Below, piece after piece: positions 1-64,000 of a stretch of 64,000 nucleotides of DNA. Source of the DNA: Bacteroidota bacterium (lineage in GTDB: Bacteria; Bacteroidota; Bacteroidia; AKYH767-A; 2013-40CM-41-45); contig QQVM01000020.1 in NCBI GenBank assembly GCA_003389385.1, positions 124,001 to 188,000 on the forward strand, written 5' to 3'. The notes under the pieces were generated by a model, which searched no databases, had not been told where the DNA came from, and saw only the letters and a list, made by a program, of their open reading frames with translations. Within the stretch, counting starts at the first letter, position 1. Each line of letters opens with the position of its first letter. The translations under genes and the position numbers were made by a program.

Positions 1-2
1 CT

Positions 3-617
3 CCTTCATTGTTTGCAGGATTAAATCCCGGTATGCACCAACTTTGCTATCGTTCAAGGGATGCTAATGGTAACTGGGGACTAACGAATTTTCGGCTGGT
101 CTATGTGGAAGACAGTTCAACCACACCGAAGTTGATTGAAAATATGGAGTACTTCTGGGATGTGGACAGCGGGTTTGGAAGCAACGGCGCTTTCATTCCC
201 GCAACGGCTTTCAGCGATTCTGCGAATTTTCAATTCGAGGCTTATGTACCGGTTCATCTTCTTGTCGGAAATCATACGCTCTTTCTGCGATGTCAGGATA
301 CAGAAGATAACTGGAGTCTGACGAACAGAATTGAGAATATTTTTGTCGATACCATTACTCATGTTGGATTACAACAAATCGGTGAGCATGATGTTTCAGT
401 CTTTCCTAACCCATTTCAAGATCAGTTCACGATCAAGTGTCATGATGAAAGGACGATGCGACTGACCCTCTATGATCAATCAGGAAGATTGGTTCTGGAC
501 AAAAACGTACTACCGAACCTTCCTATTGATACCGGTAAACTTGCCTCCGGCAACTACACTGCATTCCTATGGATTGAACGGAATGTTATTCTGAAAGCTG
601 CACTGATTAAAAACTGA
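3..617 (+). CDS. T9SS-sorted secreted protein, 3' end only
   Basis: The reading frame is open at the left edge of the window, so this is the C-terminal ~204 residues of a larger exported protein. Two similar segments are visible, each with a Y-F-W/DPG-like strand pattern and an ending of the type 'G-x-H-x-L-x-x-R-x-x-D-x-x-x-x-W', about 115 residues apart; this repeat is common in surface proteins of Bacteroidota. The last ~75 residues form a T9SS type A sorting domain: FPNPF motif, a central 'LYDQSGRLV' strand and a final LASGNY/LIKN strand. It is therefore expected to be exported and anchored at or released from the cell surface. The substrate or role is not visible. A strong hairpin terminator follows directly. 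Confidence 0.85.
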   Translation, partial: PSLFAGLNPGMHQLCYRSRDANGNWGLTNFRLVYVEDSSTTPKLIENMEYFWDVDSGFGSNGAFIPATAFSDSANFQFEAYVPVHLLVGNHTLFLRCQDTEDNWSLTNRIENIFVDTITHVGLQQIGEHDVSVFPNPFQDQFTIKCHDERTMRLTLYDQSGRLVLDKNVLPNLPIDTGKLASGNYTAFLWIERNVILKAALIKN

Positions 618-638
618 TTGGAAATTCTGGCATAAAGG

Positions 639-671
639 ATCAAAAGCCTGCGTCACTTGCAGGCTTTTGAT
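639..671. terminator. Bidirectional rho-independent terminator
   Basis: A perfect 13-bp inverted repeat (639-651 with 659-671) encloses a 7-nt loop, with A-rich and T-rich flanks on the two sides. It sits between the plus-strand T9SS gene ending at 617 and the minus-strand ApeA-like gene ending at 674, so it can stop transcripts from both sides. Confidence 0.85.
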
Positions 672-673
672 TC

Positions 674-2101
674 TTATTTGGAATCCGTTAATTTTGGCTC
701 TTTCCAATTAGCAAGATGAGAGAATAGTTTCCATTTTAAATCATTCATTGATTTAGATAGCTCTTCTTTTGTCAATCCAATCTCCATTAGGAACCCACAC
801 ACTAAAAGTATTTTCATCCTTTCGGAGAGATAAAACAAATCGGATCCTTTCAATGCATGTTTTTTACCATCATTGGAATAATGGGTATAGTAATTTCTTG
901 AACGCTTTACATCCAGAACAAACTTTTCCTTTTCTCCAATAATTCTATCAAGGATTGGATTCGTATATTTTTCAGTAAGTTCAGTTAGTCGTGTATGCAA
1001 TCTAAGGCTGTTCCCCCAACTGAACTGATCCTTTAGCCAGTCGTTATATTTTCCTTGTGTCATCTTAAGTATTTCTTTTTCCATTGCCTCATACTCTTCT
1101 TTTGGCATTCTCGTATGATTGTGTACGCGCGCATGAAAGGTTTCCGCAGATTGCGCTAAATTCAAAAATGCATTAACTGTAAATCGGTTTTCGCTATAGA
1201 ATTGTTCAAAGACCAAATCAAAAGCCGGTTCAAGCAGTTCATATTTTTCAAACCATGATTTTATAATTGAAGGAAATCTATCTTTCAATTGGTGATAACT
1301 AAAAAGCATTTCACGAGCGCTTTTCGGCTTTTCCTTTAATTTAGCCTTTCTACGTGAAAAATATAATTGAATATTTTTTCTTTCTGTTGACTCCTTGAAA
1401 ATTTTTACGTGTCTATTTCCACTCAGCGTAACTGAAGCAGGGTAAGTGCCTTCATATAGTGCTAAAACCAAAAAATTCTGAAAAGTAAAAATGTGTTCAA
1501 GGAGTTCTTCGAAATTCTTTTCCTCATTCGAGGTTATCTCAAACTCCACGCGCTGTTTAATCGTTGCTTGCTTTTGAAAGAAGTATAATCCTGGTTGACT
1601 CGCAGTGAAGTTGAATGTTCCCTGAAGTCCTTCAGTTAATGGAAAAATTATCTGATCCGGTAGTTTATAGTGAATCTTTGCTTCATAAGTTTTCGCTAGT
1701 TCAAATTCCTCATTCGATCTGATGAATCCACTTACTCTTAACCATTCATCGAGATTGTAAATTTCGCTCGATATCTTTTCAAATCTGAGTTCGTCTTTGT
1801 TATCTGCGTGGCAACCAACCAAGCAGAAAAGAGGAGAGTAAGAAACCGATGATTTTCCTGACTCTTGTCCCTGAACAAGCGTAGCCGCACCTGAACGGGT
1901 CATCATGCATTTATAAAGTGTTACTTGTTTGCTTTCACTCGTTAAACCTAAGATTATCTCCTGATCCATGAATTCCGGAAGCAATTTCTCATTGCCAAAA
2001 CTGTCATACAATTCAAGCTCAGTTCCTTCGTGAGGATCGAAAGTCAATGTTCCATGGACTCTTACTTCTTTTTTTGATGGAAGAAACCATTCTCCCTTCA
2101 T
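674..2101 (-). CDS. apeA: ApeA-like HEPN-domain abortive-infection protein
   Basis: A 475-residue single-gene unit. The N-terminal ~300 residues open with the 'GEWFLP...V-x-G-T-L-T-F' pattern that I associate with ApeA N-terminal domains, a beta-rich region. The C-terminal ~150 residues are helical and carry the HEPN signature R-N-Y-Y-T-H around residues 402-407, the R-x4-H motif of HEPN ribonucleases. ApeA proteins are known single-protein phage defence factors thought to cleave RNA and arrest infected cells. An upstream ATG at 2116 is possible, but the ATG at 2101 has an AAGGA ribosome site 6 nt before it and begins directly at the conserved motif. The gene is A+T rich compared with the neighbouring primase block. 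The family call rests on motif recognition, not on a search. Confidence 0.75.
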   Translation of the reverse strand: MKGEWFLPSKKEVRVHGTLTFDPHEGTELELYDSFGNEKLLPEFMDQEIILGLTSESKQVTLYKCMMTRSGAATLVQGQESGKSSVSYSPLFCLVGCHADNKDELRFEKISSEIYNLDEWLRVSGFIRSNEEFELAKTYEAKIHYKLPDQIIFPLTEGLQGTFNFTASQPGLYFFQKQATIKQRVEFEITSNEEKNFEELLEHIFTFQNFLVLALYEGTYPASVTLSGNRHVKIFKESTERKNIQLYFSRRKAKLKEKPKSAREMLFSYHQLKDRFPSIIKSWFEKYELLEPAFDLVFEQFYSENRFTVNAFLNLAQSAETFHARVHNHTRMPKEEYEAMEKEILKMTQGKYNDWLKDQFSWGNSLRLHTRLTELTEKYTNPILDRIIGEKEKFVLDVKRSRNYYTHYSNDGKKHALKGSDLFYLSERMKILLVCGFLMEIGLTKEELSKSMNDLKWKLFSHLANWKEPKLTDSK

Positions 2102-2359
2102 GATAAATCCTTCCATTGCTTAAAATTTGGGTTGGGTGATTCGGGAATGAACCTATCATTTAATTACAATTTCATCCCAGAAATTATAATTAACAGCAAT
2201 CATTCACTGTTCTCGTGTTATTTGTTATTAACGTAATCAGATATTTCCAATATTAAGGAAAAAGAAAGATATGATGAGTATATAAGCTACTTAAGGTTGT
2301 AGGGGAATATTCAAGTGCAACCTTCTGAATTATAGCGAAGTGTTTTGGGGGAGAATGAA

Positions 2360-2554
2360 ATGAAAGCAACTGCGGAATTGGACAACCTTCTGGATCGGAA
2401 ATCGGCTGCAAAGTATCTATGCGTTTCGCCGGGAACGTTGGCCGTATGGGACTGCACAAAGCGGTATGACCTCAGGCCTATTAAAGTGGGCCGGGCTGTC
2501 CGTTACCGGCTTTCCGACCTTGACAGGTTCCTGGAAGAACGGCTGCGGCCTTAA
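2360..2554 (+). CDS. Small helix-turn-helix (excisionase-like) DNA-binding protein
   Basis: A 64-residue protein made of one winged-helix/MerR-like domain: 'DRKSAAKYLCVSPGTLAVW' forms the helix-turn-helix, and 'VGRAVRYRLSDLDRFLEER' is the typical wing and final helix of the HTH_17 family. Such proteins act as excisionases or as activators of mobile-element genes. The ATG at 2360 was chosen because a GGGGGAG ribosome site lies 6 nt upstream; a TTG at 2345 would place that site inside the gene. It is the first gene of the plus-strand block that continues with primase, RadC-like and ArdC genes. Confidence 0.85.
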   Translation: MKATAELDNLLDRKSAAKYLCVSPGTLAVWDCTKRYDLRPIKVGRAVRYRLSDLDRFLEERLRP

Positions 2555-2610
2555 GCCATTTCAGAGAATTCAATTCTTACGCCAGTCCATTTTTCATTGG
2601 AGGGGAAAGC

Positions 2611-3525
2611 ATGTCCATGACGCTGGAAGAAGCAAACTGCATTGAGTTGACGACAATCCTGGATCGTCTGAATGCAAAGCCCGTGAAGCAGAAGGGTCAT
2701 GAGGTCTGGTATTCCTCGCCTCTCAGAAATGAAAAGACGGCCAGCTTCCATGTCCATACCGGCAAAAACGTCTGGTATGACTTCGGCGAAGCCAAAGGGG
2801 GTTCCGTCATTGATTTTGTTGTGACCTATCTCGCCAGTCAGAATGAAGATCACACCATCATTGATGCGCTTCGCTGGCTGACGAATATGAACATCGCCAT
2901 ATCACCGATTGCTTATCCGACAAATGCAAAATACAAGAGCGATGATGTGTCCATTGTCGTGAAGCAGGTCACGACACTTCACAGTCAGATACTGATCCGC
3001 TACCTTCAGTCCCGCGGTATCCCTTCAGGTTTTGCAAAAAAATATGTGAAGCAGGTTTCGGCTTTCAACAAGAAATCCGGCAAGACTTTTCTTGCCCTGG
3101 GTTTTCGCAATGAGGACAACGGGATTGAATTGCGAAATGCTTTTTTTAAAGGATGTATTTCTCCAAAGACAGTCTCTTTCATTCGCGGCGCAGTATCGAT
3201 GACAAAAGAGATTCATGTCTTTGAGGGGTTCATGGATTTTCTGTCCGTTCTTTCTTCGCAGAAGAAAGGCTCTCTTGACGGTGATGTTATCGTTCTGAAT
3301 TCCGTCGCCTGCCTTCAGTTGGCTCTGCCTTATATCCGCAACTACGGATATGAAACATTGTATTCCTGGACGGACAATGACAATGCCGGAGAAAAGACAA
3401 AGCGGGCCATAGACCGCTTCGTCAAAACGCAGGCTGGCCTCATCCACAAGCCGATGAATGGCAGTTTTGCACCCTACAAGGATGTGAACGAATGGCACAT
3501 GAATCAATTGGGCCTTGTGAAGTAG
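2611..3525 (+). CDS. Toprim-domain DNA primase, mobile-element type
   Basis: A 304-residue protein. Residues ~30-75 correspond to the CHC2-type primase N-terminal domain ('PLRNEKTASF', 'GKNVWYDFG', 'GGSVIDFV'), but the zinc-binding Cys/His positions are absent. Residues ~198-290 form a Toprim fold with the catalytic glutamate in 'VFEGFMDF' (E205) and the metal-binding 'DNDNAG' (D255, D257). Proteins of this kind prime DNA synthesis on transferred single strands after conjugation. A GGAGGGG ribosome site precedes the ATG. It lies 10 bp before the RadC-like gene, so the two are probably co-transcribed. Confidence 0.9.
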   Translation: MSMTLEEANCIELTTILDRLNAKPVKQKGHEVWYSSPLRNEKTASFHVHTGKNVWYDFGEAKGGSVIDFVVTYLASQNEDHTIIDALRWLTNMNIAISPIAYPTNAKYKSDDVSIVVKQVTTLHSQILIRYLQSRGIPSGFAKKYVKQVSAFNKKSGKTFLALGFRNEDNGIELRNAFFKGCISPKTVSFIRGAVSMTKEIHVFEGFMDFLSVLSSQKKGSLDGDVIVLNSVACLQLALPYIRNYGYETLYSWTDNDNAGEKTKRAIDRFVKTQAGLIHKPMNGSFAPYKDVNEWHMNQLGLVK

Positions 3526-3535
3526 GAGTTTAAAG

Positions 3536-4006
3536 ATGAAATCCAATGAAGCCTTTGATCTTTTCTCCGTCACGGAGATCGAGCTGATCTATCGCAACAA
3601 GGGAAGGGCCGAGAATCGCCCTCTTCTAGATTCATCAAAGGCCGCCTATGAATTGCTGCTGAATACATGGAACCAGAACAAGATTGATCTGGTCGAGCAG
3701 TTCAAGATCATGCTCCTGGATCGCAGGAACAGATGCATGGGCCTTTCTGAAATTTCTACGGGCGGTATGACGGCCTGCATCGTCGATCCGAAGATCGTAT
3801 TCGCCACGGCTTTGAAGGCAAGGGCTACCGGCATCATCATGGCGCACAATCATCCTTCCGGGAATAAGCTTCCGAGCGAGTCCGATAAATCATTGACGAA
3901 AACTTTTATTCAGGCCGGAAAGATGCTCGAACTACCGGTCATTGATCACATCATTGTCACGCGGGATGGATATACATCTTTCGCCGATGAAGGATTAGTG
4001 CCTTAA
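3536..4006 (+). CDS. RadC-like JAB/MPN domain protein
   Basis: A 156-residue protein with the complete JAMM metal site of the RadC family: a glutamate at about E54, then H104-N-H106-P-S-G and D117. It lacks the N-terminal helix-hairpin-helix region of chromosomal RadC, so it is the short form found on plasmids and integrated elements. The biochemical role of these proteins is unsettled; a DNA-repair or antirestriction role has been suggested. It follows the primase by 10 bp and precedes the first ArdC-like gene by 36 bp, within an apparent operon. Confidence 0.9.
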   Translation: MKSNEAFDLFSVTEIELIYRNKGRAENRPLLDSSKAAYELLLNTWNQNKIDLVEQFKIMLLDRRNRCMGLSEISTGGMTACIVDPKIVFATALKARATGIIMAHNHPSGNKLPSESDKSLTKTFIQAGKMLELPVIDHIIVTRDGYTSFADEGLVP

Positions 4007-4042
4007 CTGTTTGCTTTTTTTCAATCTCAAAGGAGGAAGACT

Positions 4043-5005
4043 ATGACGACAGCAACTGAAAACATCAAGACGAGTTTTAATGATAACCAGAATATCTATT
4101 CCAAGGTTACGCAGAAAATCATTGCCGATCTTGAGAAAGGCGAATTGTCGTGGAGGCAGAAGGATTCACAGGCAATCCATTTTATTCGTCCGCTTCGGAG
4201 CAACGGCGTTCCTTTCACCGGCATCAATCGCCTGATCCTTGCTGGCAGCGCATCGGCAAATGGTTTTCAGTCGCCTTACTGGATGACCCTGCGCCAGGCA
4301 ACCGACCTTAATGCCAGCATTCCCGTCGATCAGCAAAGCACAACCGTTGTCTTTGCCGATAAGGTCGTGACCGAAGGACAGGGTGAGGATGGAGAACCAC
4401 TGAAGCAGGAATCCACACAGCTTAAAGAGTATTCCGTCTACAATGCCGATCAGATCGAAGGCCTGCAAGATTTTCATTACAAGAAACCGGAATTGATAAA
4501 TAAGAAGAACCGTCTGAAAACCCTGGAGAAGTTCATTGCCGGAACGAAGGCTGAAATCAATACCGGGAGTGTGGCCTCCTATGATGCGTCCTCCGACAAA
4601 ATCGAAATGACGCCATCTTCCAGCTTCGCGAATCAGGAAGCTTATTATGGCGCGGTATTGAATGAACTGATCCACTGGACACAGCATGAGAGCCGTCTTA
4701 ATCGCGATTTCAAGAAAGAGCGGAACGGCAATCACATTCTGGCCAAGGAAGCACTCGTGGCGGAGTTGGGCTATTGCTTTCTTACAGCAGAACTGGGAAT
4801 TGAGCCGACAGCGGACGTTCATTCAGCCTTTGTGAAATCCTGGCTGCAAATCCTGAAGCACGACAGCAAATTCATTTTCATCGCTGCATCACAGGCGCAG
4901 AAGGCCGTCGATTATCTAATCAGTCTTCAGCCGCTGAATGAGCCGAAACCGCGATCCGTTGCAGCGGAGCCTAAGCCTTCCGGTAAAGCGAATCCGGCAT
5001 TTTAG
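4043..5005 (+). CDS. ArdC-like antirestriction protein, metal site degenerate
   Basis: A 320-residue protein with the ArdC layout: an N-terminal single-stranded-DNA-binding domain (residues ~15-140, opening 'IYSKVTQKIIADLEKGE') and a C-terminal zincin-like peptidase domain (~155-290). It is a paralogue of the gene at 5461. The active-site helix reads N207-E-L-I-H211 where the family has H-E-x-x-H, so the first zinc ligand is lost; the codon is AAT at 4661-4663, one base from CAT. The N-domain has also diverged: the KGEKA-type segment of the paralogue is replaced by 'IPVDQQS'. ArdC of plasmids protects incoming DNA from restriction. This copy could act by DNA binding alone, or be on its way to loss. 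Its ribosome site is AAAGGAGG. Confidence 0.88.
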   Translation: MTTATENIKTSFNDNQNIYSKVTQKIIADLEKGELSWRQKDSQAIHFIRPLRSNGVPFTGINRLILAGSASANGFQSPYWMTLRQATDLNASIPVDQQSTTVVFADKVVTEGQGEDGEPLKQESTQLKEYSVYNADQIEGLQDFHYKKPELINKKNRLKTLEKFIAGTKAEINTGSVASYDASSDKIEMTPSSSFANQEAYYGAVLNELIHWTQHESRLNRDFKKERNGNHILAKEALVAELGYCFLTAELGIEPTADVHSAFVKSWLQILKHDSKFIFIAASQAQKAVDYLISLQPLNEPKPRSVAAEPKPSGKANPAF

Positions 5006-5104
5006 AAAGGGTTTGGTTTCAGGTTGGCACTTGTTCTCCAGAAGGCCAATTGCATCTTCCCATTCGTGCATGCTTTGGCTCCCTGCCATGCGTTCGTGCG
5101 CCTC

Positions 5105-5161
5105 GCGTCAAGGATAAAATCGGCTCCCCCTGAAGGTTGCCCCCAATTTTACCCTTGACGC
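5105..5161. repeat. 57-bp imperfect palindrome between the two ArdC genes
   Basis: The left arm (5105-5123) and right arm (5143-5161) are 19 nt long and match at 17 positions when one is reverse-complemented; the core is GCGTCAAGGRTAAAAT. The loop is 19 nt and C/G rich. The whole 216-bp gap between 5006 and 5221 has no plausible gene on either strand. No T-run follows, so a terminator is unlikely. A protein-binding site, a structured RNA leader for the small gene at 5228, or an origin-like site are possible. Confidence 0.7.
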
Positions 5162-5227
5162 TGCACGGACTACTGGCTTTCCGGGAGGCATCGCCCGAAA
5201 GGGTCATGCAACAAAAAGGAGATGCAA

Positions 5228-5428
5228 ATGTCAACTCAAGATGAAAGCAAACCAAAGCAAATGCCGGCGTTCTTCATTTACGATCAGGATGAAGAAGGCA
5301 ACAGCTTAAGGATCGGAGCGGTTTTCCGGCACAGGCGCGGACCGGGATTCAATATCCTGCTCGACGGTAAACGTTACCTCGCATTTCCGCCGAAGGTGAA
5401 AACCGAAACATCGGGGGAGAGCGCTTAG
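5228..5428 (+). CDS. Small conserved-type protein of the ArdC region, function unknown
   Basis: A 66-residue soluble protein. The first ~20 residues are polar and probably disordered; the rest looks like a small beta barrel or sheet ('LRIGAVFRHRRGPGFNILLDGKRYLAFPP'), with an alternating hydrophobic pattern and conserved-looking Gly and Arg. It resembles the short single-domain proteins often found beside ArdC in mobile elements, but I cannot assign a family. The ATG at 5228 has AAAGGAG 6 nt upstream; the ATG at 5222 overlaps that site. Its stop codon lies in the loop of a hairpin terminator. Confidence 0.7.
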   Translation: MSTQDESKPKQMPAFFIYDQDEEGNSLRIGAVFRHRRGPGFNILLDGKRYLAFPPKVKTETSGESA

Positions 5429-5442
5429 GCGCTCTCTCTTTT
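5417..5442 (+). terminator. Hairpin terminator overlapping the stop codon of the small gene
   Basis: A perfect 8-bp stem (5417-5424 with 5429-5436) has the tetraloop TTAG, which contains the stop codon TAG at 5426-5428. A short pyrimidine tract TCTTTT follows. The next gene's ribosome site begins only ~8 bp later, so it may attenuate rather than fully stop transcription into the second ArdC gene. Confidence 0.65.
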
Positions 5443-5460
5443 CCTCAAAGGAGTTCATTC

Positions 5461-6387
5461 ATGACTGAAAATACATCCAATCTCAAAGATGTTTACTCGC
5501 GCGTCACCAATAAAATCATTGCCGACCTTGAGAAAGGCGAGCTGACCTGGCGAAAGCCTTGGAGTTCCGAGCATCTGGCCAGCAATGTCGTGAGGCCGTT
5601 ACGTTTTAATGATGAACCGTATTCCGGGATCAATGTTCTCATGCTCTGGGCCTGTGCCGTTGAGAATGGTTATGCTTCACCCTATTGGATGACCTTCCGG
5701 CAGGCGCAGGAGATGAAAGCGCATGTCCGCAAGGGTGAAAAGGCCTCACAGGTGGTCTATGCCGACAAAATGATCATCACTGAAAAGAATTCTTCCGGCG
5801 AGGAAGAAAGCCGGAATGTTCCTTTCCTGAAATCATACAGCGTCTTCAATGCGTCACAGATCGAAGGACTGCCGGAAGATTTTTACAAGGTTCCGGAAGT
5901 GAAAATCCTCAACTCCGAGAAGCGGATTGAAATGCTCGAAGAGTTTTTCAGGAACACGAAGGCAGATATCTTCACCGGTTTTAAAGCTGCCTATTCTCAG
6001 GCCACCGACCGGATCGAAATGCCTCCCTTTGAAAGCTTCATTGATGCGTCAAATTATTACGCGACGCTCTCCCATGAAGTCGCCCACTGGACGAAGCATC
6101 CGACTAGATTGAACCGGGATTTCAATCGCAAGAAATGGGGTGATGAAGGCTATGCTAAAGAAGAACTGGTTGCTGAGCTGGCAGCATGTTTTCTTGCTGC
6201 TGACCTGGGCTTTGAGCCTGTGACCAGAGATGAACATGCAGCTTACATTCAGTCCTGGCTAAAGGTTCTTAAGAATGATAGCAGGTATGTATTTCAGGCT
6301 GCATCTCATGCGCAGAAGGCGGTTGAGTACGTCACCAATCTCCAAACAAGGGAATATTCACAATTTCAGTTAAAAAGGGGCATTTGA
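5461..6387 (+). CDS. ardC: ArdC family antirestriction protein, intact metallopeptidase site
   Basis: A 308-residue protein with an N-terminal ArdC ssDNA-binding domain (residues ~10-135, including the conserved 'WRKPW' and 'RKGEKA' segments) and a C-terminal zincin-like domain with intact H205-E-V-A-H209, followed by 'EELVAELAACFL', which supplies the acidic ligand helix. ArdC binds single-stranded DNA and shields an element that has just entered a cell from the resident restriction enzymes. AAAGGAG lies 7 nt before the ATG. The neighbouring paralogue at 4043 has lost the first histidine, so this gene is the one expected to keep full activity. Confidence 0.92.
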   Translation: MTENTSNLKDVYSRVTNKIIADLEKGELTWRKPWSSEHLASNVVRPLRFNDEPYSGINVLMLWACAVENGYASPYWMTFRQAQEMKAHVRKGEKASQVVYADKMIITEKNSSGEEESRNVPFLKSYSVFNASQIEGLPEDFYKVPEVKILNSEKRIEMLEEFFRNTKADIFTGFKAAYSQATDRIEMPPFESFIDASNYYATLSHEVAHWTKHPTRLNRDFNRKKWGDEGYAKEELVAELAACFLAADLGFEPVTRDEHAAYIQSWLKVLKNDSRYVFQAASHAQKAVEYVTNLQTREYSQFQLKRGI

Positions 6388-6476
6388 CATTATACTTAAT
6401 AAGTTGTATCTTTCTTGACTTATGAAAAGTAAGGTTAAAGGCACTCTTTTTTAGTCATTCACCCAAAGCTTTAATT

Positions 6477-6818
6477 ATGATATACCAAACAGATATTGCA
6501 GAAGTAGTTTCTAATGAGGAGCGAGAAGTGCCATACAAATATCGGTTTCGTCGAGGATCAAAATGGAGTAATCCTTATGGTGAGAGCCTTGCGAAATACT
6601 ATAACAAACTCGCCAATAAGGATTCTCCTTCAAAAGAGGACAAAGAACAACTTAACTTGATAACAGAGTACATTGAATATCCTTCTTTAAAGGAGTTTAT
6701 CCAAGTAGAGCAAACATGGACGAAAAGGATTGTTAAGTTTAAAATCAAAGACGGTAAAAAGGATTTATACGAAGCAGAAAAGACAAAGCTTGGACTAATT
6801 CAACCTGCTAAAGTCTAA
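6477..6818 (+). CDS. Uncharacterised 113-residue cargo protein
   Basis: A charged, lysine-rich soluble protein without signal peptide or membrane segment. I do not recognise a family. The first part ('PYKYRFRRGSKWSNPYGESL') is basic and aromatic; the middle is helical with many acidic and basic residues. A hydrophobic/basic strand near the end ('RIVKFKIKDGKKDLYEAEKTK') could be a beta hairpin. It starts the low-GC cargo patch between the ArdC gene and the mobilisation genes, and lies 32 bp before a membrane protein gene on the same strand, so the two may be a functional pair. The ~90 bp before it hold no clear promoter. Confidence 0.6.
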   Translation: MIYQTDIAEVVSNEEREVPYKYRFRRGSKWSNPYGESLAKYYNKLANKDSPSKEDKEQLNLITEYIEYPSLKEFIQVEQTWTKRIVKFKIKDGKKDLYEAEKTKLGLIQPAKV

Positions 6819-6850
6819 TATTTCAAATTTACTCTTAAAGATTATTTTTA

Positions 6851-7738
6851 TTGAACTCTTTTGTCTCAACGACTTTACTTGCGACCATTATTTTCTTTAT
6901 CTACCTATTTCCTGGATTTGTATTTCGTAAGTCGTTTCATGGAAATGAAAAAGGGGACCTTGAATCCTCAAATATTTATACTCACTTAGCTTGGGCAATT
7001 TTCATTTCATTAATACTATATACTTTTTTTATATGGCTATATCTAAAATTGCAAATTCGTTTTGCGTGGATTCCAACAATTGAATTCGAGAAGGTATTTA
7101 GTCTCATTGGTAAGCTTACAGATAAAAATCAATCAGTTTCTATTAGTTTTGACTTTTCAAGAATTGATTATATAAATGGTCTTGTACGGCTGACTTTATT
7201 TTCTATTTCAATATCACTCATTGCTTTCATACTTGGTAATGTTGCTCGTTTTCTAGTATTGACATTAAGGCTTGATATTATCTTTCCTGATTTATTGAAG
7301 TTCAAAAATGAATGGTTTTATATACTTAGTGGAAGAGACTTACTTTTTAGCCCAGATAAATCAGATAGAGCACTATACCGTTCGAAATTATTTATTATTA
7401 GATTGAATTTCCTTTGTGAGATCGGCGATGCTGTCGTTCTATATCACGGTACAATATATGATTACAAGCTTAAGAACGATTCTTTAGAATATATTTCAAT
7501 TTATAATATTCAGCGAGAAATTGTAAGTTTTCAACCAAAGGAAATTCCTCAAATAGTGACCCAGGAAGATCGAACTAGCAAACCAATAAACAGTTCCAAT
7601 ATTAATACGACAGAAGGAAATGCAGCTTTAGACTCAGATAAATCGCAGTTTGAAAATAGCAAGCAAGAAATCGCACCGAGCCATTGTATGGTTTTTAAAT
7701 TTCAAGATATAAAGAATTTAAACGTTAGTTATATATAG
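6851..7738 (+). CDS. Uncharacterised membrane protein with three TM helices and a cytosolic domain
   Basis: A 295-residue protein. Three hydrophobic segments are visible at about residues 5-24, 44-66 and 112-139, and then a ~155-residue soluble part. The soluble part begins with a loop and helix ('DLLKFKNEWFYILSGRD'), continues with a beta-rich stretch ('DAVVLYHGTIYDYKLKND') and ends with a polar linker rich in Ser, Asn and Glu. The layout (membrane anchor plus small sheet domain) recalls the DUF6338-type proteins, but I am not sure of that. There is no in-frame ATG near the start, so the TTG at 6851 is the best start. Strong A+T bias suggests recent acquisition together with the gene at 6477. 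Confidence 0.6.
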   Translation: MNSFVSTTLLATIIFFIYLFPGFVFRKSFHGNEKGDLESSNIYTHLAWAIFISLILYTFFIWLYLKLQIRFAWIPTIEFEKVFSLIGKLTDKNQSVSISFDFSRIDYINGLVRLTLFSISISLIAFILGNVARFLVLTLRLDIIFPDLLKFKNEWFYILSGRDLLFSPDKSDRALYRSKLFIIRLNFLCEIGDAVVLYHGTIYDYKLKNDSLEYISIYNIQREIVSFQPKEIPQIVTQEDRTSKPINSSNINTTEGNAALDSDKSQFENSKQEIAPSHCMVFKFQDIKNLNVSYI

Positions 7739-7741
7739 GCA

Positions 7742-8146
7742 TTAATTTGTTTTAGAGGTTATTAATATTTCAACTACAGCACTTATATTTATATTATTGT
7801 CGTTTAGATATCTTTTATCCACCACTCTGATTATTTTGGTTAAATTGTTCATCAATTCTTGAAATAAATTCTCCAAAAAAATTCCCTTTAATTCTACGAT
7901 ATGAGAGGTAAACATGAGAATGATTCTATTGTCATCTGGTATATATTCTCCTGAAATCAAATATGCATAGTTCAAAAAAAACCACTTTCCATCCGCAAGA
8001 ATAAAACAGATGTTACGCGCATTGCCAGGCTCCCCATGAATTCCAATTAAATTTGAATTTGGGTCTACGCTTTCAATCTTCTCCTCTCTGGTTTGGATTC
8101 CTTTATGCGATCCATTATATTTTAATTTAAGTTCGGTCATAATCAT
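7742..8146 (-). CDS. Uncharacterised 134-residue protein overlapping the relaxase end
   Basis: A soluble protein with a beta-rich first half ('NLIGIHGEPGNARNICFILADGKWFFLNYAYLIS') and a helical second half. No family is recognised. It begins inside the relaxase gene: the ATG at 8146 overlaps the relaxase stop region by 20 bp, so it is probably translated by coupling at the end of the mobilisation operon. A GTG at 8158 is a possible earlier start. It is far richer in A+T than most of the relaxase gene and converges with the membrane protein gene, with 3 bp between them. Confidence 0.55.
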   Translation of the reverse strand: MIMTELKLKYNGSHKGIQTREEKIESVDPNSNLIGIHGEPGNARNICFILADGKWFFLNYAYLISGEYIPDDNRIILMFTSHIVELKGIFLENLFQELMNNLTKIIRVVDKRYLNDNNINISAVVEILITSKTN

Positions 8147-10850
8147 TTTCTTTTGCACTCTTAACTTTGAATCCTGATTTTTCTTTTATGAGCTTGACAG
8201 TTTTCTCTTCTTGTTGGAGTTTTCGAGCAATATTAATATGTGACTTGTCATTAATTAGTTCTAGTGCAGATTGTCTCTCAGCCACTTCGGCTGCATGATG
8301 AAGCAATGCTTCCTTGTCATCTGTATAAATCATTGCCTTGTCCCTCCCCCGCGACACAGAAACATAAAACTGCTTCGCATCAGTCGCTGTAAACGTCTCC
8401 GCAGGTTGTGAGATGAACACTTCATCAACGGTTTTTCCCTGTGACGCATGGGAGGTTATGCAGTGCGCATGATTGATATGTCCGAAAGTCGCTGACACTT
8501 TATAAGTTGAATGGCTTTGCTCATTTCGCAAAGTAATAACGCCTTTCTTAGTGACGGAAATAACTTCCAATTTCTGGCCGTTGTTCAGTCGCTTTCCGGT
8601 GTCATCAAATCCGTTGCGTGTGATTCTGATCCTGTCGCCTTTGGAAAGCTTTAACTCCGATTTTTTATAGACATCAAAGGTGCTGCATTTATCGATGTGT
8701 AGAAATTGCTTTTCATCTTTAGCATTTGTTATCTGAATTTTATCGTCCTTAATGGATGCTATATTCCAGATGCTGCCGCGTTTTATTCGCTGAACATTTT
8801 GATTGAACTGAATGACCTGCCCAGCTTTGAAATTCCGAACATCGGATTTTTCTGCTTCTGTCAGATTCAGATTTGAATATCGGATCGCAGAAATTTCTTT
8901 CTTGCCAATCAAGTTATTTTCGCGAAGTTTCTTTCTTATTTCTTTGGTGACTTCTTCACCTTGGGCGTGTGTCGGGGAAATGATCAGTGCAGTCTTTCCT
9001 GTCTTCAAAGTTTGCACATAGTCATCGACAAGCTGTGCATTGGGCTTCATCGGATCAATAGATTTAATGAATCCGATCCTGTCCAGCTTTTCAAAGGCAG
9101 ATTTCACATCTGCCTTTGAAAGGTCTTCGACTGCTGATTTGTATTCGACGGTTCTTTGCCGGTAGATTTTGCTGACCTCTGCCGTTTTGATTCCGGCGAC
9201 TGTATTGAGGATGCGCAAGGCATCCCCGCGAACGACGCTGGCATGTTGCTTTGTATCTCCGCCGAGGATGAGCCGGGCGTTTTGTTTTGTCGTCAGTTGC
9301 AGCAAGGCTTTCATGTCCTTTGTTCCAAGTAAACCAGCCTCGTCAACCCAAAGAACCTGGCCTTTGATTTTCTCCTGCATCTTCTGGTCTTTCAAAAGCA
9401 GGGCAACGGTATCCGCCTTGCCGTATCCTTCCTGCCTTAAGACTCCGCGTGAGGCTTCCGCCGTAGGTGCGACCACAGTGACCTCCTTACCGGCCTTTTC
9501 CATCCAGGAAATAGCCTCCTTCATAAGGGTCGTTTTACCGGTTCCTGCGGCCCCACGGATGATAGAAACCCTGTGGCCTGTGGTGAGCACATGCCTGACT
9601 GCCGAGGCCTGCTGGCCCTTTAAATTGACTTCTGGCGCGTTTTCATAAAGGGGCAGGACTTTGCCCTGTCCGTTCTTGGCCAGTTCGACCATGTCCCGCT
9701 CCTCAGAAAGGACTTCTTTCGTCGTGCACATCGTCCGGGTTCTTTCCCGGACTTTAATGATCCGTGTATCATTCCTGAACTCTTCAGCGATTGTTTTGGC
9801 GTTAACGGACTTATCCCCGAGGCTGAACCGGTAGGCAGACTCCAGCAGCCTCCGTTCAGCCATGACGGAAGCCCGCTCAAAGGAATGCAGGATGGCATGA
9901 TTGACGCATCCCCTGGCATCGAGGCTGGATTTTGTCTTCTGCGGATCGAAGCGGACGAAGTTGGATTCCTGGCTTGGGATTTCAGCATCCTGCACTTGCC
10001 TTTTCCATTCCGCTTTCAGTTCAGGCATTGTCAGTCCCTTCTGCTTCTTGGAGCGTGTGCGGGCGCCGAGTTCGCTCAGTTCCTTTGCATCTGTAATGCC
10101 CTTTTCTTTGGCTACGCGTCCGATCTCATCGGTGCGTTTGGAGAAAAGGTCTATGGCCTGTTGCGGTACGCCGACAACCTCAAAGGACTTTTCAGTGGGG
10201 CGTATCTGGTATCCAAGGTTTATGAGCCGGTCGGAAAACTCCTTATGGAAGAGAGCCTGATAGTAAGGCATGTCTCGTTTAATGTCGCGGAACTGGCCTG
10301 CCTTTAACCGATCCTCTGTCTTGTCCCAGGTAACATTGAACACGAAGCAGTGGCAATGGAGATGCGGATCAGGTGCATGACCTTCTACCGGCCTTGCGGT
10401 CTGGTGGATGAAGTCCGCCCAGACAAGTTCGCCTGAATCCCGTTCCTCGTATTTGCCTCCCTTGCGGACGCGGGTTTTGCTGTCCGCTTCGATGTGCTGC
10501 ATGGTTTCCTGAACGCTCGCATGAAAGGCATCGAGAATATGGCTGTCATTGCCGAGAGCATGGAGAATTGAAACGGACTTTGGACAATGGAAGTTAATGT
10601 CATATCCCGTTGTCCTTTCTTCCTTCGTGCGTGGCGTGAGCTTATTGCCCGTTGCCGGGTCTTTGTTTTCGCAGAGCGCATAGAAGTTCTCCTTTGTTGC
10701 CATGCCTGAAATGCCGAGACGATCCGCAATCTTGCCCTGAATGTTTCCGTTCAGTTCCTGCCCGTCGATGTAATAATCCGACCGGGCAAGGGCTTCCGAG
10801 AAATACGCTTTCGCGTGCCCGGCTGAACGGCTTTGAATCATGCGGATCAT
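8127..10850 (-). CDS. MobF-family relaxase/helicase (TrwC/TraA-like)
   Basis: A 907-residue two-part enzyme. The N-terminal relaxase domain (residues ~1-290) has the catalytic tyrosines at Y26-Y27, the acidic 'GYDINFHCPKSVS' segment and the metal-binding three-histidine motif H163-L-H165-C-H167. The C-terminal ATPase is a RecD/UvrD-like 5'-3' helicase with Walker A 'GAAGTGKT' at 433-440, Walker B 'VDEAG' at ~502 and a late 'HCITSHASQGKTVDEVFI' motif. It nicks one strand at the origin of transfer, stays bound to its 5' end and unwinds the strand for transfer. An internal ATG nine bases downstream (10841) is an equally good start. The last ~60 codons are markedly A+T rich. Confidence 0.93.
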   Translation of the reverse strand: MIRMIQSRSAGHAKAYFSEALARSDYYIDGQELNGNIQGKIADRLGISGMATKENFYALCENKDPATGNKLTPRTKEERTTGYDINFHCPKSVSILHALGNDSHILDAFHASVQETMQHIEADSKTRVRKGGKYEERDSGELVWADFIHQTARPVEGHAPDPHLHCHCFVFNVTWDKTEDRLKAGQFRDIKRDMPYYQALFHKEFSDRLINLGYQIRPTEKSFEVVGVPQQAIDLFSKRTDEIGRVAKEKGITDAKELSELGARTRSKKQKGLTMPELKAEWKRQVQDAEIPSQESNFVRFDPQKTKSSLDARGCVNHAILHSFERASVMAERRLLESAYRFSLGDKSVNAKTIAEEFRNDTRIIKVRERTRTMCTTKEVLSEERDMVELAKNGQGKVLPLYENAPEVNLKGQQASAVRHVLTTGHRVSIIRGAAGTGKTTLMKEAISWMEKAGKEVTVVAPTAEASRGVLRQEGYGKADTVALLLKDQKMQEKIKGQVLWVDEAGLLGTKDMKALLQLTTKQNARLILGGDTKQHASVVRGDALRILNTVAGIKTAEVSKIYRQRTVEYKSAVEDLSKADVKSAFEKLDRIGFIKSIDPMKPNAQLVDDYVQTLKTGKTALIISPTHAQGEEVTKEIRKKLRENNLIGKKEISAIRYSNLNLTEAEKSDVRNFKAGQVIQFNQNVQRIKRGSIWNIASIKDDKIQITNAKDEKQFLHIDKCSTFDVYKKSELKLSKGDRIRITRNGFDDTGKRLNNGQKLEVISVTKKGVITLRNEQSHSTYKVSATFGHINHAHCITSHASQGKTVDEVFISQPAETFTATDAKQFYVSVSRGRDKAMIYTDDKEALLHHAAEVAERQSALELINDKSHINIARKLQQEEKTVKLIKEKSGFKVKSAKENDYDRT

Positions 10851-10918
10851 ATCGGATCAGTTTACATCAGATTTTTAATTTGCCTTTGTAAATCTCCAGA
10901 GCTTAAGAAGAAATAACA

Positions 10919-11140
10919 TCACCCACCAAGGGACGAAATTTCCTTTTCGATTTCCTTTTTTCTTTGCTCCACTTTAACAAGCATATCAAATTTTTCATTC
11001 AACCTTTTGTGCAGCCTTTCATCCTTTGTCCAATTCAAGTCTGCGTATAACTGACCGATTTCCATGATCGTTCTGTCATACAAATTTTGAGTGGCATTCA
11101 AATCATCGATTGCCTGCTGAAGGGTTCGAGCCATTTTCAT
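10919..11140 (-). CDS. Small coiled-coil protein of the mobilisation operon
   Basis: A 73-residue, highly charged and almost fully helical protein with heptad-like spacing of Leu, Ile and Met; likely a short coiled coil. No known family. Its ATG follows directly on the stop codon of the gene at 11141 (TAAATG), which implies translational coupling. It lies 68 bp upstream of the relaxase, a position often taken by accessory proteins of the DNA-processing complex; that role is an inference from position only. Confidence 0.65.
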   Translation of the reverse strand: MKMARTLQQAIDDLNATQNLYDRTIMEIGQLYADLNWTKDERLHKRLNEKFDMLVKVEQRKKEIEKEISSLGG

Positions 11141-11467
11141 TTATTTTTTGAAGAGTACAGAAACTTTCCAACGATCTCCATTTCCAATCCTCTCATAAAC
11201 TATCGTCCCTTGATTAAGGTCGGTTAAAATGCGGATTCGATCAATGAGATCAAGTTGAACAAGTCCTGCAGCTTCATGGGCCAGGATGGATAATCCTGAA
11301 GTCAGGAAGATATTGCTAAGAACAAATGGGTAATCAAAATTCTGGCTTTTCATCGCCTCCTCAATGCCTTCAAATTTTATTTCCTTTCGAGTTGCCTCAA
11401 CTTGAAAGTTTTCCCGGTTCTGTATTTTAGTGAAAACTTCTTTTGTTAGATCGCTGAATTTCTGCAT
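11141..11467 (-). CDS. Uncharacterised 108-residue protein of the mobilisation operon
   Basis: A soluble protein with mixed alpha/beta character, no signal peptide and no recognised motif. The pattern 'IFLTSGLSILAHEAAGLVQLDLIDRIRIL' suggests a central hydrophobic helix pair; the end 'GDRWKVSVLF' is a probable beta strand. It is translationally coupled to the coiled-coil gene (stop and start touch). A 125-bp gap separates it from the membrane protein gene upstream. Confidence 0.6.
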   Translation of the reverse strand: MQKFSDLTKEVFTKIQNRENFQVEATRKEIKFEGIEEAMKSQNFDYPFVLSNIFLTSGLSILAHEAAGLVQLDLIDRIRILTDLNQGTIVYERIGNGDRWKVSVLFKK

Positions 11468-11592
11468 TGGTAGTTACGTTTGGTTAGTCGTTATTTGCTT
11501 TTAATGTTTGTCGGTGAGCAGTGCGAAGGCAAAAGTGTAATGTCAGTTAAAGAAAACCCATCAGACATCTTCCCTAAGCACAGCTTAGGACG

Positions 11593-12357
11593 TTAACGGG
11601 CCTCGTAGATTTCTTCATCCACTGTCATGAGGGATGCTACTTTTCTTCGCATCTCCTGGTCGTTTGGCTTCTTGCCGTAGAACCTGAATCCGCGGGTTTC
11701 GCTTGGATCTTTGTCGTTTACGAATGAATCTTCCAGTTCCTCATTGCAGATCATTTCATCGATTTTATCCATCACGAAGTTGTCTCCGATATGATAAGCA
11801 CCGGCATACCCAAGGCTATAAAATAAGCTGCAAACGATGAGCAGCATGCCAAGGGGTTGCGCCAGAAGATAGAGGCCGATGCCTCCCAGAAAGAAGATTA
11901 ACGGCTCAGAGAAGATTTCGACGGTGCGGGGATTTGACTTCCGGAATGGAATTTTAAGCCGGTAGAATCTCGGGTCTATTTCTCCGGCATAGAGGCTGAA
12001 TTTGGCAAAGTCGAAGACGGAGGGATTGCGCTTTTTATCCCTGTTATGTTTGAGGCTCACGCGAAGGAAGAGGAACAGGAAGACATACCAGCTCGCATAC
12101 TTGGCCATGAACTTTCCAAAGTGAAACTCCTGAAACATGACGTTTGAGATTTGCAGGAATCCGGGTAGCAGAAATAAAATGCTGAATACTGTGACAGCGG
12201 AACTGAGAGTAAAATACCTCTCACCGAAATTCTTCCTGATAAAGACTTCAAGGAGAAGGCGCGGCCAGGATGAGAAGGTAAAAAAGTAACTTAGGATGAG
12301 GCTCTTTAACATGTTTTGCCGCCCGATGTTTTGACGGTAATAGAGATTTTTTTTCAT
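11593..12357 (-). CDS. Mobilisation-associated membrane protein, partner of the VirD4-like ATPase
   Basis: A 254-residue protein with four predicted membrane helices at about residues 48-70, 84-101, 150-168 and 170-188, and a ~65-residue acidic cytosolic tail. Its ATG overlaps the stop of the upstream ATPase gene by 4 bp (12354-12357), so the two are made together. The ATPase lacks its own membrane anchor, so this protein probably supplies the membrane part of a split coupling protein. This is inferred from layout; I do not recognise the family by sequence. Confidence 0.75.
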   Translation of the reverse strand: MKKNLYYRQNIGRQNMLKSLILSYFFTFSSWPRLLLEVFIRKNFGERYFTLSSAVTVFSILFLLPGFLQISNVMFQEFHFGKFMAKYASWYVFLFLFLRVSLKHNRDKKRNPSVFDFAKFSLYAGEIDPRFYRLKIPFRKSNPRTVEIFSEPLIFFLGGIGLYLLAQPLGMLLIVCSLFYSLGYAGAYHIGDNFVMDKIDEMICNEELEDSFVNDKDPSETRGFRFYGKKPNDQEMRRKVASLMTVDEEIYEAR

Positions 12358-13871
12358 GCTTCTATGAGTTTGGAAATGGGTTTGTAATTCTGGTTAAAGG
12401 CCATTTTGATATGGTTTCTCGACAGGGAATTTCCCTGGCAATGCAGATAGCCTTCGACCCGGAAATCATTGGCCGGTCCTCCGGTTTTAAGGCTCATGAA
12501 CTCCTCCGGTCTCACCAGGCGATCCAATTTCAGTGACTTCGTTCTGGAGGCTGAAAATTGTCCTGCGGCAGTGGACGTTTTGGACATTTCCTCATAAAAA
12601 TCGTCGCCGATCAGATCTGAGGCATACCTGTTTGTCTCTATGTCTGCATTGGCGTGGAATATTTTTGTGGCCAGTGTTCCCAGAAAGCTTTTCACACGGT
12701 ACTCGGCTTTCGCACCACCCATGTTTGCGTAGTAGTTCGGAAGGTTTTGAGAAATATAAACCGTCGCAATCCGGCTGCTTCGTGCCGTGGCCTGATATTC
12801 GGCATCGTGTTCATGGAGGAAGTTCTGAGCCTCGTCAGCCCACAGGAAAACCGGACGTGCATCTTCCCTGATGCTTCTCTTTTCCATTGCCCGCTGCCAG
12901 ATGTACTTGAACATCACCTGGCAGTCGCGGCCAATCTTATCGTAAACCTTAACGGGCAGGTTAATGAGTATGATCTTTCCCTTGATGCTGTCTTCGGGAG
13001 TAAAGGTTGAAACGTTCTGACAGAAGAGATCATTGACCGGGTCACGCAATAGCCGGAACAGAAAGCCGGTAAAGGAAAAATCTATGATGGATCGTGTCTT
13101 CTCTGAGAGGTTATAATAGGTCTCCATGAAGAACTGATCGAGGAACTTTAACAGCCGGGCTTCGGGAATTTCTCTTGTGATGATTTCATTGAAGCTGTTT
13201 TCATCTTCAATGTCTGTTAAGGTTTCCACTGTCTGTTTGCCTTTCCATGCTTCAATCCTGTTAACGACATTTTCCCGTGCATTATCGAAGGCATCCCGGA
13301 ATGCATTCACTGAGGTTGATTGTTCTTCATTGGACTCCGGCTTTGGAATGCTTTGAACGATCTCAAACATTCTCTTCACTGAAAGGCTTCCATAGGCCAG
13401 CTTGCAAAGATCAATGACATTAAAGATGAGCATATCCAAAGCTGTTTCCCAAAAAGGGTCATCGCTCTTACCGTTTGACTTTTCTTCCGATGCACGAATG
13501 ACTGTTTTCAGGACGCTGACGATGTTCTCCGTGATGGCATTCGATGAACCGGCACGGGAGGATTCATATTCGAGGAAATTAAAAAAGTGACCGCTACCCG
13601 GTTCAACCACCAGAAGGTCATTTTCCCGGCCAGTAATCTTACAGTACTCTGCCCACATTTCTTTTTCATCGGGCTTTGTGGAAAGCACAAGACCACCGAA
13701 TCCCGCCGACAAATATTTTAATGCGAGTAAACGTCCGGAGCCGGAGGTTTTGCCTGAACCGATCCCGCCAAAAATCTGCACGCCTTCGACGGCTTGCCGG
13801 ATCGTCCAGGATTTTTTATCCGAAACTCCGGTAAGCTCGATTAATGCATTATCAAGATCGTAGCTGTTCAT
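12354..13871 (-). CDS. VirD4/TraD-like conjugative coupling ATPase without N-terminal membrane anchor
   Basis: A 505-residue P-loop ATPase with Walker A 'GGIGSGKT' at residues 35-42, Walker B 'FLWADEAQNF' at ~342-351, and the following 'SRIATVYISQNLPNYYANMG' segment typical of TraM-recognition/TraD C-terminal ATPases. Such coupling proteins link the relaxosome to a type IV secretion channel and pump DNA. Unlike VirD4 it starts almost at the P-loop and has no transmembrane helices. The membrane protein encoded next, overlapping by 4 bp, likely replaces them. No channel genes occur in the window. Confidence 0.92.
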   Translation of the reverse strand: MNSYDLDNALIELTGVSDKKSWTIRQAVEGVQIFGGIGSGKTSGSGRLLALKYLSAGFGGLVLSTKPDEKEMWAEYCKITGRENDLLVVEPGSGHFFNFLEYESSRAGSSNAITENIVSVLKTVIRASEEKSNGKSDDPFWETALDMLIFNVIDLCKLAYGSLSVKRMFEIVQSIPKPESNEEQSTSVNAFRDAFDNARENVVNRIEAWKGKQTVETLTDIEDENSFNEIITREIPEARLLKFLDQFFMETYYNLSEKTRSIIDFSFTGFLFRLLRDPVNDLFCQNVSTFTPEDSIKGKIILINLPVKVYDKIGRDCQVMFKYIWQRAMEKRSIREDARPVFLWADEAQNFLHEHDAEYQATARSSRIATVYISQNLPNYYANMGGAKAEYRVKSFLGTLATKIFHANADIETNRYASDLIGDDFYEEMSKTSTAAGQFSASRTKSLKLDRLVRPEEFMSLKTGGPANDFRVEGYLHCQGNSLSRNHIKMAFNQNYKPISKLIEA

Positions 13872-13900
13872 GCGAAAGCTATTTGAAAAAATTAAACCTG

Positions 13901-14161
13901 TTATCTCTCCATGCCGCGCTCCCTTTTCTTTGAAGGGTTATTCTCTTTATTGATAGTTTTGTTGGAACTGCTTTTTAACCAATCTGGAAGACGGTTCTTA
14001 TCCCGCTCAATTATGAATTGCTTCTGGCCGTCAATGAATCCTTTCGTCCTTATGCCGGGCGCATTCGTCTTGAATGAAAAATTCTGGATGTGCTTTGCAA
14101 TGATATAACCTTCATTGAATCCTTTCTGATAGAGCAAAGCGGAGGTGCTGGTTTCTTCCAT
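13901..14161 (-). CDS. Small basic protein of the mobilisation operon
   Basis: An 86-residue soluble protein. A central segment ('GYIIAKHIQNFSFKTNAPGIRTKGFIDGQKQFI') may form a small alpha/beta fold; the C-terminus is rich in Lys, Asn and Arg. No family is recognised. It lies 1 bp after the HTH gene and 29 bp before the coupling ATPase, so it is part of the same operon. A DNA-binding accessory role is possible because of the basic tail. Confidence 0.6.
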   Translation of the reverse strand: MEETSTSALLYQKGFNEGYIIAKHIQNFSFKTNAPGIRTKGFIDGQKQFIIERDKNRLPDWLKSSSNKTINKENNPSKKRERGMER

Positions 14162-14162
14162 G

Positions 14163-14432
14163 TTAAAAAGTTTCTTTTACATTGCTTTCAAGAAAGGCAG
14201 AGATTGAATCCCTGTCATAGAGTATGATTTTCTTCTGAGGCTGTGAGTATCTGATCTTTCCCTCGTCGCGGAATTTCTGAAGCGTGGTCTTGGACTTGAT
14301 GTTCAGCAACTGCATCGCCTCATCATCGGTTATCCACTTGTCCTGCGTTTGGCCATGAGTTTCCTTCAGGCGCTGAACGACCTGTTCTACCAAAGAATAA
14401 AAAGCTGCATCCTCAAGGCAAATGACTTCCAT
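14163..14432 (-). CDS. HTH_17-type DNA-binding protein, first gene of the mobilisation operon
   Basis: An 89-residue protein. After a helical N-terminus comes a winged helix-turn-helix: 'WITDDEAMQLLNIKSKTTLQ' then 'KFRDEGKIRYSQPQKKIILY' and a final 'RDSISAFLE' helix. This form is very common in mobile elements of Bacteroidota, where it is annotated as a helix-turn-helix protein and may regulate the operon or help mark the transfer origin. A textbook promoter lies ~30 bp upstream (14462-14491), which supports both the start and its place as first gene. Confidence 0.88.
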   Translation of the reverse strand: MEVICLEDAAFYSLVEQVVQRLKETHGQTQDKWITDDEAMQLLNIKSKTTLQKFRDEGKIRYSQPQKKIILYDRDSISAFLESNVKETF

Positions 14433-14461
14433 GATGCGGTGGGGTTAAAAAACGAAAGTCA

Positions 14462-14491
14462 CAAACCTAACAAAGTAATTGTTAAAAACAA
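14462..14491 (-). promoter_or_regulatory. Promoter of the mobilisation operon
   Basis: On the minus strand the -33 box TTG (14489-14491) and the -7 box TAGGTTTG (14462-14469) are 19 bp apart, a full match to the Bacteroidota housekeeping promoter TTG-N17-23-TAnnTTTG. The predicted RNA start is ~24 bp before the ATG at 14432. Confidence 0.7.
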
Positions 14492-14579
14492 ATCGTATAA
14501 CTACGAGAAAATCATGAGGTTTTCACTAAAAGCGGCTGTCATACAATCATTTGTTGAAAACTAAATAGGCTCAATCCGG

Positions 14580-14609
14580 TTGCATTTTCACCCTTTTGAG
14601 ATACATTTG
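14580..14609 (+). promoter_or_regulatory. Promoter of the XRE regulator gene
   Basis: The -33 box TTG (14580-14582) and -7 box TACATTTG (14602-14609) are 19 bp apart, a full match to the phylum consensus. The predicted RNA start near 14616 leaves a ~16-nt leader before the GTG at 14632, which supports that start codon. Confidence 0.7.
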
Positions 14610-14639
14610 ACAAATTCGGTCAATTCAGCAGGTGTCAAA
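14606..14639. promoter_or_regulatory. Putative operator of the XRE regulator
   Basis: An inverted repeat TTGAC-N7-GTCAA (14607-14623) overlaps the -7 box and the predicted RNA start. A second inverted partner TGTCAAA (14633-14639) matches TTTGACA (14606-14612). Symmetric sites in this place fit repression of the gene by its own dimeric XRE product. Confidence 0.45.
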
Positions 14640-14943
14640 TCAAACATTAGGTCAGAAGCTGCGCAGGCTACGCGAAGATCAAGGATTATTACTTCGTAAG
14701 GTTGCGGCAATTCTAGATATTGATGTTGCTGTTCTCAGCAAGATGGAGCGTGGCGAAAGAAGGTTGTCAAAGGATGCAGTCTTAAAGTTGTCTAAGCTCT
14801 ATAAAGCCGATGCCGATGAGTTGTTAACTCTATATCTAACTGAAAAAATTCTTGGCGAGATCGAAAATGAAGAACTGGCAATCAAAGCTCTTCACCTAGC
14901 AGAAAAGCAAATTAAGTATCAAAAATTAAATCTGAAAACATAG
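14632..14943 (+). CDS. XRE-family regulator upstream of the type III restriction system
   Basis: A 103-residue protein with a complete XRE/Cro helix-turn-helix at residues ~7-62 ('LRRLREDQGLLLRKVAAIL', then 'VAVLSKMERGERRLSKDAVLKLSKLYKAD') and a short helical tail ('EDEELAIKAL'-like) that may mediate dimerisation. It starts with GTG, supported by a promoter at 14580-14609. It lies 145 bp before the mod gene, the place where controller proteins of restriction systems sit. It could time restriction after entry into a new host, or regulate both divergent operons. The link to the restriction genes is inferred from position. Confidence 0.85.
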   Translation: MSNQTLGQKLRRLREDQGLLLRKVAAILDIDVAVLSKMERGERRLSKDAVLKLSKLYKADADELLTLYLTEKILGEIENEELAIKALHLAEKQIKYQKLNLKT

Positions 14944-15088
14944 ATGCGATTCGTCCATTACACCGGAATCATTCGATCACAATCTGACAGGCTTGTTTAT
15001 GAAAATTTATTGTGGGTACAAAGTGCACCTATAATTACATTCTCCAATTCCCCTTTTAACCGCGCCCATAAGCAATTATAACCGTTGT

Positions 15089-16810
15089 ATGCCAACACTC
15101 CAATTCAAAGGAAAGACCTTCGTTCAAAACCATCACCTGGCGGTGAAGTATCACCAATTGGTTCCGAATAAAAAGTTAAGTCTGACGGATAAGGTTTCAC
15201 TGCATGATAATTTAATCATTCACGGTGATAATCTTAAGGCATTGAAAGCTTTGTTACCTACATATGCTGGTAAAATTAAATGCATTTACATTGACCCACC
15301 CTATAACACAGGCCAAGACAATGAAAAGTGGATATACAATGATAATGTAAACAGTCCAATGATCAAGGAGTGGCTGGGAAAGGTTGTAGATAAAGAAGAT
15401 CTTACAAGACATGATAAATGGCTTTGTATGATGATGCCTCGTCTAAAATTATTGAAAGAATTGCTAGCAAATGAAGGTGTTATATTTATCAGCATAGATG
15501 AAAACGAAGAGCATCATTTAAGGAACTTGTGTGATGAAATCTTTGGTCAAGATAATTTTATTGAGAAAGTAGTTTGGAATAAACGCATTCCAAAAAATGA
15601 TAAAGGAATAGGAAATATACATGAGTATATTTTGATATATGTTAAGGATTCCAAACTTAGACATGAATTTCATATGCCCAAAGACGGTATCGATGATGTG
15701 TATGATTTCGTTGCAAAGCTGAAGAAGAAAAAAGTCCCTATTGAGGAAGCTGAAAAATTACTTAAGCAGTTTTATTCAAAAAAGGGTTATGACCGAGGGA
15801 TTACTCTTTACTGCAATCTTGATGATCAATACAGGATTTGGGGGAAAATAAATGTAAGTTGGCCAAATGGCAAGGATGGGCCACGCTATAATGTAAAACA
15901 TCCAATAACAAAAAAACCTACGAGGGTTCCTGATAACGGTTGGAGATACATTGAAGATACAATGAACAGTTATCTCGATTATAAAAATGTATTCGAGCGA
16001 TATGATGGAACATATGTATGCGGAAGAATGTGGTTTGCGGAGGATGAAAAAACTCAGCCAAGTTTCATTCAATATCTCGATAACGTAAAAGACTTTCTAT
16101 TTAGATCAGTTATATCATTAAAAAGTTCTGGCGGTTCTGAATTGGACGAGTTATTACCCAATCATGGCTTCCCACACCCCAAAACTTATAAGCTTATACG
16201 TAAGCTAATTCAAACTATTGAAGGCGATGACTTTATTGTTTTAGATTCTTTTGCTGGATCAGGAACAACAGCTCATGCTGTGTTAGACTTGAATTTTGAA
16301 CACAACTCAAAATTAAAATTCATTTTAGTTGAAACAGAAGATTATGCTGATAAAACAACAGCAGAAAGAGTCAGAAGAGTAATTAAAGGCGCTCCAAAAT
16401 CTTCAAACTTTAAAGAAGGTTTAGGTGGAACCTTCAGCTATTTTGAATTAGGCAAAGAAATCGAAATGGAAAGTATTTTACGAGGCAAGAGTTTGCCTTC
16501 TTATGCAGAGTTTGCCCGTTACCTTTTCTATACAGCCACTGGCGAAGAGTTTAATGAAAAGGCAATCAATGAAAAGACAGGTTTTATTGGCGAAAGCAAG
16601 AACTATGAAGTCTATCTTCAATATAAACCAGACATTGAATGGCTGAAGAAAAATGCCTTGACGCTGGATGGGGTAAAGGCTTTCCCGAAGTTCAAGAAGA
16701 AGCAGCGTTTGGTTTTTGCTCCGGCAAAATATGTTGATGACTATACCTTGCTCGAAAACAGAATTGACTTCTGCCAGTTGCCCTATGAAATTTATCGCAT
16801 TCAGAAATGA
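15089..16810 (+). CDS. mod: Type III restriction-modification methyltransferase (Mod)
   Basis: A 573-residue DNA adenine N6-methyltransferase of the beta class: the catalytic 'DPPYNTG' (motif IV) at residues 69-75 comes before the AdoMet-binding 'DSFAGSGTT' (motif I) at 386-394. The stretch between them (~160-340) is the target-recognition region and is the most A+T-rich part. Mod binds an asymmetric site, methylates one strand and is also needed for cleavage with Res. The gene overlaps res by 4 bp (ATGA), as is usual for coupled subunits. The length fits the family. Confidence 0.93.
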   Translation: MPTLQFKGKTFVQNHHLAVKYHQLVPNKKLSLTDKVSLHDNLIIHGDNLKALKALLPTYAGKIKCIYIDPPYNTGQDNEKWIYNDNVNSPMIKEWLGKVVDKEDLTRHDKWLCMMMPRLKLLKELLANEGVIFISIDENEEHHLRNLCDEIFGQDNFIEKVVWNKRIPKNDKGIGNIHEYILIYVKDSKLRHEFHMPKDGIDDVYDFVAKLKKKKVPIEEAEKLLKQFYSKKGYDRGITLYCNLDDQYRIWGKINVSWPNGKDGPRYNVKHPITKKPTRVPDNGWRYIEDTMNSYLDYKNVFERYDGTYVCGRMWFAEDEKTQPSFIQYLDNVKDFLFRSVISLKSSGGSELDELLPNHGFPHPKTYKLIRKLIQTIEGDDFIVLDSFAGSGTTAHAVLDLNFEHNSKLKFILVETEDYADKTTAERVRRVIKGAPKSSNFKEGLGGTFSYFELGKEIEMESILRGKSLPSYAEFARYLFYTATGEEFNEKAINEKTGFIGESKNYEVYLQYKPDIEWLKKNALTLDGVKAFPKFKKKQRLVFAPAKYVDDYTLLENRIDFCQLPYEIYRIQK

Positions 16811-19326
16811 AACTGAAACACTATCAGGAAAAGGTTTTAACGACGCTCAAGGATTATTTGAGCGCACTGAGTGACTTTCGGGGTAAGTACGAAAAGGCTA
16901 TTGAATTCGATCCTGAAATGGCTCAGGAATATAACTTCCCAAAGCGTGCGTTTTCACAGGCTACAGGTAAAAGTATTTATCATGATAAGACCAATGGCCT
17001 GAGTGAGCCATTGCCGGATATTTACCTGAAAGTGCCAACTGGTGGCGGCAAAACCTTGCTGGCCTGTCACAGCATTGACTTGATTCAGAAGCTATATCTC
17101 AAGAAGCAGACAGGGCTTGTTCTCTGGATAGTACCTTCTACGCAGATTTACAGACAGACGATATTATCTCTAAAGAATAGGGAACATCCTTACAGGCAAA
17201 TGCTGGATATATCCAGCGGTGGCAGAACGCTAATAAAAGAAAAGACCGATCTGTTTAACTGGCTGGACATTGAAGAAAATCTGGTCGTTATGTTGCTGAT
17301 GTTGCCTTCGGCAAATCGGCAAAATAAAGAAACCCTGAAGGTGTTTCAGGATGCTGGCGGGTTTACCGACTACTTTCCTTCCGAGGACAACTATCCGGCG
17401 CAAATTGAATTGCTGAAGAAAATTCCTAACCTCGATTATTTCGGGCAGGACGGAGAGATCATCCAAAAGCAGATCAAGACTTCCCTGGGAAATACCCTGA
17501 AGCTCCTTAAACCGATAATCGTCATTGATGAAGGACATCGTGCCTATGGCGAGTTAGCCCGGAACACGATCAGAAACTTTAATCCAAGTTTTATCCTCGA
17601 ACTATCGGCAACCCCGCCGCCAAACAGTAATGAACTGGTAAAAATCACGGGTCGGGAATTGCACGAGGAGGAAATGATCAAGCTGGACATTCACCTGACA
17701 AACAAAGCCAGCCTTTCGTGGAAAAACACCTTACTGGCAAGCTATGAAAAAAGAAATGACCTTGAAAGCAAGGCCAGGGAGTATCAGGAAAACACCGGCG
17801 AGTATATCCGACCGATCTGCCTGATACAGGTAGAGCGAACCGGAAAGGATCAGCGGGATAAAGATTACATCCATGCGGAAGATGCAAAGGAATACCTGAT
17901 CAAGAAATGCAATGTTCCGGAGAGCCATATCGCTATCAAGAGCAGCGAGAAGGACGATATTGAAGGCATCAATCTGTTTGCTCCGGATTGTGATATTCGG
18001 TATATCATCACGAAACAGGCTTTGCAGGAGGGCTGGGATTGTTCCTTCGCCTATATCCTTGCCATCCTGACGAACCCTCAGTCATCAACAGGAATTACTC
18101 AGCTTGTCGGTCGAATTTTACGTCAACCCTCAGCTAAGAAAACCAAGATCAAAGACCTGGATGAATGTTACATCTTCACCTACAAACCGAACGCCACAAC
18201 CCTTGTCCGTGAAATCAAGAACGGGCTGGAAGGTGAAGGGCTTGGCGATATTGCAGGACGCTTGGTAACTGACGGTGCTTCGGGAGAGGCTGAAACAGCC
18301 AGGGATCGGGATGTTAAATACCGTTCCAAATTCAAGAAGTACGAAGGAAAGATTTATCTGCCAAAATTTGTCATTCAGGAAAAAGATAGTTGGCGCGACA
18401 TCATCTTTGAAGCGGACATCCTGGAAGGCATTGATTGGAGTAAGGCCGACATCAGTGAAATCGGTGAAAAGACACTGAGCGATCGGCAGACCAAGGAACA
18501 GGAATTAACCCTTGGCCTGAGCGAAGTGGAATCGCAACTGCTAAGAGAAACCGGAAGGTATGAGACTAAAGGTACGCTTGAAATTGACGAAGCTTTTTTA
18601 GCACGGCAGATCAGTGATGTAGTCCCGAATCCATGGATTGCCTTTGAGTTGGGGCACAAGGCACTGGAACTTCTTTCCAAGAAATATGAGAAGGAAATCA
18701 TTTCAGCAAATTTTGTTTTCATCATCGAGGAACTGAAAAAGATTTTGGAGAGGGAAAAGAATCGCCTTGCGGAAAATGTCTTTCGCAATCTTCTCGATAC
18801 AAAAAAACTGTGTTTCTTTTTGATAAAGGAGAAAGGACATCACATTCTGCCATCTCATATCAAAGTGAAAGGCAACAAGCAGTTAGTCCGCAACGACAAT
18901 TCACCCATTCAAGCATCTCTCTTTGACTATGTGCCCGATGAGGATTTGAATGATACTGAAAGAGCAGTAGCTATCTATCTCGACGAGCAGGAACAACTTC
19001 TCTGGTGGTATCGTAATCGGGTGAGAAAGGACTTTCACATCCAGGCTTGGCAACGAAACAAAATCTATCCCGACTTCATTGCTACTCGAAAATCCGAAAA
19101 GCAGAAGGATGAATACGACAAGGTATTTGTCCTTGAAACGAAGGGTGTACATCTCAAAGAGAATGACGATACCCGCTACAAGAAAAATGTTTTCGCTCTG
19201 TGTAATGAATTAGGCGCAAAGAAGGCTTGGAAAGAACTTTTCGATGAATTCCCTGATCATGAATTTGAATTTCAGGTGGTATATGAGGATGAGTGGCAGG
19301 CGACCATCAATAGATTGGTACAATAA
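16807..19326 (+). CDS. res: Type III restriction endonuclease subunit (Res)
   Basis: An 839-residue superfamily 2 helicase-nuclease. Walker A 'VPTGGGKT' is at residues 76-83, the DExH box 'VIDEGH' at 239-244, 'LSATPP' shortly after, and the second RecA domain holds 'QALQEGWDC' and 'TQLVGRILRQP' motifs. The C-terminal nuclease domain has a PD-(D/E)xK site: P755-D756 followed by 'LETKG' (E777, K779). With Mod it moves along DNA and cuts when two unmodified sites are met in opposed orientation. It ends 27 bp from the end of the convergent Argonaute gene. Both subunits appear intact. Confidence 0.94.
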   Translation: MKLKHYQEKVLTTLKDYLSALSDFRGKYEKAIEFDPEMAQEYNFPKRAFSQATGKSIYHDKTNGLSEPLPDIYLKVPTGGGKTLLACHSIDLIQKLYLKKQTGLVLWIVPSTQIYRQTILSLKNREHPYRQMLDISSGGRTLIKEKTDLFNWLDIEENLVVMLLMLPSANRQNKETLKVFQDAGGFTDYFPSEDNYPAQIELLKKIPNLDYFGQDGEIIQKQIKTSLGNTLKLLKPIIVIDEGHRAYGELARNTIRNFNPSFILELSATPPPNSNELVKITGRELHEEEMIKLDIHLTNKASLSWKNTLLASYEKRNDLESKAREYQENTGEYIRPICLIQVERTGKDQRDKDYIHAEDAKEYLIKKCNVPESHIAIKSSEKDDIEGINLFAPDCDIRYIITKQALQEGWDCSFAYILAILTNPQSSTGITQLVGRILRQPSAKKTKIKDLDECYIFTYKPNATTLVREIKNGLEGEGLGDIAGRLVTDGASGEAETARDRDVKYRSKFKKYEGKIYLPKFVIQEKDSWRDIIFEADILEGIDWSKADISEIGEKTLSDRQTKEQELTLGLSEVESQLLRETGRYETKGTLEIDEAFLARQISDVVPNPWIAFELGHKALELLSKKYEKEIISANFVFIIEELKKILEREKNRLAENVFRNLLDTKKLCFFLIKEKGHHILPSHIKVKGNKQLVRNDNSPIQASLFDYVPDEDLNDTERAVAIYLDEQEQLLWWYRNRVRKDFHIQAWQRNKIYPDFIATRKSEKQKDEYDKVFVLETKGVHLKENDDTRYKKNVFALCNELGAKKAWKELFDEFPDHEFEFQVVYEDEWQATINRLVQ

Positions 19327-19353
19327 GAGGCACCCAAATGTACTTACGATAAT

Positions 19354-22300
19354 TTACATTAGATTTCGATAATCGTATGTTTTACCTGCAAATCTATTGA
19401 GTAACCAACCAATACGGGCTATTTCATTTGAGGATTCCAGCGTGGCAGGTAACTTTCCATACAAATCAAAATTATTCCAGTTCATTTTTGTTAAACCTAG
19501 AATCTCAGTTGCAAGAATACTGATATTGCTTGAGCCGTAGTGTTTTTTAACCTTTATTGGTACAGGAATATTCTTACCTCCCAAGTAATAGTTTCTATTT
19601 TGTCCTTTAACTGAAGGCACAATACCATGCGTCCACATTAATGCAGTAAATCGATCAAGTAGAAAACAATTTCCACGTGAGAGAGGATACCAGTGCGGCG
19701 ACAATGTATTGTCTTTTGAAATCAGTGAAATAAATCTTGCATCCGGTTCAAAATTTATTTCTACAAGATCAATTTGATGAATACCTGTTTTTTTCAGACT
19801 ATCAATAATTCCTTGAGATTCATCTGTCTTAAAAGGCGTTCTTTTGTGCAATACAACACGCTTTGGTAAATAGCCCATTGCATTGAAAAATAATTCACGA
19901 ATAGACGTACCAAGTTTATAGGCTTCTGTATATGAAAGAAATGGGTTTCTTCTGCTGTTGTCGAGGAAAAAATCTTCGATACGAGAAAGCTTATATTTTA
20001 ATCCTTGACCATAGGCATTATAAATATGACTGCATCCTAATATAATTTTATTGTTTTCGTTGCGGTGCCGAACGCTGTATCCTAATCCTACAAATGCGGT
20101 TTCAGATTGAAGGTTATTAAGTATCCATGGAGTTCTCTGCGCTTTCACATAGAAAGAAAGGGAAAGCCACCAGTTGACCTGACACTCTAAATTATCGGTT
20201 AGCGTATCTTCTCTAATGAATTGCGTTGATATTTGCTTTTGGGCTGCATAAGCCTTGATATAATCATGTAGATCAAATTCTTCGCCTTCATCATCCACTG
20301 TTGTAATATTGTTCCAAGCTGTTGGAACAAATATCACCATGACAAGCTTCTTGTTTGTCGCCTCTAAAAGATCGATGCTACGCTTTATATTATTCGCAAG
20401 GCTTGTTGCAGTCGCAATTAAGGTTTCCTTTGGTTCGAATGAACTATTTGTCCAAAGCTCACTCTGTGGATCAGGTACATTTAAAGGAATGCCGTAGATG
20501 GATATGAAATTAGGGTAATCTAAAAGGTATTCCTGTTTAAAAGTGCCAGTTGGCTTTATAGCATTGAGGCGTTGCAGAAATTGATATAAGGCGTCTTTGT
20601 GAGAAGGAGGACAAATTACACCCAGGTTTATCTCAGGTTCGAAAACATTGTTGTTCATTGAGAAATCATACGGCCGGTTCTGAATTAAACCGCGCATAGG
20701 ATGAATGTCCTGAATCATTCCTATTCCTGATCGAGATGAAAATTCAAGAGTAGGCTCGGCATATTGAATGCCTCTATGCAAAATCAATTTTTGATCAAAT
20801 GTGGTTGGAAATTGAAATGAGTAATTATTTGTACCGATTCGTTTGATCGCCACATGCATCGTGTTAGAGCTTAAAGAAAAATTGAATGCCGTTCCTGAAT
20901 CAAAAGGAAATTCAAACTTTAACGGAGCACGCTCTGGAAATAATATTCCGCGCCAATAATCCAATAGCTCATTGTATTTGACATTGGGTCTCTGAACAAG
21001 GGTATCTTCGTGATATTTTTTACCGATATCGAATTTTGCGCGCTTTGGAACTGGCTTCTCATCTGTGCTTTGAAGATAAAAAGTGGGTTTAAAACTTACG
21101 TAAGCGAAAGGTGGTGTGCGATAAATGTTATTGTCAAAAGAGAGTGTCATTTCCACAGCATCAAACAATTCATAGGCGATATTTTCATGTGTCACTGTCC
21201 TCCTCGAATTGGGTAACCACAGTAATTTCTTAAAATCACTTCCCAAATTTAATTTCAGCGACAATGCTTTGATCACAGTTCTGATATAAAGATGATGCAA
21301 TGCGGTGCTATTTTTTATTTCTTCATAAGTAATTGGAGTTCTCTTAATCGCATCCTTTATTCTGCTGCCAAATGCTTCACGAATAGCTCCTTGAGTTCCA
21401 AAAGCAAAAACCATCTTTTTAATTGGCGCTGCGACTACTGCTTTATCTTTGGTCAATTCTCTTAAAGTCGCCCAAGCTTTTTCCTCAGGCTCGAAAGAAA
21501 ATTCCATCTGGTAAACTTCAGATGGAAGGCTAATAGGGACTAAATTGCTACGAAGTAGGGCATGAGTTGTCGAAGAATCAATGGTGAAAGGTGTCTTTAT
21601 CCATTCATCAGTCGTATTTCCTTTAAGCAATTTTTCAACAGCAGATGAAAACTCTTCATGGTCTGTGAAGCACGTTTTCCATGTATCTGTCATTAATTGA
21701 TCAAATCCATCCGTGCCAATGTAGTATCCATGCCTGCCGCTTTGAGAAAGAGAATTTAAAAGTTCTTGTACTTGTGGTGATGGATCATCTCCATAGCCAC
21801 ACCAAAATAACATCCCACCGCCGGGTTTAGCATAAGCCTTCTTCAGGGCCTTCATGAGAGAAATGTCTCTTCCGCTATACCCACAGACAATTAAATGCTT
21901 GTCGTATAGGTGTCGTTCGATTGCTTCAACAAAAGTTTCGTGTTGGGTATCAAGTTCAGTTGAAGTATTTTTTAGCGGCCCATATTTAAAATCTCCATGC
22001 AGGGCAACAGACATTAACTCCTGGTTGTTAACAGGCCTATGTATTCGTTCTGCTGTGTCCAGTGAAATAGCAATGGGAGTTAATCCCATTTGATGAGCGG
22101 ACTTCTCAACCAGTCCATCGAAATTTGTGGAGAAAACTGACCTGACCATTCCGTATTTTGCGAGTAAAGCCAATATTTTATATCCAATAAATGGCTCTTT
22201 CCCTTTGCAGATATTTTCAAAATATTTCCTGCGCGTATCATCAATCGGAAAAGTTTTTAATGCATAATAGCTATATTCCTCTGTAGAATTTTCGAGGGGG

Positions 22301-22605
22301 TAACACCCTTCCGCATCCAGCCACTTCTGAATGCTACGCCGAACGGAATCCGATTTATATTCAGAATATTCTTTTGAAAGGTTTGGATTTTGAGTTATAA
22401 AAATATTTCGTTTCCACTCCCATATGCAATCGGCAGCTGATTGAATTCCAGAGCTGATAGAAGCACCTGCTCCAAGAAGAAATACATGTCCTGTATCTGT
22501 ATTTTCCCTTAAAACTCTTAAAAAGGCATCGTAAGGAAGTAGGGCTTTAGAAATATCAAATTCCTGTAGAATATCAGTAATTACAGGGGATTTGGGGCTA
22601 TTCAT
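19354..22605 (-). CDS. Fused SIR2-APAZ-short Argonaute (single-chain SPARSA-type defence protein)
   Basis: A 1083-residue protein. Residues ~40-310 form a SIR2-type NADase domain: 'LLGAGAS' (43-49), 'STNFDG' (159-164) and the catalytic histidine in 'LHGDF' (H203). Residues ~340-610 fit an APAZ-like region. Residues ~610-825 are MID-like, and ~830-1083 PIWI-like ('FVGLGYSV', 'LPKRVVLHKR', 'KHYG', 'LTKMNWNN', ending in 'RNLM'). The first catalytic aspartate position of PIWI reads Gly/Tyr, so slicing is not expected. Known SPARSA systems use a guide to sense invader DNA and then destroy NAD+ to kill the cell; two-gene and fused forms both occur. The ATG at 22605 is preferred to a TTG at 22629. 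Domain borders are estimated by eye. Confidence 0.88.
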   Translation of the reverse strand: MNSPKSPVITDILQEFDISKALLPYDAFLRVLRENTDTGHVFLLGAGASISSGIQSAADCIWEWKRNIFITQNPNLSKEYSEYKSDSVRRSIQKWLDAEGCYPLENSTEEYSYYALKTFPIDDTRRKYFENICKGKEPFIGYKILALLAKYGMVRSVFSTNFDGLVEKSAHQMGLTPIAISLDTAERIHRPVNNQELMSVALHGDFKYGPLKNTSTELDTQHETFVEAIERHLYDKHLIVCGYSGRDISLMKALKKAYAKPGGGMLFWCGYGDDPSPQVQELLNSLSQSGRHGYYIGTDGFDQLMTDTWKTCFTDHEEFSSAVEKLLKGNTTDEWIKTPFTIDSSTTHALLRSNLVPISLPSEVYQMEFSFEPEEKAWATLRELTKDKAVVAAPIKKMVFAFGTQGAIREAFGSRIKDAIKRTPITYEEIKNSTALHHLYIRTVIKALSLKLNLGSDFKKLLWLPNSRRTVTHENIAYELFDAVEMTLSFDNNIYRTPPFAYVSFKPTFYLQSTDEKPVPKRAKFDIGKKYHEDTLVQRPNVKYNELLDYWRGILFPERAPLKFEFPFDSGTAFNFSLSSNTMHVAIKRIGTNNYSFQFPTTFDQKLILHRGIQYAEPTLEFSSRSGIGMIQDIHPMRGLIQNRPYDFSMNNNVFEPEINLGVICPPSHKDALYQFLQRLNAIKPTGTFKQEYLLDYPNFISIYGIPLNVPDPQSELWTNSSFEPKETLIATATSLANNIKRSIDLLEATNKKLVMVIFVPTAWNNITTVDDEGEEFDLHDYIKAYAAQKQISTQFIREDTLTDNLECQVNWWLSLSFYVKAQRTPWILNNLQSETAFVGLGYSVRHRNENNKIILGCSHIYNAYGQGLKYKLSRIEDFFLDNSRRNPFLSYTEAYKLGTSIRELFFNAMGYLPKRVVLHKRTPFKTDESQGIIDSLKKTGIHQIDLVEINFEPDARFISLISKDNTLSPHWYPLSRGNCFLLDRFTALMWTHGIVPSVKGQNRNYYLGGKNIPVPIKVKKHYGSSNISILATEILGLTKMNWNNFDLYGKLPATLESSNEIARIGWLLNRFAGKTYDYRNLM

Positions 22606-22626
22606 TTTGTTAGGAAATTGGGGTAA

Positions 22627-22656
22627 CAAAGATTGAATATGGCAGCAAATTCACAA
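22627..22656 (-). promoter_or_regulatory. Probable promoter of the SIR2-Argonaute gene
   Basis: On the minus strand, TTG (22654-22656) and AATCTTTG (22627-22634) are 19 bp apart, one mismatch from the consensus -7 box. It lies 22 bp before the ATG at 22605, which agrees with that start over the upstream TTG, which would fall in the -7 box. Confidence 0.45.
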
Positions 22657-22766
22657 GTATTAATGAACACACTTTTCAACAAACAATGGTGTATAAAATG
22701 CAAAAAACCTGGCTCTAAATTTATTGGAAATGCTTTCAATATTTTCAAGTGTAATGAAACTGCCCA

Positions 22767-23981
22767 TTAAAAATCTATCACAGAATCTAATGCTTCATCG
22801 GCGTTCTTATGAATGAAGTTCGCCTGATATCCAATCGTCGTTGTAATTGAAGAGTGACGATATAACTTTTGCAACATCTGAATTGGGATTTTGTCGCCTG
22901 AAATGTTTCCAAAGGTGTGACGAGCAATGTGCATTGTTAAGGATTTTTCGATTTTTGCCTCTTCTCTCAATCTCTCTAAAAACTTGTTAATTGTCTTCAC
23001 GGCATAGGAAATCTTACGCTGCACATCAAAAGAGTTATCAAAGGACTTCACATGCTTAAGTTCTGGAAAAATTAAATCGGTTTTGGATTTTTTATCCCGC
23101 TGATAGAAATTGAGAATCTTAATTACCTTCTCAGGAAGTTTTAGAGAACCGGCTTTAGCATTTTTACCCATCGTGTAATAGAGCCGGTCGTTCTGAATAT
23201 CAGACCATCGTAGCCGCAGTACATCGGAAACCCGCATTCCTGCAAAGTAGAAGGAAAATAAAAAGAGATTGCGGACATGGTGTAGACGCGGTTCATCAGA
23301 AAGGTCAAGCTCTTCCAAAATCTTAATCTCTTTTTCGCTCAGGCCAATCTTGGCCGACTCAGGAAATTTGATCTTAACTTTCCCCTGACCGAACGGATAG
23401 AATTTGGGATCAACCAATCCTGCTTTGATAGCCCGGCTGAAAATGGTTCTCAGCACAATTAAATGATTCACTACCGTCCTGTCTGTTATGGTTCGTGTGC
23501 TTTTTAAATGCACCTTGAATTGCTCAATGAGTGGAACGGTAATCTCATTAAAGGTAATGTCCTTTTCCTTTACAAACTCTTTGAACCTTTTGATGCGTGG
23601 TTCATCTGCTGATCTTCGATTGAACTTTCCTGCAGCTTTTAGATTCGCAAGATATTCCTTTGCCTGATCAAAGAATGAAATTCCGTTTTTAGATTCGAGA
23701 TTTTGCCGGATAGCTTTGACCGTATGAGGATTTACGTCAGTTTCTATCTGGAGAATGGAGTCATTGTATTCCGATAACTTTTGAAGGAGAAAATTATTCA
23801 GCCGTACAGAATTGGGATGAGACTTTCTTACCCTCTGAGCTTTCTGATCCCAGAATTTTTCTTCCAGGCTTTTACCGAGATAGATATAGCTGGATCTTCG
23901 GTTCTTGGTTATTCTCAGAGCTAATGGATAAGTTCCGTCATTATTTTGTTTCTTGCGGAGTTCAAATTTAACTGTGGCCAT
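22767..23981 (-). CDS. int: Tyrosine recombinase/integrase of the element
   Basis: A 404-residue protein in the typical Bacteroidota layout: an N-terminal arm-binding domain ('ATVKFELRKKQNNDGTYPLA'), a SAM-like core-binding domain (~100-195), and a catalytic domain with R250 ('GMRVSD'), H351-x-x-R354 ('HIARH'), H376 ('LYRHSS') and the nucleophile Y385 ('IGYQ'). All catalytic residues are present. The ATG at 23981 starts the conserved N-terminus; a TTG at 24008 is unlikely. It lies ~130 bp from the tRNA-Leu fragment that marks the right junction. A -7-like box (24039-24046, minus strand) matches the promoter consensus but has no clear -33 partner. Confidence 0.95.
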   Translation of the reverse strand: MATVKFELRKKQNNDGTYPLALRITKNRRSSYIYLGKSLEEKFWDQKAQRVRKSHPNSVRLNNFLLQKLSEYNDSILQIETDVNPHTVKAIRQNLESKNGISFFDQAKEYLANLKAAGKFNRRSADEPRIKRFKEFVKEKDITFNEITVPLIEQFKVHLKSTRTITDRTVVNHLIVLRTIFSRAIKAGLVDPKFYPFGQGKVKIKFPESAKIGLSEKEIKILEELDLSDEPRLHHVRNLFLFSFYFAGMRVSDVLRLRWSDIQNDRLYYTMGKNAKAGSLKLPEKVIKILNFYQRDKKSKTDLIFPELKHVKSFDNSFDVQRKISYAVKTINKFLERLREEAKIEKSLTMHIARHTFGNISGDKIPIQMLQKLYRHSSITTTIGYQANFIHKNADEALDSVIDF

Positions 23982-24108
23982 GGCATTGGTAGAACATGGG
24001 TAGAACAATTGCTGGTTTTACCTGGTTTGATGAAGAGTCAAATTTAGTGAAAAAACTGATATAATATTGATTGTCAGTACAAATAAGTTCAGGTGAATTC
24101 ATATCGAA

Positions 24109-24166
24109 CAGGACTTAAAATCCTGTGGTCATTGCGACCGTGCGGGTTCGATTCCCGCCCCGGGTA
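24109..24166 (+). other. tRNA-Leu(UAA) 3' fragment: right attachment site
   Basis: The sequence folds as the 3' part of a class II tRNA: anticodon stem-loop (24109-24125, anticodon TAA at 24116-24118), variable arm stem (24127-24130 with 24136-24139), T arm (24142-24158), acceptor 3' strand CCCGGGT (24159-24165) and discriminator A (24166); no CCA is encoded. Upstream there is neither the matching acceptor 5' strand nor a D arm, so this is not a working tRNA. It is the duplicated core left by integration into the 3' end of a tRNA-Leu gene, and the element lies to its left. Confidence 0.85.
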
Positions 24167-24408
24167 CGACTATCCTACCGTATTAACATCCGCTTAAATT
24201 GTTTTGCGGAGGTGTTTTTTCGTTTAGTGGCCAGTAAATTGGAAATCTTTTAAGATTTTCTTCCCTTTTGTCTGATCTTGGTTTCAAGCCCCTACCGGAA
24301 AGACACCGGAGGGTTTCCTTGCATAGTTTAAATGTGGAATTCAAAAGTCTTCGGTTCTTCAGTCGCAATTGGCTCACCTGTTTCTCTGATTGGATTCATT
24401 ATAAACCC

Positions 24409-24442
24409 AAAAGCCGCCCTACAGTGAAGTAAGACGGCTTAT
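24409..24442 (-). terminator. Probable terminator of the collagen-like protein gene
   Basis: A 6-bp stem AAGCCG/CGGCTT (24411-24416 with 24435-24440) with a partly paired interior follows the minus-strand gene ending at 24461 and is followed by a short T-run in that direction. It is weaker than the other terminators of the window. Confidence 0.45.
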
Positions 24443-24460
24443 ATTATGGATTGTTAATTA

Positions 24461-26170
24461 TTAGTTCACATCACCGGTGATGAAGTAGGACTTCAGTCCG
24501 TTGACTGTTGCCACGCGGATGGTTACTGTACCTCCGGATGGAATGGTGATGCTGCTTGCTCCGCTTCCGCCGTTCCAGCCTGTTGTTTTTGTGATAAATG
24601 AAACTGTCGACAAGGTATTGGATGTGAAAGGATAGTTGGAGTAATTGATAATGTCGCATGTAAATCCGTCAGGAAGATTTTCCGGAAAGACCGGATTGGC
24701 TCCCCATTGTGTCGGGATTATTTTTCCGGCATCCTGCTCGCTGATGGTGATGAATGCATTAGTCTGGATTTCCTTCATGCCGGGATTCTGCCACTGGGCA
24801 TTGCCCTGTGCGTCGCTCTTCAGCACGAAGCCGTTCACCTGATTTCCGCCAGTCAGCCTGATGCTGCTGAAAGTGGGGGAGTCTGAAGCGCCAAGTCCGA
24901 GATTGGTTCTGGCCTCAGAGAAATCCTGCAGATCGGAAAGATTGTTGTGAACCTGCATCAGGTCGCTTGACTCCAGTCCGTCTATCATGTCGCTGTTCAG
25001 GTTTGTCACGAGCGTGGTGCTGTTAACTGTCAATGGTGCAGTACCTGTAGTCACTGAGGAAACAAAACTTTCTGCCTGGATATTTCCTGATACATCAAGA
25101 AGCTCTTGCGGGTTGTTCGTTCCGATACCGATGCTGTTGCCGTCATTGAACAGGATGTTGCTTGAAACAACCCATTCCGATCCGTCCCAGTACGGAGTAT
25201 TGCCTGCCTGTGTTCCAGGTGTGATGAAACCCTCATCTCCTTTTTCTCCTGATGGAACGAAGGAGATTACCACTTCTTCATCATTGTAAAAGTGGAAATC
25301 CGGATAGGGAAGAGGGTTGCCTGCTACATAGGATATACCCAGACGGTATACATTGGGAGAGATCGTATCTGCGGAATGTACATTGAGTGTGACAAAATTT
25401 TCAGACGAAACCGGACTGAAGATCTTCATCCTTCCTTTGATTGCGCTGTTTGATGCATTGATGGCTTCCAGCCAGGACGAAACATCAATGTTGTCCTTGT
25501 TTTTTGTGCTGATGTAAATGAAGTTAATCGGTGCATTGTTGTCGTCGAAGGAAATGTAGTTATCAGTAACGTTATGTGCATTGAATTCATTGAACAAATA
25601 CCTGTGTGAATCTCCTCCTGGAAGCCCCTGAGGTCCTGCCACACCTTGCGGACCTGCCGGTCCGTCAACGCCCGGAACGCCTTGTGGTCCCTGTGGCCCT
25701 GCCTGACCATCATTGCCCGGAATTCCCTGCGGACCTTGTGGTCCTGCTGCACCCTGAGGGCCCGGTGTGCCGGAACGTTCGGCATACAATGCATATGGAA
25801 CGCTCAGAAACTGGCTGGTTCCCGTAATCGTATAGTTTGTACCTCCTGCAGGATCTGTTTCGGTTTTAATGAAGTATGGTCCGCTGGCCCAGTTGATCGT
25901 ATTGAAGCTTCCAGAGATCACACTGCCGTTACCAATTTCAATACTCATAAGCCCGTTCCTGTTTGTTGAAACTGCATGGACTTCTTCATACACTGCATTG
26001 CCATTTGCTGAACCCTGCAAAATGCTGATTTTGGTTCTGACGGCCCTGTCATTTACCAGGGTGTTGTCGGTGTTTCTCACCACCGCCTGATAACTCATTT
26101 TCGCTGGAGCCTGTGCATACATGTAAGCTGACAGGAAAATACTGAATATTGTAGTACTGATTTTTTTCAT
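24461..26170 (-). CDS. Exported collagen-repeat protein
   Basis: A 569-residue protein. A signal peptide covers residues 1-20 ('FLSAYMYAQ'). Residues ~22-130 are a beta-rich domain ('[15 protein letters not shown]...') that in Bacteroidota usually precedes fibre-like stretches. Residues ~135-186 are collagen-type Gly-x-y repeats with many Gly-Pro-Gln. The rest contains a segment like the trimeric tail-fibre heads ('[24 protein letters not shown]'). It probably forms a trimeric surface fibre. It has no T9SS sorting domain. It starts 46 bp after the small T9SS gene at 26217-26702 and is probably in its operon. Confidence 0.85.
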
Positions 26171-26216
26171 AGATATTTTGTGTTGTATTGTTTTTCTTTA
26201 AGGTGTGCTTTGGATT

Positions 26217-26702
26217 TTAGCGACTCGCTTTAATGATTTTGAATGACTTTTGCTCTTCATTATTCACAAGCACGCGGATGATGTAAGTGCCGTCGGCAAA
26301 AGAAGTCATTGGAATGTGTGTTGTTTCAGCCAGAATTTTTTCACTGGAAATGATTCTTCCCTTGACATCCATTAGCTGGTATTCCATCATGGCATTTTCT
26401 CCCTTGTTTGCCGTCAGGCTTATCATTTCAAATGACGGATTCGGATATACGCTTGCAGTTAGCTGAATATTTTTATTTGAAAACCCTGTGATGATGCTGA
26501 TCTCATACACCTGCTGAACTCCTTCGTCAACAAATCCGTTGTTTCCCTGCACAGACCGGTATCCTGTCTGTCCTGCGGAATAGCTCACTCTGCCACCATT
26601 GCCAGTTGCTTCTCCTCCTGTGCTGACGATTGCTTCCTGTGCTTGTAGTGTTGTTACAAAGCAGCATAATATGCTCCAAACTAGTAGTGATTTATATAAC
26701 AT
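26217..26702 (-). CDS. Small T9SS-sorted exported protein
   Basis: A 161-residue protein with a signal peptide (residues 1-21, ending 'LQAQ'), a short mature region with glycine-rich strands ('GGEATGNGGRVSYSAGQTGY') and a C-terminal T9SS type A domain ('VYPNPSFEMISL', 'LMDVKGRIIS', 'FADGTYIIRV'). Very short mature parts like this are common just upstream of collagen-like protein genes in this phylum; the pair may be made and exported together. The function is unknown. Confidence 0.85.
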   Translation of the reverse strand: MLYKSLLVWSILCCFVTTLQAQEAIVSTGGEATGNGGRVSYSAGQTGYRSVQGNNGFVDEGVQQVYEISIITGFSNKNIQLTASVYPNPSFEMISLTANKGENAMMEYQLMDVKGRIISSEKILAETTHIPMTSFADGTYIIRVLVNNEEQKSFKIIKASR

Positions 26703-27230
26703 TGTATCTTATTAATGCGTGAAACTTTAATTTTATCAATCAGAAGATTTTTACAGAGAATTGAAAGCCTGAGTTTGAGCGCAAATGCTGGGAATCTTAC
26801 ATTTTAAAAGTTTTCCAGTATGCGCTAAAAAATCAGACTTTTCTTTTTTGTAGTTTAACTGCAGAGAAAAGTAAAATAACGGTGATCAGTTCAGTATAAA
26901 TGATAAATGCTCATTTCCCCATTCGACCTAACAGCAAATCATTCAAATTAATTTGGATTCAATGATTTATAAGAAAAAACCGGATACAATCAGGATTGAT
27001 TTCGTAGAGACATTCATAATCTGTAGACTATAAGCGTATGTGAGCTCCTCTGAAAATCGGCCAATTTAAAACAGAGAAAACAACTTAAAACTTCTGAATT
27101 AATTGCTTATGAAAAAAATCAAGAATTAGTGAATCTCAAAGCTTTTCTATCTTCAATAAGTATGAGTATGTAAAACAGGTTGGTGACATTTTCCGTGAAC
27201 ACTGTATTGCCGATTTCTATTCCAAAATCA
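26703..27230. other. 528-bp A+T-rich gap without a visible gene
   Basis: No frame on either strand gives a credible protein. No hairpin terminator or full promoter match was found by eye. It contains the upstream region of the small T9SS gene and the end of the metalloprotease gene. Confidence 0.6.
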
Positions 27231-30200
27231 TCACCTCGCTACCACAAACTTCTTCGAAGCGACTTTTCCGGAATAATTTACCCGAACAAAATATATCCCG
27301 CTTTGTAACTCCTTTAGGTTGATCATTGCCATGTTTCCGCTGATGCTTTGATTGTACATTAGCAACTTTCCGTATATGCTGTAGAGTTGGATATCGCTTC
27401 CTGCCGGAAATATTTTCTGGCTTTTCACCAGCATGTATCCCTTTGAAGCATAGTGTTCAAATATCAAATCAGAGTTGTTATTTTCTTCATCAATGGAAGT
27501 AGGCAGGGTATAACATACGTCTATCCTCGGATGTCTGGCAGGATCGGGATGATCGCTGCTGCAGAATACAAGACTCCGGTAATAATTTTCATTGTTGAGC
27601 TTGAATAACAGACCGTGGTTCCCAGCCGGATCATTAACCATTCTTTGAACAATGCTTGTGAGGTCAAGGGTATAATCCTGTTGCGGACTTGTGCTCGCGG
27701 GCACATGAACAAACATGCTTGTATCAATACTGGGTTGTGTGTTCCAGGTAACAGTATGTTCATTCCATGGACTCGTTATTCTGTATAGTGATGCATCGTT
27801 TGGTCCGCTCTGGTTTGAATGCCCGGGATTGGATCCTACAGGAACCCAATACAAAGTCAGATCAGCGCTGTTTACAATTGCATTACTCGGAATTTCAGAA
27901 AAGTCCCAATAGATCAGTGAGCGTCCTTCGCTCTTTTGTCCGCTGTAAGTCCATGCAAGCGCGTCAAATTCCCAGCTGTCGCCAAAATTCAGTGTGTCGT
28001 ATCCGGCTGCCTGTGCATTGCCTATCAGCGCGTCCACTCCTTCGCAACTCGAATACTGGTATTGTTTGCATGGATTCAGATTAGGGACGTATGTCAACTC
28101 AAGCGATGGCCATTTTGTTGGATTTGGATTATCACTCGAAGCAAAAACAAGTGAACGATACGCTGTTTCATTGTCAAGTGTAAGCATCCAGCCATGACTG
28201 GATCCCGGGTCATTGACAAATTCCTGCACCATACTTGTTACATCCATATTGATGTAATCTTGCGTTGAGCTAAGACTGGCAGGAAATTGTACGGAGTTAA
28301 CCGATGTGGTTGCAGGCTGGTTTGCGAAAGTGACGTTATTTTCATCCCAGGGCTGTATGATTTTTTTCAAGGTGGCTGCGTTCGAACCAGAGATTGTTGA
28401 ATGTCCCGGATTAGAGTGGGTGGGATTCCAGTATAAGGATAGGTATGCGCTTTGAACACCTGAACCTTCTGGTATAAAGCTGAGGTCAAAATCGATCAGT
28501 ATTCGGTGTATTGCCAGGTTGCCGCTGACTGTCCATGCCAATGCATTCATGTCCGGGTTATCTCCGAAATTATTGGTGGTCATTCCAGTATTTGAATTGC
28601 TTTCAATGAATGCGTCTTTCCCGCAGGCCGCATCAGGTTTGAGCAAAACAGTAACCGGACTTCCGGCATTCAATGTGCTGAATAAATTAGAAGAACTGTA
28701 TCCTGATACACCTTCACCTGCGCAGACTGTCTGAACCTGCCATTCATAATCGGTATTCGGAGTCAGACTTCTCAGCGTTATAGAAGTTCCGGAAGTGCTG
28801 TCACTCAACCACACTCCGGACACAATTGATTTGTACCTGACAATATACCGAATGGCTGCATTCACCGGCAGCCAGCTGACTGTCGCATTCAATGAGCTGA
28901 TGAATGAACTGGACATCCCGCCAGGTATGTTACATACCAGCGGAACAGTGATAAAATAAACAGAGCTGCTGAAAATTGAATTGCTGCCACTGCAAACTGT
29001 CTGCAATTGCCATTCATATAGATATCCCGATTGTAATCCGCTTACCGGGTAAAATGTGTTGGATGTTGTGTCACTTGTCCAGGTAGAGCTTCCGCTGATT
29101 CTGTATTGAATGTTGTAGGAGACAGCGTTCAACGCCGGATTCCAGCTCAGATATGCGGAGCTGGTTGTGATGTTTGTGCTTTGCAAATCAGTCCCTGCTC
29201 CGCAAAAGCTTCCTCCTGTACAGGCTGTCAGGCATGCGCCAGAATTATAACGGCTCATGATCACAGCGGTGGGCTGTGGGCCGAAGCCATTGGCAAAATT
29301 TATTCCTGTTCCGGTCAGGTGACAATAACTCATGATGGTGCCTCCGTTAGTTGGAGTGGGGGCTCCACTGCATGAACCTTCATAAGGATAACCTGCACGT
29401 GGGCCGCAATCGTCAATCGCAGTATTGTTTCCGTTCCATACACAACCATGGGTATGTCGTGAGCCCATGAGATGACCTTGTTCATGTGTGACAACTTCAA
29501 CAGACCAGGAATACAATGGCACATTTTGGTAAGAACTGTGAACTCCGCTGTAACACATGCTGTAAGTTCTGTTTGACGCGCAGATCCCGCTGGTACTGGC
29601 TGCAACTCCTCCGCCGCCTGAATGACCTATCAGATGCGCGAGATCACCGCTGAAAGATGTGCGTGTAGCCTTGAACTGATTCAGTAATGCTAGTGTGCTT
29701 GTAGCTGTATAAGGGCTTGGTATGTCCCAGATGTACAATTGTGAAAGTTGTACTGGTATTCCGTCATTTGTATACAGGGTCGCGCTCTGATTAAACAAGC
29801 CAAGGGCAAAATTGGTAGTATTACTCATGCTTCCCTGACCCGTGTAGACATCGTAGTTAATTTCCCAATAGAGATTGATGCAATTGACCACACTTCTGTT
29901 TAGAGGTGTCAATTCATCTAATGAATATGGATTTGCATCGTATTCAGTATGACAATCTTTTTCTGGATTTAATTTCAGGTTGAGGTCGTTGTAAAGTATG
30001 TGAACATCGCCGGCTGAATTATCCAGTCTGGCCAATACCATGTTTCCTTTTCCCGGAGATGAAAAGAAACCCATCACTTCATCCTTGAAAATACTCACCG
30101 CACAAAGAGATAAACTGTCGCCATGGATAATGCCCTGGTAATGGGCTCCTTTTTCATATTGAATTGGATCCGGGTTGGAGCTGCTCCGGATATTAAACTC

Positions 30201-30530
30201 AGGACTCATGAAGCTGCTCTTTTTAAGCAGCGCAGTGAATGACTTTCCATTATTCAGTGAAATGATAAACTCTATATTATCCGGATAATTACTGCTGATG
30301 TTCTCTGCGAGAAATTTTTCAAGCTCGAAATAGTGTGCATCACTCGCTGCCTTGTCGGCCTTTGCCATTTCATCATTATGCTCTTTGATATGAGTTAACA
30401 ATTCAACTTTTTTAAATTCAGTATGCTGCTCTAGTAATGAAATAATAGATTTAGAAATTTCATTGGTCGCAAAAGCTGAATTGAAACATATTGTGGCCAG
30501 GACGAATGCAGTGGTCAGTATTTTATTCAT
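27231..30530 (-). CDS. Exported reprolysin-like metalloprotease with FN3, DNRLRE and T9SS domains
   Basis: A 1099-residue protein. Signal peptide ~1-21; a propeptide-like region to ~205; an M12B-type zinc protease at ~210-435 with H349-E-x-x-H353-x5-H359 ('HEQGHLMGSRH') and a Met-turn 'IMSYCH' near M400. Then two fibronectin type III domains (~440-535, ~535-622), two DNRLRE-type beta domains (~630-820 and ~830-1015, each with 'NPGHS' and 'W-x-x-x-x-V-T-W/F-x-x-Q-P' motifs) and a T9SS type A sorting domain (~1020-1099, 'LQSGIYFVRV'). It is expected to be a secreted or cell-surface protease; the extra beta domains probably bind substrate or matrix. A consensus-like promoter lies just upstream. 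Confidence 0.92.
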   Translation of the reverse strand: MNKILTTAFVLATICFNSAFATNEISKSIISLLEQHTEFKKVELLTHIKEHNDEMAKADKAASDAHYFELEKFLAENISSNYPDNIEFIISLNNGKSFTALLKKSSFMSPEFNIRSSSNPDPIQYEKGAHYQGIIHGDSLSLCAVSIFKDEVMGFFSSPGKGNMVLARLDNSAGDVHILYNDLNLKLNPEKDCHTEYDANPYSLDELTPLNRSVVNCINLYWEINYDVYTGQGSMSNTTNFALGLFNQSATLYTNDGIPVQLSQLYIWDIPSPYTATSTLALLNQFKATRTSFSGDLAHLIGHSGGGGVAASTSGICASNRTYSMCYSGVHSSYQNVPLYSWSVEVVTHEQGHLMGSRHTHGCVWNGNNTAIDDCGPRAGYPYEGSCSGAPTPTNGGTIMSYCHLTGTGINFANGFGPQPTAVIMSRYNSGACLTACTGGSFCGAGTDLQSTNITTSSAYLSWNPALNAVSYNIQYRISGSSTWTSDTTSNTFYPVSGLQSGYLYEWQLQTVCSGSNSIFSSSVYFITVPLVCNIPGGMSSSFISSLNATVSWLPVNAAIRYIVRYKSIVSGVWLSDSTSGTSITLRSLTPNTDYEWQVQTVCAGEGVSGYSSSNLFSTLNAGSPVTVLLKPDAACGKDAFIESNSNTGMTTNNFGDNPDMNALAWTVSGNLAIHRILIDFDLSFIPEGSGVQSAYLSLYWNPTHSNPGHSTISGSNAATLKKIIQPWDENNVTFANQPATTSVNSVQFPASLSSTQDYINMDVTSMVQEFVNDPGSSHGWMLTLDNETAYRSLVFASSDNPNPTKWPSLELTYVPNLNPCKQYQYSSCEGVDALIGNAQAAGYDTLNFGDSWEFDALAWTYSGQKSEGRSLIYWDFSEIPSNAIVNSADLTLYWVPVGSNPGHSNQSGPNDASLYRITSPWNEHTVTWNTQPSIDTSMFVHVPASTSPQQDYTLDLTSIVQRMVNDPAGNHGLLFKLNNENYYRSLVFCSSDHPDPARHPRIDVCYTLPTSIDEENNNSDLIFEHYASKGYMLVKSQKIFPAGSDIQLYSIYGKLLMYNQSISGNMAMINLKELQSGIYFVRVNYSGKVASKKFVVAR

Positions 30531-31035
30531 CTGGAATATTTATAGAATCTTTTAAAACTAGTACGATAAAAGCCAAGTCAACACAGCCAGGTAAAATGTT
30601 ATGCTATATCTAATTAAGGAATTTTTTTTGAGAATATGGGAAAATTTATAATGGCAGGAATATCAAATCGTATTTTACTGGATGTTGAAAGTCTAAAGTA
30701 AATTTACACCCATGGGAAACCTTAGAATTCTTGAAGATTTGCATCAATTTTAAAAGAACCCTGAGTTGACGCTTTCAATTTAACCAGTTTGTCATAAACC
30801 ATGAAGTCATGGTTTAATCAAAGCCCTCCTTGTAATAATCTTATTGATAGTCAGGAAATTTAAACTAAGATTGCGCCTCAATTGAGCTTCTGCCGCAGTT
30901 TAAGATAAATGATTTCCTCATTAATTTTTACGGCAATTAAACCTTTATACAGGCTTTGTATCAAAACAACCTTGTTTCTCGGCATTAAAAAGACCCCAAT
31001 TAAATCCAACTAAGACAATCAACAAATTATATATC
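30531..31035. other. 505-bp divergent intergenic region
   Basis: It lies between two divergent genes for exported proteins. Besides the minus-strand promoter at 30553-30581 I see no gene or strong hairpin. The plus-strand promoter of the CotH gene must lie in its right part, but no full consensus match is seen. Confidence 0.55.
30553..30581 (-). promoter_or_regulatory. Probable promoter of the metalloprotease gene
   Basis: On the minus strand, TTG (30579-30581) and TAGTTTTA (30553-30560) are 18 bp apart, one mismatch from the consensus. The distance to the ATG at 30530 gives a short leader of ~16 nt. Confidence 0.45.
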
Positions 31036-33366
31036 ATGTTACGCAAAATCACACAAATCTTCTCCTTGCTCTTGATCGCTTCTGCATACGCTTTTGCACA
31101 GGGACTGCCAAAAGAAATGCATCTTTCTCCGGATCTTAAAATGCTATACACTGGAGGTAATCAGTATACCGGAATATTTGATGATACCCAGATTAAAAGA
31201 ATGGACCTGATTTTCTCACAGCCAAATTACTGGACATTGCTGACGAATAATTACAATTCCAAAACTGACTTGCCGGCAACTCTTATGTATGATGGCTTGG
31301 TGCTTGACAGTGTGGGTGTAAGATTTAAAGGTCAGACTAGCTACAACAATACAAGTGGTTCGGAGAAAAAGTCTTTCAATTTAACACTGAATGCTTTCAT
31401 CGATGGACAGGATATCGAAGGTTACAACATCTTAAATCTCAACAACTGTTTTGACGATGCCTCATTTATGACTGAGTTTATTTATCTGCGTTCAATAAGG
31501 AATTATATTCCTGCAGCCAAAGACGCATATGTAAAACTCTACATAAATGGTTCCAACTGGGGTCTGTATCCAATGGTACAGCAATTAAACAAGGATTTCT
31601 ATAAGGAATGGTTTAAAAATAACAACGGAACTAACTGGAGAGCTGATCGGCCTTCAGGTGGAGGTGGAGTTTGGGGAGATGGAACCACTGCTCTGAATTA
31701 TCTCAGCGCTGATACTACACCGTATAAGACTTATTACACGCTCAAGAGCACGGAGCTTGCCAATCCCTGGCAGGACCTCGTGAATACCTGCAGAATATTA
31801 AACACTACACCTTTGGCTAACCTTGAGAATGATTTGGCCAACACCATGGATGTGGACCGAACTCTATGGTTCCTGGCCTGTGAGATCGCTTTTTCTGATG
31901 ACGACAGTTATGTGTACAAAGGAAAGATGGACTACTATGTTTATTTTGACGAAGCAACCAGGAGAATGGTGCCCATTGAATACGACGGTAACAGCGCGAT
32001 GAAAGCCAGCCGGGCAAACTGGAGCGCCTTTTACAATGCTCAAAAGGTAAATTATCCTTTGATGAACAGGTTGTTTCAGGTTCCTGAACTCAGGCAGCGC
32101 TATCTTGCACATTTGAGAACAATCATATCCGAATCATTTGATACAAGTGTGGCTTACCCTTTGATAAGCCAGTATGCTTCGATGATTGATACTGTTGTTC
32201 AGAATGATCCCAAAAGACTTTATGGTTATCCTAACTTTACTGCAGGAGTACAGTCACTGAAGAATTTTATTCGTGACAGGAAAAATAATTTGATGATGAA
32301 CGCTGAAGTGGCTGCTCCGACGCCAACTGTGAGCAACGTGAATTTTTCTTCCGATGGACAATTGAACAGATATCCAGATCAGACAGACAGCGTATTGATC
32401 ACGGCCGAAGCAAGTTCAGTAATTGGAATTGACAAGATGACTTTGTTTTATGCAGCTGGCGTGTATGGAAATTTCAGTCGCATACAGATGTACGACGACG
32501 GCTTGCACGGTGACGGCGCTTCCGGGGATGGCATTTATGGTGCTTACATTCCTCCGCATTCAGCAGGCACCTGGATGAGGTACTATGTCGGAGCTACTCA
32601 GTCTGATACTGGAAAAACTGTTACCTATTCACCGGCTGGCGCTGAGCACAATGTATTTGTCTATTTTGTAAATAATTTATATGCTGCTTCAACTCCTGTT
32701 GTGATCAATGAAGTGATGGCTTCCAATTCTACAACTGCTGCGGATGAAGCAGGACAGTTCGACGACTGGATTGAAATCTATAACAAAAGCACGAGTCCGG
32801 TGGATCTGAGCGGATACATGCTTAGCGACGATTCCTTGAATACTGATAAATGGTCTTTCCCTGCTGGTACGATTATCAATCCAAATGAATACCTGATCGT
32901 TTGGGCCGATGAAGACGGAAGTCAGGGTCCGTATCATGCAAACTTTAAGCTCTCTTCAGCTGGAGAATATGTATTGCTGTTAAATCCGTCAAACGAAATT
33001 CTTGACAGAGTTGATTTCGGGCAGCAAACTACGGACATGGGTTATGCACGTGTTCCAAACGGCACTGGCCCTTTCGTGATTCAAACTCCGACTTTCGCTG
33101 CTGACAATACTATGGCAACTTCCGTCAGTTTCGTGGATTCTCATAGCGCTCAGCTGCTGATCTACCCTAATCCGGCATCATCTTATGTGAACATTTATTC
33201 AAATGGAAAAGATGGTGTAAATGTGGAAGTCATGGATATGATGGGTCAGGTGATAGATATCTTTAATTCCGGAAAAGAACATAAACTCATTACGGATAAT
33301 TTGTCATCAGGTATTTACTTTGTCCGTTACGGCAATATCACCAAAAAGCTGATCATTAAAAAATAG
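31036..33366 (+). CDS. Exported CotH-kinase family protein with lamin-tail domain (first copy)
   Basis: A 776-residue protein. Signal peptide 1-22; a CotH-type protein-kinase-like domain at ~45-420 (notable 'VRFKGQTSYNN', 'NGSNWGLYPMVQQLNKDF', 'IEYDGNSAM' motifs); a small beta domain at ~430-540 ('YDDGLHGDGASGDGIYGA'); a lamin-tail domain at ~553-665 ('VINEVMASNS', 'DDWIEIYNKS', 'LSGYMLSDD') and a T9SS type A sorting domain (~700-776). CotH proteins can phosphorylate serines of secreted or coat proteins; the substrate here is unknown. It is closely related in layout to the gene at 33867. A strong terminator follows. Confidence 0.9.
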   Translation: MLRKITQIFSLLLIASAYAFAQGLPKEMHLSPDLKMLYTGGNQYTGIFDDTQIKRMDLIFSQPNYWTLLTNNYNSKTDLPATLMYDGLVLDSVGVRFKGQTSYNNTSGSEKKSFNLTLNAFIDGQDIEGYNILNLNNCFDDASFMTEFIYLRSIRNYIPAAKDAYVKLYINGSNWGLYPMVQQLNKDFYKEWFKNNNGTNWRADRPSGGGGVWGDGTTALNYLSADTTPYKTYYTLKSTELANPWQDLVNTCRILNTTPLANLENDLANTMDVDRTLWFLACEIAFSDDDSYVYKGKMDYYVYFDEATRRMVPIEYDGNSAMKASRANWSAFYNAQKVNYPLMNRLFQVPELRQRYLAHLRTIISESFDTSVAYPLISQYASMIDTVVQNDPKRLYGYPNFTAGVQSLKNFIRDRKNNLMMNAEVAAPTPTVSNVNFSSDGQLNRYPDQTDSVLITAEASSVIGIDKMTLFYAAGVYGNFSRIQMYDDGLHGDGASGDGIYGAYIPPHSAGTWMRYYVGATQSDTGKTVTYSPAGAEHNVFVYFVNNLYAASTPVVINEVMASNSTTAADEAGQFDDWIEIYNKSTSPVDLSGYMLSDDSLNTDKWSFPAGTIINPNEYLIVWADEDGSQGPYHANFKLSSAGEYVLLLNPSNEILDRVDFGQQTTDMGYARVPNGTGPFVIQTPTFAADNTMATSVSFVDSHSAQLLIYPNPASSYVNIYSNGKDGVNVEVMDMMGQVIDIFNSGKEHKLITDNLSSGIYFVRYGNITKKLIIKK

Positions 33367-33389
33367 TTTGTATTATTTCATGTGTCTGG

Positions 33390-33424
33390 GGTCCGTCCGC
33401 TTTGGGCGGGCCCTTCTTTTTTTT
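33390..33424 (+). terminator. Terminator of the first CotH gene
   Basis: A 9-bp G+C-rich stem with two G-T pairs (33390-33398 with 33404-33412) closes a 5-nt loop and is followed by a run of eight or more T. It lies ~25 bp after the stop codon. Confidence 0.85.
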
Positions 33425-33866
33425 CCAAACATAATATTCCAAAATATCAATTATATGGTACAGACCGTACAGTAAACTTCTAGAAATTCAAGATGATTTA
33501 AACGAGTGCTTGATATTGAATGCTGGAAGGAATAAGATTATTCAGCCTATGGAAAAAAGTTGTTAATTTCTTATGCGGGTTGGCCGACAAAACTGCTGCC
33601 TGCCTGCCGGTAGGCAGGGAAGCGTCCGCTTTGTGCTGTGGGTAGCATATTTTTATCTTGACTTTTCTTTGCCAGTTTCTTTTGGTCAAGCAAAAGAAGG
33701 TGGAGTAAATCTTAATGTTGGATCCGTTTGTATCGCGAATGGTTTATTTTAATTTGATAAGTCGCTTCGTCCATTGCTATGCAGCTTAGTAAACTTAATA
33801 TTGAAGATTGATTTATTTATTCGTTTCAAATTAAAATCGCTTTATCTGTGTAATTTAAGTGAACCT
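33425..33866. other. 442-bp gap between convergent CotH genes
   Basis: It contains the short palindromic repeat at 33599-33618 and no credible gene. A 63-residue frame on the minus strand through the palindrome is judged spurious. Confidence 0.6.
33599..33618. repeat. REP-like intergenic palindrome
   Basis: A 20-bp near-perfect palindrome, CCTGCCTGCC followed by GGTAGGCAGG, in an otherwise A+T-rich gap. When translated it gives the peptide LPTGRQ, which from memory recurs in spurious frames of many Bacteroidota assemblies, so it is likely a dispersed repeat of this group rather than a gene part. Confidence 0.6.
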
Positions 33867-36665
33867 TCAATTCTGCTTTATCACAGGAAAAAGCCTGTCA
33901 TTAACACGAATAAAATATACTCCAGGCGCCTGACTGCTTAAGTCAATTCTAGTCTCCTGATGTAAGATCTGATGATAAACAGTCCTTGCCGTGAAGTCGT
34001 AAACATCGAGGTTCAGGCTACCGGAAGTTTTATTCCTTATATGCAGAATATCGCTGACAGGATTTGGGAACAATTCAATTGCACTGCTTTCAATCAGTGA
34101 AGAAATTCCTGTTGTGTTAAGCGCAACATACACGCATGCTGAATCAATGCAAGTATTGGTATCCGTCAAAGTAATGCAATATGTACCTGATGAATCTACC
34201 AGTATGGACATATTAGTGCTTCCATTTGACCACAAATAATCCAGGTACCAGGGATCGGCGCTGAGAATATAGGTAGCGCCCGGAGCTATGATTGTGTCAG
34301 AAATAAATGAAAATGGTCTTGCTGCTCCTACAGTGATCATATCCACAATGGAGTCAACTGACGCAACTTGTCCATTGTATGCTGTCAGCCTGACTGTGTA
34401 TATACCTGCTGTTTGATATACATGAGATGGTGATGGATGTGTGGATGTATTGTTATCCCCAAAATCCCATAAGTATGCGTTTGCATCGATAGTGGAATTG
34501 GTAAATTGCACATCAAGCGGCATGCAACCATAGATGGTATTCGAGCCAAAGCTTATTTGCGGATAGGTATTGTTGTCATAATTGAATGTGGCTGCCTGAT
34601 TGACAAACGGACCGTAACCGTTCGGTACTCTTGCAAGCGCCACATCACTGACTTGCTGACCGAAACTTACCTCATCTACAAGCTCAAGGTTGTCGTTCAG
34701 AAAATACAGTTCATCGCCATCAGCTGAGAGTTTAAAGTTTGTCTGATATAATCCGGATCTGGAATTGTCGTCTGCCCAAACAATAAGATAATCATTTGCA
34801 GGAATTATTGTTCCGGAAGGAAATTTCCACTTAATCAGGTTTTCCTGATCATCGCTCAAAAAGAAATTACTGATATCCTTATCCTGAGATGATTTGTTAT
34901 GCAATTCTATCCAGTCTGCATATCTGCCAGAGCTGTCTGTGACTGTCATGGTATTTTTGGCCATTAGTTCATTTATCACAACTGAAGTGTCAGAACTTCT
35001 GTCAGGCCAGACCATATAAGTATATACATCATGTTCTGCACCTTCGGGGTCATACATAACGGTCTTTGCGCTGTTGGATGCTGTGGCTTCCACATAAAAC
35101 CTGACTCTTGTTCCTCCCTGTATCCCGTGAATTGTTGCTCCATAAATACCGTCACCCGCCAGCTGGTCATTGTGCAAACCGTCATCGTGCATTTCTATAT
35201 TCTGAAATTTTCCGGATAATCCTGTTCCGAAGAATAATCTCACCTTGTCAATTCCTGATGCGGAATTCACTGCGGTGTTGACAAGCACTGTCTCATTGTG
35301 CGAAGGTCTTTTCCAGGGAGTAGAATCGACATACATAATTGTGTTGGAAATGACTGGTGGGACTACGTTTATCTCTGATCGTCCGAGCACATATGATTTG
35401 CGTGAATTGATAAATCCTTTCAATACATTTCTGTGGTCCACAAATTCAGTATAAGTGTAATTTTTTACTGGATCAGCAAATACCATGGAATCAATCATGG
35501 AGTAATAAGTGTCAATCATTGGAAATACAGCACTCGTATCAAGCATATCCTTGACAATTGTTCTGAAGTGTGCAAGATATCTTTGCCTGAGTTGTGATTG
35601 GTTTAGAAGTTTGTATAGTAGGGGATAGTATGGCTTATTGACATTTCCAAAAATACTATACGAGCTTGTAGAAGGAACAAATGTGTCATTGCCGTCCATT
35701 TCAATGAGCGTTAACCGGCCATCTATCGAATCGATAATGAAATAATAATCAGAGCGCCCCTTGATTACATAGCTGTCATCGTCTGCAAACAAAATTTCAC
35801 TTGCAATAAACCAGAGGGTATTGTCCACGTCCAGGTAATCTGCCAACACTTCCTCCATGTGTTGATTTGAGACTGTATCGAGAATCAGGCAAAAGTCTTT
35901 TAGTTTGGTATGTGGATCGACTAATCCGCCTGACTTCAAATTATAATGAATCATGTAAGCAGTAGTGTCGTTGCCAAGCCAGTGTAAGGAGCGAAGACTG
36001 TCGCCACGAGTTCCGTTTGGTGCAGGACTGCCCTCCGGTCTTTTTGCTCTCCACAATGAACCGCCTTTGTTTGGAAACCATTCCTTTACAAGATCCCTGT
36101 TAACCTGTTGCACATTCGCATATACGCCCCAATTATTGCCGTTTATCGTCAGGTGAGCAAAATTTCCTTTAGGAGATGTAACATGTTTTCCGATTAAGTA
36201 TTCGTACAGTATCTCCTGCATGAAAGAAGGATCATGATAAGCATTATTCAGGTTGATGATATTATAGCCTAAATACTCCTGATCTTCTTTGTATGCATCA
36301 AGTGTGATGTTGAATGACTTTTTATTGCTGTTACTTCCTGAATAGGAAGTTGAGCCTTTGAATCTGACTCCGACACTGTCAAATACAACACCGTTGATGG
36401 TAACTCTTGCAGGAATATTGATTTTATCATTGAAATTGCTGACAAGTAAACTCCAGTAATTCGATTGGGGGAATTCTAAAGCGATTTCATTGATTGAATA
36501 ATGATCATAGAATCCTGTATAGCTGGTATTGCCGACCATGAGTCTTGTCCCTTGGTCAATGATCCTGTATTGTGGAGGTAGCTTTTGAGCGTGTGAATCA
36601 AATTTGCTAGTGAAAATAATGAGTATAATACTCCAAATTGAAAATTGGAAATTGTGGGAGCTCAT
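33867..36665 (-). CDS. Exported CotH-kinase family protein with lamin-tail and PKD domains (second copy)
   Basis: A 932-residue protein. Signal peptide ~1-26 ('IIFTSKFDSHAQ'); a CotH kinase-like domain at ~50-420 ('VRFKGSTSYSG', 'NGNNWGVYANVQQVNRDL', 'LIEMDGNDTF'); a beta domain with 'HDDGLHNDQLAGDGIYGA'; a lamin-tail domain at ~565-680; a PKD domain at ~695-775 ('YLWDFGDNNTSTHPSPSHVY'); then a beta domain and a T9SS type A sorting domain (~855-932). It mirrors the gene at 31036 domain by domain, with the PKD part added, so the two are paralogues in opposed orientation. A good promoter lies upstream. Confidence 0.9.
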   Translation of the reverse strand: MSSHNFQFSIWSIILIIFTSKFDSHAQKLPPQYRIIDQGTRLMVGNTSYTGFYDHYSINEIALEFPQSNYWSLLVSNFNDKINIPARVTINGVVFDSVGVRFKGSTSYSGSNSNKKSFNITLDAYKEDQEYLGYNIINLNNAYHDPSFMQEILYEYLIGKHVTSPKGNFAHLTINGNNWGVYANVQQVNRDLVKEWFPNKGGSLWRAKRPEGSPAPNGTRGDSLRSLHWLGNDTTAYMIHYNLKSGGLVDPHTKLKDFCLILDTVSNQHMEEVLADYLDVDNTLWFIASEILFADDDSYVIKGRSDYYFIIDSIDGRLTLIEMDGNDTFVPSTSSYSIFGNVNKPYYPLLYKLLNQSQLRQRYLAHFRTIVKDMLDTSAVFPMIDTYYSMIDSMVFADPVKNYTYTEFVDHRNVLKGFINSRKSYVLGRSEINVVPPVISNTIMYVDSTPWKRPSHNETVLVNTAVNSASGIDKVRLFFGTGLSGKFQNIEMHDDGLHNDQLAGDGIYGATIHGIQGGTRVRFYVEATASNSAKTVMYDPEGAEHDVYTYMVWPDRSSDTSVVINELMAKNTMTVTDSSGRYADWIELHNKSSQDKDISNFFLSDDQENLIKWKFPSGTIIPANDYLIVWADDNSRSGLYQTNFKLSADGDELYFLNDNLELVDEVSFGQQVSDVALARVPNGYGPFVNQAATFNYDNNTYPQISFGSNTIYGCMPLDVQFTNSTIDANAYLWDFGDNNTSTHPSPSHVYQTAGIYTVRLTAYNGQVASVDSIVDMITVGAARPFSFISDTIIAPGATYILSADPWYLDYLWSNGSTNMSILVDSSGTYCITLTDTNTCIDSACVYVALNTTGISSLIESSAIELFPNPVSDILHIRNKTSGSLNLDVYDFTARTVYHQILHQETRIDLSSQAPGVYFIRVNDRLFPVIKQN

Positions 36666-37028
36666 AAATGTGGAAATGAATTATGTGTATTTAAAAATAG
36701 AGAAAATGTCGTTTTGTGCAAAAGAAAATGCGATTTTTAAATTAGAAAAATGGTGAATTTACATTTATAAGGTATGAGTGCTTTTGCCTATGAGACGAAT
36801 CTTGAATGCAGGTGGTTATCTCAACATTTGATGGAATAATTTAATGTTTGCATAGACTCATTGAAAGAAATATCAGTCTTCAAAATGAACATGCAAAGTA
36901 ATTTCATTCTGCTTGAATTGTTATTCCAAATACATTCGAAACATAAAACAAGTTCTTTTGTAAAAGAAAAATTTAATCGTATAATTTTATGCATATGACT
37001 TATTTGGCATTTGTCATGAGATAGAAAT
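36666..37028. other. 363-bp A+T-rich gap
   Basis: It holds the promoter of the second CotH gene (36692-36721) at its left side. No credible gene or clear terminator for the saccharopine-dehydrogenase-like gene was seen. Confidence 0.55.
36692..36721 (-). promoter_or_regulatory. Probable promoter of the second CotH gene
   Basis: On the minus strand, TTG (36719-36721) and TATTTTTA (36692-36699) are 19 bp apart, with one mismatch to the -7 consensus. The ATG lies at 36665, ~27 bp downstream of the -7 box. Confidence 0.5.
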
Positions 37029-38150
37029 TCAGAAAGATTCAATAGAATATTTGATGTTTTTTATTTTCATTTGTTCCATCAAGAATCGAAAGCATTCTTC
37101 ACTCTCTCCTAGATATTCCGGAGGACTGATGCCTTTCTTTGTATAAGTATTGTTTAACACAAGTCTGGCTGCAGCTGTACATGTGTATCCCGTGGTTCGT
37201 GCCATAGAACTGGTTTGGCTTGCCTTGTCGTATCTGTCAAGTAAATCATAGACATACTTCTTTGATTTTCCCTTTTCTTCCCCTTTAATTGTCACTCTCA
37301 TCACAGTGAATTCTTCTTCCCCATCTTCCAGCTTCCACATGGGAAAGAGAAGTTCTGCAGTCAAATCTATTGGCCTTAAATTTTTTCCTTTGACTTCAAT
37401 TTCATCCTCCCTGAAATAACCTGTCTCGCGGAGTATTTTCATGATGTCTATATGCCCCGGATAGCGCAGCGTTCTTTCTGTCATGTTCGGGATCTTCATA
37501 GTATGTAGTAAACTCCTCAATCCGTCTGTATTGAATGCCTCTAGTTTCCCGATCTCTGGAAACACTATGATCTCTGCTTCACTGAGGGCAGGCAAAGTAA
37601 CTACACTTCCTTCTCTCATGATTCTCGCGGGACGAGTATACTCGGCAATGACGTCGATAGGTGAGAAAGGGGCCTTGTATTCATAAGGCCATTCCCTCCT
37701 GACAGGCAATCCTCCCACAAGACATTCGAAAGAATTCACTTTCATTCTCTTGTTGTGATACCCGAGAATAATATTGTCCATGCCTGGTGCGACTCCGCAG
37801 TCCATCACCGCCGTGACATTGTTTCTTATCGCCAGATCATTTAATTCGAACATATCTTCATTGAAGAATGAAATGTCCACCATGTTTTTTTTACATGAGA
37901 TCACTCTTTTTGCAGTTTCAAATCCCATGAAGCCGGGGACTGCGCCAATTACCAGATCAGCATCGACAATCAGTCTTTCAATTGAATCAGCTTCCCTCAA
38001 GTCCGATTTGATCTTTTTAATTGGGTGAGATGAAAGTCTGTCAAGGTTTTCATCCAGATAATCGGCAACGCTTACATTATATTCCCTGCACAGATCGATT
38101 GCGATTGCTCTGCCCACCCGTCCGGTTCCTAATACATATATTTTCTTCAT
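37029..38150 (-). CDS. Saccharopine dehydrogenase-like oxidoreductase
   Basis: A 373-residue cytoplasmic enzyme. The N-terminal Rossmann fold has 'GTGRVGRAI' (7-15) and a following acidic residue in the second strand; 'DCGVAPGMDN' (~116-125) is the family's conserved catalytic-domain entry. The C-terminal domain (~125-340) matches the saccharopine dehydrogenase C-terminal region. These enzymes oxidise or form saccharopine in lysine metabolism, but relatives act on other amino-acid conjugates, such as carboxynorspermidine. The substrate cannot be set from the sequence. It stands alone among secreted-protein genes. Confidence 0.85.
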   Translation of the reverse strand: MKKIYVLGTGRVGRAIAIDLCREYNVSVADYLDENLDRLSSHPIKKIKSDLREADSIERLIVDADLVIGAVPGFMGFETAKRVISCKKNMVDISFFNEDMFELNDLAIRNNVTAVMDCGVAPGMDNIILGYHNKRMKVNSFECLVGGLPVRREWPYEYKAPFSPIDVIAEYTRPARIMREGSVVTLPALSEAEIIVFPEIGKLEAFNTDGLRSLLHTMKIPNMTERTLRYPGHIDIMKILRETGYFREDEIEVKGKNLRPIDLTAELLFPMWKLEDGEEEFTVMRVTIKGEEKGKSKKYVYDLLDRYDKASQTSSMARTTGYTCTAAARLVLNNTYTKKGISPPEYLGESEECFRFLMEQMKIKNIKYSIESF

Positions 38151-38332
38151 TTCATCATTATAGTTGTGTGAAGTTATTCTTTTCCTCTTGTTTCAAGGTA
38201 TAGATTGCCAATTTATCATCTGATTAATTGTCAGTATTTTCAGAGTCATAAGGATTAGGATTCTCATTTTTTATTAACGACGATATGGATTTTATCCGCA
38301 CCCTGCATCCATAGCCCAAAATTCCACATGTC

Positions 38333-39985
38333 ATGAAAAATATAATTTTGTTGACGCTGCTCTTTCTGGCAGCGGAACTTACTTTCGCAGAAAACATCAA
38401 AAGAATCAAGGCCGAAGTGAATAAAGCGACCGTCTATCTTCGGGGGGTTCAGCTGAGTTGCACTTCCGAATTTACCACACAATCAGGATTCAGTCAGGTC
38501 ATTTTTGAAGAAGTCTCTCCGATGCTTGATGTCAACTCAATCCAGGCAAATGCCAAAGGCAGTATTGTGATCTTGGATGTCAGGTTTCAGACTTTTTATA
38601 ATGAAAGCCAAAATACAGATCTGGCAGCAAGGCATGAGAGAGTTTTAAAAGCTGCCGGCGATTCTCTGGTGATGCTGAATTTTGAAATTGAAGAGCTGAA
38701 TGATCAGGTTCAAAGCCTGGCTACTGAAAAAAACATCTTGCTGAATAACCGATTGCTCAAAGGAGAGTCACAAAAAGATACGCTCGAACTGTTTAAAGAA
38801 GCAATTTCATATTTGCGCTCCCGTCTGAATAACATCAGTGCTGAAAGTACAGTTCTGAAGCGAAAGCTGTTTTATAAAAATGATGAGAAGAAAAAACTGG
38901 AAAAGAGGATTCAGGATCTGAATAGAATCTCAAAGGCTGGACAAAACGGAAACAAGGAATCTATTCCGTCCATTGTTGTGAAGATTTACTCGGAAGCTCC
39001 TGCCACTGCTAAAGTTACCGTATCATTTTATGTAGATCAGGCTGCATGGCTGCCCTCATATGATCTCAGAGCTACTGCTTCAGGAAATATTGAATTGCAT
39101 TACAAAGCCGAGCTGAACCAGAAAACAGGCATGGACTGGAAAAATATTGACCTGACATTGAGCACTGCAAATCCGGCCTTGTCTGCGGAAGTACCTAAGC
39201 TCAGTCCTTTTTATATAAACTTTGTCAGACAATACCGGAATAAGATAACAAATGAAAGCAAGGAATTGTTGAGTAAGTCTTCGGTTGCCGGAGCTGCAAG
39301 AGAGGAGTCAAATTCTGCAGACGAGTTGTACTTGGATGCGAAAAATCTTGCGGCATACACCACAGAACAGGAAGGGATGATTAGGACAGAGTTTGAAATC
39401 AAACTCAAGTACAGTATCCCTCATGACGAAAGCATGCATGTGGTGATGATCAAGAATAAAACACTGAGCACTGAATACAAGTTTACCGCTGTGCCACGGC
39501 TGGATATGAATGCTTACCTGCTTGCTGAAGTGCACAATATGGGTGAACTAAACCTGCTTCCGGGCAGTTCGAGGATTTACTTTGATGGCTCTTACATTGG
39601 AAAATCTGTTTTGAATCCTGATGCATTTGCTGATACCCTGGAAATGAGTCTCGGACGAGACAGAGGAATTCATGTGAGCAGAAAAAAGCTTAAAGACAAA
39701 GTGAAGGAGAAAATCCTGGCTGACGAGAAAATCCTCACGGTTTCTTATGAGCTGAATGTTAAAAACAATAAGAATATGGCCATCAGCCTGAAGCTAAAGG
39801 ATCAGATTCCGGTTTCTCAGGATCCCATGGTGAAGGTTGAGCTTACCGAAAGAGATGGTGCGGAACTGATTCAGGAGACCGGAATGCTCGACTGGAATCT
39901 TTCACTTAAAGCCCAGGAGAGTAAAAAGATTCGTTTTACATATGAAATCAGGATGCCTAAATCAAAGAACATCGCGGGTTTATAA
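38333..39985 (+). CDS. Mucoidy inhibitor MuiA family protein
   Basis: A 550-residue exported protein with signal peptide 1-19 ('LLFLAAELTFAEN'). An N-terminal DUF4140-type strand domain (~22-105, 'KATVYLRGVQL'), a coiled coil (~105-200) and a C-terminal DUF4139 region (~210-545, 'YDLRATASGNIELHYKAEL', 'DWKNIDLTLSTANP', 'WNLSLKAQESKKIRFTYEI') are in the usual order and length. The biochemical role of MuiA proteins is unclear; in Proteobacteria they affect capsule-related mucoidy. It is a single gene closed by a strong terminator. Confidence 0.9.
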   Translation: MKNIILLTLLFLAAELTFAENIKRIKAEVNKATVYLRGVQLSCTSEFTTQSGFSQVIFEEVSPMLDVNSIQANAKGSIVILDVRFQTFYNESQNTDLAARHERVLKAAGDSLVMLNFEIEELNDQVQSLATEKNILLNNRLLKGESQKDTLELFKEAISYLRSRLNNISAESTVLKRKLFYKNDEKKKLEKRIQDLNRISKAGQNGNKESIPSIVVKIYSEAPATAKVTVSFYVDQAAWLPSYDLRATASGNIELHYKAELNQKTGMDWKNIDLTLSTANPALSAEVPKLSPFYINFVRQYRNKITNESKELLSKSSVAGAAREESNSADELYLDAKNLAAYTTEQEGMIRTEFEIKLKYSIPHDESMHVVMIKNKTLSTEYKFTAVPRLDMNAYLLAEVHNMGELNLLPGSSRIYFDGSYIGKSVLNPDAFADTLEMSLGRDRGIHVSRKKLKDKVKEKILADEKILTVSYELNVKNNKNMAISLKLKDQIPVSQDPMVKVELTERDGAELIQETGMLDWNLSLKAQESKKIRFTYEIRMPKSKNIAGL

Positions 39986-40015
39986 TAAGGCTTCCTTTAC
40001 TTAGCACTGATAATG

Positions 40016-40050
40016 AACGACAAAGCCGGATTTCCGGCTTTGTCGTTTTT
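40016..40050 (+). terminator. Terminator of the MuiA family gene
   Basis: A perfect inverted repeat of up to 15 bp (40016-40030 with 40033-40047) is followed by a T-run. It lies ~30 bp after the stop codon. Confidence 0.88.
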
Positions 40051-40174
40051 AACCTGATTTGAGTTGATGAAGGAGGAGTGAATTTGTATTCTGTACAGTT
40101 CAGGTTTTCCATCCAGGAAAATTGTATCTGTTAAATCTTTATACTTGCACCCTGAAATTAAAATATATCAAATC

Positions 40175-41017
40175 ATGAGTGAAGAATATACTGACATCTT
40201 TGATGTAATGAAAAGAAAGCCCTGGAGACAGTTAATCATTATCGGGGCAGTTTTACTGGTTTTAATGATCATGAAGCCATGGGTGCAGATCGGCGCCGGA
40301 GAAAGGGGTGTGGTTCTGAATTTTGGAGCGGTACAGCAAAAAGTGCTTGACGAGGGAATGCATTTCAGGGTTCCTATAATGCAAGAAGTGGTTATTATGG
40401 ATGTCAAAATTCATAAAGCGGTTACAGATGCCCAGTCAGCCTCCGCAGATCTTCAGGATGTAGCAATGTCCGTGGCTCTAAATTACCATGTGATTCCGGA
40501 TCGTTCAAATACAGTTTATCAAACTATTGGATTGGAGTTCAAGGAGAGAATTATTGATCCAGCCATCCAGGAAGTAATGAAAGCTGTATCTGCTCGTTAT
40601 ACGGCCGAAGAGCTTATTACCAAAAGGCCAAAGGTGAGCGCAGAAATGCAGGAAGCTTTAACAGCACGTCTTCTGAATTATCACGTTTCGGTCGATGCCT
40701 TTTCGATAGTGGCATTCAGCTTTTCCAAGATTTTCACAGATGCGATTGAGGCAAAGCAAACCGCAGAGCAAAATGCCCTGAAAGCAAAGCGTGACCTTGA
40801 AAGAATAAAGGTCGAAGCGGAGCAGACCGTAGCTGCCGCTACTGCAGAAGCTGAAGCATTACGTCTTCAGAAGATGAATATTACGCCTGACCTGATTGAA
40901 CTCAGAAGGATTGAAGCAAACCTCAAAGCAATCGAAAAATGGAATGGTATCCTTCCTAACGTAACTGGGGGAGGAGCAATTCCTTTTATCGGTGTTGGAG
41001 AAACTCCGAAGAAATAA
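40175..41017 (+). CDS. Prohibitin/SPFH-domain membrane protein
   Basis: A 280-residue protein with one N-terminal membrane anchor (~19-36, 'LIIIGAVLLVLMIMKPW'), then an SPFH domain (~38-210; 'GERGVVLNFGAVQQKVLDEG' is the usual prohibitin entry) and an Ala/Glu-rich coiled coil (~185-245, 'RDLERIKVEAEQTVAAATAEAEAL'). Prohibitins form large rings at the cytoplasmic membrane and regulate membrane proteases such as FtsH. The ATG at 40175 fits the family start; a TTG at 40145 adds an odd tail. It is a single gene with its own terminator. Confidence 0.92.
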   Translation: MSEEYTDIFDVMKRKPWRQLIIIGAVLLVLMIMKPWVQIGAGERGVVLNFGAVQQKVLDEGMHFRVPIMQEVVIMDVKIHKAVTDAQSASADLQDVAMSVALNYHVIPDRSNTVYQTIGLEFKERIIDPAIQEVMKAVSARYTAEELITKRPKVSAEMQEALTARLLNYHVSVDAFSIVAFSFSKIFTDAIEAKQTAEQNALKAKRDLERIKVEAEQTVAAATAEAEALRLQKMNITPDLIELRRIEANLKAIEKWNGILPNVTGGGAIPFIGVGETPKK

Positions 41018-41040
41018 ATTGAATTAATTATTTTTTGAAG

Positions 41041-41064
41041 AGCCGGCGCAAGCCGGCTTTTTTA
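41041..41064. terminator. Terminator between prohibitin and beta-helix genes
   Basis: A 7-bp stem AGCCGGC/GCCGGCT (41041-41047 with 41052-41058) has a GNRA-type tetraloop GCAA, followed by six T. It lies between convergent genes ending at 41017 and 41062; it serves the prohibitin gene and perhaps both. Confidence 0.8.
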
Positions 41065-43050
41065 TTGTAGGATAATTTTTTCTGTAATGATTTGATTGCT
41101 TCTGACAAGGTTCAGGAAATAAACACCTTTTGGAAAATCGCTTAGCTGAATTGTTTTTGTCATTGCAATATTTCCGTACTCTAAATCCTGCATATGCAAT
41201 AATCTTCCGTCGGCTGATGAAATTGAAATTTTCGTTTTGCCTGATAAATTTTCTTGTAGTTTGATTGAAATTAACCCGGAGCTTGGGTTCGGATAAATCA
41301 AAACTTTTTCACCCATGTGTTTGTCATTGATTGCAGTGAATAAAAATTCGTCTGCGCCAATATCCGGGTTGGACATACTTCTAGTCTCTCCATCTATGTC
41401 GTCAAAAACGCCTGCTGCAAATGTGCCTGCGTCCGACAATATTGCTGAGTTCACATGCAAATCAGAACTGGAAAAGAATCCTGGATTTCCGCTCACAGAA
41501 TTCACATCCAAGCCCGAGGCAGATTGGTACAGTCCGAGATTCATCTGTGCGCCGTTCCAATAGGCAAGGGTGCCGGTGCTAAACAGACAATTAAAATCAG
41601 AAACTGAAATTCCAGTTTGTGCATTGTCATTGATGTAAAAAGCGTAGCCTCCGCCACTGTTTGAGAAAATGTTGTTCAGCAGCCTTATGCTGCCGGTGCT
41701 GAGTGCGTCTGCGAAAAATGCCCTGCCTAGAGTTGAGCTTCCTCCAGTATAGTGCACACTGTTATGAAAAATATCCTGGTGATGGCTGTCGTCTTCAATA
41801 CTGATCCCTCTGCCTGTTCCAGATGCACTTCCTGTCTGAACAAAATTGTTGACCACAATTCCCTCAGCAAACGGGGAAGCAAAACAGGACCTGAGACGAA
41901 TTCCATAGTTGCCTGTATGCCCGGTGATTTTATTTTTGGCAACTAATACGTTATCGTCGCAAAACCTGAGGCTGATTCCGTAATAGTCAACAGTGGAGCT
42001 GATGGATGTTCGTGTAATCAAATTTTCGCTTACTTCACATGCATCCTGATAGAGCAGGAAAATTCCGACGTAAAAATTTTCAAAGACATTGTTCTGCACT
42101 TTCATGCCTGTCGAATGCGTTTGCACATTTCCGTTTATCCAAAGTCCGTTCGCGTTTCCTGAAAATAAATTGTTTCTGATAATCCTGTCATTTCCTGAAC
42201 TAGTGTTTGGAGAAAAGATACAGGACCGGCTGCCGTCAGTATTTGTGGTTGTAAGAATTGAATTCGAAATAAATTGATTGTTCAAGATCCTGATATTCTC
42301 GCAATCACCGTTAATTTCCATGATTGTTGAATATGCATCGCTGCCTGTTCTTTCAAATGTCAGGTTACTGAACATGACATGATCCGCACCATTGAGCCTG
42401 ATTGTATAATTGTCGGTGGCTGATGTTGAAGAAGGAAAAGTTATTAATACCGAACTGCTGTCCAATAAGGCCGAGTGAAAATGTACCATGTTTGTAAAGC
42501 TTGTTCCGGGGATTGAATCCAGAGAAACTTGTTGTGCATATGTTCCGGATTCGATTGAAAAGTTCACAGGTCCGCATACACCTCTCGACTTCAAATCATC
42601 GAAGGCCACACCTATACTGACGTAATCAGGCATTATGCCGCCTACTGTATAGGTTCCGCTTAATGCGGTTTGTACACCATTTTCACTCATGAAATCATTA
42701 GTTGGATCTGAGTCTGCATTTCCGTTTGGAAGACTTGTCCAGACAGATATATCCATACTCATTGATGCGCTGAAACTTATTTGCCCAATCAGCACCGTGA
42801 GTGAACTGTCAGGATCAATTGGACTAGTAATAACAACCGGCCCCTGGCTGATTGTATTCACACTCCAGTTTACCGTTACAGTATTTAGAGTGTTATCACC
42901 ATAATTAAAAATTGTCGCATAGACATCCTGTAAACCCGGACAACGATGCAATACAGAGTCGATTGAAATAATACCGGCATCATCCGGAAGTTTGGCGAAG
43001 CAGAATGTTGAAAATAGGAAAAGCACGAACAGGAACAGTAGTTTTTTCAT
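41062..43050 (-). CDS. Exported right-handed beta-helix protein with T9SS sorting domain
   Basis: A 662-residue protein. Signal peptide 1-19 ('LFLFSTFCFAK'); a CARDB-like beta domain (~28-120, 'DVYATIFNYGDNTLNTVTVNW'); a right-handed parallel beta-helix at ~135-560, made of short turns with N-N-x-F/I repeats ('ENIRILNNQFISNS', 'MKVQNNVFENFYVGIF', 'ENLITRTSISSTVDYYG'); and a T9SS type A domain (~580-662, 'IYPNPSSGLISI'). This fold is common in polysaccharide-binding or -cleaving surface proteins; no catalytic site is evident, so binding or structural roles are as likely. Confidence 0.88.
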   Translation of the reverse strand: MKKLLFLFVLFLFSTFCFAKLPDDAGIISIDSVLHRCPGLQDVYATIFNYGDNTLNTVTVNWSVNTISQGPVVITSPIDPDSSLTVLIGQISFSASMSMDISVWTSLPNGNADSDPTNDFMSENGVQTALSGTYTVGGIMPDYVSIGVAFDDLKSRGVCGPVNFSIESGTYAQQVSLDSIPGTSFTNMVHFHSALLDSSSVLITFPSSTSATDNYTIRLNGADHVMFSNLTFERTGSDAYSTIMEINGDCENIRILNNQFISNSILTTTNTDGSRSCIFSPNTSSGNDRIIRNNLFSGNANGLWINGNVQTHSTGMKVQNNVFENFYVGIFLLYQDACEVSENLITRTSISSTVDYYGISLRFCDDNVLVAKNKITGHTGNYGIRLRSCFASPFAEGIVVNNFVQTGSASGTGRGISIEDDSHHQDIFHNSVHYTGGSSTLGRAFFADALSTGSIRLLNNIFSNSGGGYAFYINDNAQTGISVSDFNCLFSTGTLAYWNGAQMNLGLYQSASGLDVNSVSGNPGFFSSSDLHVNSAILSDAGTFAAGVFDDIDGETRSMSNPDIGADEFLFTAINDKHMGEKVLIYPNPSSGLISIKLQENLSGKTKISISSADGRLLHMQDLEYGNIAMTKTIQLSDFPKGVYFLNLVRSNQIITEKIILQ

Positions 43051-43236
43051 GATTCTTTGTTTGATGCGATTTAGTTAAAATTAATAAAACATTTTGCAAT
43101 TGGAAAATCTGATTAAAATTGTTACCTATGATTCTATGATTAATTGATATATTGTGATTAAAATCTGAAATATCTGTGACTGAATGTTTATGCATTCTTG
43201 TCAATTTAGTCTCAGTAATTATTAAATTGTCATCTC

Positions 43237-45021
43237 ATGAAACTTCAAATTACTCGTCTGGTCTTGCTTTTCTGCTTCCTGACAGATGCAATTAATGCAC
43301 AGATCGCACCCTTATGGATCAGAAGTCTTAACACAAGCCCTGATTCGGCATTTTTGTTTCCTGTCAGGATGATTGCTGATGCAAACAATGATTTATTTGT
43401 GCTTTGCCAATGGGACAAGCAAAGCAATCCAGACGGGGAAAAGGGGAAGGTGCATTTATATAAAATCAGCCCGGGCGGTTTGATTTTATGGAATACTGTA
43501 TTCGATAATAATGGAAGCGGAGATCCAAGAGCCTTTGACATGGCACTTGATTTGAATGGTGATGCTTATGTCGCTTGTGGTCTGATGTCTCCACCGAGTT
43601 ACAGTCCGATCCTGCTCAAAGTAAGTAATGCGGGAATTCCTCTATGGATGAGAGATTCGACAAACTCATTCAATAGCGGACAATTCAGTAAAGTGATATT
43701 CAAAGATGGCAGGGTTTACCTTCAATCAAGTACAGGCCTTGCAGTGTTTGATTCTAATGGAAATGAGCTTTGGTCATATGCCGTAAGTGCTTTTAGTATG
43801 ACTGTGGATTTATCAGGACAAATGCTGGCATCGGTGTATGATGGTTCAGGCCCGGTCAGAACTATTTTGAGATTTGATTTGAATGGACAAATAAATTTTT
43901 CGGATAGTGTGATGATTGCGCACAGAATGATCACTGATTTGGACAAAAGCATTTACCTTATATCAACAGATTTTCCAAATTATGAATTGATCAAGCTTGA
44001 TTCAAGCGGTGCATTTGCCTGGAGTAGAAGTCTACAGCCTTCACCGCCACCCTTTGGTGACCTAAGTCTGGAAATGCTGGTTGATTTCAATAATGAATTA
44101 TGGGTGGCAGGCGTGGATGATACTATTTTTCGTTTCGACAGTTCCGGCAACCTTTTGCTTGCTGCTTCTATGCAGGGATTAGATCAATACAGATTATCTG
44201 CCAAACTGGTAAATGGAAATACGCCACTAATTTGCGGTACTGTATTTGACGGAGTCAGTCACAATCCTACCATGGCCGCATTCAACAGACTGGGACAAAT
44301 CAGCTGGCTGGCCGACATCAATTCCAATCTCACGCAGGAGTTTGGAGTGGATATGGTAGCTAATTTCAGCGGTGCTTATTTGCTTGCAGATACCGGAGGA
44401 AGCACTTTGATCGTGAAATTCGACTCTCCATTCAGTTCCGGCAATATCGACTCATCATTAATTTGCATCGACAGTGTTTACTATGATCCGGTTGATCCAG
44501 GAATGATTCATGTGAAGGTATTCAATGGAAACCTTGCTCATCTCAATTATCCTTCGGTTCAGATAATTTCTCCGACAGGTGATACCATAGGTAATCCGTC
44601 AAATTTTGTAAACTTCTTTGCTCATCTTGGAAATGAATTTCAGATCTATGTGGATACAATCACAGTACAGGGTATTTCCGATTTCAGCAATTACACCTTT
44701 CTGATTCATGATGGTTTTGGCAGCACCACATATCAGATAGGATTCTGCCTGATCAATAGTTCCGGAGAAGTTGCAATTCAGAGTCCTGATGTATTTCCAA
44801 ATCCTTTCAGAGCTTATTTACGTGTGAGTAGTTTTAATCCAAATATGAGAGATTGTGAATATCACCTGTTCGACACCTTTGGGAAGGTTATAAAAAAAGG
44901 TGAAATCAATCAAGACAATAATTTGATTGAAGGAATGGATGCGCTTGTTTCAGGAGTTTATTATCTTAGGTTGTGTACCGGAAGAGAAATTTTTAGTTAC
45001 AAGCTGATAAAGATTGAATGA
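43237..45021 (+). CDS. Exported beta-propeller-like protein with T9SS sorting domain
   Basis: A 594-residue protein. Signal peptide 1-21 ('LLFCFLTDAINAQ'). Residues ~25-390 contain repeating ~45-residue blades with 'D-x-x-G-x-x-x-W' endings ('LILWNTVFDNN', 'IPLWMRDSTNS', 'NELWSYAVSA', 'FAWSRSLQP', 'ISWLADINSN') typical of PQQ-like/SBBP propellers. Then come a beta domain (~400-500) and a T9SS type A sorting domain (~515-594, 'VFPNPFRAYLRV', 'LVSGVYYLRL'). The ligand is unknown; such proteins are usually surface-bound. Confidence 0.85.
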   Translation: MKLQITRLVLLFCFLTDAINAQIAPLWIRSLNTSPDSAFLFPVRMIADANNDLFVLCQWDKQSNPDGEKGKVHLYKISPGGLILWNTVFDNNGSGDPRAFDMALDLNGDAYVACGLMSPPSYSPILLKVSNAGIPLWMRDSTNSFNSGQFSKVIFKDGRVYLQSSTGLAVFDSNGNELWSYAVSAFSMTVDLSGQMLASVYDGSGPVRTILRFDLNGQINFSDSVMIAHRMITDLDKSIYLISTDFPNYELIKLDSSGAFAWSRSLQPSPPPFGDLSLEMLVDFNNELWVAGVDDTIFRFDSSGNLLLAASMQGLDQYRLSAKLVNGNTPLICGTVFDGVSHNPTMAAFNRLGQISWLADINSNLTQEFGVDMVANFSGAYLLADTGGSTLIVKFDSPFSSGNIDSSLICIDSVYYDPVDPGMIHVKVFNGNLAHLNYPSVQIISPTGDTIGNPSNFVNFFAHLGNEFQIYVDTITVQGISDFSNYTFLIHDGFGSTTYQIGFCLINSSGEVAIQSPDVFPNPFRAYLRVSSFNPNMRDCEYHLFDTFGKVIKKGEINQDNNLIEGMDALVSGVYYLRLCTGREIFSYKLIKIE

Positions 45022-45093
45022 GCTGGTTCAGATTTTATTACTATGATTAATGAATGTTCAGAGTCCTGAGGATTTAATATATACGTCATATGT

Positions 45094-46269
45094 ATGCCAA
45101 AGAGGGAAAGTCTCAACAGGAACATACTGAAGTGGGCGCGCAAGTCAGCAAAAGTATCATTGGAAAAGGCTGCCGCGAGAATTTCGAAAAGCTGTAAGTC
45201 GGAAAGAATTCGTGATTGGGAATCACCGGAAGGAAGGGAATTTCCCACTGTAAAGCAGGTTGAAAAACTGGCTAAGCTATACAGAAGACCTGCTGAGGTA
45301 TTTTACATGTCATACATTCCACCTGATTATCCTTTGCTTAAAGATTTCAGGAGCAACAAGGAAGAGGGAATGGATACAGGACTTGTATTTATGATGAGAG
45401 AAATTCAGGAGAGGCAGGACTGGCTCAGCACATACCTGAAGTCATCTAAGGCTAAAATTCTTCCTTTCGTAGGAAAGTACAACATAAAAGATAATCCTGC
45501 TGAGGTGGCAGCAGATATTCGAAGAGTGCTTGCTATCAGGCAAGCTAAGCCGGGTGAGAAAGCATTAAAAGTTTGGATAGATCAGGCTGAGAAAAAAGGC
45601 ATTTACATCTCTCTCAGCAGCAATTACCATACAAGATTAAAGTTAAGCAGCGACAGTTTTTCCGTCTTTGCTGTGTCAGATAAATATGCTCCGTTTATAT
45701 TTATAAACAGTGAAGCCTGGGAGCATGATCAGATCTTTGCCCTTATTCATGAACTGGCGCATATCTGGATAAACGTCAGCGGTATTTCTGTTGATGTAGG
45801 AATGAATGAGAATAAGGTCCGCAATTTGCATATCGTGGAAAGGTTTTGCAGAGTAGTTGCGGAGGAAGCCTTGCTTCCCCAGGATCTCGTTGAAGAATTC
45901 CTGAGAGTGAAAGGTGAATTAAAGCTGAAGAATATCTCCACCGCCGGCCGACGGCTTGGCATAAGCAACCAGGATTTTCTTCTCAGGTCTAAAAAGCTGG
46001 GACTTCTCGAGGAAAGTCTTTTCAAGCAACTGTATGCCGAAGCAGAAACTGCATGGAAGGTTTTTTTGTACAAGGAGAGTGTGAAGCCTAAATCAAAAGG
46101 TGGGCCGAACTACTACATCATGCAATTAAGAAGAGGAGGAAGGTCATTCAGCTCCACTGTATTGAGTCTTCACAAAAGTGGAAAACTTAGTGCTGAGAGA
46201 GCCAGCAAATTATTGAATGTGAAAGAAGGGAATTTCGGAAAATTTGAAAAATTTGTATTCGGCAAGTAA
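45094..46269 (+). CDS. HTH plus ImmA/IrrE-type metallopeptidase
   Basis: A 391-residue cytoplasmic protein. The N-terminal ~75 residues are a XRE-like helix-turn-helix ('ILKWARKSAKVSLEKAAARI', 'WESPEGREFPTVKQVEKLAKLYRRP'). The centre has the zincin motif H219-E-L-A-H223, followed by 'IVERFCRVVAEEALLP', which brings the third ligand. This combination (COG2856 family) acts as a protease-regulator, often the antitoxin-like half of a pair that cleaves a repressor on stress. The typical partner (a PIN-like DUF4411 toxin) is absent; the next gene at 46537 is unrelated to it by eye. Confidence 0.88.
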   Translation: MPKRESLNRNILKWARKSAKVSLEKAAARISKSCKSERIRDWESPEGREFPTVKQVEKLAKLYRRPAEVFYMSYIPPDYPLLKDFRSNKEEGMDTGLVFMMREIQERQDWLSTYLKSSKAKILPFVGKYNIKDNPAEVAADIRRVLAIRQAKPGEKALKVWIDQAEKKGIYISLSSNYHTRLKLSSDSFSVFAVSDKYAPFIFINSEAWEHDQIFALIHELAHIWINVSGISVDVGMNENKVRNLHIVERFCRVVAEEALLPQDLVEEFLRVKGELKLKNISTAGRRLGISNQDFLLRSKKLGLLEESLFKQLYAEAETAWKVFLYKESVKPKSKGGPNYYIMQLRRGGRSFSSTVLSLHKSGKLSAERASKLLNVKEGNFGKFEKFVFGK

Positions 46270-46536
46270 AAAATCAATTCAACGAATTCGAGATTAAAGT
46301 TTCTCTGAACGAAGATTCTTTGCAATGTAATTTTGAATTTTATACTTCAAGAGTTTCGTCTTAGACTTATTAGTTGCAGATATTTTATTGTTAAATGACT
46401 GTGCACTGAAAAATTGATTTGCAGCAGTTTATCTTTTATAACGAGAGCCTGTTTATAAGTTTGAGCTGTTTTTTAAAACCTTTTTCCTGACAAGCGTTAA
46501 AGAATTCACATCGCACAACATAAAAATAACCCGACC

Positions 46537-46995
46537 ATGATTATCGATGAACTGAAAGAAACATTGACACTTCTAAGAGGCGCAGGAAGAAATCTGCCTG
46601 CACATTATACTAAGTCTGGAAATCGAAGCGCAACATTTTGCATAGAATTCGAGCCGCTGAAGGAAGATCTGGATACAGAAATGGCTCATGAATCATATTA
46701 TAGTCTGACAAGATTCGTTCCGGTTACTAATGCACCTACAGATTTACATTGGCGAGTTCTCTTGAAGCTTGGTGAAGATTGCATGGCAGGTTCATTCATT
46801 CTAACAACATTGGGAAAACCTTCTGATACATTTACGCTTGTGAGAGAATTGAGGAAAGACATCACTTCCCTTGTCAATGAACTCGCCGAAGAAGAGATCA
46901 GTGATGAGTGGTATACTCAGAAAAGCTCACAGGATTACTTGCATTACTGCATGGAATATGGCACGAAAAGGGCTTTGGTGTTCAATATGTCATGA
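46537..46995 (+). CDS. Uncharacterised 152-residue protein
   Basis: A soluble protein with an N-terminal helix ('IIDELKETLTLLRGAG'), beta strands ('RSATFCIEFEPL', 'THWRVLLKLGED'-like region, 'MAGSFILTTL') and two C-terminal helices. No signal peptide or known motif. It starts 267 bp after the HTH-ImmA/IrrE gene on the same strand; whether the two are linked is not clear from the gap, which has no gene. Confidence 0.65.
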   Translation: MIIDELKETLTLLRGAGRNLPAHYTKSGNRSATFCIEFEPLKEDLDTEMAHESYYSLTRFVPVTNAPTDLHWRVLLKLGEDCMAGSFILTTLGKPSDTFTLVRELRKDITSLVNELAEEEISDEWYTQKSSQDYLHYCMEYGTKRALVFNMS

Positions 46996-47480
46996 TAATT
47001 TTAGAGGCGGAATGGGGATTACTTTCTGCAAATCATCCTTTTTATTGATATTTTAATGATTTTACATTAATTATTCTGATATAATATTTAAGGATAATTC
47101 TTTGGGATATTTCTGAATTCTTATTAAACTTGATATGGCTTTTGCCAGGTGTTTGCGTATAGCCCGGAAATTCATCTGTCTGCGAGATTTAAATTTTATG
47201 TGAGATGGGGAATAACTAAGCGAGTTCAGGATTTTATTAAAATCGATTTCCATGAATAGCCAGGAAATATTGAATTCGAGATTTAACTTATATCTGAAGG
47301 GTGTTAAGATTTCTAATGGGTTTATTTTTTCAAACTACCGGATTATTACTCAAAAAATAATTAACGGAATTATTTACCACATTAATTCTCTTTTCAATTT
47401 TGGAATTAGCATTCCTGATTCAGTGATTAAAACATCCGCAACAACTTTTTCTCCTGATATCAACACACACATAAGCGAAC
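46996..47480. other. 485-bp A+T-rich gap before the giant-protein operon
   Basis: Short frames occur on both strands but have unlikely composition and no family resemblance. No strong hairpin or complete promoter match was found; the promoter of the operon starting at 47481 should lie near the right end. Confidence 0.5.
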
Positions 47481-47834
47481 ATGAACACAAAACTATCCTA
47501 TCACGGGGTGGCGTCTTTTGGCGTCAATTCAGGATTTAGAATAAAGGGAAAATTCACACAAGAACTTTTTCCAAAATTATTGTTGATTTTCTGCTTGCTG
47601 TTTTCAGCAACTAATTTGGCTATTTCCCAGACGCCACTTTCTGCGAGCGTTGATTCCAATTGCACGACCAAAGCTTGCAGTCCGGCTCAGCTAATCAATT
47701 GTATTGCCGGTGTAATTGTAACAGGAGGAATCCCTCTAATTTATTGCCAGATTTTTGAAATATATGGTCTTGTTGCAAATACGGGATGTGGTGCCGTAAT
47801 ACACCTGGAGGATATTAATTTATTTAAAAAATAA
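47481..47834 (+). CDS. Small exported Cys-containing protein preceding the giant surface protein
   Basis: A 117-residue protein. A hydrophobic stretch at ~32-48 ('LLLIFCLLFSATNLAIS') is a signal peptide that starts late, so the true start may be downstream, though no ATG is available. The mature part (~68 residues) has six cysteines in 'CTTKACSPAQLINC', '..IYCQ..' and '..TGCG..', so disulfides are probable. No family is known to me. It ends 24 bp before the start of the 10-kb gene, so the two are probably co-transcribed. It could be a partner or chaperone for the Cys-rich repeats of that protein. Confidence 0.55.
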   Translation: MNTKLSYHGVASFGVNSGFRIKGKFTQELFPKLLLIFCLLFSATNLAISQTPLSASVDSNCTTKACSPAQLINCIAGVIVTGGIPLIYCQIFEIYGLVANTGCGAVIHLEDINLFKK

Positions 47835-47858
47835 AAGATAAACAATAAAATAGCTGCC

Positions 47859-50800
47859 ATGAAAAAAATTACTTTAATCGGCATTACATTTCTGCTTGCA
47901 TTGTTTGTGAATGTTAAAACAATGAACCTGCATGCACAATCCTGCAATCAGGTTGAGATTCTTTATCAATCTCCGGAATGTTTAGAGAAACGTCATGGCT
48001 CAGCAGGATTACCCGGCGGGAGCACCTGTCATGAAATTGCAGTTTGCGTGAATGTCCCATACACTTATTCATCGTCTGTAACAGGTGCAGGCTGGACCTT
48101 CAGCTGGACAGTAAGCGGACCAACTTCCGTTGTGATAAACCCCAACAATACTTCAGCAAATATAAATATTGTTTGGCCGCAGATAGGTGCTTATACATTG
48201 ACACTTACCGCCACCGATGGATCCGCTAATGTCTTTACTTATTGTTTGAAAGTAAATGTAAAAGATAAACCTGTTGCCAATTTTACATTTTCTCCAAATA
48301 ATGTTTGTGAAGGAAGTACAATCGCATTTACAAATACAACTACTTTTAGTGGTGGTGGTGTAGCTTATTCCTGGGATTTCGGTGACCCCGCCTCTGGAGG
48401 AAATAATTTCAGTACTACTACGAATCCTCTGCATACTTACAATGCTCCCGGACTTTATACTGTGACATTAGTTGCATATAGTTTTACAACTTCATCAAGC
48501 GGACAACCTACAGAACCTGTTTCAATTACTGCCTGTTGTTCAGATACGATCACTATGCAGGTGAATATAATACCTGGATCAATCACAATAGAATGTATCA
48601 GTACTGTTTGTGCAGGAGATACTGCTACTTATACTTCGGTAGGATGTGCCAATCCTGTCTGGTTGCCACCCATTGGTGGAAGCATACTTAATCAAAGCGG
48701 AAACAACGTTACTATCATTTGGGGAAACGGAAACCCGCAAGGACAGATTGTTGCGCAATGTCCGGGCGGATGTATTGCCACTGTTTCAGTCCCGATCATA
48801 CCTACAATCCCAATTATTGCAGGGAATGCATCACCCTGTTTTAATTCTTCAACTTCTTATTCCTTGCCCGTTTTGCCCGGAACTTTTTATAACTGGACTT
48901 TGACGAATATTTCGACGGCAACTAATTATAATTCGCTACTCAATACTTTTCCGGATAACAATACAGTTTGGATCAACTGGGGAGTTGCCCCACCCGGAAC
49001 TTATCAGTTAGATATAAATCTCACGAATAACCATCTTTGCTGCAATAGTAATGGAGTGTTGATCATTAATCCAACTTTTCCCTGGGAAGCATATTTTGAT
49101 CAAACTATCTGTACAGGAGCTCCCGGTGCAAGTTTGTCTGTATTTCCCACCCTTGGAACTTTTAACTGGACTGTTTTACCTCCTAATGCAGGTGTTTCTC
49201 CTTTATCAGGAACCGGACCGACTTTTAATCCTGTTTTTAGTAATACCGGAAATTACACAATAGAGGTGACGGAAACAGGCAACAATTATTGCAACAGCGG
49301 CATTGCCAACCCTCAACAGATTCAGGTGACTGTGGTTGGTACACCGGCTCCCGGTACTATCATCGGACCTGCAACTATATGTCTTGGTACGGATTATTCC
49401 TATGCCATGAGTACGAATGCACCGACAGGATATCATTACGAATGGTCCATTTCTGCGGGTGCCGGCAGTTTTATGCCCGGTAACCTCACAACAACTACAG
49501 GTAATAGCTCAACAATTCAATGGACATCATTACCGGGAACAATTTCTGTAGTGTTACAGCGAAACGGTACACCTGCTTGTCCAAGACCAGTAACTTTGAA
49601 TGTTGCTCAGGCTACGGTAGGGAGTATCAGCGGTCCATTGAGTGTTTGTGTGGATGGAACAGGCACATATAATTTGTCGGGTGGTAACTTGCCTGCGGGT
49701 GAAGAGATCACATGGTCACTTGCGCCTCCTTTTTCAAGTATGGGTACAATAACTTCCGGTCAGGGTACAAATTCTATTGTCATTCTTTGGCATGGTCAGG
49801 CCGGTATTGGACCCTGGGGGCCGGTTACCATTAATGCAACAACGAATTGCGGATCAGCTACAGCCTTGTCCGGTATCATGGTAAATCCAAAGTTTGGTTG
49901 TTCCATTGTCAGAACAGGTTTAAATGTTTGTCAGCCGGGAGGTGTAACATTGACGGTATCAGGAGTGCCAGGAGGATCAACGTATTTGTGGAGCCCGGGC
50001 GGACAAACAACTGCTTCCATTTCCAATATTACATCACCGGGTACCTATATTGTCACAGTTACCAGCGGAGGTTGTGTTACCACGTGTGAATATCTTGTAG
50101 AAGACCCATTTGAGATTGGCCCTGTTACCTGCTCACTGGGCATATGTACTACTGCCGATTCAACAAGTGAAATTTTGGGAGTACAAATTATAAAACCATT
50201 AACAGGAACATTTACCTATCAGTGGTATTATGGCATTTCACCTTCTGGTACATTAATACCTGGGGCCAATTCGGCAACTTATACTACCCTTACGCATGGT
50301 AATTTTTACGTAGCAGTAACTTATGGGTCATGTACAAAATACGTCGATTATTTTGTAAAGAAAATCTGTTGTCCGAATATTACGAATCCACAGATCACAA
50401 GTGTAGTCCGCAACAGTTGTAACTCATACACATTTACAGGTACGACTAATTCGCTTCCTCCCGGCACCACAATTACCTGGAGTTTTGGTGATGGAACTAC
50501 AGCGCCCGGCGCATCCGGTGTTCCTATAAATCACACATATACAAATGCAGGTGATTATTGTGTTTCATTCTGTGTCGGACCACCTTCGCCAAATCCAACA
50601 AATTGTACCGGCAATTGTGATATTACATCAGTGACAGTGCCTATTGAAGCAGCTTTTACTTATACATTAGGATGTAATGGTTGTCTAAATGTTACCAATA
50701 TTTCAAAAGTCATAACCAGCAATCCCTCTTTCGTAACTTATTTCTGGGATTTTGGCGATGGCAATACTTCTGTCGCAGCTAATCCCGGGATTCATTGTTA

Positions 50801-53800
50801 TTCAGTTCCGGGAACCTACACCGTATCTTTAACAATCACTTATAATGATGGGGTATTTACATGTACGAGTACTGCAACGCATATTGTTAATTATACTCCT
50901 CTAGGTATAAATATAATCCCAACACCTGTATGCACTGGTATATCTTCTGCATTTAGTTCCACTCCCGGTAGCTTTATTTCCTATGCATGGGATTTTGGTG
51001 ATGGCTTTACGGCTTTCACTCCGTCAACTACACATATTTACAATGCAACTGGAACCTATCCGGTTACATTAACAGTAATAGATCAGTTAGGTAATACCTG
51101 CACGGCCTCTAGTAGTATTAATGTCTTACCGGGGATTGGCCCCTGTTCCATTCAACCGGCTTTTATATGTCCTGGAGGAACAGCAACATTGTCTACTACA
51201 AATATCGTTGGCTATACTTATTTATGGGAAGAGGAAATTAGTCCGAATGTATTTGCTCCTGCACCAGGTATCAATACAAACAATACGTATACTGTAACTA
51301 ATCCGGGTTTTTTCCGGGTATTAATTACTGGTGTAAATGGATGTGTTTGTACAACTAAAAAAGTGGAGGTGAAAGCGGTGCCTCAACCCAAGGCAATCAT
51401 TGCAGTAGCTCCGTCTTCAAACATTTGCGGTTCTGGTGATGTAACGCTATCCAGCGTTAATCATTTAAACGGATACACATCTGATTGGTATGCCAACGGA
51501 AACTATGGAACTCTTCTTGCTTCAGGCTCTGTGTACATGGAGTTTGGTGTTTCAACTACAACAACATATAATCTTGTTCTGACTAATGAATATGGATGCA
51601 GAGATACATGCTCAATTCTTGTAACTGTAAATCCAATTCCGAATGTTCCGGTTATCACTTCATCACCTACTTTGTGTGAGGGAGTGCCTATTAGTTTAAC
51701 AGTTTTAAATTATTCTGGTGATATCACCTGGAGCACAGGAGCTTCAGGTACAAGCATTACAGTATTTGTTGCTGGAACTTATGTTGCTACATACACTGAT
51801 CCGGTTACGGGATGCACCAGCAGCAGTAATATTACTGTTAACAGAAGGCCACCTGTAGGCTTGTTTCCTCATTACTGTGACATTATTCAGTGTAGTTGTT
51901 TGAATCAGCAAGGTGAATTCACAATCTATGCTCCTTTACCTTTAGTCGGAAATTTCGCATCCGTATATGACATACAATGGTATTTCAATAATACTCCTGT
52001 AGGTTCAAATGGGCCAAATCCAATTTTTACTCCGGCTGTAACAGGTACCTATCATATTGTTATAACTGATCCTTTCACAGGTTGTACTGACACCAGCAAA
52101 ACCTATTCAATCGTTATTCCAGATTGTGATTTATGCGATAGCACCACATGTCATGTTGACTTGGGGAATGACACTTCAATTTGTGCAGGCGATGTTCTAA
52201 CGATCACCGCATTGGGTTGTACCGGTATTACTAAATTGTACGAACTGGGACCAAACGGGCCAATTCCATTAGGAGCCGGACCAATTTGGGATATTAATCC
52301 TGTTCAAAGTACTTGTTATGTAGTTGAATGCTGCGATTCAATCCCGGATCTGATCAATGGTGGAAATGTTCTTTGCTGTTGCACAGATACGCTTTGCGTC
52401 ACTGTAAATCCATTACCAATTTTACAATGGCCAACAGTTTATCCTGATGTTTGTCAGAATTCTGATTCAATATTCCTTGACGCTTCTAATATTCTCGTCT
52501 TTATAAATCCAAACTGGGTTCCTGTTACGAGTACGGGTGGAACAGGTGTGTTTAGTGGTCCGGGTTTTATAGGAAATTACTTTTATCCAACTACAATTGG
52601 CCTTCATACTATTATATATACTTATACTGATAGTCTGGGATGCAGCGACACGATCACAAATACCATCAATGTTATCTTCTGTTGTGATACGACATGTGTA
52701 GTGGATGCTGGTCCTGATATTACTATTTGTCAGGGGCAGGTTGCTACAATTACAGTTACAGGTTGTACTGGAACTGTAACCTGGGCTGAACTTAATGATA
52801 ATGGCGGTGTGGCAGCGAGGTCAACCTCAACCATCGGAACCGGATTTATATTTGACGTATCTCCACAAATTACAACTTGCTATGTTGTAACTTGCTGTGA
52901 TACGATTTTTGATCCTGTGGGCGGATATACACTTTGTTGTTGTAGTGATACAGTATGTGTGTTCGTAAATCCGCTTCCTCAGTTGCAATGGCCGTTTGTT
53001 TACCCGACTGTTTGCCAGGGTAGTGATTCCGTCTTTCTTGATGCATCTGCTATTCTTGTTTTCCAGAATCCGAATTGGGTTCCGGTAACAAGTACAAACG
53101 GCACTGGGGTATTCAGCGGACCTGGAGTTATCGGAAACTATTTTTATCCAAATACACTGGGCACTTTCATGATCACATACACTTATACAGATAGTCTCGG
53201 ATGCAGCGCGACCGTCACAAATACCATAAATGTGATATATTGCTGCGACAATTCCGGATGTACAGTCAGTGCCGGATCAGATACAAGCATTTGTCAGGGT
53301 GACGTTGCTGTGCTGACTGCCACAGGTTGCACTGGTACTATTACTTGGTACATGCTCGGTCCAAACGGTCCTGTACCAGTCGGACAAGGACCTGTTATTG
53401 ATGTGCAGCCTGCAATATCCACTTGTTATGTGGTGGAATGCTGCTGCCCCGGACCAATTGTTTGTTGTGTAACAGATACCATTTGTATCACTGTGAATCA
53501 AAAGCCAAGACTTCAATGGCAGATTACCTTCCCTTCAGTATGTCAGAACAGCGATTCAATCTTTCTTGACGCTTCAACTATTCTTGTATTCCAAAATCCG
53601 AATTGGGTTCCTGTAACAAGTACGAATGGCACCGGTGTCTTCAGTGGACCGGGTGTTATCGGCAATTATTTCTATCCGACCACACTTGGAACCTTTGTAA
53701 TCACTTATACTTATACGGATAGCCTCGGCTGCAGTGCCTCTGTCTTCGCCAACATCACAGTTATCTATTGTTGTGACAGCAACAGCTGTACTGTAAGTGC

Positions 53801-56800
53801 CGGTCCGGATTTAACAATTTGCGAGGGTGACGTGGCAGTGCTCACAGCTACTGGTTGCAATGGTACTATCACATGGTATAAACTTGACCCGAATGGTCCT
53901 GTGGTAATTGGACAAGGTCCAATCGTGGATATTTCACCTTTGCAGTCTGAGTGTTATATAGTTGAATGCTGTTGTCCGGGTCCTATTGTATGTTGTGTAA
54001 CAGATACAGTATGCGTCATTGTAAATGAAAAACCAAGATTGCAATGGCCGGTTGCATTCGCTCCTGTATGTCAAAACAGTGATTCTGTTTTCCTTGATGC
54101 ATCCACAATTCTTGTTTATCAAAATCCGAACTGGGTTCCAGTGACCAGTACTAATGGTACTGGTGCTTTCAGCGGACCTGGAGTTATCGGAAATTATTTT
54201 TATCCAACTACACTTGGAACATTTGTAATCACATACACTTATACAGATAGTCTGGGTTGCAGTGCATCAGTGTTTGCTGCAATACAGGTTATTTACTGTT
54301 GCGACAGCACAGTGTGTACGGTAGATGCCGGCCCGGATATCACTATTTGCCAGGGAGAAACAGCAATACTTACTGCTGATGGATGCAATGGAACAATTAA
54401 ATGGTACATGTTAGGGCCTATTGGGCCAGTTTTAGTTGGAGAAGGTGAGATACTGGATGTGTTCCCGACACAGTCTACATGTTATGTGGTTGAGTGTTGC
54501 TGTCCGGGCCCAATTGTTTGCTGCGCAACGGATACAGTATGTGTGATTGTAAAACCAGTTCCTCAATTGCAATGGCCTGTAGTATATCAGGATGTGTGTC
54601 AGAGCGCAACCCCTGTTGTTCTTGATCCATCACAAATTCTCGTATTCCAAAATCCGAATTGGGTGCCAGTCACTTCGACAAACGGAAGCGGTTTCTTCTC
54701 GGGAATCGGAGTGTCAGGAAATTTCTTCACTCCTTCCACATTGGGCACATTCACCATTTCATATACATATACAGACAGTGCGGGATGTTCCAGCTCGATT
54801 TTCAATACTATCAATGTGATATTCTGCTGCGATACTAATTGTGTAGTTTCAGCGGGTCCGGATATTAGCATTTGCCAGGGTGAAGCTGTGATATTATCGG
54901 CAAGCGGGTGCCAGGGTAATGTTACTTGGGCAATACTCACTCCAAGTGGTCTTGATATAATAGGAGAGGAGCCGGATATGGAAGTATTCCCTCAAACAAA
55001 TACTTGTTATGTGGTGACTTGCTGCTGTCCTGGTCCTGTAGTTTGCTGCAAAACAGATACAGTTTGTGTGACAGTGAAACCCAAGCCGCAACTGCAATGG
55101 CCGATATCTTATGTAAATGTCTGCAAGAATTCTCCGCCAGTCTTACTCAATCCAGGTAATATATTCGTCAATATCAATAACACATTAGTCTCTGTACCAT
55201 TCGCTCCTGGAACTGGATATTTTTCCGGATCGAATGTCAGTCTGGGTTATTTTTATCCTAATACAGTGGGTTCTCATGTTATTTATTTTAATTATACTGA
55301 TACTAATGGTTGTGTTGGAGTAATTACAAACACTATCACTGTCATCAAATGTCCTTGCGGTCCCTGTCATGTACCGGGATTTGAACTTATTCCGAATCAT
55401 TCCTTCAGCAATGGTAATACCGGATTCTCAAGTAGCTTGAGTGCAAGCTGCATTTGCTTGCCTGAATCATATTGCATCGAATCAGACGCCAGCAGAAAAT
55501 GCGTAGATAACATCAGGGTGACATCGCCCGATCCTGCGAGCAGTTTGTTTATGATTGTGGAGAATCCATTGCCTTCAATGATTTGGCAGACCAATGTGAC
55601 GATTGATTCCACAGAAAGATACGAGTTCAGCATACAGTTGCATCCAGATCTTCATTCAGGTGTTTCTGAACGACCAGACTTGACAATTACTGCTGGTGGA
55701 GTGACACTGCTTACCATTCATGGTTCATCGATGAGTAGTGGATGGGATGAATATGCCGTCCAATTTACAGGCGTTGATGCCGGTTCAATTGAAGTGATTC
55801 AGACAAATTCAAGTGGAAGCGGAGCAAAAATTGTATACGGCATTGGTGCAATTTCTCTTAAACCATGTATACCAATTGTCAATATTGCACTTGCATCCAT
55901 AAATAATGTGACTTGTTTCGGAGGAAGTAACGGAAGTATTTCTGTTACAGCTTCAGGCGGAACTGCTCCGTATACTTATCAGTGGAGTAACGGCAGTACC
56001 ACATCTTCCATATTCGGTTTGCCTGCTGGAACCTATACAGTCACTGTGACGGATTCACTAGGTTGCAAGAATAAACGGACGTTCATTATAACTCAGCCTG
56101 CTAAATTGCAAGGTACGGCAGTGTCAACACCGGCAAACTGCAATGTACCAAACGGAACTGCCACAGTTTATCCTTCAGGTGGAACAGCGCCATATTCATA
56201 TCTATGGAGTAATGGACAGTCTACACAGACAGCAACTGGCTTATCGCCTGGATTATATTCAGTCAGCATCTTGGATGCCAACGGATGTGTCGGTACGGTC
56301 AACGTCACTGTGTCCGGAACCGGATTCTTCCCGGATGTCCCGGGTCCAATCAGCGGACCATTGGGTGCATGCAGAAATCAAAGCGGAGTGGTCTACTCTG
56401 TGGCACCTGCAAGTGGAGCAAGTTCGTATCAGTGGAGTCTTCCAGCAGGCGCATCTGGTGTTTCCACCGGAACTTCCATTACACTGAATTTCAGTTCATC
56501 ATTTAACGGTGGATTCCTTTGTGTTTCTGCAGTCAATGCATGCGGTCTGAGCCAATCGAGTTGCATTTACATTTCGGTGCTTTCTGTAAAACCATCCAAT
56601 CCAGGAATTATGATCGGGCCACAATATCCTTGCGGACCCGGCTTGTTTACTTACATGATCAACCCGGTAATTAATGCGCAGTCCTATGTATGGAGTGTGA
56701 GTGGTTCTGGAGTGGCAATTATCAGTGGCCAGGGAAGCAATTCAGTTGTGGTTAGCATTCCAAGCGGATTCGGCCAGGGAAGAGTATCTGTTTACGCCAG

Positions 56801-57911
56801 AAATTGCGCAGGAAATTCAAGTCAGAGAGATTTCACAATCACCGGTCTCGCTGCACATGGTAACACGCTGGTTGGACCTTCGAATGTCTGTGCCGGGGCA
56901 TCCAATGTAAGTTACAGTATTGCTCCGGTCAACGGTGCATCTTCTTATCACTGGTTTGTAACTTCCGGAGATATGTCGATTGCCAGCCAAAACGGCACTT
57001 CATGTAACGTGAGTTTTGGGTCAGGATGGACAACCGGCCAACTTTCAGTGGCAACAGGAAGTCCATGCGGATCATTCATTAAAACATATACACTGTTTTC
57101 TGCTCCTGCTCAACCTGGAAGTATATTTGGCCCAGGTACTAATTTATGTTTGCAACAGGGCGTAACTTATAATATTAATCCAGTTGCGAATGCCACGTCT
57201 TATCAGTGGGTTGTTTCTCCTGGTATCAATATGGTTTCAAATAACGGAGTGTCAATCACAGTGAACTTCAATGCCACATTCACCAGCACAGGAACGATAT
57301 GTGTTTCTGCAGTGAATGCCTGCGGATCAAGTCCTGTAAGGTGTTATACGGTTTTCGCTACTCCGTCGCTTCCAGCACCTATCAATGGTCCGTTCGGAGT
57401 ATGTAAATCCAGCTCATCACAATTGTACAGTATCACTCCGGTCAACGGGGCTAGTCATTATTCCTGGTATATTACAGGTGGCGGACTGATCACACCTTTG
57501 GGCAATGGGGTGGAAGCGTTGGCTGATTTCACAAACGTGACTGGTACTTCTGTTTCGCTGAGTGTGAGATCCACTAATGCTTGCGGAATGAGTCAACCTG
57601 CTAATAAAAACCTGATTGTGGATCAGAATTGCAGGAGTGCTAATCTGACCGATAATTCAAGTGTATTTGTGATATACCCGAATCCGTCAAACGGTTTGGT
57701 AAATACCGAATTTTACTCAGCTTCAGATACCGATGCCGAAATCATCGTCTATGATATTTTTGGAAAAATTATCCGCAGAAAAGCATGGAAACTAAAAGTC
57801 GGATTGAACAATATGGAGATTGATTTGGGCGATTCTGCACCTGGAGTGTATTTAGTATCGGTTCAAAGATCTGATGAGGAGAGAAAGGTCATCAAGCTCA
57901 TCCTTCATTGA
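47859..57911 (+). CDS. Giant T9SS-sorted surface protein with PKD, Cys-rich and SprB-like repeats
   Basis: A 3350-residue protein. Signal peptide ~1-27; then PKD domains, at least four of them clear ('SWDFGD', 'WSFGDG', 'FWDFGDG', 'AWDFGDG') in the first ~1150 residues; beta-rich modules to ~1430; six tandem Cys-rich repeats of ~175-188 residues (~1433-2497); an ~190-residue carbohydrate-binding-like domain; two SprB-type repeats ('CFGGSNGSISVTASGGTAPY'); five PKD-like ~85-residue modules ('GPxxxC', 'SYQWSL', 'NACG'); and a T9SS type A sorting domain (~3265-3350, 'VIYPNPSNG'). It is expected to be a very long surface adhesin or matrix component. The reading frame is unbroken across the repeats. 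Confidence 0.93.
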   Translation: MKKITLIGITFLLALFVNVKTMNLHAQSCNQVEILYQSPECLEKRHGSAGLPGGSTCHEIAVCVNVPYTYSSSVTGAGWTFSWTVSGPTSVVINPNNTSANINIVWPQIGAYTLTLTATDGSANVFTYCLKVNVKDKPVANFTFSPNNVCEGSTIAFTNTTTFSGGGVAYSWDFGDPASGGNNFSTTTNPLHTYNAPGLYTVTLVAYSFTTSSSGQPTEPVSITACCSDTITMQVNIIPGSITIECISTVCAGDTATYTSVGCANPVWLPPIGGSILNQSGNNVTIIWGNGNPQGQIVAQCPGGCIATVSVPIIPTIPIIAGNASPCFNSSTSYSLPVLPGTFYNWTLTNISTATNYNSLLNTFPDNNTVWINWGVAPPGTYQLDINLTNNHLCCNSNGVLIINPTFPWEAYFDQTICTGAPGASLSVFPTLGTFNWTVLPPNAGVSPLSGTGPTFNPVFSNTGNYTIEVTETGNNYCNSGIANPQQIQVTVVGTPAPGTIIGPATICLGTDYSYAMSTNAPTGYHYEWSISAGAGSFMPGNLTTTTGNSSTIQWTSLPGTISVVLQRNGTPACPRPVTLNVAQATVGSISGPLSVCVDGTGTYNLSGGNLPAGEEITWSLAPPFSSMGTITSGQGTNSIVILWHGQAGIGPWGPVTINATTNCGSATALSGIMVNPKFGCSIVRTGLNVCQPGGVTLTVSGVPGGSTYLWSPGGQTTASISNITSPGTYIVTVTSGGCVTTCEYLVEDPFEIGPVTCSLGICTTADSTSEILGVQIIKPLTGTFTYQWYYGISPSGTLIPGANSATYTTLTHGNFYVAVTYGSCTKYVDYFVKKICCPNITNPQITSVVRNSCNSYTFTGTTNSLPPGTTITWSFGDGTTAPGASGVPINHTYTNAGDYCVSFCVGPPSPNPTNCTGNCDITSVTVPIEAAFTYTLGCNGCLNVTNISKVITSNPSFVTYFWDFGDGNTSVAANPGIHCYSVPGTYTVSLTITYNDGVFTCTSTATHIVNYTPLGINIIPTPVCTGISSAFSSTPGSFISYAWDFGDGFTAFTPSTTHIYNATGTYPVTLTVIDQLGNTCTASSSINVLPGIGPCSIQPAFICPGGTATLSTTNIVGYTYLWEEEISPNVFAPAPGINTNNTYTVTNPGFFRVLITGVNGCVCTTKKVEVKAVPQPKAIIAVAPSSNICGSGDVTLSSVNHLNGYTSDWYANGNYGTLLASGSVYMEFGVSTTTTYNLVLTNEYGCRDTCSILVTVNPIPNVPVITSSPTLCEGVPISLTVLNYSGDITWSTGASGTSITVFVAGTYVATYTDPVTGCTSSSNITVNRRPPVGLFPHYCDIIQCSCLNQQGEFTIYAPLPLVGNFASVYDIQWYFNNTPVGSNGPNPIFTPAVTGTYHIVITDPFTGCTDTSKTYSIVIPDCDLCDSTTCHVDLGNDTSICAGDVLTITALGCTGITKLYELGPNGPIPLGAGPIWDINPVQSTCYVVECCDSIPDLINGGNVLCCCTDTLCVTVNPLPILQWPTVYPDVCQNSDSIFLDASNILVFINPNWVPVTSTGGTGVFSGPGFIGNYFYPTTIGLHTIIYTYTDSLGCSDTITNTINVIFCCDTTCVVDAGPDITICQGQVATITVTGCTGTVTWAELNDNGGVAARSTSTIGTGFIFDVSPQITTCYVVTCCDTIFDPVGGYTLCCCSDTVCVFVNPLPQLQWPFVYPTVCQGSDSVFLDASAILVFQNPNWVPVTSTNGTGVFSGPGVIGNYFYPNTLGTFMITYTYTDSLGCSATVTNTINVIYCCDNSGCTVSAGSDTSICQGDVAVLTATGCTGTITWYMLGPNGPVPVGQGPVIDVQPAISTCYVVECCCPGPIVCCVTDTICITVNQKPRLQWQITFPSVCQNSDSIFLDASTILVFQNPNWVPVTSTNGTGVFSGPGVIGNYFYPTTLGTFVITYTYTDSLGCSASVFANITVIYCCDSNSCTVSAGPDLTICEGDVAVLTATGCNGTITWYKLDPNGPVVIGQGPIVDISPLQSECYIVECCCPGPIVCCVTDTVCVIVNEKPRLQWPVAFAPVCQNSDSVFLDASTILVYQNPNWVPVTSTNGTGAFSGPGVIGNYFYPTTLGTFVITYTYTDSLGCSASVFAAIQVIYCCDSTVCTVDAGPDITICQGETAILTADGCNGTIKWYMLGPIGPVLVGEGEILDVFPTQSTCYVVECCCPGPIVCCATDTVCVIVKPVPQLQWPVVYQDVCQSATPVVLDPSQILVFQNPNWVPVTSTNGSGFFSGIGVSGNFFTPSTLGTFTISYTYTDSAGCSSSIFNTINVIFCCDTNCVVSAGPDISICQGEAVILSASGCQGNVTWAILTPSGLDIIGEEPDMEVFPQTNTCYVVTCCCPGPVVCCKTDTVCVTVKPKPQLQWPISYVNVCKNSPPVLLNPGNIFVNINNTLVSVPFAPGTGYFSGSNVSLGYFYPNTVGSHVIYFNYTDTNGCVGVITNTITVIKCPCGPCHVPGFELIPNHSFSNGNTGFSSSLSASCICLPESYCIESDASRKCVDNIRVTSPDPASSLFMIVENPLPSMIWQTNVTIDSTERYEFSIQLHPDLHSGVSERPDLTITAGGVTLLTIHGSSMSSGWDEYAVQFTGVDAGSIEVIQTNSSGSGAKIVYGIGAISLKPCIPIVNIALASINNVTCFGGSNGSISVTASGGTAPYTYQWSNGSTTSSIFGLPAGTYTVTVTDSLGCKNKRTFIITQPAKLQGTAVSTPANCNVPNGTATVYPSGGTAPYSYLWSNGQSTQTATGLSPGLYSVSILDANGCVGTVNVTVSGTGFFPDVPGPISGPLGACRNQSGVVYSVAPASGASSYQWSLPAGASGVSTGTSITLNFSSSFNGGFLCVSAVNACGLSQSSCIYISVLSVKPSNPGIMIGPQYPCGPGLFTYMINPVINAQSYVWSVSGSGVAIISGQGSNSVVVSIPSGFGQGRVSVYARNCAGNSSQRDFTITGLAAHGNTLVGPSNVCAGASNVSYSIAPVNGASSYHWFVTSGDMSIASQNGTSCNVSFGSGWTTGQLSVATGSPCGSFIKTYTLFSAPAQPGSIFGPGTNLCLQQGVTYNINPVANATSYQWVVSPGINMVSNNGVSITVNFNATFTSTGTICVSAVNACGSSPVRCYTVFATPSLPAPINGPFGVCKSSSSQLYSITPVNGASHYSWYITGGGLITPLGNGVEALADFTNVTGTSVSLSVRSTNACGMSQPANKNLIVDQNCRSANLTDNSSVFVIYPNPSNGLVNTEFYSASDTDAEIIVYDIFGKIIRRKAWKLKVGLNNMEIDLGDSAPGVYLVSVQRSDEERKVIKLILH
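52155..55350 (+). repeat. Six tandem ~525-bp coding repeats
   Basis: Units begin at 52155, 52701, 53265, 53793, 54321 and 54846, giving spacings of 546, 564, 528, 528 and 525 bp; all keep the reading frame. Each encodes 'AGPDxxICQG...' , a 'CYVVxCC' cysteine cluster, 'LQWP', 'VFQNPNWVPVTSTNGTG' and 'YTYTDSLGC'. Units 3-5 are the most alike at DNA level, which points to recent duplication. The last unit is the most diverged. Its end is estimated. Confidence 0.88.
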
Positions 57912-57930
57912 TGGACGTATATAAGTGAAG

Positions 57931-57970
57931 AGGCCGGAAGTTTATTTGTAATTTACTTCCGGCCTTATTT
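57931..57970 (+). terminator. Terminator of the giant-protein gene
   Basis: A perfect 11-bp stem (57931-57941 with 57955-57965) closes a 13-nt A+T-rich loop and is followed by a T-rich tract. It lies ~20 bp after the stop codon and may also act on the convergent stress-protein gene ending at 58001. Confidence 0.8.
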
Positions 57971-58000
57971 ATTGAATATTATAAAGTTAAATGCCAATGA

Positions 58001-58897
58001 TCAGTAAAATGTGAGATCGATTTTATCAGGATTCACGCGTGGCCTCACGCTCAGAACCGGAATAGGAGAATGGTTCACCACTTGTTGGGCAAATGGACCT
58101 GTAAAATACTCAGTGATGTCCATTCTGTCCAGATCGGACATAATAACCAGCAGATCGATTTTTTTTCTTTTAGCATATTTGAGAATTGTTTCTCCAACAT
58201 AAACATGTTCAATTACATTTCCCGTCGCCTTCACACCGCTCCGTTCGGCGAACTTGATAATCTGCTTTACCTGCAGATCCAGTTTCTTCTTGTGTGATTT
58301 TCTGAATTCTGTATCTACAGCAAGTATATTCAGCTTTCCTCCGAACATCTGGGCCATTCCAATTGCTTCATCCACATTTTCCCTGCTATGTCTCTTGTCT
58401 CTGTAGGGCAATAGTATGTTTTTATACGGTTCGGCCTTTGCGTCTTTATTTACAGAAAGAACCGGACACTTAATGTCTCTGATGACTTTAAAAGTATTGC
58501 TGCCGATAAAAAACTCGCGGAATCCTGAAACACCGTGTGTGCCCATAACCACAAGATCGATTTTTTCATCTATTACAGTCTCACTGATTCTCTGGCTCAA
58601 TCCCCCGTATACCGTTAAAGTAACTACAGATTTAATCCCCTTATTTTTCAGCTTCGTCGCCAGTTTTTCGAGTTGTTCATTGCTGTTTTTTTCAAGAGTG
58701 TTGGACAATTCGGCTGTACTTAAAGATGTGCTGAATGCACGACGGTCTTCTAGTGGAATGATGTATTCCAATGCATTTAGCAGTACCAGCTTTGCATTTT
58801 TGACTTTCGCAATCTGTGTAGCATGATTCAATGCATTCAAGGATGTTTTGGAAAAGTCTAATGGAACAAGAATATTTTTAATATTAAAAGTCATCAT
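58001..58897 (-). CDS. Tandem universal stress protein
   Basis: A 298-residue cytoplasmic protein with two Usp domains. The first (~1-150) opens 'NILVPLDFSKTSLNALNHA' and has the nucleotide-binding pattern G-x2-G-x9-G-(S/T) in 'GTHGVSGFREFFIGSNT'. The second (~157-285) keeps the fold ('NILLPYRDKRHSRENVDEA') but its glycine pattern is degenerate ('MSDLDRMDITEYFTGPFAQ'), so ATP binding is likely only in the first. Such proteins help survival under starvation or oxidative stress by an unclear mechanism. The start is one of two adjacent ATGs (58897 or 58894). Confidence 0.92.
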   Translation of the reverse strand: MMTFNIKNILVPLDFSKTSLNALNHATQIAKVKNAKLVLLNALEYIIPLEDRRAFSTSLSTAELSNTLEKNSNEQLEKLATKLKNKGIKSVVTLTVYGGLSQRISETVIDEKIDLVVMGTHGVSGFREFFIGSNTFKVIRDIKCPVLSVNKDAKAEPYKNILLPYRDKRHSRENVDEAIGMAQMFGGKLNILAVDTEFRKSHKKKLDLQVKQIIKFAERSGVKATGNVIEHVYVGETILKYAKRKKIDLLVIMSDLDRMDITEYFTGPFAQQVVNHSPIPVLSVRPRVNPDKIDLTFY

Positions 58898-59443
58898 AGT
58901 TTGTATAGTTTATTATATACAATTTACGAATAATTACAGCAAAATTCAAGTGTTATGAATAGTTATAAAAAGATGAGTTATTAAGCTCATCTTTTCGAAA
59001 GCTAAATGTGATTCCATTTTGCCTTAACGAATGATTTGAACAATTGTTGATTACCGTAGTAACCGGTTTTAATCAATATAAAATTACAGTCGTCTCCCCC
59101 TGTCATTTAAACCTGCCCAACAAATTACAGTACTTACGCCCGGAATTTCTACAGTCTGGGATTCTTATTCAAAAGAAGAATTACCATTATTGCGCTCAAA
59201 GTAGCTTTAAGCATTTGTCTAATGCATGTGAAGCACTAATGATATATTGATTAAAATTGTATTTTTCATTGGAATAGTGACTTATGTTTTAAAAGAAATA
59301 AATGCTATTCAGCTTGAATTAAGAATTTTAATATCCTATTTTATTTTGCTAGTAGGAATGTAGTAACGTTTAATTGTAGATTGTGCGCTAGAATAACTTA
59401 AAAAAAAAGCCGGCATTACCGGCTTTTTTTAAGTAGTATCAAA
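58898..59443. other. 546-bp gap between two minus-strand genes
   Basis: No credible gene is seen. The right end contains the terminator of the GloVer protein gene (59401-59430). The left part should contain the stress-protein promoter, but no full consensus match was found. Confidence 0.55.
59401..59430 (-). terminator. Terminator of the GloVer-repeat protein gene
   Basis: A stem AAGCCGG/CCGGCTT (59407-59413 with 59419-59425), extendable by A-T pairs, has a 5-nt loop and T-runs on both sides. It lies just after the minus-strand gene ending at 59444. Confidence 0.82.
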
Positions 59444-62400
59444 TTATTCAGCTTTGATTAATTTTAGTGTTTTTATACATTCATCGTCTGCGTGAAACTT
59501 TACAGCATAAATACCTGCCTCGAATTTACCTAGATCATATTCTCTTTCAAATTCGTAACCGTTTGCTTCATTGTCTATATGAATAATACGTCCAAAACTG
59601 TCGGAGATGGTAATTTGAGTAAGTGATATGGATGGATCTGCAAATTTTACTATGAATTTACTTTTTGAGGGATTTGGGTAAATGTCAATCGTAGATTCGG
59701 CTATGATTGGCTCACTGGAAGTTCTTGCATAAACAGGTGTTGCGCATGAGGGCAGGCATTGACCAAGATATGATCCATTATTTAGTAAGGTGTTGACTGC
59801 ATTTGTGGAAACACAAACTGACTGGCAACTACGCGGATTTCCCGGAGACACATGACATACTTTAACCTTAGTGGAATTTTGATTTTTAGAGCAGTCAATA
59901 TTTATATAATCAACTTTTACCTGAGAGGAGATTGAACATCCGAGGGCGTCACTTACTGTAAGCGAGTAATTGATTTGCGTCTCACTCGTATTGCAAACAC
60001 TCAGGATTGGTCCATTAAAACCGTTGGCGGGCGTATGTGTGCTTTGCCACAAGTATGAGTATCCACCTGCTCCGCCTGACAAATTAGGCTGTAAATTAAT
60101 GCAACCAGTAAATCCTAGTGCACCAAACAGAGCATATCGGTCGCTTCCCAGGTTTAGGTTTAATGGAGCTGGCTGACTTAGCGAAAAGGTGGCTGTAGTG
60201 CTGCATCCTTTGCTGTCACTTAACACATATGAATAGTTTCCAGTCGGCAAAGTGTAATGTGAGGATTCTACGTATGGTCCTGTGCCACCACTCAACTGGA
60301 TTTGCACATTGGTAGTTCCTCCGTGACAGGCAATCGGATTATAACTGACTATAGCAGCAAGTTCTGCAGGTTGATTAACATTTAAACTTGCAGTAGTGAT
60401 GCAATTATTTGCATCTGAAACTGTAAAGTGATGAAGCCCTGCAGGTAAGCTCAGGTTGCCTATATTTGAATATGGAGGAGTACCGCCATTCGCGCTGATG
60501 TGAATTTCTGCCATTTCTCCATTGCAGCGAATTTCATTTGTTATCTGTGTGCTAATGGAAAGAGCAGCAGGTTGCAGGATGTTGACACTGCTAATGTATG
60601 TGCAACCGTTAGCATCCATTATACTCAATGAGTGGTTTCCTGCTTGAAGTTGAGATAAACCAGTGCCGGTATATGGAGCAAGACCACCTTGTGCGCTAAT
60701 TTCAATTTCCGCCGTCCCGCCGAAGCATAGAATAGGCGAGATAAGTCTGTGAGTAGCAGTTAAGAGGTCAGGCTCAGAAAGTGAAATTGACTCTTCGCTG
60801 ATGCATCCGTTCGCATCAGTGATTACGAAGTTGTGAGTACCTGATGATACCTGATAATTTCTGATTCCATTTATAGGTGAAGTGCCACCCTGTGCGTCTA
60901 TTCTTATGTTCGCCGTCCCTCCATAACATTTAATGGGTTCAATTAAAGTGAGGGAAGATGTCAGCTTGTCGGGTTGCAAAATTGTGATTTCGCCTGTAGC
61001 GTTGCATCCGTTCGCATCAGTGATTGTTAATTGATGATTACCTGCTGCCAATGAAATAATTCCAGTTCCATTATATGGCTCGAGGCCACCGACTCCTGAA
61101 ACTTGAACAATCGCATTTTCTCCAAAACAGAGCACTGGAGTATGTAAAGCTATACTGGATGTAAATGTGTTAATTGAGATGTTGTTTTCAGTCTTGTTGC
61201 CAATGACTGCAGGACTGGATGAAACTACCCTGAATCTGTAAAAATTTGACGGGGCTACTCCTCCTGGTATTGTCACATTTATTGTTCCAGGATGAATGCT
61301 CAGGTTTGAACCGATTGTCAAAGCATTTTCAAATGATCCGGCAGAATCACTCAGTTGAACAGAAAAAATGTTTCCTACATTAAATCGTCCGTTAGTTGAA
61401 TAGTTTACAGAAATAGTTTTTCCGGAACATATTTTTGTGGACGCCACACTTGTAGATAAAATTTCAGGTAAAATTTCAAAATCACCGTTACCTGGATTTT
61501 TCCCTTCAAGGTCATTCAAGTCCCGCAATTTTGTGTAATTGGAGTTTAAAGGGTCAAATTGGAAAAGAACGCCGTTGTTCAGTGTGCCTCCTTCAGAAGT
61601 CATTCCGTAAAGCATGCCATTGCTGGTTGTTACCAGACTGCCTTTAGGATAAGAGCCGGATGAAGTTCCGTCGAAATCAAATTCCTTTTGAAATGTTTCT
61701 GATACTGGATTGTAACTGAAAATGATTCCTTTAGAATATCCCCCAGCTTCCATTGTCATGCCAAATAAGATACCGCTAGGCAGTTCCGTAAGTGATCCAA
61801 CAGGAGTTTGCCCATCAATCCACAATGAAAATTCATGTTTTGACTCAAATAAATTTGTAATCGGATCATAGCTGAAAACCTCGCCTCCGTTCATCCATCC
61901 ACCGGTTTCAGTTACACCGTAAATTTTGCCGTCACTTGCTTCCACTAGTGTTCCAGTCGGGTTTCCGCCTTCAATAAAAATATGCTCTATGTAAAATGCA
62001 TTGAGAGTTGAATTGTAACTGAATAAAACCCCGAATTCTTCTTTAAAATTCCAACTGCTGGTTCCATCATTATTTGTTACCTGGTACCAATACCCACCGC
62101 CTTCACTTGTCATGCCGTAAATATTCCCGTTACTTGCCATCATTAAACTACCAACTGGATTGCTTCCATATATGAAGTAGTCGAAGTCGAGCAATTTTAC
62201 AAACTGACTTGACGACGGTTCATAATAAAACATCACACCATTGTTATATAGTCCGCCTGATGAGGTCATGCCATATAGCTTGCCATCAGGGCTTTCAAAT
62301 AAATTACCTGTAGGCCATGCGCCGTCATTGCCATTAAAGTCATGAAGCTTGGTAATGTCAAATGTCTTTGGATCAAGACTGAAAATAACTCCATTGTTAA

Positions 62401-62680
62401 ATGTTCCTCCGCTTGTAGTCTGCCCGTACAACAATCCATTTGAACTCAAAGTCAGACTGCCTAAAGGCAGGCTTCCAATTGTGCCGTCAAATTCATAAAC
62501 TTTATCAAAGCCGGATCCGTCAGGTTTGATTTTGAAGATAACACCCAGATTGTAGGATCCTCCTTCTTTAGAGGTGGACCATAGCTCAGTTTGTGCATTT
62601 GTCCGGAATATGGATCCAATACAGATAAATGCAAACAGTAGTGTAATGATTTTGTGTTTCATTTGATTATTGTGTTTCAT
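59444..62680 (-). CDS. Exported GloVer-repeat protein with SprB-like repeats and T9SS sorting domain
   Basis: A 1078-residue protein. Signal peptide ~1-30 ('FAFICIGSIFRTNAQT'). Residues ~35-395 hold about eight ~45-residue repeats ('LPLGSLTLSSNGLLYGQTTS' type, then 'GGxxNNGVIFSxDP'), the GloVer choice-of-anchor tandem repeat, likely a propeller. A beta domain follows (~410-510), then five SprB-type ~76-residue repeats (~513-895, 'CFGGTAEIEISAQGG', 'ITDANGC'), a Cys-containing module and a T9SS type A domain (~1000-1078, 'IYPNPSKSKFIV', 'FEAGIYAVKF'). A second ATG at 62662 starts a shorter, more typical signal peptide and may be the true start. Confidence 0.9.
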   Translation of the reverse strand: MKHNNQMKHKIITLLFAFICIGSIFRTNAQTELWSTSKEGGSYNLGVIFKIKPDGSGFDKVYEFDGTIGSLPLGSLTLSSNGLLYGQTTSGGTFNNGVIFSLDPKTFDITKLHDFNGNDGAWPTGNLFESPDGKLYGMTSSGGLYNNGVMFYYEPSSSQFVKLLDFDYFIYGSNPVGSLMMASNGNIYGMTSEGGGYWYQVTNNDGTSSWNFKEEFGVLFSYNSTLNAFYIEHIFIEGGNPTGTLVEASDGKIYGVTETGGWMNGGEVFSYDPITNLFESKHEFSLWIDGQTPVGSLTELPSGILFGMTMEAGGYSKGIIFSYNPVSETFQKEFDFDGTSSGSYPKGSLVTTSNGMLYGMTSEGGTLNNGVLFQFDPLNSNYTKLRDLNDLEGKNPGNGDFEILPEILSTSVASTKICSGKTISVNYSTNGRFNVGNIFSVQLSDSAGSFENALTIGSNLSIHPGTINVTIPGGVAPSNFYRFRVVSSSPAVIGNKTENNISINTFTSSIALHTPVLCFGENAIVQVSGVGGLEPYNGTGIISLAAGNHQLTITDANGCNATGEITILQPDKLTSSLTLIEPIKCYGGTANIRIDAQGGTSPINGIRNYQVSSGTHNFVITDANGCISEESISLSEPDLLTATHRLISPILCFGGTAEIEISAQGGLAPYTGTGLSQLQAGNHSLSIMDANGCTYISSVNILQPAALSISTQITNEIRCNGEMAEIHISANGGTPPYSNIGNLSLPAGLHHFTVSDANNCITTASLNVNQPAELAAIVSYNPIACHGGTTNVQIQLSGGTGPYVESSHYTLPTGNYSYVLSDSKGCSTTATFSLSQPAPLNLNLGSDRYALFGALGFTGCINLQPNLSGGAGGYSYLWQSTHTPANGFNGPILSVCNTSETQINYSLTVSDALGCSISSQVKVDYINIDCSKNQNSTKVKVCHVSPGNPRSCQSVCVSTNAVNTLLNNGSYLGQCLPSCATPVYARTSSEPIIAESTIDIYPNPSKSKFIVKFADPSISLTQITISDSFGRIIHIDNEANGYEFEREYDLGKFEAGIYAVKFHADDECIKTLKLIKAE

Positions 62681-62984
62681 GTTAATAGTGCCTTTATTTG
62701 TGAATTGCTTTTTTAATATTCATTAATTTGACATTGCCCTGAAAGGCCCTGTTTATAAGTATTTTGGGAGTTTAAATATAGAATTTAATTTTAATTTAAA
62801 TGAATATTTATTTAAATACAATTCATGCCTGATTCCAAAGAATACGGCTGAAAAATCAAGTAATTTTAGCGTATTTATGATCTTTGTTTCTTTTTAAATA
62901 AAACTGCAGAATCAGTCAATGAAACAGTATATTCATGCTGGTTCAGGACTAAGTTCATGCTATATTGGTACTACATTTGGTTCA
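62681..62984. other. Divergent A+T-rich gap of ~300 bp
   Basis: It lies between the GloVer gene and the plus-strand gene starting at 62985 (or 62919). Long A+T tracts around 62770-62820 could be promoter UP-like elements, but no consensus boxes are clear. Confidence 0.45.
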
Positions 62985-63812
62985 ATGATACAAGTCAGAT
63001 TTTTTATACTACTCATGATTGCCCTTGTGTGCTCTTGTTCAGTGAGCGGGCAGGATTACATAATCAAATCGAATGGTGATTCGCTGTCCGTTAAAGTGCT
63101 GGATTTAAAAGGTGACAAAATTCGTTTCAGAATGTTCAATGATAATTCTGGAACAATCAGGGAGGTTTATAAAAATCAGGTTTCAAAAATCATTTATGAA
63201 AATGGAACTGAACTGAAAATTATTTACAATATGTATGAGGTCTCTCCTGACCTTTACGCTGATCTGCCGGCCGTTGTTTTTAAAGCAGATTTATTCGCTC
63301 CTTTGTTAAATCATGTCACATTCGGAGTGGAATTCAATGTTGCGGATAATACGAACATAGAAATAAAAGGAGGTGTGATTGGTCCAAGAATTTCCACAGC
63401 TCTAGATAAAGCGGATGGTTTCTTGCTTAAAGCCGGATTGAAATTCGTTTGGACAAAGGATGTCATACGCAGAGGATTAAAATATAGCCACCCATTTATA
63501 GGAAAATATGTAAAGCCGGAGCTTGTATATAATCAGTATCTTCTGTTTGAAACTGAAGATTCAGGGCCTGAGTCGCGATTGTTTCTCAGCAACTATTCGA
63601 TTCAACTTGATTTCGGAAACCAGCTTTTGATTTGGAATCGTTTCAGTATCGATTATTTTATAGGACTTGGATACGCGATCCAGACTAAATCACCCGACAA
63701 GCTGAATGCCAGAAGAGAAACTGATTATAGTTACAATTACACTCACTTGTATTTTGGAAAACAGTTTCCTTTGGCGCTAAGTGCTGGAATCACCGCAGGT
63801 TTTGTTTTCTAA
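62985..63812 (+). CDS. Exported protein of unknown function, possibly outer-membrane associated
   Basis: A 275-residue protein from the ATG at 62985, where a typical signal peptide begins ('MIQVRFFILLMIALVCSCSV', cleavage near 'VSGQ'); an ATG at 62919 would add 22 residues before it. The first mature ~60 residues ('DYIIKSNGDSLSVKVLDLKGDKIRFRMF', 'VSKIIYENGTE') match a small beta domain very common in Bacteroidota exported proteins. The rest alternates hydrophobic and polar residues ('FLLKAGLKFVWTKD', 'YSIQLDFGNQLLIWNRFSIDY', ending in 'GITAGFVF'), which fits an outer-membrane beta-barrel with a terminal aromatic residue. The substrate is unknown. Confidence 0.75.
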   Translation: MIQVRFFILLMIALVCSCSVSGQDYIIKSNGDSLSVKVLDLKGDKIRFRMFNDNSGTIREVYKNQVSKIIYENGTELKIIYNMYEVSPDLYADLPAVVFKADLFAPLLNHVTFGVEFNVADNTNIEIKGGVIGPRISTALDKADGFLLKAGLKFVWTKDVIRRGLKYSHPFIGKYVKPELVYNQYLLFETEDSGPESRLFLSNYSIQLDFGNQLLIWNRFSIDYFIGLGYAIQTKSPDKLNARRETDYSYNYTHLYFGKQFPLALSAGITAGFVF

Positions 63813-63827
63813 ATTTCAATAAAAATT

Positions 63828-63998
63828 TCAACGGAACAATGTTACGTGACCTATCACCCGGTGTTTCTGATCTTTGTAGTCAAAAACATCAATGACGTAT
63901 TCATACACATCAGTTTGACAAACATTTCCGTTGCCGAAGTATGTGCCGTCCCAAGGCTGGCTCGTACTTGTGCAGTGAAAAATCTTTAATCCCCAACG
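63828..63998 (-). CDS. T9SS type B (gliding-motility-type) C-terminal domain, 3' end of a gene
   Basis: On the minus strand a frame enters from the right edge and ends at 63828. Its 56 visible residues begin 'RWGLKIFHCTSTSQPWDGTY', continue with a 'VYEYVIDVFDYKDQKHRVIG' stretch and end 'HVTLFR' before the stop. This is the closing part of the gliding-motility-associated C-terminal domain (CHU_C type, the type B sorting signal of T9SS), with its usual W-D-G-x-Y and G-H-V-T-L-x-R motifs. The protein is thus another exported surface protein, whose main part lies outside the window. Confidence 0.85.
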   Translation of the reverse strand, partial: RWGLKIFHCTSTSQPWDGTYFGNGNVCQTDVYEYVIDVFDYKDQKHRVIGHVTLFR

Positions 63999-64000
63999 AT

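Follow-up and report, generated by a model that had tools for sequence, protein, structure and literature searches.

The window—the whole 64,000-nucleotide stretch of Bacteroidota DNA analyzed here—encodes on its minus strand a single protein of 1083 residues (19354–22605), in which a SIR2 domain, an APAZ domain, and a MID-PIWI short Argonaute follow one another in one chain, as seen from the ORF, PADLOC and PDB matches, and alignment. We are highly confident that this protein is a fused SPARSA of the S1A type, in which a guide RNA and invading ssDNA would trigger NAD+ hydrolysis by SIR2 and abort the infection. PMC12205087 defines clade S1A by the fusion of SIR2-APAZ with pAgo, and the frame indeed holds both in one polypeptide. 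Both the one-chain architecture and the SPARSA identity had been proposed in the first-pass annotation, and every sequence-level feature of a SPARSA that we checked is in place.

The intact frame runs from an ATG at 22605 to 19354, stop codon included, in the ORF call on the 64-kb window. The end at 22656 given in the first-pass annotation lies about 50 bp upstream of this ATG, and an alternative TTG start at 22629 would yield 1091 aa. Given the Pfam, PADLOC, and PDB matches and nine fused relatives, the 1083-residue frame is real and no chance frame; likewise, the motifs are found where they had been placed—GAGAS at residue 45, TNFD at 160, LHGD at 202, and GLGYS of PIWI at 840. Since the frame stays intact among relatives of 46 to 62% identity, the gene is under selection.

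The SIR2 NADase domain covers residues ~23–320 (21646–22539, minus strand) and includes, besides GAGAS, the residues N161 and H203 as well as GYSGRD at 242; it is delineated by Pfam SIR2_2, the alignment with GsSir2, conserved columns, and a fold match to the SIR2 domains of SPARSA and ThsA. APAZ follows at residues ~350–588 (20842–21558, minus strand), based on the PADLOC Aga_SIR2-PNTD1-PNTD2 profiles and a fold match to 8y7z_A, and MID-PIWI at residues ~613–1083 (19357–20769, minus strand), based on the 8in8_C profile and PADLOC pAgo models. SIR2_2 exceeds the Pfam cut-off with 1.2e-8 and is the sole Pfam match, APAZ and MID-PIWI not being reported by this database. Because Pfam alone would miss these two domains, PADLOC, PDB profiles, and fold comparisons were brought in. 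The PADLOC full-length pAgo model PDLC02384 spans residues 22–1083 with 1366.9 bits, and the SIR2-PNTD1-PNTD2 profiles span residues 40–582, i.e., the front and middle of the protein. By sequence, the best PDB chain is GsAgo (8in8_C, 5.8e-51, residues 632–1082), and GsSir2 (8in8_B) is matched at 7.7e-30 over residues 40–312; a profile built from eight fused proteins sharpens these matches to 3.1e-67 and 7.2e-40, respectively. Neither Pfam nor PADLOC reports a PAZ domain.

The middle part of the protein showed no sequence alignment with GsSPARSA in the PDB sequence and profile searches, and its assignment comes from the PADLOC profiles and the fold. The predicted APAZ (residues 350–588) superposes on the SPARSA APAZ 8y7z_A with a Z-score of 19.0 and an rmsd of 3.3 Å over 216 aligned residues. 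For the model of residues 23–612—folded separately, with a pLDDT of 74 overall and mostly about 90 across APAZ—SPARSA SIR2-APAZ chains rank first in the fold comparison, and its front matches ThsA and other SIR2 NADases. The full-length AlphaFold2 model, calculated with 8 sequences, reaches a mean pLDDT of 61 and a pTM of 0.35; because of this poor quality, it was used for domain-level folds only and not for domain placement. Within this overall poor model, residues 652–1056 match the MID-PIWI chains of short pAgos with a Z-score of about 16. Hence, Pfam, PADLOC, PDB profiles, and folds together place SIR2, APAZ, and PIWI in the expected order. Residues 540–640 also gave weak profile matches to enterotoxin chains (E about 0.0016), which we judged to be chance.

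The residues that would carry the enzymatic activity are conserved. N161 of TNFD and H203 of LHGD align with N142 and H186 of GsSir2, two residues whose replacement by alanine abolishes NADase activity (PMC10781750). By this alignment, the SIR2 Asn-His NADase dyad is conserved in the 1083-residue protein. At the other end of the chain, H780, K784, Q795, and K821 are invariant in the alignment of eight fused proteins; read from the sequence columns, they form what we take to be the pattern of the guide 5′-end pocket of Argonautes. In PIWI, Gly842, followed by Tyr843—the Gly/Tyr reading of the first-pass annotation—occupies the first catalytic Asp position and Arg922, within HKRT in the sequence columns, the second. 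Both positions, 842 and 922, are assigned by motif, as known from catalytic Argonautes, and are presumably the corresponding ones. By these columns, PIWI lacks the DEDX tetrad and is predicted to be inactive. The catalytic Asp residues are also absent from all aligned relatives, fused and two-gene alike. Neither of the findings that the first-pass annotation named as refuting its reading was made: similarity to APAZ and PIWI is present, and the tetrad is not intact.

By analogy with the characterised two-gene SPARSA, a guide- and target-dependent mechanism can be proposed for the fused protein. MID-PIWI would hold the guide RNA, with the channel for nucleic acids being completed by APAZ. Once the guide pairs with the ssDNA of an invader, a sensor loop might move and, thereby, switch on the SIR2 NADase with its putative N161/H203 dyad, probably accompanied by oligomerization. 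As NAD+ falls, the infected or transformed cell would die or stop before the invader spreads. The type of guide and target, the activation, the NAD+ depletion, and the defense function itself are all carried over from the two-gene systems and are, hence, expected rather than observed for the fused form.

The closest counterparts are the S1A short pAgos, represented by PADLOC PDLC02384 and PDLC02420, JomAgo, and PgAgo. They share the full-length order of SIR2, APAZ, and MID-PIWI as well as the inactive PIWI and also occur in Bacteroidota; no architectural difference was found, and merely the host genome and the carrier element differ. Fused NADase-APAZ-pAgos are mentioned in PMC10810196, and JomAgo of the Bacteroidota member Joostella marina is one cited fused case (PMC10954474, PMC11217426). 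The fused layout is, thus, already described, and the 1083-residue protein is an ordinary, well-preserved S1A-type example and no new kind of system. The nearest solved structures are those of GsSPARSA from Geobacter sulfurreducens (PDB 8in8, 8jkz, 8y7z, and 8y80), with which the SIR2 Asn-His dyad, the APAZ fold, and MID-PIWI are shared; GsSPARSA, however, consists of two proteins of 587 and 473 aa. SPARTA (TIR-APAZ and short pAgo) and SPARDA/SPARHA (nuclease-APAZ and short pAgo) likewise have APAZ and an inactive MID-PIWI sensor, but their effector is a TIR domain or a nuclease instead of SIR2. What the window adds is a fused SPARSA, clean and intact, carried by a mobile element that targets tRNA-Leu; the view of the family stays the same. 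Because the solved SPARSA structures that we found are of the two-gene Geobacter system, the single-chain form makes a convenient one-gene target for structural and NADase work. That the single chain fixes a 1:1 ratio of sensor to effector, alters NADase switching—for example, by dispensing with the subunit rearrangement of the two-gene systems—and is favored as portable one-gene cargo is a speculation to which we give little credence.

Nine further full-length fused relatives with 29 to 62% identity were found in Bacteroidota. All named close relatives belong to this phylum, in line with the host proposed earlier, and a full-length fused match is present in 3 of the 395 genomes sampled from it, including that of the window. 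In a MID-PIWI tree—unrooted, with GsAgo and the reference proteins published for S1A and S1B outside it—the ten fused rows lie on one side of a branch with 99/95 support and the two-gene rows on the other. In the two-gene relatives, the SIR2-APAZ and pAgo genes overlap by a few bases, and fusion or split therefore needs little change; one published view is that single polypeptides split later (PMC10954474).

Some of these loci deserve a comment on their own. On an IMG/VR contig, a fused SPARSA of 1054 aa (L058:7998–11162), 48% identical to the protein of the window, stands immediately ahead of phage-like genes, one of them endolysin-like, and is possibly phage- or prophage-borne. In Empedobacter brevis, the fused gene (L002:9989–13177) lies between ParA-like and small genes and a TraG-ATPase-like gene of 834 aa; as read from the sequence, it apparently belongs to the transfer region of a conjugative element. 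A candidate defense protein of 1608 aa, similar to TmtA/MkoA, is encoded 22 bp upstream of another fused SPARSA (L003:5140–9966). At a further locus (L041:2195–3957), a class I short pAgo gene is complete, but all that precedes it is an APAZ fragment of 102 aa, and the SIR2-APAZ partner of this pAgo may be broken.

The gene is carried by what is well supported as an integrative mobilizable element, in agreement with the first-pass annotation. A tyrosine recombinase (22767–24008, minus strand; Pfam Arm-DNA-bind_5, Phage_int_SAM_5, and Phage_integrase) serves as its integrase, and a TrwC-type relaxase/helicase (8127–10850, minus strand; Pfam TrwC, 5.6e-64) and a TraG/VirD4-like coupling protein (12354–13871, minus strand; Pfam TraG-D_C and T4SS-DNA_transf) are present. 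Repeat comparison revealed an att-like direct repeat of 59 bp (24109–24167, plus strand) that matches the 3′ part of tRNA-Leu(TAA) with 93% identity. Its other copy is the end of the intact tRNA-Leu, which precedes the window by about 9.6 kb, lies ~33.8 kb from the first copy, and has tRNA-Gly and a mutS-like gene as neighbors. RadC, ArdC-like proteins, and a primase-like protein are also encoded between the repeats; the portion preceding the window adds a helicase, a methyltransferase, and another integrase. No empty integration site was found in relatives, where the same-genus contig stops just past the tRNA; in the other relatives compared, mutS and tRNA-Leu are common and the right flank differs.

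The part from the tRNA-Leu to the window (L056:6625–13319) encodes a helicase of 1426 aa whose C-terminal part is DpdJ/MkoA-like, together with a DNA methyltransferase and the second integrase, which is P4-like; it may constitute an island of its own at this tRNA. Two in-frame pieces (L056:14761–15831 and window 9–617), separated by a stop codon, resemble parts of a single T9SS-exported protein, whose gene is possibly broken. Because the second integrase and these T9SS-type pieces lie inside, the repeat-bounded interval may be composite. In a genome of the same family, other mobile-type genes—judged by eye as ArdC-like, Dam-like, and ThiF/JAB-like—follow the same tRNA-Leu (L081:660–12001), and the site therefore looks like an integration hotspot.

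This setting bears on the natural role of the enzyme. A less probable reading, albeit one of some weight, is that the same enzyme mainly excludes competing plasmids or mobile elements on behalf of its carrier rather than defending against phages. The position on an integrative mobilizable element, with type III restriction-modification and ArdC-like anti-restriction genes nearby, fits this, as do the fused relatives in L002, an element of conjugative type, and in L058, a phage-like contig. However, location on a mobile element says nothing about the target invader, since many phage-defense systems travel likewise, and the two roles share one mechanism. Much weaker is the case for the SIR2 domain being a protein deacylase or nuclease and no NADase: a 2018 survey took the SIR2 domains of SIR2-pAgos as nucleases (PMC6299218) and some of the weaker fold matches are to sirtuin deacetylases, but the nearest folds and sequences are SPARSA and ThsA NADases with the same Asn-His dyad, making this reading very improbable.

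The fused SPARSA gene is separated from the integrase gene by a gap of 161 bp, both running in the same direction. Within this AT-rich gap, three one-mismatch matches to TTG-N18-22-TANNTTTG, the Bacteroidota promoter consensus, compare with about 0.8–1 per kb across the window and are suggestive only of a possible promoter. The own promoter claimed in the first-pass annotation is, hence, not established by these one-mismatch matches, and co-transcription is a possibility because the integrase lies upstream in the same direction. That the gene is silent and a passive passenger of the element would fit a gap scan that leaves its promoter unproven, but it is hardly to be expected of an intact 1083-codon frame whose active-site columns are conserved in relatives only 46 to 62% identical.

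Further defense genes surround the fused SPARSA. A type III restriction-modification methyltransferase (15089–16810, plus strand; PADLOC MTase_III 1.6e-147, and Pfam), convergent with the SPARSA gene, is followed by the restriction enzyme res (16807–19326, plus strand; PADLOC REase_III 3.4e-183, and Pfam ResIII). An ApeA-like HEPN protein (674–2116; Pfam ApeA_NTD1 and HEPN_Apea, PADLOC PDC-S58 2.9e-107) lies within the element interval as well. Upstream of the restriction-modification genes, profile matches and neighborhood comparison identify an HTH regulator of the control-protein or CapH-like kind (14632–14943, plus strand). Apart from this regulator, none of the neighboring proteins of the window recurs beside the nine fused relatives, and we therefore claim no conserved operon with the integrase or type III genes. 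In Sediminibacterium, the gene for a homologue of the regulator with 46% identity (L005:9699–9989) has a one-base overlap with the start of the fused SPARSA gene, and a similar regulator lies directly upstream of the fused gene in Empedobacter (L002), which suggests that control proteins of defense genes are interchangeable.
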